Below are positions 1 through 39,147 of a stretch of 39,147 nt of DNA, in pieces; position 1 is the stretch's first letter; each line of letters starts with the position of its first letter. Origin of the DNA: Bacteroidota bacterium (GTDB lineage Bacteria > Bacteroidota > Ignavibacteria > UBA10030); contig JAKAJH010000030.1 in assembly GCA_021813905.1 (NCBI GenBank), forward strand, positions 1-39,147. Direction: 5' to 3'. The notes beneath the pieces are model-generated. The model made no database searches, was not told the origin of the DNA, and saw nothing but the letters and a program-made list of their open reading frames with translations. The position numbers and the translations under genes are program-made.

Positions 1-1188
1 GGGGAACGCAGTGCGGAGTTGCCCGATCTGATCGGAGCACGTCTGATCGTGTCCGCGATCGTCTATCTTGTCATTGTCGCGGTCGCCCTGGTGCTGGTCG
101 ACGATCGCGCGACGTCGTCGCTGATGATCGTGATGTCGCTGGCGGTTTTCGCGCAGGCCGTCTGGCCCGACTGGTACTTCCAGGGCGTGGAGCGGGTCGC
201 GCCTCTTGCCGCTTCGCGCGTGCTCTCGTCGGCGGTGTATTTGGCCGTGATCATCGCAATGGTGCACTCGGTGCAGGATGTTCTGTGGGTGGCGGCGGGT
301 GCGCTGGCCGGTGACATCGTCGCGGCGGCATATCTAATCCGTCAGCTGAAGACGGCGGGATTGCATTTCGCCGTCCGGGTGAAGCCTGCGATCGTTTGCG
401 CCCTCCTGCTCCGGTCGTTCCCGCTGGCAGCCGGAGGGATCCTCGCGCACCTGAGCATCAACTATGCGCCGTTGGCGCTGGGCGCGCTGCGGACGACCTC
501 CGAGGTCGGCGTATACGGTGCCGCGAGCAAGCTGGTCTTCTTTCTGCTTGTGGGGGACCGGATCATGTCCACAGTGCTGCTGCCGGCGTCCGCCCGTTTG
601 CATGCGCGTTCGGCCGAAGAGCTTGCGGCAACGCTCGGAGAGGCTCTCCGCTGGATCCTCATGATCAGCCTGCCGGTGGCGGTGGGCGCCATGGTGTTGG
701 CCGGACCGATCATCGGAGCGGTCTTCGGCGACTCGTATCTGCCGGCGATTCCCGTGTTCCGGATCTTCATCTGGTACTTCTTCTTCACGATGCTGCACAC
801 CGTGTACACGTCGGGTCTCATCGCGACGGAGGGATTGAAAGCATACGGCTCGGTGATGCTCGCGACCGCCGGACTGTACGCGGTCACCGTCACGGCGGGG
901 GCGGCGTTTGCGGGACCGATCGGAGCCGCGTTCGGCGTTGTGCTGTCCGAAGGGATCAGTTTGATCCTGATGCGGCGCGCGCTTGCCGGTGCCGTGCGAC
1001 TGGCGCCGCCGAAAGGTACGCTGGGCATGATTGCGGCCGCCGGACTGATGGGCGTCGCGGTGTGGTCCGTTGCGGGACAATTCATCCTGCTTCCGCTGGC
1101 GGTCGGCATTGTCGCATATCCGGCGTTCGTGCTGCTGTTCCGCACTGCGGGACCGGCCGATCTCCGGCAATTCATCGGACGATTCTGA
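1..1188 (+). CDS. Polysaccharide flippase (Wzx/MATE-like), 5' truncated
   Basis: The frame is open from the first base, so the N-terminus lies outside the window; the TTG at 19 is only an internal codon. The visible 395 residues are almost entirely hydrophobic helices with short basic loops. The region YFQGVERVAPLAASRVLSS and the later LGALRTTSEVGVYGAASKL resemble oligosaccharide flippases of the MOP superfamily (Wzx/RfbX), which move undecaprenol-linked oligosaccharides across the inner membrane. About 400 residues are visible, so perhaps only the first one or two helices are missing. The stop overlaps the next start (ATGA at 1188), and a polysaccharide deacetylase and a glycosyltransferase follow, supporting a surface-polysaccharide operon. 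The substrate cannot be told from sequence. Confidence 0.82.
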   Translation, partial: GERSAELPDLIGARLIVSAIVYLVIVAVALVLVDDRATSSLMIVMSLAVFAQAVWPDWYFQGVERVAPLAASRVLSSAVYLAVIIAMVHSVQDVLWVAAGALAGDIVAAAYLIRQLKTAGLHFAVRVKPAIVCALLLRSFPLAAGGILAHLSINYAPLALGALRTTSEVGVYGAASKLVFFLLVGDRIMSTVLLPASARLHARSAEELAATLGEALRWILMISLPVAVGAMVLAGPIIGAVFGDSYLPAIPVFRIFIWYFFFTMLHTVYTSGLIATEGLKAYGSVMLATAGLYAVTVTAGAAFAGPIGAAFGVVLSEGISLILMRRALAGAVRLAPPKGTLGMIAAAGLMGVAVWSVAGQFILLPLAVGIVAYPAFVLLFRTAGPADLRQFIGRF

Positions 1189-2756
1189 TGCAGATTCAGG
1201 CAGGGATCATCGGCGCTCCGGAACCATGGCGGTCGGTCCTGCGGCAGGAAGGTCTCGCCGCCGCTCCCGTGCACGGCGCTCCCGATCCGCATGTGCATGC
1301 GATCGTCGTGACCGGCGGCGTTCTCGAAGGAACGGCGCTGGCCGGCGTCCGGACGTATCTGAATGACGGCGGCGCAGTGCTGACATCGACGGCAAATCTT
1401 TCCCATCTCGCCGGTCTGCGCGTGGAAACGCGCCGCATCCGTACCGTCTATCCGCACCACGATCCGGAGTTCCCCGGTCTGGATCCTGTCGACCTCGATC
1501 TGCGCTTGCCGACGCCTGTCGCCGGCAATATTTTGCGGACCGCCGACAACATCCGCACCGGATTTCTCGGTAAGGTCGGAAACGGGTTTCTGATCGCTTT
1601 GCCGTTCGATGTGAAGGACGTCTTCCTCGACGATCGTTCGACCACCCGCTCGTTCTACAGCCCCGCCGCCCGGCGTCCCTTCGAAACCGTCTCGACCGTC
1701 TCGAAAGGATCGGCCCGCGCCCTGATCGCGAGGAGTCTTGAGCTGCTCGTGCACCGGCGGGAACTGCCGTACGCGCACGTGTGGTACTATCCGGACGGAG
1801 CGCCGTCCGTGTTCGCCTTTCGCATCGACACCGACTTCGGGACCGCGGCACAGATCGACGCGCTTGCGGAGACGCTCCGGCGTGCGGGCGTCCGGGCGAC
1901 ATGGTTCGTGGATGTCGGGAGCCAGCGCGCGCATCTGGAGCGCTACGCGGCGATGGATCGGGATGAGATCGGCATTCACTGTTCTGCACATGTGCGCCCG
2001 GTTGAGGCATCAGCGGTCGCGCAGGACATCGCGGAAGCACGCCGCGTGCTGCAGCAGGCCGGCATCGAGCCCGTCGGATATGCCGCGCCGTACGGCACGT
2101 GGAATGCCGCGGTGGCGTCGGCGGTGAATACGTCCGGACTCGCGTATTCGTCAGAGTTTTCGTACGACTACGATGACCTCCCGTCGCGGCCACAGGGTCC
2201 GACGGGCAGCGGCGTTCTGCAGATCCCCGTACATCCGATCTGCATCGGAAGCATGAAGCGTCACGGATACGGCCTGCAGGAGATGCGCGCCTACGTCGAC
2301 CGCGTCCGGGAAGGCAAATTGCGCCGGAGGGAGCCGCTCGTCTTCTATCATCATCCGCGGGACGGAAACGAAGCGGTCCTTGAGCAGCTCTTTGAACGGA
2401 TCTTCACAGCCGGCATCCCCCACCTGACGCTCGCGGAAATGGCTTCGTGGTGGAATGACCGGGATGCGGTCGTCGGTCGCGTGATCGCGGATCGCGGGAG
2501 CATCACCGTGCAGGGCTCCGGACAGAATCCCCGCATCCGGGTGCGCGTCAGCATGCCGGACGGGCGCGAAACGCTCGTGCCATTCGGTACGACGATCGTA
2601 CCCTCGTCGGAGAAATGGAGCGTGTCCGAGCCGGCGGTGATCCCGGCGGACATCACGCGTGCGCGGCGCTTCAACTACCGCATTCCGCTGGTGCGCGGAC
2701 TGGATCGCACCATCGGCGCGCTGCAGAACAGGGTGCGCAAGAAAGGGAAGCACTGA
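1188..2756 (+). CDS. Polysaccharide deacetylase (NodB/CE4-like) with N-terminal amidotransferase-like domain
   Basis: The start is the ATG at 1188, overlapping the flippase stop, and gives 522 aa. Residues about 1-200 resemble a class I glutamine-amidotransferase-like or biotin-ligase N-type fold (AIVVTGGVLEG, YLNDGGAVL) without a clear catalytic Cys. From about residue 205 a NodB-like deacetylase follows: motif 1 is FRIDTDFG, keeping the D-x-D of the usual TFDDG; motif 2 is HCSAH, the metal-binding HxxxH; motif 3 is AAPYGTWN. A C-terminal part of about 90 aa has beta character and ends in a basic tail. CE4 enzymes remove acetyl groups from polysaccharides using a metal. No signal peptide is visible, so action at the cytoplasmic side or on precursors is possible. 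The altered first motif leaves activity uncertain. It overlaps the next gene by ATGA. Confidence 0.8.
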   Translation: MQIQAGIIGAPEPWRSVLRQEGLAAAPVHGAPDPHVHAIVVTGGVLEGTALAGVRTYLNDGGAVLTSTANLSHLAGLRVETRRIRTVYPHHDPEFPGLDPVDLDLRLPTPVAGNILRTADNIRTGFLGKVGNGFLIALPFDVKDVFLDDRSTTRSFYSPAARRPFETVSTVSKGSARALIARSLELLVHRRELPYAHVWYYPDGAPSVFAFRIDTDFGTAAQIDALAETLRRAGVRATWFVDVGSQRAHLERYAAMDRDEIGIHCSAHVRPVEASAVAQDIAEARRVLQQAGIEPVGYAAPYGTWNAAVASAVNTSGLAYSSEFSYDYDDLPSRPQGPTGSGVLQIPVHPICIGSMKRHGYGLQEMRAYVDRVREGKLRRREPLVFYHHPRDGNEAVLEQLFERIFTAGIPHLTLAEMASWWNDRDAVVGRVIADRGSITVQGSGQNPRIRVRVSMPDGRETLVPFGTTIVPSSEKWSVSEPAVIPADITRARRFNYRIPLVRGLDRTIGALQNRVRKKGKH

Positions 2757-3787
2757 TGCGTGTCGGCTTCGCCAGCAATCAGGCGGTCTCGCTTACTCAC
2801 GGCGGCGTCCGCACGCAGATGCGGGAAACGAAAGCTTCGCTCGAAGCGCTGGGCGTGCAAGTCGACGTGCTCAACGCCGCGGAATCGCTCGATCCTTCGC
2901 GGTACGACGTCATCCACATCTTCACGGCGAACATCGGCACGTACCATCTTGCCCGGGCGCTTCGCCTCCAGGGCTGTCCGCTGGTGATCTCTCCGGTTTT
3001 CTACACGCGACGCTCGCGGGCCGTCGTTCGCGCGGTCGTATCGGCCGACAAGCTGGTGAACCGGTTCGTGCGCGGCGTGTGGACGGATTACGGGCTGATG
3101 GCCGAAATGTGCGGATGGGCCGCCGCCGTGCTGCCGAATACAAAAGAGGAAGCCGATCTCTTCACGAGGGCGCTGGGCATTCCGGCGGACCGCGTGACGG
3201 TCGTGCCGAACGGCGTCGAAGCGCGCTTCGCCGACGCGTCGCCGGACCTCTTCCGAACGCAGGAGGGGATGGAGCGGTTCATCCTGTGCGTCACGCACAT
3301 CGGCCCGGAGCGCAAGAATGTCGCCCGGCTCGTGGAGGCGCTCGAAGGCGTCGGGCATCCGGCCGTGGTCATCGGGCCGGTGGAGCAATCGGCGGCGGGC
3401 GTGCGCATCATGGAACGCGCTGCGCGGAATCCGCGTTTGCGATTCATCCGGGAGCTTGCGCATACCGATCCGCTGCTGGCGTCCGCCTATGCGGCGTGTG
3501 ATGTCTTCGTCCTGCCGTCGCTGTTCGAAACGCCGGGCATTGCGGCGCTTGAAGCGGCGCTGACGGGGGCGAAAATCGTTGTGACGGCCCACGGCGGGAC
3601 CCGGGAGTACTACGGCGGTGAAGCGGAGTACGTCAATCCTGCCCTGACGGGCGACATTCGCCGGGGCATCGAGGCCGCGTTGCGCAAGCCGCGGACGAAC
3701 GTGCTGCGGGATCGCGTGCGGGCGAACTTCACCTGGGATCGGGTGGCCGCGCGCACGAAGGCGGTGTACGAGTCCGTTGCGCGCTGA
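2756..3787 (+). CDS. Glycosyltransferase family 4 (group 1)
   Basis: The ATG at 2756 overlaps the previous stop and begins MRVGFASNQAVSLTHGGV, a normal GT-B N-terminus with a glycine-rich acceptor loop; the product is 343 aa. The C-terminal half shows the hallmark nucleotide-sugar region VVPNGVEARF and the E-x7-E segment in LPSLFETPGIAALEAA, followed by the usual AHGGTREYYGG loop. GT4 enzymes transfer sugars from nucleotide donors with retention, here probably onto a lipid-linked or cell-surface glycan. The three overlapping genes 1-3787 read as one translationally coupled operon. Donor and acceptor are unknown. The longer frame upstream (from 2615) is just overlap with the deacetylase. Confidence 0.87.
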   Translation: MRVGFASNQAVSLTHGGVRTQMRETKASLEALGVQVDVLNAAESLDPSRYDVIHIFTANIGTYHLARALRLQGCPLVISPVFYTRRSRAVVRAVVSADKLVNRFVRGVWTDYGLMAEMCGWAAAVLPNTKEEADLFTRALGIPADRVTVVPNGVEARFADASPDLFRTQEGMERFILCVTHIGPERKNVARLVEALEGVGHPAVVIGPVEQSAAGVRIMERAARNPRLRFIRELAHTDPLLASAYAACDVFVLPSLFETPGIAALEAALTGAKIVVTAHGGTREYYGGEAEYVNPALTGDIRRGIEAALRKPRTNVLRDRVRANFTWDRVAARTKAVYESVAR

Positions 3788-3793
3788 ACCGGG

Positions 3794-3824
3794 TTCCCAT
3801 TCCCTGAAAAAGCGCCTATATTGA
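3794..3824 (+). promoter_or_regulatory. Candidate promoter for ymdB-folD
   Basis: TTC at 3794-3796, a 20-nt spacer, then TATATTGA at 3817-3824. This is one base from the TTG-N20-TAnnTT pattern seen before several other genes in the window. It lies in the 82-bp gap after the glycosyltransferase, so ymdB probably starts a new transcript. Confidence 0.4.
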
Positions 3825-3827
3825 AAT

Positions 3828-3841
3828 GCCCTCCGGAGGGC
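3828..3841. repeat. Perfect 14-bp palindrome GCCCTCCGGAGGGC
   Basis: A perfect 14-bp palindrome starts about 4 nt after the putative -7 box and ends before the ribosome binding site (GAAAGGAAA near 3852-3860). It would sit at the very 5' end of the ymdB transcript or act as an operator. It has no T-run, so it is not a standard terminator. Confidence 0.5.
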
Positions 3842-3869
3842 GATCGAACAGAAAGGAAATGAACGCGCA

Positions 3870-4664
3870 GTGGCAAAGCTTCTGAATATCCTCTTCATCG
3901 GCGACATCAACGGCAAACCGGGCCTGACGCTGGTCAGCTCGATCATCAAGCAGTACATCCAGAAGTACCAGCTCGATTTCATCGTCGCGAATGGCGAGAA
4001 CCTGACGGAAGGCAAAGGGATCTCGGAGGAGGACGCGAAAGCGCTCTTCGACCTCGGGATCAACGTCATCACGACGGGAAACCACCTCTGGGACCGCTGG
4101 CAGGCGAAAGCTCTGCTGTCGAAGGAGCGCAATCTCCTTCGTCCGCTCAACTATCCGCGCGAGAATCCCGGCAATGGACTGGTGGTGTACGACCTGAAAG
4201 AAAAGGGGCAGGTCGGCGTGGTGAATCTGCAGGGTCGCACCTACATGCAGAGCATCGACGATCCGTTCAAGGCGGCGGACTGGGCCATCAGCAAGCTGGC
4301 GAACGACACCAAGGTGATCCTGATCGACATCCATGCCGAGGCGACGGCCGAGAAGATGGCGCTGGCCTGGCATCTGGACGGACGCGTCAGCGCGGTGTTC
4401 GGCACGCATACGCACATTCCGACCGCCGACGCGCGCATCCTGCCGAACGGAACCGCGTACATCACGGATGTCGGCATGAGCGGTCCGTACGATTCCGTCA
4501 TCGGCATGAAGAAGGAAGTGGCCATCCGGCGGTTCCTCTTCCAGACCCCGTACAAGTTCGAGCTGGCCGAGCACGACGTGCGCATGTGCGCGGTCTACGT
4601 GCAGGTCGACGCGGAGACCGGCAAATCGACGAAGATCGAATCGATCGTGTTCCCGGCGTTCTGA
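3870..4664 (+). CDS. ymdB: TIGR00282/YmdB-family metallophosphoesterase
   Basis: The 264-aa product starts at GTG 3870 with an upstream GAAAGGAAA. The metal ligands of this calcineurin-like family are visible: FIGDINGKPG near the N-terminus (D-x-N/G-x-x-G), VANGENLTEGKG, TTGNHLWDR (GNH), DIHAEATAEK and GTHTHIPTADARIL, ending with the conserved YITDVGMSGPYDSVIGM. Family members are cytoplasmic phosphodiesterases; Bacillus YmdB cleaves 2',3'-cAMP and is needed for biofilm and nanotube phenotypes. Length matches the family. folD follows after 32 bp and is probably co-transcribed. The function here is assigned by family; the physiological substrate is not known from sequence. Confidence 0.92.
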   Translation: MAKLLNILFIGDINGKPGLTLVSSIIKQYIQKYQLDFIVANGENLTEGKGISEEDAKALFDLGINVITTGNHLWDRWQAKALLSKERNLLRPLNYPRENPGNGLVVYDLKEKGQVGVVNLQGRTYMQSIDDPFKAADWAISKLANDTKVILIDIHAEATAEKMALAWHLDGRVSAVFGTHTHIPTADARILPNGTAYITDVGMSGPYDSVIGMKKEVAIRRFLFQTPYKFELAEHDVRMCAVYVQVDAETGKSTKIESIVFPAF

Positions 4665-4696
4665 ACGTCTCATCATCCACACATCGGACACAGGCT

Positions 4697-5590
4697 ATGG
4701 CGGCAGCACTGATCGACGGAAAGAAGATCGCTGAAGAAATCCGGCAGGAAGTGAAGGATGAAGCCGGGCGGCTGCGGGAGAAGAGCGGCGTCGTGCCGGG
4801 ACTGGCGTTCATCCTGGTCGGCGACAATCCGGCGTCTGAGTCGTACGTGCGGTCGAAGGGAAAAGCGTGCGAGGAGACGGGATTCTATTCAATCACCGAA
4901 CGCATGAGTGCGGACACGACGGAAGAGGCGCTGTTGGCGCAGGTGAAACGGTTCAACACCGACCCGAAGATCCACGGCCTGTTGGTGCAACTGCCTCTCC
5001 CAAAGCAGATCAATGAGCAGAAGGTCATCGAAGCGGTCAGCCCGCAGAAGGATGTCGACGGCTTTCATCCCTACACGGTCGGTCGATTGGTCATCGGTGA
5101 AGACACCTTTAAGCCGTGCACGCCGGCAGGGGTGCAGGAACTGCTGATGCGGAGCGGAAACGATCCGTCGGGCAAGCACGTGGTCATCGTCGGACGCAGC
5201 AACATCGTGGGCAAGCCCGTGGCGAACATTCTGCTGCAGAAGATGACGGGTGCGAACGCGGTTGTGACCGTCGCGCACACGGGCGCTAGGGACATTGCGT
5301 ACTACACGAAGCAGGCGGACATTCTGATCGCAGCGATCGGACGGCCCGAGGCGATCCGCGGAGACATGCTCAAACCGGGCGTGGTCGTGATCGACGTCGG
5401 CATCAACCGGATTCCGGATGCCTCGAAGAAAAGCGGGCATCGGCTCGTCGGGGATGTGCATTTCGCCTCGGCTTCGGAGGTCGCGCGGGCCATCACGCCG
5501 GTTCCGGGCGGCGTCGGCCCGATGACCATCGCCATGCTCATGAAGAACACCCTCAAGGCGGCAAAGCTCCTTACAGCCCCGTCGAACTGA
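4697..5590 (+). CDS. folD: Bifunctional methylene-THF dehydrogenase/cyclohydrolase FolD
   Basis: The start at ATG 4697 gives 297 aa. FolD oxidises 5,10-methylene-THF with NADP and hydrolyses the methenyl product to 10-formyl-THF in the cytosol. Characteristic blocks are all present: the catalytic-Lys region SESYVRSKGKACEE (Y-x3-K), HGLLVQLPLPK, PQKDVDGFHPYTVGRL, PCTPAGVQELL, the NADP loop VIVGRSNIVGKPVANIL and the C-terminal TPVPGGVGPMTIAMLM. Nothing is missing. It follows ymdB at 32 bp and is closed by a strong intrinsic terminator, so ymdB-folD looks like a two-gene transcript. A longer frame from 4586 overlaps ymdB and is not needed. Confidence 0.96.
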   Translation: MAAALIDGKKIAEEIRQEVKDEAGRLREKSGVVPGLAFILVGDNPASESYVRSKGKACEETGFYSITERMSADTTEEALLAQVKRFNTDPKIHGLLVQLPLPKQINEQKVIEAVSPQKDVDGFHPYTVGRLVIGEDTFKPCTPAGVQELLMRSGNDPSGKHVVIVGRSNIVGKPVANILLQKMTGANAVVTVAHTGARDIAYYTKQADILIAAIGRPEAIRGDMLKPGVVVIDVGINRIPDASKKSGHRLVGDVHFASASEVARAITPVPGGVGPMTIAMLMKNTLKAAKLLTAPSN

Positions 5591-5619
5591 TCCCGCCGTT
5601 CAATTTCAGACTTTCCACC

Positions 5620-5645
5620 AACGGGCAGAAATGCCCGTTTTTTGT
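5620..5645 (+). terminator. Rho-independent terminator after folD
   Basis: Perfect 8-bp stem AACGGGCA (5620-5627), GAAA tetraloop, TGCCCGTT (5632-5639), followed by a T-run. It lies 30 bp after the folD stop and separates folD from the light-response genes. Confidence 0.92.
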
Positions 5646-5698
5646 TTGATTTCACAGGTTCTGCTGTTCAGATTCCAAGGAACGCATTCTGTCTGCAC

Positions 5699-5719
5699 TA
5701 TGTTAAAACGGGTAAAACG
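5699..5719 (+). promoter_or_regulatory. Candidate promoter/operator of the CarH-like regulator
   Basis: A TAnnTT box (TATGTTAA, 5699-5706) overlaps two adjacent 9-mers, GTTAAAACG (5702-5710) and GGTAAAACG (5711-5719), 37 nt before the regulator start. The nearest upstream TTC (5673-5675) is 23 nt away, longer than the N20 spacing of other promoters here. MerR-type regulators often act on promoters with unusual spacers, and direct repeats over the -7 region would suit autorepression. The pairing of these repeats with the downstream regulator is inference. Confidence 0.35.
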
Positions 5720-5755
5720 TGCATATCGCTCAAACAGGGCAAGTCAGATAAAACC

Positions 5756-6643
5756 ATGAGATCGATCTATTCAACGACGGACCTGGCGAATCTGCTGGAA
5801 GTGAACGAATCGACGATCAAGCGATGGGCGGACAGCGGGCACATCGAGTGCGTCAAGACCAAGGGAGGGCACCGGCGATTCCCGATCGCGGCCGTTCTTC
5901 GGTTCGCTCAAGAGAATAGAATCGCATTGCGGGGCTTCGGCTTCGGCGAATTTCCCGACGGCGACATGCAGGCGCATCTGGCGGCCGGCAATATCTCCAA
6001 ACTGATTCCTGAGCTTAAGCGGGCGGCACTGAGCGGCAAGATCGACCTCGCGCTCGAGATCCTTCGCGTCGGCATCGCCGCCCGACCGCATCTGCTCTCT
6101 CTTTACCACGATGTCGTTTTTCCGCCGCTGGTGCAGATCGGAGAGCAATGGGAAAAGGGGACGCTCACCGTGGACGAAGAACATCTCGCGTCGCGGACCA
6201 TTCGCGAAGCCACGGCGCGATTGCAGGCGGAGCTGTTTCAGAAGCCCTCGGTCCGGCGCACGGTCCTGCTTGCCTGCTACGAAGACGAACTGCACGATTT
6301 CAGTACGCAATGTGTCGCCAACTATTTTGAAAGTGAGGGATGGAAGACCGTGTTTCTCGGGCAGGCGACACCCACGGACTCGGTGGTACACGCCGTCCGG
6401 AAACATCAGCCGGAGGTCACGGTCGTGAGCACCATTGCCCTGACGGACGAGCGGAAATTCATCCGCGATATGAACGAGGCCGTCGCACCGGCGACTCGTT
6501 CGGTGGGCGGCATGCTGGTGATCGGCGGCCCCCGCACCCGCGAGCGCTTCGCCGGAACAGTCCAGGCCGACATGCTCACGGATTCGATCCTTCAGTACGA
6601 GTCGCTAACGACGCGTCCGATCCCGCCGGCAGCAGCGCTGTGA
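5756..6643 (+). CDS. carH: CarH/LitR-like B12-dependent MerR-family photoreceptor repressor
   Basis: The start at ATG 5756 gives 295 aa. Residues 1-70 are a MerR winged helix (YSTTDLANLLEVNESTIKRW, then KTKGGHRRFP). Residues about 95-170 form the four-helix cap of B12-binding regulators, and the rest is a Rossmann-type cobalamin domain. The light-sensing motif W-x9-E-H is exact (W132, E142, H143), and the cobalamin loop keeps E-x-H (E178, H180), though the usual Gly two residues later is replaced by Ser (ELHDFS). In Thermus CarH the matching residues are W131, E141, H142 and H177: adenosylcobalamin holds the repressor as a DNA-bound tetramer in the dark, and light breaks it. The neighbouring photolyase is a typical target. 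Adenosylcobalamin binding here is inferred from these residues. Confidence 0.88.
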   Translation: MRSIYSTTDLANLLEVNESTIKRWADSGHIECVKTKGGHRRFPIAAVLRFAQENRIALRGFGFGEFPDGDMQAHLAAGNISKLIPELKRAALSGKIDLALEILRVGIAARPHLLSLYHDVVFPPLVQIGEQWEKGTLTVDEEHLASRTIREATARLQAELFQKPSVRRTVLLACYEDELHDFSTQCVANYFESEGWKTVFLGQATPTDSVVHAVRKHQPEVTVVSTIALTDERKFIRDMNEAVAPATRSVGGMLVIGGPRTRERFAGTVQADMLTDSILQYESLTTRPIPPAAAL

Positions 6644-6689
6644 CTGCCTGATCGCCGAAATGCATTTTCGCAGAAGAAAGGAAGATCTG

Positions 6690-6941
6690 ATGTCTCACGC
6701 GCTCCCGCTTTCCGCTCCGGCAACCTTTCGCATGATGCGGTCGTCCCGACCGCCGGCGGATCTCGAACTTGAGCAGCTGAAAGAAGACTACCGCCGCCAG
6801 ATCATCAGCGCCGGCGATGATGTGAACCGCGACGGATTGCTGAAAACACCCGATCGTGGCACGCACCGGAGCGCCTGTTGTGCCGTCGGGGAGACTGGGA
6901 GGCAGGCCTCCGGAAGCGCGTCCGTGAGGGACAACAAATGA
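6690..6941 (+). pseudogene. Truncated GTP cyclohydrolase I (folE) remnant
   Basis: A well-placed Shine-Dalgarno (AAAGGAAG, about 6677-6684) precedes ATG 6690 and an 83-aa frame. Residues about 30-55 (LKEDYRRQIISAGDDVNRDG then LLKTPDR) match the N-terminal helix and the D-x-x-R-x-G-L-x-x-T-P-x-R signature of FolE. The expected continuation (VAKA and the whole catalytic domain with its Cys/His zinc ligands) is absent; the frame instead runs through unrelated residues to a stop overlapping the photolyase start (ATGA at 6938). A different frame of the same DNA reads WHAPERLLCRRGDWEAGL, which looks protein-like but was not recognised. The simplest reading is a deletion that removed most of folE and left a short translated leader coupled to the photolyase. 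FolE makes pterin precursors, so its loss may affect the antenna cofactor or be covered elsewhere. Confidence 0.6.
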
Positions 6942-8392
6942 GACGGTCAGCATCGGAGCAGCAGGGTGGCGAACGGCCCATCGTGGTCTGGTTTCGCCGC
7001 GATCTGCGGGTCGACGACAATCCGGCGCTGATCGAAGCCGTGCGGAGCGGAGCCGCGGTCATTCCGCTCTTTGTGGTGGACACAAAGTTGATTTCCGCAT
7101 TGCCATCCGACGGGGCGGCGTTCGATCTCCAGGCGGGCGCTCTCCGCGAACTCGAGGACATGATTCGCAGGCGCGGTGGGACCTTGCTGCTCCGTCACGG
7201 CGATGGGGAAGATGTGCATCGCAGCGTCATCCGCGACTTCCAGCCATCCGCCCTCTATTTCAACCGGGATTATGAACCTTCCGCCCGGACTCGGGACGAG
7301 CGGATCATTCGGCTTTACCGCACGGCGGGGATCGACGTGCGCACGTTCAAAGATGCCGTGATCTTTGAGCCGGATGAAGTGCTGACGGTTGATGGCCGGC
7401 CCTACGTTGTGTTTACGCCATTTGCGAACACCTGGAAACGACTTCCGGCGCCGTCTCCCCGATCCGCTCCGCGCCGCATCAGGACGCCCGAGCTCTCCGG
7501 CGGAGGCGTTCCGGATGCACGCTCACTGGGACGGAAAACGGCCGTGTCTGCACCGATCGCCACCGGGGGAGAACGCGCTGCGCGCAAGCGATGGGAGTGG
7601 TTTCTGCGGAACGGTCTGGCGAACTACGATCGGGGGCGCGATCTTCCGGCGATCGACGGCACCAGCCGAATGTCTCCGTATCTTCGATTCGGAACCATCT
7701 CGGTCCGGCGGATGGTGGAGGATGTGAGGGAAGCGATCGACGCGGGTGACGCGGCAGCGTCGGCATCCGCGCGCAAGTATCTCGACGAACTCATCTGGCG
7801 GGAATTCTATCAGGCCGTACTCTATCACTTCCCCCGGGTCACGACGGGCAACTTCCGGCAGCAGTTCGATGCGCTACGCTGGCGTACGAACAGCCGCTAC
7901 TTTGAAGCGTGGAAAGAGGGACGCACCGGAGTGCCCCTTGTTGATGCCGGGATGCGGCAGTTGAACGAGACGGGGTGGATGCACAACCGGATGCGGATGG
8001 TCGTCGCATCGTTTCTGACAAAAGATCTGCTGATCGACTGGAAACGAGGAGAGAAATATTTCGCGTCAAAGCTGCTCGACGCGGATACGGCGGCGAACAA
8101 CGGCGGCTGGCAGTGGGCGGCCTCCACCGGGGTCGATCCCAAACCGCTCAGGATCTTCAATCCCCGATTGCAGGGGGAGCGATATGATCCGGAGGGGGAC
8201 TACATCCGGCGGTACGTGCCGGAGCTGGAAGATGTGCCGACGGAATTCATTCATGCACCTCACGAGATGCCGGGGCAACTGCAGCACGAGCTGAGGTGTG
8301 TCATCGGTCGGCGCTATCCCGCGCCGATCGTGGATCACGCTTCCGCGGCGGCTATCTACAGAAAGCTCTTCGCCTCCGTCAAACATCCCTAG
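6938..8392 (+). CDS. phr: Deoxyribodipyrimidine (CPD) photolyase, class I
   Basis: ATG 6938 gives 484 aa; GAGGGA lies just upstream and the start overlaps the folE-remnant stop. The N-terminal antenna domain begins IVVWFRRDLRVDDNPAL, the standard photolyase opening. The FAD domain has SRMSPYLRFGTIS, ARKYLDELIWREFYQ, WMHNRMRMVVASFLTKDLL, the DADTAANNGGWQWAAS block and RIFNPRLQGERYDPEGDYIR, all close to class I CPD photolyases such as E. coli PhrB. The enzyme uses blue light and reduced FAD to split cyclobutane pyrimidine dimers. A frame extension to 6878 exists but adds residues absent from the family. The position behind a CarH-like repressor predicts light induction. The gene ends convergently with a thioesterase, across an octamer repeat array. 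Confidence 0.95.
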   Translation: MRRSASEQQGGERPIVVWFRRDLRVDDNPALIEAVRSGAAVIPLFVVDTKLISALPSDGAAFDLQAGALRELEDMIRRRGGTLLLRHGDGEDVHRSVIRDFQPSALYFNRDYEPSARTRDERIIRLYRTAGIDVRTFKDAVIFEPDEVLTVDGRPYVVFTPFANTWKRLPAPSPRSAPRRIRTPELSGGGVPDARSLGRKTAVSAPIATGGERAARKRWEWFLRNGLANYDRGRDLPAIDGTSRMSPYLRFGTISVRRMVEDVREAIDAGDAAASASARKYLDELIWREFYQAVLYHFPRVTTGNFRQQFDALRWRTNSRYFEAWKEGRTGVPLVDAGMRQLNETGWMHNRMRMVVASFLTKDLLIDWKRGEKYFASKLLDADTAANNGGWQWAASTGVDPKPLRIFNPRLQGERYDPEGDYIRRYVPELEDVPTEFIHAPHEMPGQLQHELRCVIGRRYPAPIVDHASAAAIYRKLFASVKHP

Positions 8393-8402
8393 CTGGCTCA
8401 TC

Positions 8403-8467
8403 CTCTCGTACGCTCGTACCGTCGTACTCTCGTACCGTCGTACTCTCGTACCGTCGTACTCTCGTAC
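8403..8467. repeat. Tandem octamer array, eight units ending in TCGTA
   Basis: Eight consecutive 8-bp units fill 8403-8466, mostly alternating CTCTCGTA and CCGTCGTA, with one CGCTCGTA. The last six form three exact copies of a 16-bp unit (8419-8466). The array puts a GTAC tetranucleotide every 8 bp, eight times (8408 to 8467). It lies 10 bp after the photolyase stop and just beyond the 3' end of the convergent thioesterase, in a gap with no hairpin terminator. It is too short in period to be CRISPR. Confidence 0.93.
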
Positions 8468-8477
8468 CCCCACCCAC

Positions 8478-8927
8478 TCACCCACTCTTTCTTTCCCCCA
8501 CCACCAGCATCGTCGCCGACGCCCGGGCGATCAGCTTTCCTTTTCCGTTGACCACATCGGCCGAGAACGTGAGCGTTTGCGAACCTCGTGAGATGACCCG
8601 CGCGGTGACGGTGATCGTATCATCCGCCGCAACGGATCGGAGATACTGCGTGTGGAGATCGAGCGTGGTACACGGCGCGCGTGCCGCAAGATAGCTGAGC
8701 GGTCCGATCGTGTTGTCGACGGCTGCCGTGATCAATCCTCCCTGCATGGCCCCGACGGGATTGTGGTACTCGGGCAGCACCGGGAAGGAGACCGTCAGCG
8801 ACGTGCGTGATTCGTACGCCCGGTACTCCCCGCGCATGAACCGGTAGCAGTTGGGGGGATTCTGCAGCGACCTGCCGTACGTGTTCTCGAGGGTCGCCAA
8901 TTCCGCGTGGATCTCTTCGACCGACAT
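8478..8927 (-). CDS. PaaI-family hotdog-fold acyl-CoA thioesterase
   Basis: The 149-aa protein starts at ATG 8927 on the minus strand. The centre carries the PaaI-type hotdog signature HNPVGAMQGGLITAAVDNT, a His/Asn-rich turn followed by the long hydrophobic helix that holds the catalytic acid. The strand DLHTQYLRSV and the final LIARASATMLVV complete the fold. Length is normal. Such enzymes hydrolyse acyl- or aryl-acyl-CoA thioesters in the cytosol; the substrate cannot be assigned. The start lies 3 bp after the DUF1345 stop, so the two form an operon transcribed towards the photolyase. The first 35 residues are more polar and could be a family-specific extension. Confidence 0.85.
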   Translation of the reverse strand: MSVEEIHAELATLENTYGRSLQNPPNCYRFMRGEYRAYESRTSLTVSFPVLPEYHNPVGAMQGGLITAAVDNTIGPLSYLAARAPCTTLDLHTQYLRSVAADDTITVTARVISRGSQTLTFSADVVNGKGKLIARASATMLVVGERKSG

Positions 8928-8930
8928 CTC

Positions 8931-9611
8931 TCATCCTCTCTGGATCACATTCGACACCACGTTGATCGTCAGCGCCAGGATCATCGTGTTGAAGCCGAAC
9001 GCGATCATCCCGTGCACCAGCGCCAGGCGGCGCAATCGCCGACTGGAGATCTGCACATCGGACACCTGGCTGGTCATGCCGATGACGAACGAAAAGTACG
9101 CAAAGTCGAGATAGTCCGGACGATGCTCCGACGGAAAGAGCAGCGGTGCCGTGCCGGCCGGAATGTCGCCGGATGTCCCTGAGTAGTAGAGGTGCGCATA
9201 GCGCAGGGCGAACATCGTGTGCATCAGCAGCCAGGAACCGATGATGGCTGCAATGGAAAGGGGAAGGTGGATCGGCAGCGGACCGGCAAGCGGCACCGGC
9301 CCGAGCACGAGGGCGATTGCCCCGAACGCAGCGCAGGCGGCGAGCACCACAAGGACGAAGATCAGCGTTCGACCCGTATCCTGCAGACGCACCGTACGTC
9401 GGATCTCTTCAGGGTGGGCCTGAAGGATCGCGGTCCAGGCGAGTGCGAGTTCTACGAGCACGAACGCATCCCACGCCGCGATGAATTGCGTTGTCCGCGA
9501 TTCGAATCCCGTCGTGGCCGCGTACACGAGCACTCCGGCGGCAAGGGACCAGACAATGCGCTGATGCGCGTCGAGACGGCTGGGTCGGGAGAACATGGCA
9601 AGCACGGGCAT
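8931..9611 (-). CDS. DUF1345 membrane protein
   Basis: ATG 9611 on the minus strand is preceded at 9 nt by AGGAG, so this start is preferred to the longer frame from 9701; it gives 226 aa. The sequence is mostly transmembrane helices with the DUF1345 pattern: HQRIVWSLAAG near the N-terminus, HTMFALRYAHLYYSG, then the conserved RPDYLDFAYFSFVIGMTSQ and SDVQISSRRLRRLALVHG, ending with a last helix. DUF1345 proteins are inner-membrane proteins of unknown function. It is probably co-transcribed with the downstream thioesterase (3-bp gap) from the promoter at 9650-9680. Confidence 0.88.
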   Translation of the reverse strand: MPVLAMFSRPSRLDAHQRIVWSLAAGVLVYAATTGFESRTTQFIAAWDAFVLVELALAWTAILQAHPEEIRRTVRLQDTGRTLIFVLVVLAACAAFGAIALVLGPVPLAGPLPIHLPLSIAAIIGSWLLMHTMFALRYAHLYYSGTSGDIPAGTAPLLFPSEHRPDYLDFAYFSFVIGMTSQVSDVQISSRRLRRLALVHGMIAFGFNTMILALTINVVSNVIQRG

Positions 9612-9649
9612 CGCGGTGCACTCCTGTCGGGGTAGGGAATCATCCCGCA

Positions 9650-9680
9650 AAAACGTACGGAGCCGTGCTTCGGAAATCAA
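9650..9680 (-). promoter_or_regulatory. Candidate promoter for DUF1345-thioesterase operon
   Basis: On the minus strand: TTG (9680-9678), exactly 20 nt, then TACGTTTT (9657-9650), matching the TTG-N20-TAnnTT arrangement seen elsewhere in the window. It is 38 nt before the AGGAG-supported start at 9611, leaving a short leader. Confidence 0.55.
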
Positions 9681-9713
9681 GCGGGGCGACACGCCGAGCA
9701 CAAGGCGCGGCGC

Positions 9714-10214
9714 CTACCGAAGGACCTCCGGCGGATCAAGCGCGCTTTCGCAACGGTGGCCGGCACGCTTGAGTGCTTGCTCGATCACTTCAGAAGAAAA
9801 CGGCGGCGGGGTTGTCGATGAGGATGGGGAGGACTGAGACTGTGGACGACAAGCTTTGCACAGGACACGGGCATTGTCGAGCCCGTTCCCCCAGTCCGTC
9901 CGGATGTGATACACGCCAAGCGAAGTTGTTCGGGTGCAGCGCGCCATGTCTGTGTGCTCCACGGGCGCCTCCCCGGGAATGACCGTCCGATCTGTCTGGA
10001 CTGCCGTCACTTTGAAGATACGCCAACGGCGATCGACATGCAACCCATTCTCGCGGGGAGAAAGGAATGGCGGGGCTGTCGAGGGAGTATCCGTACTTGT
10101 ACGGATGTGCGGAGTCCGTATTCGTACGGATTGTTTCCGCCTCCGCGGAGTGGTACCGTGGCGGCAAAGGGAGGGATCTTTGTCTCTGTGAGCAAGCGCC
10201 GGGTGGTCGCGCAT
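9714..10214 (-). pseudogene. Possible decayed HNH-endonuclease-like sequence
   Basis: A minus-strand open frame contains pieces that look like HNH proteins: YHIRTDWGNGLDNARVLCKA resembles the second half of an HNH motif, and a Pro/Ser linker is followed by FSSEVIEQALKRAGHRCE, which resembles the start of another HNH module. The upstream third of the frame has no protein-like character, the paired zinc Cys residues are missing, and the frame stops shortly after RCE. Two other frames are equally open, and base composition alone could explain that. It may be a remnant of a selfish or restriction-type gene. I would not treat it as an active enzyme. The surrounding 9681-10379 has no other gene I can support. 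Confidence 0.27.
10089..10130. promoter_or_regulatory. Tandem pair of near-identical palindromes (operator-like)
   Basis: The first is ATCCGTAC-TT-GTACGGAT (10089-10106), a perfect 8-bp inverted repeat. The second is TCCGTA-TTCG-TACGGA (10115-10130). Their 16-bp cores share TCCGTA at the left and GTACGGA at the right and start 25 bp apart (10090 and 10115). Repeated symmetric sites of this size are typical of dimeric transcription factors. They lie 250 bp before the duplicated-domain gene in otherwise non-coding DNA. The binding protein is unknown. Confidence 0.5.
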
Positions 10215-10314
10215 CTCCAGCCGGCGGTCGGGGTGGGAGAGGCACGTGAGTGGGCCCCGAGACTCCCGAAGAGCGTTTCAGGTCGCGATCTCCACCTGTC
10301 CGAACGGACGTTGC

Positions 10315-10367
10315 TGTGAGCTTCACAAACGTCCCGCAACGGGCGGGAAATTCTGAATTCACAGAAT
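10315..10367 (+). promoter_or_regulatory. Structured leader of the duplicated-domain gene
   Basis: Three symmetric elements lie back to back just before ATG 10380: TGTGA-GCT-TCACA (10315-10327); TCCCGC-AACGG-GCGGGA (10332-10348), a 6-bp stem with 5-nt loop; and ATTCTG-AATTCA-CAGAAT (10350-10367), a 6-bp stem ending 12 nt before the start codon. The last would partly shield the ribosome binding site (GGAGAT at 10368-10373). Control of translation is a suggestion only. Confidence 0.4.
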
Positions 10368-10379
10368 GGAGATCGAGCC

Positions 10380-11132
10380 ATGAGGCATACACCAGACACC
10401 ATCCCTTCGTTCGTTGACAATCTCGCACGGCGGCCCGCACTGGGCGCGTCCGCGGCATTTCGCCAATTCCTGCTGACCGGAGAAGAGGAACACCACGTCG
10501 CAATCAGCGACGCGGCACGGCTGACGGCTAACGCTCGGGCCATGGCAAGGCCGGACGCCGTGAACGCGTTCATCTACGGACGCAGGGTGCTCGACCGGAT
10601 GCTGGCGCAATCGGCGTGTGTGGGCATCCGGGCATACTACGGGCTGCACCCGAACGGAATGCCGACATTCGTGCTGAGCGGCGTGAAACCGGACGGTGCG
10701 GACATCGTGGACGGCGTGCTGGCACAGGACCCGGTGTTGCGCCCGGCATGGTGCGGCGCGGCGAACGTGCTCAACACCGGTGGGCGCGTCGAAGATCTCG
10801 AAAGCATTCGCCCGGAAGTTCTGCTGACAGGCGCTGAGAATTCCGGAGTCACTCCGGCAGAAGCCTCACGGTCCACCCGACTCTACCGGATCACAAGAAT
10901 ATCGGGATCGCTGAAAGCACACTTCTTCGGCCGGGCCATCGCTGAGGAGGTCCTTGGTCAAGCCGGGTGCGTCGGCCTGCGGCTCTATCGGGCGCGGGAA
11001 GAGAATGGTCGCCGGACGCTGGTCCTCGTCGGCGTCGATGAGCTCGGAAACGATCTTGTGTCCGGCATCCTGGGCGAGCACGTGCTGGATTGTCCGCCCT
11101 GGTGCAGCGAGGTGAATTCGTTGAACGGATGA
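10380..11132 (+). CDS. Unknown protein with two tandem copies of a ~73-aa domain
   Basis: I do not recognise a named family for this 250-aa protein. It starts at ATG 10380 after GGAGAT. There is no signal peptide or membrane segment. Residues 61-133 and 178-250 align without a gap; by hand I count about 28 identities in 73 columns. Both copies carry CVG[IL]R, an NG turn, a G-x-D-x-V-x-G-[VI]-L strand-helix block and P-x-W-C followed by N-x-L-N near the end. Residues 1-60 are a helical, Ala/Arg-rich cap (FRQFLLTGEEEHHVAISDAA) preceding copy one; a shorter linker precedes copy two. I recall similar single-copy hypothetical proteins in Bacteroidota, but have not checked. Upstream DNA has paired palindromes and leader hairpins; a two-component operon lies downstream behind a terminator. 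Confidence 0.75.
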   Translation: MRHTPDTIPSFVDNLARRPALGASAAFRQFLLTGEEEHHVAISDAARLTANARAMARPDAVNAFIYGRRVLDRMLAQSACVGIRAYYGLHPNGMPTFVLSGVKPDGADIVDGVLAQDPVLRPAWCGAANVLNTGGRVEDLESIRPEVLLTGAENSGVTPAEASRSTRLYRITRISGSLKAHFFGRAIAEEVLGQAGCVGLRLYRAREENGRRTLVLVGVDELGNDLVSGILGEHVLDCPPWCSEVNSLNG

Positions 11133-11139
11133 GGATGTG

Positions 11140-11194
11140 CGGCGGGGGTTTGGGTCGGGTGTCAGGGGAGCGCCCTTGCCCCCGCCGTAATTTT
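11140..11194 (+). terminator. Probable terminator after the duplicated-domain gene
   Basis: Perfect 9-bp GC stem CGGCGGGGG (11140-11148) and CCCCCGCCG (11179-11187) around a 30-nt loop, followed by TAATTTT. The T-run is short, so efficiency is uncertain. The stop codon of the upstream gene is 8 bp before the stem. Confidence 0.55.
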
Positions 11195-11206
11195 GGAGTA
11201 TTTTGA
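11176..11206 (+). promoter_or_regulatory. Candidate promoter of the two-component operon
   Basis: TTG (11176-11178), a spacer of exactly 20 nt, then TATTTTGA (11199-11206). The TTG is the last three bases of the loop of the preceding terminator, so terminator and promoter overlap. The leader to ATG 11302 is about 90 nt and contains a second copy of TTTTGGAG (11217-11224; first copy 11191-11198). Confidence 0.5.
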
Positions 11207-11301
11207 CGCACGCCACTTTTGGAGGTACTCCCGATGGACCTCCGGCACGCAATCCGACCCCGTGCGAACCTCGCGTGGCGCGACCTTCAAACCGGATCAC
11301 C

Positions 11302-11943
11302 ATGCTCCTGTGGGTCTTCCCGATTCTCTCCATCATCTCGCAGTTCGTTCCCGTGGTGACGGCGACCCGAACATTCCGGTTCCTGCCGCGTGAACTGAGA
11401 GTGCTTTCCTGGTATTTCTATTTCTCCATCGTTTCCGGAGCCATCCAGATCGCGCTCGCGTTGACCAGCACGAGGAATCTCTGGGTTTCCCAGGGATGGG
11501 TACCGGTGCAGTTCGCGCTGGTTATGTATCCCCTGGCGATTTGGCAGCCCGTACGGGGACTGCGCCGCGCGGTGCTTCTCTCCATCCCCCTCTACATCGT
11601 CGCATGGGGCGGTGTGCTTGCCTGGCTGGGCGACATGACCGCGATGAGCACGTACATGCGGCCGGTGGCGGGGATACTGCTGATCGGCGTCTCCATCGTG
11701 CTTCTCGTGCGGATCCTCTTCGATGAACGCCATCCGGCGGTCGAGCAGGCGCAATTCTGGACCGCGACGGCAACCCTCATGTACTTCGGCGGAACGATCG
11801 TGTTCTATGCCATGGTTCCGCTCCTGCTGACCTTGCCGCTGCAGCAGATGCGAATCGCCTGGTCGTCCCAGTCTGTGCTGAACGTCATCGCGAACCTTTT
11901 CTACGCGAAGGCCTTCCTGTGCGTGGATCGCCGATCGAACTGA
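11302..11943 (+). CDS. Multi-pass membrane protein, probable sensor partner of the downstream kinase
   Basis: ATG 11302 gives 213 aa, nearly all hydrophobic helices (about seven) separated by short polar loops, with no enzymatic motif. The longer frame from TTG 11203 would add a Pro/Arg-rich leader without membrane character, so ATG 11302 is preferred. The layout resembles the N-terminal membrane parts of sensor kinases with seven helices, but here the segment is a separate gene that overlaps the kinase start by 25 bp (11919-11943). The likely role is signal reception or anchoring for the kinase, which has only one membrane helix of its own. This is inferred from position. Family unrecognised. 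Confidence 0.75.
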   Translation: MLLWVFPILSIISQFVPVVTATRTFRFLPRELRVLSWYFYFSIVSGAIQIALALTSTRNLWVSQGWVPVQFALVMYPLAIWQPVRGLRRAVLLSIPLYIVAWGGVLAWLGDMTAMSTYMRPVAGILLIGVSIVLLVRILFDERHPAVEQAQFWTATATLMYFGGTIVFYAMVPLLLTLPLQQMRIAWSSQSVLNVIANLFYAKAFLCVDRRSN

Positions 11944-13121
11944 TCTGGGCCGTCATCATCGGCGCCGTCGTGTTCGTGGTCCTCGGCGCTGCGCTGGTGA
12001 TCTCGGTCGTCGTGAGTCAGCGCCGCCGGTTGGTGCTGCGGCAGAAGATGCTCGACGAACTGCGGAAGAGCGAGGAGCGCTACCGCAGTCTTGTCGAAAA
12101 TATCAGCGAGATCTACTGCGTCCTCGACGAACAGCGCCGGATCATCTACGGAAGCCCGAACCTCTTTGACATCACCGGACGAACCCCGGAGGAACTGGCG
12201 GGTCGGCCGTACGAACGGCTGATCGACCGCAAAGACCGCAGGCGTGTCGTATCGCTTCTGGACAAGAGTCGAACCGACCATGCGCAGGATTTTGTCTGCG
12301 AGTTCCGGCTGCTTCGGCGGCGATACCCGCCTGTGTGGGTGGAGCAGAATACCCGGGTGGTCCGCGACGATCGGGGGACGATCCGGGAATACCGGCATCT
12401 GCTCCGGGATATCACGGAGCGGAAGGCGAACGAAGAGATCATGCGCGGCCTGTCCGGGCGGGTGATGGAAGCGCAGGAGCTGGAACGTCGCCGCGTTGCC
12501 CGCGAATTGCACGACGGCATTAATCAGCTGCTGTCGTCGGTCCAGTTTCGGCTGAAATCCATCGAGGAACGACGGTCCATCCAACCGGGCCGGGTCGTCC
12601 GTGGCGTGAGCGAGGCCCGCGAACTGATGGACGAGGCGATCCGCGAAGTGCGGCGGATCTCGCATAATCTGCGCCCGACCATCCTCGATGATTTCGGGCT
12701 TCTGGCTGCCGTGCGCAGTACCTGCGAGGAATTTCAGCTCCGCACCGGCATCGTGACGGTCGTGGACGCGGGCGGACTCGACGAACGACTGCCCGAGCAG
12801 ACCGAGCTGGTGCTCTTCCGCGTCATTCAGGAAGCGTTGACGAACATCGAGCGTCACTCCGGCGCACGGAACGTCCGCATTCGGATGTCGCGACAGGAGC
12901 AGCACCTCTCCGTGCGTGTGAAGGATGATGGATGCGGATTCGAGCCGTCATCAGTGATCGGCGCGAAGGTCCGGCGACGCGGCCTCGGGCTCGACGGAAT
13001 GCGGGAGCGCACGGCGTCGATCGGGGGTTTGTGTGAGATCGTTTCACGAAAGAAGGGGGGAACGGAGATCATCCTGGAGATCCCGCTGGCATCGAGCGGC
13101 ACCAGCCAAGGGTTCGCATGA
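11919..13121 (+). CDS. PAS-containing NarL-type sensor histidine kinase
   Basis: The start GTG 11919 lies inside the preceding membrane gene and gives 400 aa. Residues about 8-30 form one membrane helix. A PAS domain follows (ERYRSLVENISEIYCVLDEQ to the PAC end YRHLLRDITERKANEE). The dimerisation/phosphoacceptor region is HisKA_3: ARELHDGINQLLSS with His198. The HATPase domain shows EALTNIERHSGA (N box), VKDDGCGF (G1) and RRGLGLDGMRERT (G2), ending with GGTEIILEIPL. Such kinases phosphorylate LuxR-type regulators, here the gene starting at 13118 (ATGA overlap). The signal is unknown; the PAS domain may bind a small ligand or cofactor. Confidence 0.93.
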   Translation: MRGSPIELIWAVIIGAVVFVVLGAALVISVVVSQRRRLVLRQKMLDELRKSEERYRSLVENISEIYCVLDEQRRIIYGSPNLFDITGRTPEELAGRPYERLIDRKDRRRVVSLLDKSRTDHAQDFVCEFRLLRRRYPPVWVEQNTRVVRDDRGTIREYRHLLRDITERKANEEIMRGLSGRVMEAQELERRRVARELHDGINQLLSSVQFRLKSIEERRSIQPGRVVRGVSEARELMDEAIREVRRISHNLRPTILDDFGLLAAVRSTCEEFQLRTGIVTVVDAGGLDERLPEQTELVLFRVIQEALTNIERHSGARNVRIRMSRQEQHLSVRVKDDGCGFEPSSVIGAKVRRRGLGLDGMRERTASIGGLCEIVSRKKGGTEIILEIPLASSGTSQGFA

Positions 13122-13786
13122 TTACGAAAACGCATGACAAGATCCGCGTCCTGATCGCGGATGACCACCCGGTGGTCCGGGACGGCGTCCGGACCGCACT
13201 GATGGAACAGCGGCAGATCGAAGTCGTCGGCGAAGCCGGCACCGGACGTCAGGCGGTTGCCCAGGCGCTGAAACACCGCCCGGATGTCGTCCTGATGGAT
13301 GTCAGCATGCCCGTGATGGGCGGCGCGGAAGCCACACGCCGGATCCGCAAACGCGACCCGTCCATCCGCGTGCTCGCCTTCAGCATGCACGACAGCCGGG
13401 AGTACATCCAGGAGATCATTCAGTCGGGGGCGTCCGGATATGTCCTCAAGACCACCTCCACGCTCGAGCTGGTTCGGGCCATTCGGAAGATCCGCGACGG
13501 CGGCACATTCTTCAGCCGGAGTGCGTCGGATGTGCTGGCCGACCAGTACGTCCGCCAATTCAGCCGCACCGGCATCCGGCCGTTCACCGTGCTGACGAAG
13601 CGGGAACTGGAGATATTGGGCCACATCGCTCAGGGCAAGAGCAACAAAGAGATCGCCCGCGCATGCGGCGTGAGCTTCCGGACCGTCGAATCCCATCGGG
13701 GGCATATCATGGAGAAGCTCGACCTCCACGATGTGGCGAGCCTCATACGATTCGCGATCGCAAAAGGATTGATCCTGCCGAAGTGA
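13118..13786 (+). CDS. NarL/LuxR-family response regulator
   Basis: ATG 13118 overlaps the kinase stop and gives 222 aa, the normal size. The receiver domain has the acidic pair in LIADDHPVVRDGV, the phosphoacceptor Asp61 in VVLMDVSMPVMGG, and Ser/Lys positions in LAFSMHD and GYVLKTTS. After a linker, the LuxR-type helix-turn-helix is clear: LTKRELEILGHIAQGKSNKE, then RTVESHRGHIMEKLDLHD. It is the cognate regulator of the upstream kinase by translational overlap. The target genes cannot be told; the palindromes at 10089-10130 are about 3 kb upstream and are one possible site class. Confidence 0.95.
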   Translation: MITKTHDKIRVLIADDHPVVRDGVRTALMEQRQIEVVGEAGTGRQAVAQALKHRPDVVLMDVSMPVMGGAEATRRIRKRDPSIRVLAFSMHDSREYIQEIIQSGASGYVLKTTSTLELVRAIRKIRDGGTFFSRSASDVLADQYVRQFSRTGIRPFTVLTKRELEILGHIAQGKSNKEIARACGVSFRTVESHRGHIMEKLDLHDVASLIRFAIAKGLILPK

Positions 13787-13787
13787 C

Positions 13788-13814
13788 GGCTTGCTGTTCC
13801 CCCATCAGCAAGCC
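13788..13814 (+). terminator. Hairpin at end of two-component operon
   Basis: A perfect 9-bp stem GGCTTGCTG (13788-13796) / CAGCAAGCC (13806-13814) with a 9-nt loop begins 1 bp after the response regulator stop. There is no T-run, so it may be a 3'-end stabilising hairpin and not a true intrinsic terminator. The remaining bases to 13985 hold a small CGACCG-GAA-CGGTCG hairpin (13927-13941) and nothing else I can support. Confidence 0.45.
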
Positions 13815-13985
13815 CATGCTGGAATTGATTTGCCGTGGGCGCTGCGATGGACCGATGCACGACCGCCATCGCGGAGAGCGCTGGCTGCTCCGAAGGGATC
13901 CCTTGGAGATGTTGTTGTGGGGAGATCGACCGGAACGGTCGGGGGACCAGGAGATCTGAGGGATATCGGCGCGGCGTTCGCCCGT

Positions 13986-14207
13986 TCAGCGGAACAAATG
14001 ATTTGCGAGGATCGGGAGGACGAAGTACGCCCAGCTCATCCCGGCAACCGTCAACCCCGCGAGCGCTACCACCGACCAGAACGCCATCTTCAGCTCGCTC
14101 TCATTCTTTTTGGCGTTCTGCACCGCAAAGTACACGCCTATTCCGCCGATCGCGAGCGCGATCACCGAAAGAGTCCCAAAGACGGTCAGCAGCGTGTTGT
14201 CAGGCAT
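13986..14207 (-). CDS. Small two-helix membrane protein
   Basis: 73 aa starting at ATG 14207. Two hydrophobic segments (about residues 7-30 and 42-68) are joined by a polar KKNESELK loop; the second contains a Trp/Tyr pair typical of interfacial positions. No Cys, no catalytic motif and no recognised family. It begins 36 bp after the serpin stop on the same strand and may be its operon partner. The plain reading is a small integral membrane protein of unknown role; its coding status rests on the clear two-helix pattern and the absence of competing genes. Confidence 0.6.
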   Translation of the reverse strand: MPDNTLLTVFGTLSVIALAIGGIGVYFAVQNAKKNESELKMAFWSVVALAGLTVAGMSWAYFVLPILANHLFR

Positions 14208-14243
14208 GGTCGGGAGCCGGCGTTGTGTCTCTCTATGAACGGA

Positions 14244-15485
14244 TCAGGAACCCGAATGTTCCGCGGTCGGGTCGACGATCTTGCCGATGAAGATGATCCC
14301 GCCGGTCGAATGCTCCCGGATGGCGAACAGGAACGGCCGGTCCACGTCCATCCGGATCTCATGCGGCTGGACGCTGGTCACGTAGATCGATACCACGGTG
14401 ACCGCGGCCGCTTCGGTTCCCTCCTCGTTCACTTCCACGAACGTCTTGTGGATCACGTCGCTGATGGCAAGCGGGAAATTCGGATTGATGCGCGAGAAAT
14501 TCGCCGCCGGGGTGAATGCGATGCCCATCCCCATCGCCGAAAGCGGCCCCGGCAGATACTGTCCGTACTCGAGTTTGAATCGGGGGAAGGAGAGGACGAC
14601 CTCCGATTCCTGCAGCCCGCCGGTCAGCGACTGCCAGCGCTCATCGCTGAGCGAAGAGGCGAACGCGTCGATGTCGGCACCGGCAGCCGGCAGCAGCACG
14701 GTCATGCTGTACGCCCCGCCGCCGTACGGCAGATCGATCACCTGCACGCTGTCCGTGACGCCGTACCGGAGATCGGCCTTCTGGTGCATCATCCTGCACG
14801 TGACCGTCGAACCGTCCGGCCGCGTGAACGGACCGTCGACGGTCTGATCCGGCGCGAACTGGTATGTCCACGTTCCTTTGAAATACAACGCGTTGATCAG
14901 GAACATCACGACGCTCGGGTCGATGGTGTCGAGCACTTTCGGGATCTTCTCGTGGGTCTTCTCGTTGATCCATCCGTTGATGATGTCCACCGCACCGGCA
15001 CTGCTGAAGTCGAGCGATCGGACCTCCGCGTTGAAGGCGCTCGTGTTGTCGGCGATGAATGACGGTTCGACGGAGAAACCGGTGCGATACCAAAGCGAAT
15101 TGGCGTTGTCGAACGTGACGAGAGGATCGAGCAGCGGCAGCGCGGTCAGAATTGTGCGGTAGGAATCGTTGATCTGTTGACGGGTCAGCTCTCCGAGGTT
15201 CAGAGCGGCCTGCATCGAATCGAACGTCGTTCCCTCGGCTCCGTTCAGGGTCATGCCGAGGGCGATCGAGACGCTCAGCGGAGAGATGAAGAGGTTCTTC
15301 CCGGCCTGCTCGGCATTTGCCGCCGCGAGGAGGCGAAAGCCGAATGTATTGGCGGACGAAAAGGCCTGTTTCTCGAGCGAAGTGAATTCCGGCGGTGTGA
15401 CGATCGGGTCCGGAACGGTTGGATCGTCTTTGCACGATGCGAACAGCGCAAGCGCGAGGATGCCGGTAATGACCAGCGGTCGCAT
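14244..15485 (-). CDS. Lipoprotein serpin (serine protease inhibitor)
   Basis: 413 aa from ATG 15485, preceded by GGAGG at 5 nt. A lipoprotein signal (LALALFASC) puts it in the envelope, followed by a short Pro/Thr-rich tether. The body is a complete serpin: NLFISPLSVSIALGMTLNGA, INGWINEKTHEKIP, INALYFKGTW, and the C-terminal RPFLFAIREHSTGGIIFIG. The reactive-centre hinge EEGTEAAAVT has the small P12-P10 Ala residues needed for inhibitory loop insertion. Counting from the conserved hinge Glu as P17, P1-P1' is Thr-Ser. That suggests an elastase- or subtilisin-like target, but loop length makes it provisional. Serpins are uncommon in bacteria; this one probably guards the cell surface against host, prey or competitor proteases. 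Confidence 0.95.
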   Translation of the reverse strand: MRPLVITGILALALFASCKDDPTVPDPIVTPPEFTSLEKQAFSSANTFGFRLLAAANAEQAGKNLFISPLSVSIALGMTLNGAEGTTFDSMQAALNLGELTRQQINDSYRTILTALPLLDPLVTFDNANSLWYRTGFSVEPSFIADNTSAFNAEVRSLDFSSAGAVDIINGWINEKTHEKIPKVLDTIDPSVVMFLINALYFKGTWTYQFAPDQTVDGPFTRPDGSTVTCRMMHQKADLRYGVTDSVQVIDLPYGGGAYSMTVLLPAAGADIDAFASSLSDERWQSLTGGLQESEVVLSFPRFKLEYGQYLPGPLSAMGMGIAFTPAANFSRINPNFPLAISDVIHKTFVEVNEEGTEAAAVTVVSIYVTSVQPHEIRMDVDRPFLFAIREHSTGGIIFIGKIVDPTAEHSGS

Positions 15486-15532
15486 GGCAGCCTCCGGTGA
15501 ACAATCGGTGATGGGGGGTGTCGATCTGCCGT

Positions 15533-15561
15533 AATGTACCTCGGATCGCAGTCGGTGTCAA
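15533..15561 (-). promoter_or_regulatory. Candidate serpin promoter
   Basis: Minus strand TTGACA (15561-15556), 17 nt, TACATT (15538-15533). Read either as a sigma70-like -35/-10 pair or as TTG-N20-TAnnTT, it is the best-formed promoter in the window. It lies 48 bp before the serpin ATG, between the terminator of the upstream redox operon and the serpin. Confidence 0.6.
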
Positions 15562-15589
15562 GGGGAAGGATCAAACCGACGCGACAGGG

Positions 15590-15625
15590 CAATAAAAAAG
15601 CCGTCACCGCAGAACGGCGACGGCT
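15590..15625 (-). terminator. Rho-independent terminator of the redox operon
   Basis: On the minus strand an 11-bp stem (AGCCGTCGCCG with CGGTGACGGCT, one G-U pair) with a 5-nt loop is followed by TTTTTTATT. It starts 21 bp after the stop of the Cys-rich exported protein at 15646 and ends the tlpA-dsbD transcript. Confidence 0.9.
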
Positions 15626-15645
15626 CCCATCGGGCGTCAGGACGG

Positions 15646-16080
15646 TTATCCCTTCTTCTTCGCTTCCTTCATCTCAACCGTCTTGACGTCATGAATCGCC
15701 TGCACGTTGATCGTCATCCCATCCATCGTACCGACCACGTTCACTTCAATGTCGCTCTTCTTCTTCGTGTTCTTCAGATAGTCGGCTGCCATCTTCGAGC
15801 CGGCGTCGTTGAACGGATAGAACTTCCCGCCGGACACGAGACCGTAACCGCTGGCCGCACAATCGTCTTCGAGCGCGCACTCGCGGGTGTGGCGTTTTGC
15901 CTTCTGCATGGCCTTCTCCGCGCCGGCCTTCGGCATGTTCTTGCCGCACATCTGATCCACGAGGTATCCCTTCATGGTGTGGGTGCCCATGGCATGCGAT
16001 CCCATCGCTGCGTGTCCCTGCGCCGCGGCCAGGGAGACAAACAGGGCTGTCGAGAGCAATGCTGCGAACATACGCTTCAT
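15646..16080 (-). CDS. Exported Cys-rich protein of unknown function
   Basis: ATG 16080 gives 144 aa; the much longer open frame above it overlaps dsbD and is not coding. A clean Sec signal peptide (MKRMFAALLSTALFVSLAAA) is followed by a short Met/His-rich stretch (AAMGSHAMGTHTM) that could bind copper or another metal. The mature domain holds a Cys in VDQMCGKNM and two in RECALEDDCAASGYGLVSGG, then KFYPFNDAG and a final beta-rich part (VVGTMDGMTINVQAI). Exported proteins with this G-x-x-x-D-x-x-C-G ... H-x-x-C pattern occur in several phyla without known function. It sits last in an operon with TlpA and DsbD, so its Cys residues are plausible periplasmic redox or metal-site clients. Confidence 0.8.
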   Translation of the reverse strand: MKRMFAALLSTALFVSLAAAQGHAAMGSHAMGTHTMKGYLVDQMCGKNMPKAGAEKAMQKAKRHTRECALEDDCAASGYGLVSGGKFYPFNDAGSKMAADYLKNTKKKSDIEVNVVGTMDGMTINVQAIHDVKTVEMKEAKKKG

Positions 16081-16115
16081 GAATCTCTCCTTTTCGTTGC
16101 GGTTCCGGACGATGA

Positions 16116-17921
16116 TCAGGAACCAGGATTCAGCGCCGGTTTCAGTTTTGCGAGAAATTCTTTCGGGGGGATGAACCCGACGATCCTCGATTCCACCGCC
16201 TCTGTCCCGTCGCCTCGCAAGACGACGATCGTCGGGACTCCCGAGATACCGAACTTCTTCCGCAACGCGTCCGATTCCGGAGAATCGAAGTGGGTCAGGT
16301 CCACTTTCATCCGCACAATGTCCTTCGTCGCCTGAACCACCCCGGGATCGGTCCACGTATTGCGGTCGAGCTCGAGGCACGGAATGCACCAGTCCGCGTA
16401 AAAATCCAACAGCACAGGCACTCCGTTCTCCTTTGCCTCTAACACGCGCTGCTCCGAGAAAGGTTCCCAGACGATCCCGGGCTGCCGCATCTGGCTCAGA
16501 AACAATCCGCCCAGAAGGATCGTGACGGCGCCGAAGACCCATTGGATCCGCTGGAGCACCGGCTTGCCCCGGCCTGACCGGTCGACGAAGCCGGCATACA
16601 GGCCGCCCAGGATCAGCACGACCGGCACGACATACGCGGAAAGCTTCGGCGCGACGGCGAGGCTGAGGTAGAACAAAGCGGCCCCCGTCAGAATGATGCC
16701 GAAGATCCGCTCCACCCACACGAGCCATGTGCCCGATCGCGGGACCTTCTTGAGAAGCCCGGAGAACGTCCCGAGAATGAGATACGGAAATCCAAGACCG
16801 AGCGAGAGAACGAAGAACGACCAGAAGCCGAACATCGCGTCGCCCCGCGTCCCGACGAACGCCATGAGTGCAATCACCGGCGGCCCGATGCAGGGAGCCG
16901 CGAACACGCCGACGACCAGGCCGGAAAGATACGTCGCAATGAGCCCGGTACCGGTCGTGCCGCCCAGCTTGCTGGTGAGCCAGTATGGCATCTGGATCTG
17001 ATACAGTCCGAACGAGCTCAGCGCAAGGCCGAACAGCAGCGCCGCGATCCCGCCCAGCACCCAGGGACTCTGCAGCCAGCTGCCGAACAGCCCGCCGCCG
17101 AGCGCCGCCGTGACGCCCAGAACGCTGTACATGCTCGCGATGCCGAGTACGTACACCACGGCTTTGAAGAACACGCGGAGCACGTTGGTTTCCGATTGTC
17201 CGCCGAAGAGCGAGACGGTCACCGACATCATCGGATACACACACGGCGTGAGATTGAGCGCGAGACCGATGGCGAAGATTGCCAGGAAGAAGACCAGCGT
17301 ACCTTTCTCCTCGAAGGTGGCCGCCAGCTCGTTTCGTTCCCCGCCGCTCACAAACTGATCAGGGCGATACGACGCGAACACTTCCTGATTGGCGTCCTGC
17401 ACGGCCGTCCCCGGCGGAGTAATCTCGACGGGAATTGTCACCGCGACATCCGACGGCGGCAGACAGACCTGATTGTTGCACGCCTGCACCTCCAGCGTCC
17501 CGTGGAGCGTGTCCGGGCCGGGAGTGACCTTCTCGGAGAACCGGACGGACGCGAAGATCGTGACGGTTCCTTCGTACACGTCAAGCGCGCTTTCGGCGAA
17601 GTCGAGCTTCACCGGTACGCCCTTCGGGTAGCGGATGTCGGAAATGATCATCCCTTCCTTCGATGCGAGCGCAAACGATGTCCCGATCAGATAGTCGTAC
17701 GTCGGCTGGTGGGAATTCACGTGCCATCCGTCGGCGACATGAACCAGGACCGCGATCCTGGCCGTGGAACCGGCCGCGACTTTGTCAGTTGCCAGCCGGG
17801 CTTCTGCAGTGACTTGCTGGCCGGACGATCGCATTTGTGCGATTGCAGGCGTGCCGGCAGCAGACAGCGTCCACCCCAGCGCCGCCGCCAGAAAGAGGTG
17901 CATCTTCAGGAGGTTTCGCAT
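16116..17921 (-). CDS. dsbD: DsbD-type transmembrane thiol:disulfide interchange protein
   Basis: The start at ATG 17921 gives 601 aa; an upstream in-frame extension overlaps tlpA and is rejected. Order of parts: signal peptide (to about residue 25); N-terminal DsbD-alpha immunoglobulin-like domain with the Cys pair in QACNNQVCLPP; an eight-helix membrane domain with the paired Cys motifs NLTPCVYPM and AAPCIGPPV; and a C-terminal thioredoxin domain with ADWCIPC and the cis-Pro in SGVPTIVVL. All six Cys needed for electron relay are present. DsbD carries reducing power from cytoplasmic thioredoxin to periplasmic proteins. It lies 25 bp after tlpA and 35 bp before the Cys-rich exported protein, which together suggest a periplasmic reduction module. 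Confidence 0.95.
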   Translation of the reverse strand: MRNLLKMHLFLAAALGWTLSAAGTPAIAQMRSSGQQVTAEARLATDKVAAGSTARIAVLVHVADGWHVNSHQPTYDYLIGTSFALASKEGMIISDIRYPKGVPVKLDFAESALDVYEGTVTIFASVRFSEKVTPGPDTLHGTLEVQACNNQVCLPPSDVAVTIPVEITPPGTAVQDANQEVFASYRPDQFVSGGERNELAATFEEKGTLVFFLAIFAIGLALNLTPCVYPMMSVTVSLFGGQSETNVLRVFFKAVVYVLGIASMYSVLGVTAALGGGLFGSWLQSPWVLGGIAALLFGLALSSFGLYQIQMPYWLTSKLGGTTGTGLIATYLSGLVVGVFAAPCIGPPVIALMAFVGTRGDAMFGFWSFFVLSLGLGFPYLILGTFSGLLKKVPRSGTWLVWVERIFGIILTGAALFYLSLAVAPKLSAYVVPVVLILGGLYAGFVDRSGRGKPVLQRIQWVFGAVTILLGGLFLSQMRQPGIVWEPFSEQRVLEAKENGVPVLLDFYADWCIPCLELDRNTWTDPGVVQATKDIVRMKVDLTHFDSPESDALRKKFGISGVPTIVVLRGDGTEAVESRIVGFIPPKEFLAKLKPALNPGS

Positions 17922-17946
17922 ATCGTTCGACGAGAAATCGGTGATT

Positions 17947-18429
17947 TTAGAGCAGATCCTTGACGAGCTTCTCGAATGCCGGACCGGAAAGCATGCCGAT
18001 GTGCTTTTCCACGATCGTGCCCTTCCGATCAATCACGAATGTCGTCGGAATGGCCTCGATGCCGCCGTACGTGGCCGTCAACGCGGGGGTGCCGAGGACC
18101 ACAGGGTAGTTCATCTTCATCCTCTGAACGAACGGATTGACGACCGACCAGCCGTCCTCGTCCAGAGCAATGCCGACGATCTCGAGTCCTTTGGATTTGT
18201 AGGCGCCATAGGTCTTGATGAAGTCGGGGATTTCCGCGCGGCAAGGGGGGCACCAGGTCGCCCAGAAGTTGACGACGACGACTTTGCCTTTCAGCTTCGC
18301 CAGGTCAACCACGGTCCCGGAGGAGGTTTTCAGTGAAAAGGTCGGGGCTTTTGAACCCTTGTCCTGCGAAAGACCGGTGGTCGCCAGCAGCGTGACAGCC
18401 GCGACGATGGTGATGAGCGTGCGTTTCAT
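17947..18429 (-). CDS. TlpA/ResA-like exported thioredoxin
   Basis: 160 aa from ATG 18429, preceded by AAAGAGGAA. A signal peptide or N-terminal anchor (about residues 1-20) precedes a thioredoxin fold of the TlpA/ResA type: APTFSLKTSSGTVVDLAKLKG, the active site WATWCPPC (Cys60, Cys63), then EIVGIALDED and the cis-Pro loop IEAIPTTFVIDRKG. These proteins reduce periplasmic disulfides, often for cytochrome c assembly, and receive electrons from DsbD/CcdA. dsbD follows directly in the same operon, so that pairing is well supported. No cytochrome maturation genes are in the window. The mature protein may be soluble or tethered. Confidence 0.93.
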   Translation of the reverse strand: MKRTLITIVAAVTLLATTGLSQDKGSKAPTFSLKTSSGTVVDLAKLKGKVVVVNFWATWCPPCRAEIPDFIKTYGAYKSKGLEIVGIALDEDGWSVVNPFVQRMKMNYPVVLGTPALTATYGGIEAIPTTFVIDRKGTIVEKHIGMLSGPAFEKLVKDLL

Positions 18430-18606
18430 CGGATGTTCCTCTTTGATGAGTGGTTCTTGCAGTGACGCGTCTGTCTGCGCTCAGCCGAATCGCGTGTCGA
18501 TCCACCGGGGCGACAGGAGTAACATAGAGAAAAATGACCGGATTCGAAAACCGCGCATCCGGCGGTTTCCTTGCTTTTCAGACAAAATCGCTCAATATTT
18601 TTGCAG
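18430..18606. promoter_or_regulatory. Divergent intergenic region between tlpA and the sugar kinase
   Basis: This 177-bp region serves both transcripts. For the plus strand, TTG (18571-18573), 22 nt, TATTTTTG (18596-18603) is a perfect TAnnTTTG box ending 3 nt before ATG 18607. For the minus strand, TATGTTAC (18526-18519) with TTT at 20 nt is a weaker match ahead of tlpA. An inverted repeat AAACCGC-N7-GCGGTTT (18548-18568) lies between the two and overlaps the edge of both; it could be an operator. Confidence 0.45.
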
Positions 18607-19554
18607 ATGGAGACCGCACGATATATCATCGGATTGGACGGCGGAGGCACCAAAACGGCCGGCGTACTCTGTGCGCCGGATGGCGCCATTCTCGCCGAAG
18701 CGCAGGGAGGGCCGTCCAATTTCCAGGTGATCGGCGTCGAAACGGCCGCAAAGACCATTTTGGACGTCATCCAGTCCTGCTGCCATACTATTGGATGCAG
18801 CACAGCCGAAATCGGTGCGACGGTTGCCGGTCTCACCGGCGCAGGACGCCCCAACGATCAGCAGCGCATGGCGGACGCCGTTCTGGATGAGGCCCGGAAT
18901 CGTTCCCTGATCCTGGCCAATGTCTGGGTGGAAAGCGACGCCCGGATCGCGCTGGAAGGGGCCTTTAGCGGAAAGTCGGGGATCATCGTCATCGCTGGCA
19001 CCGGTTCGATCGTTTTCGGCAAGGACCGGAAGGGCGTGGTGCACCGCGGAGGCGGCTGGGGGCGGCTGATCGGCGATGAAGGAAGCGGCTACGCGATCGG
19101 GCGGGAAGCTTTCCGTGCCGTCGCCCGGATGATCGATGGGCGGGGTGAGCGGACGAAGCTGTTGGCCCTGTTCGGCAAGAAGCTCGAGCTCGGCACCCAG
19201 GAAGCCATCATCGAGGCCCTCTATCGGAAGAATTTCGATGTCGCATCCGCGGCGCCGCTCGTGCTCGAGGCAGCGGAAAAGGAAGACCGGGTCGCGCAGC
19301 GGATTCTGACCGAGGCGCGCGAGGAGCTCCGCGAGGTCATCTCCTCTGTGTTTGACCGGCTGCGCGGGAGCCGGAAGCGCGAGGAGCGCATCCCGCTGGC
19401 GTTCGTCGGCAGCCTGCTGACCAACCAGAACAGCTATTCCCGGGGCATGCGGACCGCCATCCGGCGGACGATGCCGCGGATATCCGTGCAGGAAGCCGAA
19501 GCGTCCCCCGTGGTGGGAGCCGCGCTGATGGCGGCGTCGCGTCTCAGCCGCTGA
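18607..19554 (+). CDS. BadF/BadG-type N-acetylhexosamine kinase (NAGK/MurK-like)
   Basis: ATG 18607 gives 315 aa. The ASKHA phosphate-1 loop IGLDGGGTKT is followed by the conserved GAGR in AGLTGAGRPND, the catalytic-Asp segment VESDARIALEGAF, phosphate-2 loop VIAGTGSIVFG and the GRLIGDEGSGYAIGREAF block typical of human NAGK and bacterial MurK. The C-terminal PLAFVGSLL and VVGAALMA complete the fold. This subfamily phosphorylates GlcNAc and/or MurNAc in the cytosol. It heads a run of genes for cell-wall sugar processing (GT2, GNAT, DUF4922, SpoIID, AmpG, NagZ), which supports a peptidoglycan amino-sugar role. No Shine-Dalgarno is visible and the promoter box lies immediately upstream, so a leaderless mRNA is possible. 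Confidence 0.88.
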   Translation: METARYIIGLDGGGTKTAGVLCAPDGAILAEAQGGPSNFQVIGVETAAKTILDVIQSCCHTIGCSTAEIGATVAGLTGAGRPNDQQRMADAVLDEARNRSLILANVWVESDARIALEGAFSGKSGIIVIAGTGSIVFGKDRKGVVHRGGGWGRLIGDEGSGYAIGREAFRAVARMIDGRGERTKLLALFGKKLELGTQEAIIEALYRKNFDVASAAPLVLEAAEKEDRVAQRILTEAREELREVISSVFDRLRGSRKREERIPLAFVGSLLTNQNSYSRGMRTAIRRTMPRISVQEAEASPVVGAALMAASRLSR

Positions 19555-19576
19555 CTGAAGTCACCGTTCGATCAAT

Positions 19577-19599
19577 CCCGTCCCGTCCGTCGGGGCGGG
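19577..19599 (+). other. GC-rich intergenic stem-loop before the GT2 gene
   Basis: CCCGTCCCG (19577-19585), 5-nt loop, CGGGGCGGG (19591-19599): 9 bp with one G-U pair, in the 63-bp gap between kinase and glycosyltransferase. There is no T-run. It may protect or separate mRNA segments within the operon. Confidence 0.5.
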
Positions 19600-19617
19600 C
19601 CCCTTGTGAGGATCTTC

Positions 19618-21090
19618 ATGAGTACTCTGACCATTGCCCTTCCGTACGTGCAGCATGCCGGCTTTTCATCCGTTGTCGCGTCACTCGCCGAGTCTCCGCT
19701 CGTCTCGCGTCTGCTCATCGTGAGCGACGGTCCGGTGGCGGAGAAGTTCGCGAAAGCGGAGGTGGTGACTGCGGGATCGTTCCGTTCCGGCAGGCTTGTG
19801 AACGAGGTCGTCGCGAAGACGTCCACCGACTACCTGGCGTTTCTCTCGGAGCCGGAACGACTGCAAAGCGGCCAGCGCGCTATCGAACGTCTGCTCACGG
19901 TAGCGGAAGACACCGGCGCCGGCATGGTCTACGCGGACTACTGGGAGATCAAAGGCGGCGTCCGGAACGAACATCCGCTCATCGACTATCAGTTCGGCAG
20001 CCTGCGCGACGGATTCGACTTTGGCTCGCTCCAGCTCTACTCCGTGGCCGCGCTGAAATCCGCGGTTGCGAAGCACGGCCCCGTGCCGGACGTGCAGCAT
20101 GCCGGTCAGTACGACATCCGGCTGAAGGTCTCCGTCGGGCATGAGATCTTCCACCTGCAGGAATTTCTCTACACGAAGATCGAGACCGATCTGCGCAAGT
20201 CGGGTGAGAAGATGTTCGATTATGTCGATCCGCGGAACGCGGCGTATCAGAAAGAGATGGAACTCGTCGCGACGCAGCATCTGAAGAACATCGGTGCGTA
20301 CCTCGCGCCGAATTTCGAGAAGGTACCCGCCGACTCCGGCAAATACGCCGTGGAAGCGAGCGTCATTATTCCGGTGCGCAACCGGGTCCGCACGATCGGC
20401 GATGCGGTGAAGAGTGTGCTCGCGCAGAAGACGAATTTCGCATTCAACTGCATCGTGGTGGACAACCATTCCACCGACGGGACCACCGACGTGCTCGCCG
20501 GCCTCGCGGCTTCCGATCCGCGCGTGCGGCACATCGTACCGACGCGGACCGACCTCGGCATCGGCGGCTGCTGGAACGAAGGAGTGTTCTCCGACGCATG
20601 CGGCCGGTACGCCGTGCAGCTGGACTCGGACGACATCTACAGCGGACCGGACACGCTGCAAAAGGTGGTGGATGTGTTCCACTCCGGCGACTACGGGATG
20701 GTGATCGGATCGTACCAGCTGGTGGATATGGACCTGAAAGAACTTCCTCCGGGATTGATCGATCATCGCGAATGGACGCCGGACAACGGCCGCAACAACG
20801 CCCTGCGCATCAACGGCCTCGGCGCCCCGCGCGGATTCCATACCGCCATCCTGCGCCGGTCCGGACTGCCCAACACGAGCTACGGTGAAGACTACGCCGC
20901 CGCCCTCCGGATATCCCGCCACTATCAGATCGGACGCATCTACACGTCGCTCTATCTCTGCCGGCGGTGGGAAGGAAACACGGACGCCGCCCTCTCGATC
21001 GAGAAAGCGAATCGAAACGATCTGTACAAGGACCGGATCCGCACGATTGAGATCCGCGCCCGCCAGCGGATGGCCGGAGGCAAGAAGTGA
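19618..21090 (+). CDS. Family 2 glycosyltransferase with N-terminal accessory domain
   Basis: ATG 19618 is preferred because GTGAGGAT lies 6 nt upstream; a GTG at 19606 is the alternative. The product is 490 aa. Residues about 245-400 are a classic GT2 (GT-A) domain: [34 protein letters not shown] and the metal-binding [10 protein letters not shown] (D-x-D). Residues 1-240 form a second, weaker GT2-like region ([34 protein letters not shown]). There are no membrane helices, so the enzyme is cytosolic. It overlaps the GNAT gene (GTGA). The same neighbours in other Bacteroidota, as I recall, suggest a conserved job; the donor could be made by the HIT-like enzyme two genes on. That is inference. 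Confidence 0.82.
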
Positions 21091-21629
21091 AGATCGTCTA
21101 TCGCCGCTGGACGCGCGAGGATCTGCCGGCGGTGCGCACGCTGCTGTGGGAAACGTGGGCGGATGCGTACGCGGCGATCATCCCTCCCGACGATATGCGC
21201 GCGTACTTCGAGGAGCACTACTCGGACGACTGCATGGCGGCGCTGTACGCGGACCCGAACGTGGTCGGCACGATCGCCGAGGTCGACGGAGTGGTCGGCG
21301 GATATGCGAAGACGTACTACCATGCGGCGGAACAGCGGCTGTACGTCCACCAGCTCTACATGCTGCCCCGGTATCAGGGGCTCGGCCTCGGCAAGCAACT
21401 CATGAAGCTGGCCGGCGAGCGAGCCCGGACGCACGGCTTCGACCGCGTCTGGCTGGGCGTGATGGTCGAGAATCTACCCGCGCTGACCTGGTACCAACGG
21501 ATGGGTTTCCAGGTGACGGAAAAAGCGCCTTTCGTCATGGGCAAGACCACCGTGCAGCACTACATCGGCTACGTTCCGCTGGCCGAGTTGGACCGGCTTT
21601 CCACCTCTTCTGAGAAGCATTCCTCGTGA
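21087..21629 (+). CDS. GNAT-family N-acetyltransferase
   Basis: GTG 21087 overlaps the previous stop and gives 180 aa. The GNAT fold is clear: an N-terminal [16 protein letters not shown] strand-helix, substrate loop, [20 protein letters not shown] with the acetyl-CoA pyrophosphate loop (R-x-x-G-x-G), then [20 protein letters not shown], the usual N-x-x-A-x-x-W/F-Y-x-x-x-G-F ending. GNATs move an acetyl group from acetyl-CoA to an amine. Context among amino-sugar genes points to a sugar amine or a peptide-derived amine as acceptor, but this is not shown. Its stop overlaps the next start, so its dosage is coupled to the GT2 and DUF4922 proteins. Confidence 0.87.
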
Positions 21630-22627
21630 CGACTCCTGCTCCGCTGCTTGCCCGAAAGACCTGGTCCCGTTTCCCCGAAACGCTTGCCGCACCGACGCTC
21701 GCGGATGAATGCCGGGCGCTGCTCACGCAGCAGCGTGCCGCGTGGCCCCAGGCCGGCGAGGGATATGCGTCCCTTGAGTCCGCCCGCGTGAAGCGCCTGC
21801 AATGCGACGGCTATGACGTGTTCCTGCAGTTCAATCCAAAACGCATCGTCAGCACCGGTGCGAAGGTCGATCCGGGTTCGATCCGCGAGCGGCGCTGCTT
21901 CCTGTGTCTCGAGCATCTCCCCGATCCGCAGATGGGCATTCTGTATGAAGAGCGCTTCCTGATCCTCTGCAATCCCGCCCCCATCTTCCGCCAGCACTTC
22001 ACAATCACCGGCATCACCCACACGCCGCAGTCGCTCGACGGACAGATCGGCGTGATGCTGCGACTCGCACGCGATCTCGCCCCCGGCTGCGCCGTGTTCT
22101 ATAACGGTCCCCGGTGCGGCGCCTCTGCACCCGACCATATGCACTTCCAGGCGAGCCCCATCAACGCCATCCCGGTCGAGATCGATGCGGCCGACGGACG
22201 TCGCCGCCGGCTGCGCATGAGCGTTGAGAATGTTCCGGTCAGCACGATGGAACGGTACGGAAGGGAAGCGTTCGTGCTCGAGTCCGGCGAGGCGGATACC
22301 CTGGAGCACGCGCTGACGAGACTGATCGCCGCGATGCGATCGGCGGGCGGCTCGACGGAAGAGCCGATGATGAATGTGATCGCCGGCTGGCACGAGGAGC
22401 GGTGGCAGGTGATCGTCTTCCCGCGGCGCAAGCACCGGCCGGCCGTCTATTTCAAAGAAGGGGATGAGAAGATCCTGATCAGTCCGGCGGCGGTCGACAT
22501 CGGCGGACTGATCGTGACGCCGGTGCAGAAGGATTTTGAGCGGGTCGATGCCGCGACCGTGGCGTCGATCTTCCGTGAAGTGAGCGTGACGGCCAATGAT
22601 GTCGAGCATATTCTTTCATTGATCTGA
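21626..22627 (+). CDS. DUF4922 HIT-superfamily (GalT-like) nucleotidyltransferase/phosphorylase
   Basis: GTG 21626 overlaps the GNAT stop and gives 333 aa. The C-terminal side of the active site reads CGASAPDHMHFQASP: H171-x-H173-x-Q175 is the H-x-H-x-Q of galactose-1-phosphate uridylyltransferase and ADP/GDP-sugar phosphorylases. Upstream are RERRCFLCLEHLPDPQ (a possible metal-binding Cys pair) and FTITGITHTPQ, typical of DUF4922. The known chemistry of the superfamily is transfer of a nucleotide to or from a sugar phosphate through a His-nucleotide intermediate. DUF4922 has no assigned reaction that I know of. Sitting downstream of a sugar kinase, it could turn the kinase product into a nucleotide sugar (or the reverse) for the GT2. 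The next gene starts 11 bp later. Confidence 0.83.
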   Translation: MTTPAPLLARKTWSRFPETLAAPTLADECRALLTQQRAAWPQAGEGYASLESARVKRLQCDGYDVFLQFNPKRIVSTGAKVDPGSIRERRCFLCLEHLPDPQMGILYEERFLILCNPAPIFRQHFTITGITHTPQSLDGQIGVMLRLARDLAPGCAVFYNGPRCGASAPDHMHFQASPINAIPVEIDAADGRRRRLRMSVENVPVSTMERYGREAFVLESGEADTLEHALTRLIAAMRSAGGSTEEPMMNVIAGWHEERWQVIVFPRRKHRPAVYFKEGDEKILISPAAVDIGGLIVTPVQKDFERVDAATVASIFREVSVTANDVEHILSLI

Positions 22628-22638
22628 GGAAATTTCCG

Positions 22639-23970
22639 GTGATCGATCGCGAACCAACCATTCAGGTCGGGATCCTCGAGCGGACGCCGCAGGCGGAAGG
22701 AACCTTCCAGGGCGCGTTCGAGCTTCCGACGACCGTCCGGCTGGAGGGCGCGTTCAGCGCGAGTGTGTCCGGCGGACGGATCGTGCTGCGTGATGCGGCG
22801 GGAACGGAAGTGATGCGGGGAGAGAATATTCTCTGCCGTCCAATCGGTGCATCGACGTTCCTGCTGAAGAATGTGGTGATCGGCATCCAGTTTCACTGGG
22901 AGCGGAAAGAAGAACAGGTCTTCGAGGGATCCCTCCGGCTCCTGGCGGACGGCGATGCGGTCACCGTGATCAACGAGATCGGCGTCGAGGCGTATCTGCG
23001 CAGCGTCATCTCGTCCGAAATGAGCGCGGAAGCACCCATGGAACTGCTGCGCGCGCACGCCATCACCTCGCGAAGCTGGCTTGTCGCCATGCTGGAGCGG
23101 CAGAAGAAGTTCAAGCAGGTGGGCGTGCCGTCCCGCCGGTCCCGCGAGACCACCGACGAGATCGTCCGGTGGTACGACCGGGAGGATCATCGGCTGTTCG
23201 ATGTCTGTGCGGATGACCATTGCCAGCGGTACCACGGCATCACCAAGATTATCTCGCGCGCGGCGGACGAAGCGGTGCGCGACACGCGGGGTACGTTCCT
23301 CGTGCACGGCGGCGGGATCTGCGATGCGCGGTTCTACAAATCCTGCGGCGGGCGAACGGAGCTCTTCGAGAATTCGTGGGAAGATGCGCACGTCCCGTAT
23401 CTCGAATCGATTGCGGATGCGGCCGTGGAGCATCCGGTGATCGACTCGGAAGAGAAGGCGGAGGTGTGGGTGCATGCCTCTCCCGAGGCGTACTGCAATA
23501 CCACGGACGGGCGCATTTTGCGCCAGGTGCTGCCGTCGTTCGATCGGGAGACGACCGACTTCTTCCGATGGACCGTGGAGTACCGGCGGGAAGAACTGGA
23601 AGAGATTCTCCGGACGCGCTCCGGCATCGACTTCGGCACGCTGCGCGATCTCATCCCGCTCCAGCGCGGACCGTCCGGCCGCATCTATCGTCTGAAGATC
23701 GTCGGCAGCAACCGGACAGTGGTGGTGGGGAAGGAACTGGAGATCCGCAAGTGGCTGTCGCGCTCGCACCTGTACAGCGGCGCGTTCGTGGTGCACACCG
23801 AGCGTGACGCGTCGGGCATCCCGGTCCGGTTCACGCTGCACGGTGCCGGCTGGGGGCACGGCGTCGGGCTTTGCCAGATCGGAGCGGCGGTGATGGCCGC
23901 CAAGGGCTTCCCCGCCGATCGGATCGTGAAGCACTACTTCCGCGGCGCCGAGCTGAAGAAATTGTACTGA
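22639..23970 (+). CDS. SpoIID/LytB-domain protein without signal peptide
   Basis: GTG 22639 follows GAGGAAA and gives 443 aa. The SpoIID domain covers about residues 100-443: EAYLRSVISSEMSAEAPMEL with Glu127 at the position of the catalytic Glu of SpoIID, LLRAHAITSRSWLVAML, CDARFYKSCGGRTE, the C-terminal GAGWGHGVGLCQIGA and the final KHYFRGAELKKLY. SpoIID is a lytic transglycosylase acting on glycan strands lacking stem peptides. Unlike Firmicutes SpoIID, no signal peptide or membrane helix precedes the domain (the start MIDREPTIQVGILERTPQ is polar), so the protein seems cytosolic. Position between a DUF4922 enzyme and an AmpG-like importer suggests it acts on imported wall fragments. An unseen upstream start is unlikely because the DUF4922 stop is only 11 bp away. 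Confidence 0.86.
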   Translation: MIDREPTIQVGILERTPQAEGTFQGAFELPTTVRLEGAFSASVSGGRIVLRDAAGTEVMRGENILCRPIGASTFLLKNVVIGIQFHWERKEEQVFEGSLRLLADGDAVTVINEIGVEAYLRSVISSEMSAEAPMELLRAHAITSRSWLVAMLERQKKFKQVGVPSRRSRETTDEIVRWYDREDHRLFDVCADDHCQRYHGITKIISRAADEAVRDTRGTFLVHGGGICDARFYKSCGGRTELFENSWEDAHVPYLESIADAAVEHPVIDSEEKAEVWVHASPEAYCNTTDGRILRQVLPSFDRETTDFFRWTVEYRREELEEILRTRSGIDFGTLRDLIPLQRGPSGRIYRLKIVGSNRTVVVGKELEIRKWLSRSHLYSGAFVVHTERDASGIPVRFTLHGAGWGHGVGLCQIGAAVMAAKGFPADRIVKHYFRGAELKKLY

Positions 23971-24028
23971 TGGTTCCTCCGGCCGGACCTCTGCGGTACC
24001 GGCATCCCTTTTCAGGAAGGATCGACAC

Positions 24029-25306
24029 ATGTCCTCTCGTCCCACCACTCGCAATCCCTGGGCCTGGGTGCCCACCCTCTACATGGCGGAGGGGATCCCG
24101 TACACGATGGTGATGGCCGTTTCGGTCATCATGTACAAGCGCCTGCAGGTGTCGAACGCGGAGATCGCCCTCTGGACCAGCTGGCTGTACCTGCCGTGGG
24201 TGATCAAGCCGTTGTGGAGTCCGGTCGTCGACATGCTGCGCACGAAGCGATTCTGGATCGTATCGATGCAGTTCGTGCTCGGCGTGGCGCTGGCGAGCAT
24301 TGCGCTGGCCATTCCCGCTCCGCACTTCTTCCAGTACACCCTGGCGATCTTCTGGCTCATGGCGTTCGGCTCTGCTACGCATGACATTGCGGCGGACGGA
24401 TTCTACATGCTCGCGCTCGAAGAGCACCAGCAGGCCGAGTTCGTCGGCATGCGCAGTCTGTTCTATCGGATCGCCATGTGGGCGGGGCAGGGGGCGATCG
24501 TCATCCTGGCCGGGACGCTGGAAGAGCACTACGGCATCGCCTGGGCCTGGTCGACGGCGTTCTTCGTCGTTGCCGCGCTGTTCCTCTCGTTCTTCGTCTA
24601 TCACAAGTTCGTGCTTCCCTATCCTGTCGCCGACGTTCCGGTCGCGGGCACGCCGGGGACCGGATTTCTGCACGAGTTCCTTTCGACGTTCCGCTCCTTC
24701 TTCGTCCGCAAAGAGATCGGCGCGATTCTCGCCTTCTTGCTGCTGTTCCGCCTGAACGAATCGCAGCTGATCAAGCTGATCACGCCCTTCCTGCTCGATG
24801 CGCGCGACAAGGGGGGACTGGGATTGACGACCACCGAAGTGGGCATTGCGTACGGCACGGTCGGCATTCTCATGCTGCTCGCCGGCGGAATCCTGGGCGG
24901 CTGGGTGATCTCACGCCGTGGATTGAAGTTCTGGCTTCTGCCGATGGTGCTGCTCGTGCACTTGCCGGACCTGATGTACATCCTCCTCTCCCATTTCCAG
25001 CCGGGCAGTTTTGCGCTGATCTCCGCCGCCGTGGGCGTCGAGCAATTCTCCTACGGATTTTCGTTCTCGGCGTACATGATGTTCATGATCATGGTCTCGG
25101 AGGGAGCGCATAAGACGGCCCACTATGCCATTTGCACCGGACTCATGGCGCTCGGGATGATGCTGCCGGGCATGATCAGCGGCGAACTGCAGGAGCTTCT
25201 GGGATACAAGAACTTCTTCCTCATGGTGAGCGTCTCGGCGATCTTCGGCCTCATCGCGGCGCTGCAGATCAAAGTGCCGCAGGAATTCGGAAAGAAACGG
25301 GCCTGA
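24029..25306 (+). CDS. AmpG-like MFS permease (muropeptide importer)
   Basis: ATG 24029 after AGGAAGG gives 425 aa with about 12 membrane helices. The start NPWAWVPTLYMAEGIPYTMV is characteristic of AmpG-type MFS proteins, as is LWTSWLYLPWVIKPLWSPVVD (the helix 2-3 loop) and the D in ATHDIAADGFYMLAL. AmpG brings anhydro-muropeptides across the inner membrane for recycling. The gene lies between a SpoIID-like protein and a NagZ-type hydrolase, both cell-wall sugar enzymes, which fits. It is 3 bp from the hydrolase gene, so co-translation is expected. Substrate preference is inferred from family and context. Confidence 0.88.
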   Translation: MSSRPTTRNPWAWVPTLYMAEGIPYTMVMAVSVIMYKRLQVSNAEIALWTSWLYLPWVIKPLWSPVVDMLRTKRFWIVSMQFVLGVALASIALAIPAPHFFQYTLAIFWLMAFGSATHDIAADGFYMLALEEHQQAEFVGMRSLFYRIAMWAGQGAIVILAGTLEEHYGIAWAWSTAFFVVAALFLSFFVYHKFVLPYPVADVPVAGTPGTGFLHEFLSTFRSFFVRKEIGAILAFLLLFRLNESQLIKLITPFLLDARDKGGLGLTTTEVGIAYGTVGILMLLAGGILGGWVISRRGLKFWLLPMVLLVHLPDLMYILLSHFQPGSFALISAAVGVEQFSYGFSFSAYMMFMIMVSEGAHKTAHYAICTGLMALGMMLPGMISGELQELLGYKNFFLMVSVSAIFGLIAALQIKVPQEFGKKRA

Positions 25307-25309
25307 ATC

Positions 25310-28210
25310 ATGAACGGAATCCATCGCTTCATGCGAACCCTGTCGACGAACGCCGGAACGGCACTGCGGTTGGCGATCCTTCCGGCGGTGCTGTACTTCT
25401 TCTTTGCGGGATGTGCGGCGTCGACGCCTCCGGTACGCTCCGTCGCGGTCCCGGACACGGCTTGGGCGGACAATACGCTGCGCGGACTTTCGCTCGAGGA
25501 GAAGGTCGCGCAAATGATCGTCGTCTGGACGCCGGGTCGGTACTACGCCCGCGATGCCGAAGAATGGCGGACGCTGGAGCACCTCGTGGCGCAGCGGAAG
25601 ATCGGCGGTCTGGTGTTCTCGATCGGCGACGTGTATGAATACGCCGTGCAGATCAATCGTTTGCAGCGAATGGCGCGGACCCCGCTGCTGGTGGCCGGCG
25701 ACTTCGAGTATGGTGCCGCCATGCGCGTGCGGTACGCGACCGCGTTTCCCACGGCGATGGCTGTTGGGGCCACACGCGACACCGGTTTTGCATATCGCAT
25801 CGGCCTGGCGACCGCCCGTGAAGGACGCGCGTTGGGCGTGCAGCAGAATTACGCTCCGACCGTCGACATCAACCTGAATCCGATGAATCCGGTGATCAAT
25901 ACACGCTCTTTCGGAGACCATCCCGATCTCGTGGCGGCGATGGGCGATGCGTTCGTCCGCGGCACGATGGACGGCGGGATGCTGCCGACGGTGAAGCACT
26001 TTCCCGGCCACGGGGACACGGAAGTCGACTCGCATCTCGGACTGAGCGTGCTGAATTTCTCCCGCGCGCGGTTCGACTCGGTCGAGCTGGTGCCGTACCG
26101 CGATGTGTTCCGGCTCCACGGTTTGTCCGTGATGGTGGGACATCTTTCGGTACCGATGGAGGATTCCGTCACCGGCATCCCGGCAACGCTTTCTCCCAAC
26201 GTCAGCACGCGTCTGCTTCGTGAAGAAATGGGATTTATGGGGCTTGTCGTGTCCGACGCGCTCCAGATGCGCGCGGTGGCGGCGCACTATCAGCCGGGCG
26301 AGGCGGCCGTGCTCGCCGTGAAGGCCGGTATGGATCTGGTGCTGATGCCCGTCGATCCCGACGTGGCCATTGACGCGATTGCGGCGGCGGTGCGCCGGGG
26401 AGAGATTCCGGAGTCGCGCATCGATGCATCCGTGCGACGGATCCTGGCGGTGAAGCAGCAGTTCGGCCTGGACCGCGTCCGTGAGGTGAATATCGACTCG
26501 GTCGCCAGCGTGGTCGGCTGTCGGGCGCACGAGGATCTGGCGCTGGACGTCGCGCGAAAAGCCGTGACCGTCCTCGGCAACGAGTCGAAGGTGCTGCCGC
26601 TGCCTGCGGTGGATCGGCGCTCCGTGCTCGACCTGGTCATCACGGATATGGATGATCCTTCCACCGGGAGATCGTTCCATGATCTGCTGCGGGACCGGCA
26701 TCCGGGCGCACAATACGTGCGTCTGGACGCGTCGAGCAACAGGCTGGACTGCGACTCCGCGCTGGCCAAAGCGCAACGCGCGGACGTCCTGGTGATCCAG
26801 TTCCACTTCGTCATGCGGTCCGGACAGATGACCGGGTTCTTCAAGCGCGAGCATTGCGATATCATCAACAAACTCTTTGAGCAGAGGAAGCCGACGATCG
26901 GGATCAGCTTCGGAAATCCGTACGTCGCGATGAACTTTCCGACGATGGATGCCTATGTCTGCGGGTACGGGAACAGCGACGCCATCCAGCGTAGTACGGC
27001 GGAGATCCTGTTCGGACAAACCTCGCCGACCGGACGACTGCCGATCACCATTCCCGGCCGCTATGCGTTCGGCGACGGCGTAACCTATCCGGCGATCTGC
27101 CTCCGGGACGGAAGTCCGGAAGACGCGGGACTCGATCCGACGAGGCTGGATGCGGTGGACGGGATCGTCGATCGGGCGATTGCGGATTCGGCGTTTCCGG
27201 GCGCGGTGCTTCTGGTGGCCCGCAACGGCATCGTCGTGCACGATAAGGCGTACGGCGCCCAGACGTACGATCCGTACTCGCCGCGCATCACGCCGAACAC
27301 GATGTACGATCTTGCCTCCGTCACGAAGGTCATCGCCACCACGAGCGCGGTCATGCGGCTCCTCGATGAGCACCGGATCGATCTCTCGGACCGGGTCGTG
27401 AAGTACCTCCCGCCGTTCGGCCAGCAGGGGAAGGAGCGCATCACGCTCTACAACTTGATGGTCCATAACGCCGGGCTCCCCGCCTGGCGCAAGTTCTACG
27501 AGTTTTGCGACAACCCGCAGTGCGTGATGGACTCGATCTTCGCCACGCCGCTGATCTATCGGACCGGCGATTCGACGGTCTACAGTGATCTCGGCCTCAT
27601 CACGATGGGGAAGATTATCGAGAAGGTCACGGGAACAACGCTGGACCGCTATGTCGATTCGGTGTTCTTCCGTCCGCTCGGCATGACGAGCACGATGTAC
27701 AATCCGCCGGCCTCACTGCTCGGCCGCATCGCGCCGACGGAGATCGATACCTACTGGAAGAAGACCGGTGTGGCCGTCCACGGGCGCGTGCACGACGAGA
27801 ATGCCGCGACGCTCGGCGGTGTCTCCGGCCATGCGGGATTGTTCTCCACCGCTTCGGACCTCGCGATCCTGCTCCAGATGCTTCTCAACGGCGGGACCTA
27901 TGACGGTGTGCGCTACCTGAATCAGGCTACGGTGGAGCGGTTCACGACCCGCCAGGCTGACGGCAGCAGCCGGGGAATCGGGTGGGATACGAAGTCGTCG
28001 GAGCACTCGTTCTCCGGCACGCTGACGTCGATGAAGACATTTCTGCATACCGGCTTCACCGGGACCTCGGTGGTGGTCGATCCGGTCAAGCGGCTCATTG
28101 TGGTCTTCCTGACGAATCGCGTCTATCCGACGCGTGAGAACATGAAAATCGGTCGCGTGCGGCCCGCTGTGCACAACGCGATCCTGTCGGCGATCGAGCC
28201 GGGAGAATAA
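25310..28210 (+). CDS. Lipoprotein GH3 beta-N-acetylhexosaminidase fused to serine beta-lactamase-like hydrolase
   Basis: ATG 25310 gives 966 aa. A lipoprotein signal (LYFFFAGC) puts it in the envelope. Residues about 60-390 are a NagZ-type GH3 barrel: VKHFPGHGDTEVDSHLGLSV contains the Asp240-Ser-His242 general-base dyad and VVSDALQM the nucleophile Asp316. A GH3 C-terminal alpha/beta domain follows (about 410-590). Residues about 605-960 are a class C beta-lactamase/DD-peptidase-like domain with Ser670-V-T-Lys673, YSDLGL in place of Y-x-N, and HTGFTGT as the KTG-equivalent. The two halves would trim GlcNAc from wall fragments and cleave peptide or ester bonds. This fusion is known in Bacteroidota. 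Being a lipoprotein, it probably acts before import by the AmpG-like permease 3 bp upstream. Confidence 0.94.
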   Translation: MNGIHRFMRTLSTNAGTALRLAILPAVLYFFFAGCAASTPPVRSVAVPDTAWADNTLRGLSLEEKVAQMIVVWTPGRYYARDAEEWRTLEHLVAQRKIGGLVFSIGDVYEYAVQINRLQRMARTPLLVAGDFEYGAAMRVRYATAFPTAMAVGATRDTGFAYRIGLATAREGRALGVQQNYAPTVDINLNPMNPVINTRSFGDHPDLVAAMGDAFVRGTMDGGMLPTVKHFPGHGDTEVDSHLGLSVLNFSRARFDSVELVPYRDVFRLHGLSVMVGHLSVPMEDSVTGIPATLSPNVSTRLLREEMGFMGLVVSDALQMRAVAAHYQPGEAAVLAVKAGMDLVLMPVDPDVAIDAIAAAVRRGEIPESRIDASVRRILAVKQQFGLDRVREVNIDSVASVVGCRAHEDLALDVARKAVTVLGNESKVLPLPAVDRRSVLDLVITDMDDPSTGRSFHDLLRDRHPGAQYVRLDASSNRLDCDSALAKAQRADVLVIQFHFVMRSGQMTGFFKREHCDIINKLFEQRKPTIGISFGNPYVAMNFPTMDAYVCGYGNSDAIQRSTAEILFGQTSPTGRLPITIPGRYAFGDGVTYPAICLRDGSPEDAGLDPTRLDAVDGIVDRAIADSAFPGAVLLVARNGIVVHDKAYGAQTYDPYSPRITPNTMYDLASVTKVIATTSAVMRLLDEHRIDLSDRVVKYLPPFGQQGKERITLYNLMVHNAGLPAWRKFYEFCDNPQCVMDSIFATPLIYRTGDSTVYSDLGLITMGKIIEKVTGTTLDRYVDSVFFRPLGMTSTMYNPPASLLGRIAPTEIDTYWKKTGVAVHGRVHDENAATLGGVSGHAGLFSTASDLAILLQMLLNGGTYDGVRYLNQATVERFTTRQADGSSRGIGWDTKSSEHSFSGTLTSMKTFLHTGFTGTSVVVDPVKRLIVVFLTNRVYPTRENMKIGRVRPAVHNAILSAIEPGE

Positions 28211-28253
28211 CGGCTGTCGGTCTTCTGACGGTGGTACGCAGGTGGAGGATGGA

Positions 28254-28961
28254 ATGTCCGGCCACCGGTTCGACATCTGGCATCTGCTGATACTCGCCGC
28301 GGTCGTCGGGACCGCCGGTGCGCTGACGATCCTCGTGCGCCGGAAGCCGGCTCGTGAGCGGACGGTCCGTCTTGCGCTCGCTGCGCTCATCGGTGCGGTT
28401 GAGCTTGCGTGGTATGTGTTCGTGATCGTCCGCGGATGGTTCAGCCCCCCGTTCGGCCTCCCGCTCGATTTGTGCGACGTCGTCCTGTGGCTGACGGTGG
28501 CGGTGCTTGTCCGCCGGAGCTCCCGGATCTTCGGTGTCGTCTATTATTGGGGGCTGGCCGGAACGACGATGGCGCTCCTCATGCCCGATCTGGCGGTTCC
28601 GTTCACGTCCCTCATCGCGGTGAAATTTTTTTATACTCACGGGATGGTCGTGACTGCGCTGCTGTTCCTCGCGTGGAGCGGCACCCTCCGGCCGTCTCCG
28701 GGCTCCTGGTGGCGCGCCTTCCTCTGGCTCCAAGCATATGCCGCGGTGATCGGCGTGTTCAATGCGGTCTTCCTCACGAATTATTTCTATTTGTGTCACA
28801 AGCCCACGTCCGGTTCACTCCTCGATCTCTTCGGCGCATGGCCGCTCTATATTGTTGTGTCGGATGTTCTTGCGGCGGGAATATTCTTCCTCTTCAGCCT
28901 TCGGTTTCGGGAGAAGGGGCGGATGCGCTGGGGAAACTTGTCGGATTTTTTCTTAATTTGA
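28254..28961 (+). CDS. TIGR02206 (YwaF-like) integral membrane protein
   Basis: ATG 28254 is chosen because GGAGG lies 5 nt upstream; a GTG at 28242 is a poorer choice. The product is 235 aa with about six or seven helices. Family signs are LPLDLCDVVLWLTV (the conserved L-x-L-C-x-x), VYYWGLAGTTMALLMPDL, KFFYTHGMVVTALLF and NYFYLCHKPTSGSLLDLFG-WPLY. The function of the family is unknown. It follows the hydrolase by 43 bp but is not tied to cell-wall recycling by any motif. AT-rich DNA (28946-28960) at its end precedes pruA; no promoter of the N20 type was found there. Confidence 0.87.
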   Translation: MSGHRFDIWHLLILAAVVGTAGALTILVRRKPARERTVRLALAALIGAVELAWYVFVIVRGWFSPPFGLPLDLCDVVLWLTVAVLVRRSSRIFGVVYYWGLAGTTMALLMPDLAVPFTSLIAVKFFYTHGMVVTALLFLAWSGTLRPSPGSWWRAFLWLQAYAAVIGVFNAVFLTNYFYLCHKPTSGSLLDLFGAWPLYIVVSDVLAAGIFFLFSLRFREKGRMRWGNLSDFFLI

Positions 28962-29007
28962 ACAAGTCGTTGACACGTTACCTGTCTCCGTTGGAAAGGA
29001 ACCGCAT

Positions 29008-30561
29008 ATGGCAGTGAAGCCTTTCAAGAATGAGCCCCTGACCGATTTCACCAGGCCCGCCAATCGCAAAGCGATGGAACAGGCGCTGGCGAAGGTCCGC
29101 AGCTGGATGGGGCGTGAGTACCCGCTGGTCATCGGCGGGGAAGAGATCCGCACCAACGATCTTCTCAAATCCACCAATCCGTCCCGTCCTTCCGAGGTCG
29201 TCGCATCGTTCTCGAAGGCGGACGCCGCGCTGGCCGGCAAGGCGATCGAGACGGCGGCCGCGACGTTCGGGACATGGAAGGATGTGGACCCGAAGAAGCG
29301 AGCCGACTATCTCTTCAAGGCCGCGGCGCTGATGCGGAAGCGCAAGCACGAATTCAGCGCGGTCATGATCTACGAGGTCGGCAAGACCTGGCCGGAGGCT
29401 GATGCCGACACGGCGGAAGCCATCGACTTTCTCGAATTCTACGCCCGCGAGATGCTGCGCTACGCCGGCAAGCAGCCGCTGACGAAGCATCCGCAGGAGA
29501 AGAACGAGCTGTGGTACATCCCCATCGGCGTCGGTGTCGTCGTGCCGCCGTGGAATTTCGCGCTGGCCATCCTGACCGGCATGACGTCGGCCGCCGTGGT
29601 CACCGGCAATGCGGTCGTTCTGAAGCCATCGAGCGACTCGCCATGGACGGGCTGGATGTTCTTCAGCCTGATGCGTGAGGTGGGCCTGCCGGCCGGCGTC
29701 CTCAACTTCGTTGCCGGTTCCGGCGGATCGGTCGGCGATGTGCTCGTCGCGCATCCGAAGACGCGCTTTGTCTCGTTCACCGGATCGAAGGAGGTCGGCA
29801 TCCACATCAATGAGCTGGCGGCAAAGGTCCAGCCGGGCCAGCGTTGGCTCAAGCGTGTGGTCGCCGAGATGGGCGGCAAGGATGCCATTGTGATCGACGA
29901 CCAGACGGATCTGGCGGCCGCCGTGCAGGCGACGGTGGCGTCGGCGTTCGGCTTCCAGGGACAGAAGTGCTCCGCGGCATCGCGCGCCATCGTGGTGGCG
30001 TCGGTGTACGACAAGTTCGTCGCACTGCTGGCCGAGAAGGTCAATGCGATCAAGGTCGGGGTCTCCGACGATCCTGCCAATTACATGGGACCTGTGGTCA
30101 ACAAGGCGTCCCGTGACAAGATCCTGCAGTATATCGACATCGGCGTTCGGGAAGGCGGAAGGCTTCTGACCGGCGGCAAGGCGGAGGGTGAAGGCTATTT
30201 CGTCCAACCCACGGTGATCGTGGACGTGGCGCCGACGGCGCGGATTGCGCAGGAAGAAATCTTCGGACCGGTCCTCGCGGTCATCAAGGTAAAGGACTTC
30301 GACGAAGCGCTAGCCGTCGCCAACAATACGGAATTCGGCCTGACCGGCGGCGTTTGGACGAAGAACCGCAAGAAGATCGAGAAAGCGAAGAAGGTATTTC
30401 ACGTCGGCAACTTCTACGCGAACCGGAAGATCACCGGCGCCCTCGTCGGCGTGCATCCGTTCGGCGGATTCAACATGTCCGGGACAGACTCAAAGGCCGG
30501 CGGACGCGACTACCTGCTGCTGTTTATGCAGGCCAAGGCGCTTTCCGAAAAGGTGCGGTGA
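29008..30561 (+). CDS. pruA: L-glutamate gamma-semialdehyde (1-pyrroline-5-carboxylate) dehydrogenase
   Basis: ATG 29008 after AAGGA gives 517 aa, the size of stand-alone RocA/PruA enzymes. The aldehyde dehydrogenase fold is intact: VVVPPWNFALAILTGM (the conserved PWNF), FTGSKEVG in the NAD fold, the general-base Glu287 in VAEMGGKDAIV, and the nucleophile Cys321 in FGFQGQKCSAASRAI. The long C-terminal motif GVHPFGGFNMSGTDSKAGG is specific to the P5C dehydrogenase group. The enzyme makes glutamate from proline- or arginine-derived semialdehyde with NAD. The next gene is in the same frame right after the stop, which matters for its own start. No putA-type proline dehydrogenase is nearby. Confidence 0.95.
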   Translation: MAVKPFKNEPLTDFTRPANRKAMEQALAKVRSWMGREYPLVIGGEEIRTNDLLKSTNPSRPSEVVASFSKADAALAGKAIETAAATFGTWKDVDPKKRADYLFKAAALMRKRKHEFSAVMIYEVGKTWPEADADTAEAIDFLEFYAREMLRYAGKQPLTKHPQEKNELWYIPIGVGVVVPPWNFALAILTGMTSAAVVTGNAVVLKPSSDSPWTGWMFFSLMREVGLPAGVLNFVAGSGGSVGDVLVAHPKTRFVSFTGSKEVGIHINELAAKVQPGQRWLKRVVAEMGGKDAIVIDDQTDLAAAVQATVASAFGFQGQKCSAASRAIVVASVYDKFVALLAEKVNAIKVGVSDDPANYMGPVVNKASRDKILQYIDIGVREGGRLLTGGKAEGEGYFVQPTVIVDVAPTARIAQEEIFGPVLAVIKVKDFDEALAVANNTEFGLTGGVWTKNRKKIEKAKKVFHVGNFYANRKITGALVGVHPFGGFNMSGTDSKAGGRDYLLLFMQAKALSEKVR

Positions 30562-30627
30562 GGCGGCTTCCGTCGGCTGGGTGCGATCATCGAGAACCTC
30601 ATCCCGTGTCCCGCGTGTTCTGAAGAA

Positions 30628-31101
30628 GTGACCGCGGACAGCGATTTCTGTCCGCACTGTGGTGTGGTCTATTCGGACGCGGAGCGCGCATGGTGCGAGC
30701 AGCACACGGATCGTCCGGCGGAAAGTATCTGCATCATCTGCCGCACGCTGCTGTGCAGCGAATGCGTGGTGACGGTTCATGGCCGGAGGTTCTGCCGGGC
30801 ACACTGCCTCGTGGAGGTGCAGCAGGACTGGGCGGAGGTGTATTCCTCGGCTGAGGTGATTGACGCTCAGCTTGTGAGGTCCGTGCTCGAAAACGCGGGC
30901 TTCACGGTACAAACGCAGAATTTTCAGAATGCCAGCATCGTCTGGGACGGCGGAGGCGACAACGCCATCTCCCGCAGCAATGTGGGACGCCTCGCCCGGG
31001 TGCTGGTGCCCATTCCGGAATTTCTGAACGCCGCGCAGGCGGTTCAGGAATGGCAATCGTCCGCCGCAACACCGGACGAGCGACCGGACGAACAGAGCTA
31101 A
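30628..31101 (+). CDS. Zinc-ribbon/B-box-like DUF2007 protein; start uncertain
   Basis: The coordinates give the first standard start codon (GTG 30628), 157 aa, but the true start is probably earlier. The residues just upstream in frame read [13 protein letters not shown], and with FCPHCG at about residue 8 they form a complete C-x2-C...C-x2-C zinc ribbon. Back to the pruA stop (30559-30561) there is no ATG, GTG or TTG in this frame, only CTG (30577) and ATC (30586, 30589, 30601). Next comes a B-box-like zinc segment ([20 protein letters not shown], then [18 protein letters not shown]) and from about residue 70 a DUF2007 domain ([20 protein letters not shown]), a putative signal-transducing fold. 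It is 17 bp before sucC and probably co-transcribed. Confidence 0.7.
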
Positions 31102-31118
31102 CTTATCAGGAGCGCGAT

Positions 31119-32282
<1,164 letters not shown>

Positions 32283-32300
32283 CGCGGTCGGGGCTCCATC

Positions 32301-33758
32301 ATGCCCTGGGATGAACGGTATGAAGCGGTGATCGGGCTCGAGATTCACGCCCAACTGCTGACCGAGACGAAGGCGTTCTGCGGCTGCTCGACAAAGTTCG
32401 GCGACAGCCCGAACGCCAACGTCTGTCCCGTGTGCCTGGGTCTGCCGGGCGTTCTGCCGGTGCCGAACCGCACCATGGTGGAATTCGCCATCCGCATGGG
32501 CCTCGCAACCGACTGCACCATCGCGCCCCGGTCGCTGTTCGCCCGCAAGAATTACTTCTATCCCGACCTTCCCAAGGGCTATCAGATCTCGCAGTACGAG
32601 GAGCCGATCTGCACCGGTGGTGCGATCACCATCCGGCTGCCGAACGGCGCGCAGAAGCGCATCGGCATCACCCGCATCCACATGGAAGAAGACGCGGGTA
32701 AGTCGATCCACGACCGCGGCAATGACACGCTCGTCGACCTGAACCGCTGCGGCGTACCGCTCATCGAGATCGTCAGCGAGCCGGACATGCGCTCGCCGCG
32801 TGAAGCGTATCTCTTTATGACCGCCATCCGGCAGCGGGTGACGTACCTCGGCATTTGCGACGGGAACCTTGAGGAAGGAAGCCTCCGCTGCGACGCCAAC
32901 GTCTCTGTGCGTCGGGTCGGCGACACGGCCTTCGGGACGAAGACCGAGGTGAAGAACCTGAACTCGTTTCGCTTCGTCGAGAAAGCGCTGGAATACGAGG
33001 TCAACCGGCAGATCGGACTGCTGGAATCGGGCCGCCGTGTTGTCCAGGAAACATTGTTGTGGGATGCGGACCGCGAGGTCTGCGTGCCCATGCGCTCGAA
33101 GGAAGAAGCGCACGACTACCGGTACTTCCCCGACCCGGATCTTGCGCCCGTGCTTGTGGATGCGGACTGGATTGCGCGCGTGAAGAGCGAGCTGCCGGAG
33201 ATGCCGGAACGCCGGCGGGACCGGTATGTCCGGGATTTTCAACTGCCGGAGTACGACGCGGAGGTTCTGACCACCGAGCGACCCGTGGCGGAATACTTCG
33301 ACGCGGTCGTGGGTGCGATGAAGAGCCGGACGACGGAGACGCGCAAGCTGGCCAGCAACTGGGTGATGGGCGACGTCCTTCGCGTGGCCAACGAGCAGCA
33401 TGTGACTGTGTCGGACATTCCCGTCGCACCGGAGCGCCTGGCGGCGATGATCGACCTCGTGATCGACGGTACGATCAGCGGCAAGATCGCCAAAGAGGTC
33501 TTCGACATCATGATGACGGATCCGGACGCGCCGGCCTCGATCGTCCGGAAGCGCGGGCTCGTGCAGGTCAGCGACACGTCCGCCATCGAGCAGGTGATCG
33601 ACGCCATCCTGCGTTCGCATGCACCGCAGGTGGAGCAATACCGCGCGGGCAAGCAGCAGGTGTTCGGCTTCTTTGTCGGCGAGACCATGAAAGCTATGAA
33701 AGGCAAAGCGAATCCCGCCGTCGTGAATGAGATCCTTCGCCGGAAGCTTGCGTCATAA
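32301..33758 (+). CDS. gatB: Asp/Glu-tRNA amidotransferase subunit B
   Basis: ATG 32301 gives 485 aa, the usual length. The catalytic cradle domain opens with [20 protein letters not shown] and has the zinc-binding Cys residues in FCGCSTKFG and [15 protein letters not shown], then [20 protein letters not shown] and [25 protein letters not shown] and [18 protein letters not shown]. The C-terminal YqeY-like tail ([20 protein letters not shown]) binds the tRNA elbow. GatB with GatA and GatC converts Glu-tRNA-Gln or Asp-tRNA-Asn to the amide form. gatA and gatC are not in the window. No strong Shine-Dalgarno is visible, so translation may be partly coupled to sucC 18 bp upstream. Confidence 0.97.
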
Positions 33759-33829
33759 CGCAACAAACCGATCACATCACAGCATCTGCCGAGTGTGCTG
33801 TTCACATCCTCCACGAAAGAAGAAACGTT

Positions 33830-34588
<759 letters not shown>

Positions 34589-34621
34589 ACGATTCCTCGA
34601 AATACGGTCAAAAGCGACACC

Positions 34622-34661
34622 AAAACCCGCGAAATTTCGTTGCAATCGCGGGTTTTGTTTT
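34622..34661 (+). terminator. Rho-independent terminator after tpiA
   Basis: A perfect 11-bp stem AAAACCCGCGA (34622-34632) / TCGCGGGTTTT (34646-34656) with a 13-nt loop, then GTTTT. The loop contains the TTG of the next promoter (34640-34642). Confidence 0.9.
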
Positions 34662-34670
34662 GTATATTCT
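34640..34670 (+). promoter_or_regulatory. Candidate promoter for the GH2-like gene and smc
   Basis: TTG (34640-34642), exactly 20 nt, TATATTCT (34663-34670). The -33 element is in the tpiA terminator loop. The start codon is 61 nt further on. Confidence 0.55.
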
Positions 34671-34730
34671 TTAGATTCCGGCTTTCCCCGGTCAAAAGGG
34701 AAGCCATTCCAGCACATCCGATAGCCCGAA

Positions 34731-37364
34731 TTGGCCATAAAGCCCTATAGTTTTCGCCCCCTTTCCGCCGCCGTCTCAATCCTGGCATTAACTGTCGCCT
34801 GTTGGGGACCTTTGCAGTCGCAGGTTCCTGTCCTCGAGAGCGGACATCCGACGCTCCGGGGCCTTGACGTCGGCTATCAACCGGAGTCTCCCACCCGCAC
34901 GCGCATCGATCTGTCGGGGGAGTGGCAGTATTCGACGAACGACGGCGGTGACTGGTATCCTGTCCGCATACCGGCGTCGATGGACTACGTCGGCAGGATG
35001 ATCTTCAAGCGGACGGTGACCATCAGCGACTCGCTCCTGCCGGCTTCCTCGTTCAAGTTTGTCTCGTTTGGCGCCAACCACGACTGTGAAGTCTATGTAA
35101 ACGATGTGTACGTCGGACGGCACATCGGCGGTTACACGTCGTTTGAACTCGACATTCCCGATGACGCCTTGCAGGTCGGCTCTGAGAATACCGTGAAGGT
35201 GGTCGTCACGAATGTGCTGACCGGACGCACGACGATCCCGATCCGAAAGGAAGTGTGGGGATGGAGGAACTACGGCGGACTGATCCGCGATGTGTTTCTT
35301 GTCGCGACGCCGCGTACATGGATCGACCAGTTGCACACGCGGACGGTCTTTGACCCTGCCTCCGGCAGCGGCCGCGTCGATCTCAATGTCGTGGTTGCGA
35401 ACAAGACTGTGCCGGGCGCCGACTCCGTTCTGGTCACCTCCGGTCTGACGCCGGTGATGCTTTCGATCGATCTGTTGGATCGTTTCTCCGGTGCGTTGGT
35501 CGCTCAACTGGCGTCGGGACCGCTCGAGGTCTCTCCGAACAAGAACCTTCCGGCACGTCTGGAACTGCCGGTGCCCAACGCAAAAGCCTGGTCACCCGAC
35601 CACCCGGAACTGTACCTTCTGCGCGCCACGCTCCTGCGGGTGGACGGGAAGACGCGAACGCGCCTCGATGAAACCACCCAGAATATCGGGTTCTCCGATG
35701 TCCGCATCTCCGGCCGCGATCTCGTGGTCAACGGCGAACGCACCACGTTGCGCGGCGTGGTCTGGCAGGAAGACAGTCCCGTCTACGGCGCGTCGCTGAC
35801 GTACGAACAGATGGAAAAGGACGTGGTGCTGATCAAGTCTCTCGGCGCCAACGCGATCCGCTTCGCCTTCCATCCGCCGCATCCGTACATGCTCAACTTG
35901 TGCGCGCGGTACGGCCTGTACGCCTTGGAGGAAATCCCCGTGTGGAATGTCGCCGCGGAAGTACTTGCGGACGATGCGTACCAATCGCTGGCCGAGACCA
36001 TGGCGCGGGAAATGGTCGAGCGGGACCAGTCGAAGCCCGCCGTGATCGCATGGGGCGTCGGCACGGAGTTCGATTCGGCCGATGACCGAGCGGCGCAGTT
36101 CGTCCGGCGCTTACGGAACGCGATCCACGCGCTCGATCCGCGGCCGGTATACTACGGCACATCGATGGCGCAGAATGATGTCTGTGCATCTGCCGCGGAC
36201 ATCACGGCACTGGTGGTGCCCCCGGTGGATCTGAAGACGTTCCGGCGGATTCTGTCGGACTGGAAGAAGGCAAATCCGTCGAAGCCGCTCTGGGTGCTGG
36301 GCTACGGCAAGGAGGTGGATCAGCAGAACCGGAACGGGTACAGCGATCCGATGTCGCAGGAGGCCCAGGCGCGATTCTTCCTGCAGTACTACGGTGCACT
36401 GAAGGAAGCCGGCGCGTCCGCCAGCTTCATCTCGTCCTTCGCCGACTGGCGCGGCGATCGTCCGGTGCTTACCGTGGACGAAGCCGACCGGACCATCGCT
36501 CCGCTGGGGCTGGTGAGCGAGCGGCGGGATCGGCGGTTGGCGTACGAAATGGTGCGCTCGCTGTACAATGACGAGAAGATCACGGCGTTGCCCGCGGGTT
36601 CGCACCGGCCGGGATTCCCCATCGCACACGTGCTCACGGGACTGTTTGTGATCATTCTGGTCGGCTACCAGTACGGCTACAACCGGCGGTTCAGCGAAGG
36701 ATTCAAGCGGGCGCTTTTGCGTTCCTACAATTTCTTCGCCGATCTTCGCGACCTGCGCACGGTTTCCGCGTTCCATACGCTTCTGCTGGCGGGGGCCATT
36801 TCGCTGACGGCGGCCGGGCTGACCTCGAGCGTACTCTACCATTATCGGACGGACCACATCTTCGATGCCGTGCTGACTTTCTTCATCCTGTGGGATCCGC
36901 TCAAGGAACAGATCATCTGGGTGACGTGGCATCCGTTCGGCGGCATCATCGCGCTCACCGGCGCGTATTTTCTGGCGGGGATCGTGCTCGCCTTGCTGAT
37001 CAAGATCGTCGGCATGATCCTGCGGACGCGGGCGACGCTGTTCCACGTGTACTCGGTGTCGGTCTGGGGCGCGGCACCGCTGATCTTCCTGAGCCCCCTG
37101 GCGATGAGCCTCTTCAAGATTATGGAGAACCCGGCCTACATCGTTCCGTCGCTGGCGATCGTCGCGGCCTTCCTGCTCTGGTCGATCATGCGCATCCTGA
37201 AAGGACTGTCCGTCGTGTTCGAGGCCAATGCGCTCCGTACTTATCTGGGCGGCCTTGTGCTTCTTCTGGTCACGTGCGGCGGAATTGGAGCGTACTATGA
37301 TTCGGCATACGCGCTCGGCTCGTACCTGTCTCTCATTCTCCATCTGGTGCGGAATCTGGGCTGA
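34731..37364 (+). CDS. GH2-like protein with C-terminal YIP1-like membrane domain; nucleophile apparently lost
   Basis: TTG 34731 gives 877 aa. A signal or lipoprotein-like segment (ILALTVACWG) comes first. Then a GH2 jelly roll (RIDLSGEWQYSTNDGGDW, EVYVNDVYVGRHIGGYTSFE), an Ig-like domain and a TIM barrel (NGERTTLRGVVWQEDSP, IRFAFHPPHPYMLNLCARYG). The acid/base motif is GVGTEF with Glu446 (usual N before E is T). At the nucleophile motif, where active enzymes have [IV]-T-E-[FY]-G, this one reads VLGYG, with Gly at 524; the 78-residue spacing between the two sites is normal. Catalysis by the usual mechanism is doubtful. From about residue 630 five or six helices resemble YIP1. The gene overlaps smc by ATGA. 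A role in envelope carbohydrate binding is speculative. Confidence 0.83.
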   Translation: MAIKPYSFRPLSAAVSILALTVACWGPLQSQVPVLESGHPTLRGLDVGYQPESPTRTRIDLSGEWQYSTNDGGDWYPVRIPASMDYVGRMIFKRTVTISDSLLPASSFKFVSFGANHDCEVYVNDVYVGRHIGGYTSFELDIPDDALQVGSENTVKVVVTNVLTGRTTIPIRKEVWGWRNYGGLIRDVFLVATPRTWIDQLHTRTVFDPASGSGRVDLNVVVANKTVPGADSVLVTSGLTPVMLSIDLLDRFSGALVAQLASGPLEVSPNKNLPARLELPVPNAKAWSPDHPELYLLRATLLRVDGKTRTRLDETTQNIGFSDVRISGRDLVVNGERTTLRGVVWQEDSPVYGASLTYEQMEKDVVLIKSLGANAIRFAFHPPHPYMLNLCARYGLYALEEIPVWNVAAEVLADDAYQSLAETMAREMVERDQSKPAVIAWGVGTEFDSADDRAAQFVRRLRNAIHALDPRPVYYGTSMAQNDVCASAADITALVVPPVDLKTFRRILSDWKKANPSKPLWVLGYGKEVDQQNRNGYSDPMSQEAQARFFLQYYGALKEAGASASFISSFADWRGDRPVLTVDEADRTIAPLGLVSERRDRRLAYEMVRSLYNDEKITALPAGSHRPGFPIAHVLTGLFVIILVGYQYGYNRRFSEGFKRALLRSYNFFADLRDLRTVSAFHTLLLAGAISLTAAGLTSSVLYHYRTDHIFDAVLTFFILWDPLKEQIIWVTWHPFGGIIALTGAYFLAGIVLALLIKIVGMILRTRATLFHVYSVSVWGAAPLIFLSPLAMSLFKIMENPAYIVPSLAIVAAFLLWSIMRILKGLSVVFEANALRTYLGGLVLLLVTCGGIGAYYDSAYALGSYLSLILHLVRNLG

Positions 37365-39147
37365 TGTATCTTTCCAAACTGGAAATATTCGGCTTCAAAT
37401 CGTTCGCGCAGAAGGTGAATCTGGCCTTTGACGCCGGTCTGACCGGCATCGTGGGCCCCAACGGCTGCGGCAAGACGAATGTCGTCGATGCCATCCGTTG
37501 GGCGCTGGGAGAACAGCGTCCGACGACGCTTCGAAGCGACAAGATGGAGGATGTGATCTTCAACGGCACGAAATCGCGCAAGCCGCTGAACGTCGCCGAG
37601 GTCTCCATCACCATCGAAAATACCAAGGGGATCCTGCCGCTCGAATACACGGAAGTTACCATCACCCGCCGCGTGTTCCGCTCCGGCGAGAGCGAATACT
37701 ACCTGAACAAGACTCTCTGCCGTCTCAAGGATATCCGGGATCTCTTCATGGACACGGGGATGGGCTCCGATGCCTACTCCGTGATCGAGCTGAAGATGGT
37801 GGAGAGCATCCTGAGCGAGAACTCCGAAGAACGGCGCCGCCTCTTCGAAGAATCCGCCGGCGTTACGAAATACAAGCACCGGCGCAAGGAGGCGTACCGC
37901 CGCCTGGAGACCGTCCGCCAGGATCTAACGCGCGTCAGCGATATCGTCCGCGGCGTGGAAAAGGCCGTCAACTCGCTGGAACGTCAGGCGCAAAAGGCCG
38001 AGCGGTACAACGAGTACGTGAAGGTGCTGGAAGAGAAGGAAGTCGATGTGCTCTCGCGGGAGTACGCAAGCGTCTTCTCGCGCATTGCCCCGCTGCAGGA
38101 ACAGCTCTCCGTTGCGGTGACGGAGAAGAATCGTCTGGATGTCGAACTGCATCAGGAAGAGGCGTTGCTCGAGGTCCTGCGCGGAGAGATGGAAGATCTC
38201 GAACGTCAGCTCGCCGCCGCGCAGAACGACCTGACGGAGCGCCAGGAAGCGTTGCACCAGCTGGAACAATTCCAGGCGACTTCCGCGGAGCGCCAGCGCT
38301 CGCTCCGGGCGAATGCGACGAAGTACGAGCAGGAAAAGATCGATCTCGAAGCGCAGCGTCAGGATCTGGAGCAGAAGCAGCTCGAGCGGGTGCGCGCGCT
38401 GGAACAGACCCGCGGCTCGATTGCCGCGGCGGAAGAGGTCGAACGCGGGAAGGTCCGCGAACGCGACGAGTTCGAGGTGCAGCTGAACGCGAAGAAGGCG
38501 GAGCTGAAATCCAGTCAGGACCACGTCATCGCGCTCCTGCACGAGCTGAGCGACCTGCGCACGCGGGAAAATCAGGTGAAGGCCCGGGTCGAGAACATCC
38601 GCGGGCGCATCGGTTTCATCTTGGAAGAGAGCGAGGTCCTGCGTCAGGATGTGGAAAAGAACGGCGAGCTCATCTCCCGCCTGAGCGCGGATGACCGCCA
38701 GCTCCGGCTCGCGTTCGCCGAGGCCGAGGTCCGCACGCATCAGATGGAGGACTACCGGCAGAAGCTGCAGGAAGAGATTGATCAGCTGCGTCGCGAAGAG
38801 CTCGAGGTCACGGCCGAGCTGGAACGGAAGCAGGCCCGCATCGATTTCCTTAAGGGGCTCGTCGAGAGCTACGACGGCTACTCCGAGGGCGCGCGCTATC
38901 TCATCTCCAGCGCCGAATGGAGCACCCGCATCCAGACGACCGTAGGCGAAGCCGTCGTGACCGATCCGCGCTACCGCGTGGCCTGGTCCACCTGGCTGGC
39001 GGTCAGCTGCATTGTGCCGCTCATCTTGACGTCCGGAATCTGGTTCCCGCTGGCGTGGATCGACCTCATCGGCACGCCGCTCGACAAGGTCCTGGATTTC
39101 GTGCTCGCCTTCGTTCTTTACAAGGCACTGAGCCGCGAAGCGCGCCG
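37364..39147 (+). CDS. smc: Chromosome segregation ATPase SMC, 3' end cut and sequence discontinuous
   Basis: ATG 37364 overlaps the previous stop and opens MYLSKLEIFGFKSFAQKV. The N-terminal ATPase half is intact: Walker A GPNGCGKTNVVDAIRW, VIFNGTKSRKPLN, the Q-loop/RLKDIRDLFMDTGMGSDAYS region and SEERRRLFEESAGVTKYK. Long Glu/Arg/Gln-rich coiled coil follows to about residue 505. The hinge begins normally (SYDGYSEGARYLISSAEW, VVTDPRYRVA) but from about residue 540 (near 38978) the frame turns into two hydrophobic segments (LAVSCIVPLILTSG, DFVLAFVLYKALSREAR), unlike any SMC hinge, and runs off the window. The likely cause is a chimeric contig end; a real insertion or rearrangement is less likely. 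SMC compacts and segregates the chromosome with ScpA/ScpB. Confidence 0.9.
   Translation, partial: MYLSKLEIFGFKSFAQKVNLAFDAGLTGIVGPNGCGKTNVVDAIRWALGEQRPTTLRSDKMEDVIFNGTKSRKPLNVAEVSITIENTKGILPLEYTEVTITRRVFRSGESEYYLNKTLCRLKDIRDLFMDTGMGSDAYSVIELKMVESILSENSEERRRLFEESAGVTKYKHRRKEAYRRLETVRQDLTRVSDIVRGVEKAVNSLERQAQKAERYNEYVKVLEEKEVDVLSREYASVFSRIAPLQEQLSVAVTEKNRLDVELHQEEALLEVLRGEMEDLERQLAAAQNDLTERQEALHQLEQFQATSAERQRSLRANATKYEQEKIDLEAQRQDLEQKQLERVRALEQTRGSIAAAEEVERGKVRERDEFEVQLNAKKAELKSSQDHVIALLHELSDLRTRENQVKARVENIRGRIGFILEESEVLRQDVEKNGELISRLSADDRQLRLAFAEAEVRTHQMEDYRQKLQEEIDQLRREELEVTAELERKQARIDFLKGLVESYDGYSEGARYLISSAEWSTRIQTTVGEAVVTDPRYRVAWSTWLAVSCIVPLILTSGIWFPLAWIDLIGTPLDKVLDFVLAFVLYKALSREAR

Follow-up and report, generated by a model that had tools for sequence, protein, structure and literature searches.

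A duplicated, undescribed domain as a probable partner of a seven-helix membrane protein in the proposed split sensor of a Bacteroidota two-component operon

The stretch of Bacteroidota DNA analysed here (hereafter the window; 39,147 nucleotides) contains an open reading frame (ORF) at positions 10380-11132 of the + strand, and this ORF is a real gene with a duplicated, undescribed domain, which we refer to as DOM. Our preferred reading, to which we assign a probability of roughly 0.6, is that it belongs to a four-gene two-component operon in which the sensor, composed of DOM and a seven-helix membrane protein (TM7), is split off from the histidine kinase, and in which a NarL-type response regulator acts on palindromes in the operon leader. 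Far from being an isolated oddity, DOM is a regular component of a probable, so far undescribed sensor module set on ordinary two-component outputs.

Results

Internal duplication of the DOM gene

The DOM gene begins with ATG and encodes a protein of 250 aa with two domain copies and without an N-terminal membrane anchor. An earlier note, made from the sequence of this DNA, had described the protein as two ungapped copies of an unnamed domain of ~73 aa. Direct alignment of residues 61-133 with residues 178-250 revealed exactly 28 identities in 73 ungapped positions, while the mean over 20,000 shuffles was 5.2 and the highest value 15, and the presence of two copies is thereby borne out. The length has to be revised: in local alignment, the duplication extends N-terminally and comprises ~99 residues per copy (residues 34-132 and 151-249, 35% identity), with a Smith-Waterman (SW) score of 160 compared with 49 for the best of 2000 shuffles. 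The family profile, whose seed sequences include both window copies, matches the two halves separately (i-E 1.7e-32 and 5.5e-36). Copy 2 (10830-11126, + strand) is the canonical copy and ends in DCPPWC, thus retaining CPPWC, and copy 1 (10479-10775, + strand) is a diverged copy in which RPAWC replaces CPPxC and the first Cys is lost; perhaps copy 1 has been retained for a pseudo-dimeric arrangement. The ORF is coding because homologues are present in many genomes, in agreement with the opinion that the gene is not junk.

Distribution and conserved motifs of DOM

Is DOM a member of a family that is already known? Searches of Pfam, NCBIfam, PHROGs and PDB sequences with DOM returned chance-level matches only. 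None of 23 DOM relatives had a Pfam match, a GAF match being likewise missing for the window protein and for every one of these relatives, and a profile built from the 23 relatives found nothing in the PDB. Phage and plasmid collections contained no DOM match, and a phage or plasmid origin was rejected on this ground. Of 61 relatives, 30 contain homologues, as do 28 genomes in an even sample of 394 from the phylum and one Zixibacteria contig; among named contigs, close relatives occur in Bacteroidetes/Ignavibacteriae MAGs, with one in Zixibacteria. In the contig scan, the full-length window protein as a query found nothing, whereas a narrower alignment recovered homologues. The profile search suggested in the earlier note thus yielded homologues, none from a known family, and the single-copy forms sought there make up the majority: these are single-domain proteins of 100-150 aa, and two-copy forms were seen in the window and at three other loci (L022, L023 and L024). 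With homologues outside this genome and assignment to no known characterised family in the libraries searched, the designation of the domain as unnamed stands. One further candidate, a DOM copy fused inside the L005/L022 kinase (E 2e-4 by blastp, the database being tiny), was rejected because the match sits in the PAS region and is not listed by the DOM profile.

The consensus core of DOM reads ENHxIxLxxA ... GGYFGRxxxxKILxQxGCVGxRxYYAxxDDGxPTxVLVGVDxxGxDM ... PCPPxC. Near the C-terminus, 42 of the 46 DOM members carry a CPxxC-type C-x3-C motif (CPPxC-like in 32), and CPPxC is invariant within the 23-member alignment. The Cys of C-V-G-x-R is common, not invariant, and is replaced by A or V in some members. 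The earlier note had proposed that each copy carries a Cys pair, formed by C-V-G-x-R and W-C, that could bind metal or form a disulfide. The conserved pair is CPxxC instead, and since copy 1 lacks one Cys of this motif, the two copies cannot both carry the same CPxxC-based metal or disulfide site.

The CPxxC motif itself suggests metal or redox chemistry, and its conservation makes it possible to consider DOM as a metal- or redox-binding regulator, with the operon reporting metal or redox state. We regard this as possible, with odds well below even: the motif is missing from four members, the window's own copy 1 is short of one Cys, and metal- or redox-related genes were identified in none of the neighbourhoods, the annotation of which was not systematic.

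Prediction of the structure of a single domain, also proposed earlier, produced a model of limited use. The AlphaFold model of copy 2 (9 alignment rows, pLDDT 64) shows a helix-helix-strand-strand-strand succession with low confidence at the CPPWC end. In a Foldseek search with this weak model, the best E was 0.6 and no PDB fold was matched; a known fold for DOM was rejected on this value, and a pLDDT of 64 is too weak for the fold to be called new.

TM7 and its linkage to DOM

The gene that follows DOM in the window, TM7 (11302-11943, + strand; the open frame reaches back to 11203, and 11302 is the presumed start), encodes a seven-helix membrane protein without a Pfam family. Seven long helices were predicted for it with a pLDDT of 77 (8 alignment rows). 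The 7TMR-DISM family (PF07695) did not match the window TM7 and gave one weak match (E 0.034) among 8 TM7 members. Foldseek searches with the TM7 model returned nothing at E <= 0.001, and the best structural matches were class B GPCRs (VIA Z 7.7, rmsd 4.3, 184 residues), in the range of the helical-bundle background; kinship with GPCRs is not claimed because a Z of 7.7 does not rise above that background. A thiol relay from the CPxxC of DOM to a C-terminal Cys of TM7 was discarded, this Cys being mostly a trait of the window lineage and not tracking CPxxC.

How constant is the association of the two proteins? In a two-profile survey of 61 genomes, all 52 of 52 DOM matches had TM7 within 527 bp on the same strand, and a same-strand TM7 was found for every DOM gene at the 42 loci examined, these linkage counts not being independent, as genomes within one family are related. 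By genome, DOM was present in 30 and TM7 in 32 of the 61 (Fisher p 2e-15, uncorrected for relatedness). TM7 without DOM was observed in three genomes: in G004 a regulator directly follows TM7, in G008 the TM7 gene stands at the beginning of a contig, and in G012 it is a fragment. A DOM-profile match lacking TM7 (L097 in G190, E 2e-3) was taken as chance. The breadth of the association is a stronger argument than the counts: DOM and TM7 occur side by side throughout many families of the phylum and, moreover, in Zixibacteria (L048). The DOM-TM7 unit is repeated ahead of one kinase at L031 and L089, and extra TM7 genes precede one kinase at L088 and L098.

Such constant pairing of adjacent or overlapping genes, together with the lack of a match between DOM and any known ligand-binding family, is also what might be expected if DOM were a stabiliser, assembly factor or adaptor of TM7 with no sensing of its own. 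This seems unlikely to us, given that the TM7 of G004 lives without DOM and that duplicated, separately diverged copies would not be specially predicted.

Kinase, regulator and operon order

Examination of the neighbours of DOM homologues, which the earlier note had recommended, brought out what it had missed in the window itself: a constant TM7, usually accompanied by a kinase and a NarL-type regulator. The window's histidine kinase (11919-13121, + strand) consists of one N-terminal transmembrane (TM) helix, a PAS domain, HisKA_3 (2.8e-14) and HATPase_c (9.1e-15), and the NarL/LuxR-type response regulator (13118-13786, + strand) consists of Response_reg (4.3e-29) and GerE (4.8e-20). A HisKA_3 plus HATPase_c kinase and a receiver plus GerE regulator are thus encoded in the same operon, as in two-component systems. 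The strict order DOM-TM7-kinase-NarL regulator was found at 27 of 42 loci, several of the others being cut by contig ends. The third gene usually overlaps or abuts TM7, and its protein begins with a single TM helix and is usually a HisKA_3 kinase without an external domain; among 33 third proteins, HATPase_c was detected in 29, HisKA_3 in 24, HisKA in 7, PAS in ~14 and a fused receiver in 2. At L079 and L090 the kinase is only ~255 aa long and has no sensor domain of its own, and at L040 the third protein (165 aa) has no recognised domain. In Zixibacteria (L048, 7924-8832), the third protein is a membrane-anchored TM-PAS-GerE protein with no kinase domain, which, judging by its domains, is a direct transcription factor.

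Several other genes were observed around these operons. At the related loci L079 (5489-5929) and L082 (6320-6781), the gene of a small hydrophobic membrane protein lies between an operator pair and DOM, and the L079 protein has no Pfam match. In the window, a serpin-like ORF with a lipoprotein-type signal (LFASC) is convergent with the operon (14244-15485, - strand), and a DNA photolyase/cryptochrome-like ORF is located at 6878-8392 (+ strand); both were recognised by eye.

Since the output varies (HisKA_3, HisKA or LuxR-type HTH) while DOM and TM7 are constant, these two are probably the sensor, or input, of the module, and they would regulate the kinase. We infer a direct contact between DOM and TM7, and a sensing role for the pair rather than a mere tuning of the kinase. 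A bolder variant, which we hold to be improbable, is a stand-alone receptor: a free TM7 with a dedicated soluble DOM partner or ligand, the latter exported in some lineages, would act on interchangeable cytoplasmic outputs, either a kinase or a direct LuxR-type factor, reached through a single membrane helix, and the regulator would feed back on DOM expression.

Leader palindromes as candidate operators

The earlier note had ascribed to the gene a complex leader with palindromic sites. The palindromes are real, while the leader RNA does not appear to be structured: the folding z was -0.83 and Rfam gave no match, and a structured or riboswitch-like leader RNA was rejected on these results. Candidate operator 1 (10090-10105; TCCGTACTTGTACGGA) is a perfect 7-2-7 palindrome, TCCGTAC-TT-GTACGGA, and candidate operator 2 (10115-10130; TCCGTATTCGTACGGA) is a 7-2-7 palindrome with one mismatched pair, TCCGTAT-TC-GTACGGA. 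The two are 25 bp apart, and both have the NarL-type 7-2-7 geometry. In the 3.08-Mb genome, TCCGTAYNNGTACGGA has only two exact matches, both inside the DOM leader.

Among the relatives, TCCGTA-N4-TACGGA is present in 18 of 61 genomes. A tandem TCCGTA-type pair with the identical 25-bp spacing is located upstream of DOM at L022; at L026 there are three copies, in the interval that separates the regulator from the following gene, which encodes a second sensor kinase. At five loci (L122, L123, L126, L128 and L129) a NarL-type regulator gene precedes the site by ~55-165 bp and is, in the case of L126, part of a TM7-kinase-regulator operon; in several other fetched regions with a TCCGTA site, a regulator gene is absent beside it. 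Palindromes are recognisable in 8 of 46 DOM upstream regions. GTA-N4-TAC palindromes are enriched upstream of DOM (9 of 36, within 3.4% of the bases; p 2e-6, calculated only once the motif had been chosen from those very sequences). At L079 and L082 the tandem pair has another sequence, TACGTA-N4-TACGTA, with a spacing of 33 bp; it stands both before the operon, where the gene of the small membrane protein follows, and immediately after the regulator. The regulators beside TCCGTA sites have the recognition helix R-T-[VI]-x-[TS]-[HQ]-R, and those of L079 and L082 have the same pattern. At the same two loci (L079, 2760-2960; L082, 3510-3650), the TACGTA pair downstream of the regulator is followed within ~150 nt by a GC-rich hairpin and a T run, with no evident ORF between; this region could represent a regulator-controlled small RNA.

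Because in relatives the motif recurs upstream of the operon or just downstream of NarL-type regulators, the regulator probably autoregulates. E. coli NarL binds, as a dimer, inverted heptamers with a 2-bp gap (PMC4549865), and this makes control of the operon by its own regulator likely as far as sequence can indicate. We infer that the regulator at 13118-13786 binds the leader palindromes.

Cellular compartment of DOM

Another important question is where DOM is located. An N-terminal hydrophobic anchor was found in 14 of 46 DOM members, in which the domain is probably placed in the periplasm, and 32 of 46, including that of the window, have none. In the operons L038 and L039, DOM copies with and without the anchor are encoded beside one TM7.

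If the anchor is taken as a signal-like segment, DOM could be an exported signal and the free-standing, constantly paired seven-helix TM7 its receptor, serving cell-cell or autocrine communication with positive feedback through the operators upstream of DOM. We consider this rather doubtful, in view of the leaderless majority, of the size and conservation of the domain, which are large for a signal, and of the two copies of differing type beside a single TM7 at L038 and L039. A chance association with the operon, with DOM serving some other purpose such as enzymatic catalysis, would accord with its matching no known fold (in a weak model) but is highly improbable, given that every one of the DOM matches is TM7-linked and that the link persists from family to family and into a second phylum.

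Discussion

Under the split-sensor reading, the first of the four genes would provide DOM as a small soluble accessory sensor domain acting with TM7, and the two would control the kinase (11919-13121) through its single N-terminal membrane helix. Kinase activity would set the phosphorylation of the NarL-type regulator (13118-13786), and this regulator would bind the tandem sites at 10090 and 10115 and regulate its own operon; in relatives, such sites also lie next to other genes. The points that speak against this reading are the mixed compartment of DOM (anchor in 14 of 46), the DOM-less TM7 of G004, the operator palindromes in just 8 of 46 upstream regions, the choice of the motif from the very sequences used for the enrichment p value, the occurrence of some sites without a regulator and the weakness of the DOM model (pLDDT 64), which matches no known fold.

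If the split-sensor reading is right, a sensory module exists in several Bacteroidota families and in Zixibacteria, consisting of two protein families undescribed in the libraries searched. It would offer a testable input (DOM-TM7), a one-helix connection and a predicted operator, opening the way to annotation in many genomes and to assays in a culturable organism. A literature search found nothing on the operator motif or on the DOM-TM7-kinase-regulator arrangement. The closest known systems are compared part by part.

With regard to the operator, the inverted heptamers with a 2-bp gap bound by E. coli NarL have the geometry of both leader sites (PMC4549865), whereas the half-site is TCCGTAC here and of the TACCCCT type in the engineered narG site. 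With regard to the soluble partner, the NreABC system of Staphylococcus is similar in that a small soluble protein modulates a kinase feeding a response regulator: soluble NreA inhibits the kinase NreB when nitrate is absent, and NreB has its own Fe-S sensor (PMC8139620). NreA, however, is a GAF nitrate receptor, and DOM has neither GAF nor another Pfam match. NreABC is not known to have a seven-helix membrane partner.

LiaFSR/VraTSR and UhpABC share with the window's operon a kinase with little external domain, a separate membrane controller and a NarL-family regulator. Their kinases are under separate membrane proteins, LiaF/VraT and UhpC, which by description are unlike TM7 in size and kind, and none of these systems is known to have a DOM-like soluble constant partner. 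Control by membrane accessory proteins is described for intramembrane-sensing kinases (review PMC8534201). The 7TMR-DISM proteins (PF07695) resemble TM7 in that they, too, are bacterial and link seven membrane helices to a signalling output. Their 7TM region is contained within a larger protein and fused to the output, whereas TM7 is free-standing and ~210 aa long. Lying outside their families as far as compared, the system of the window resembles, in its arrangement, NreABC and the kinases with membrane accessory proteins.
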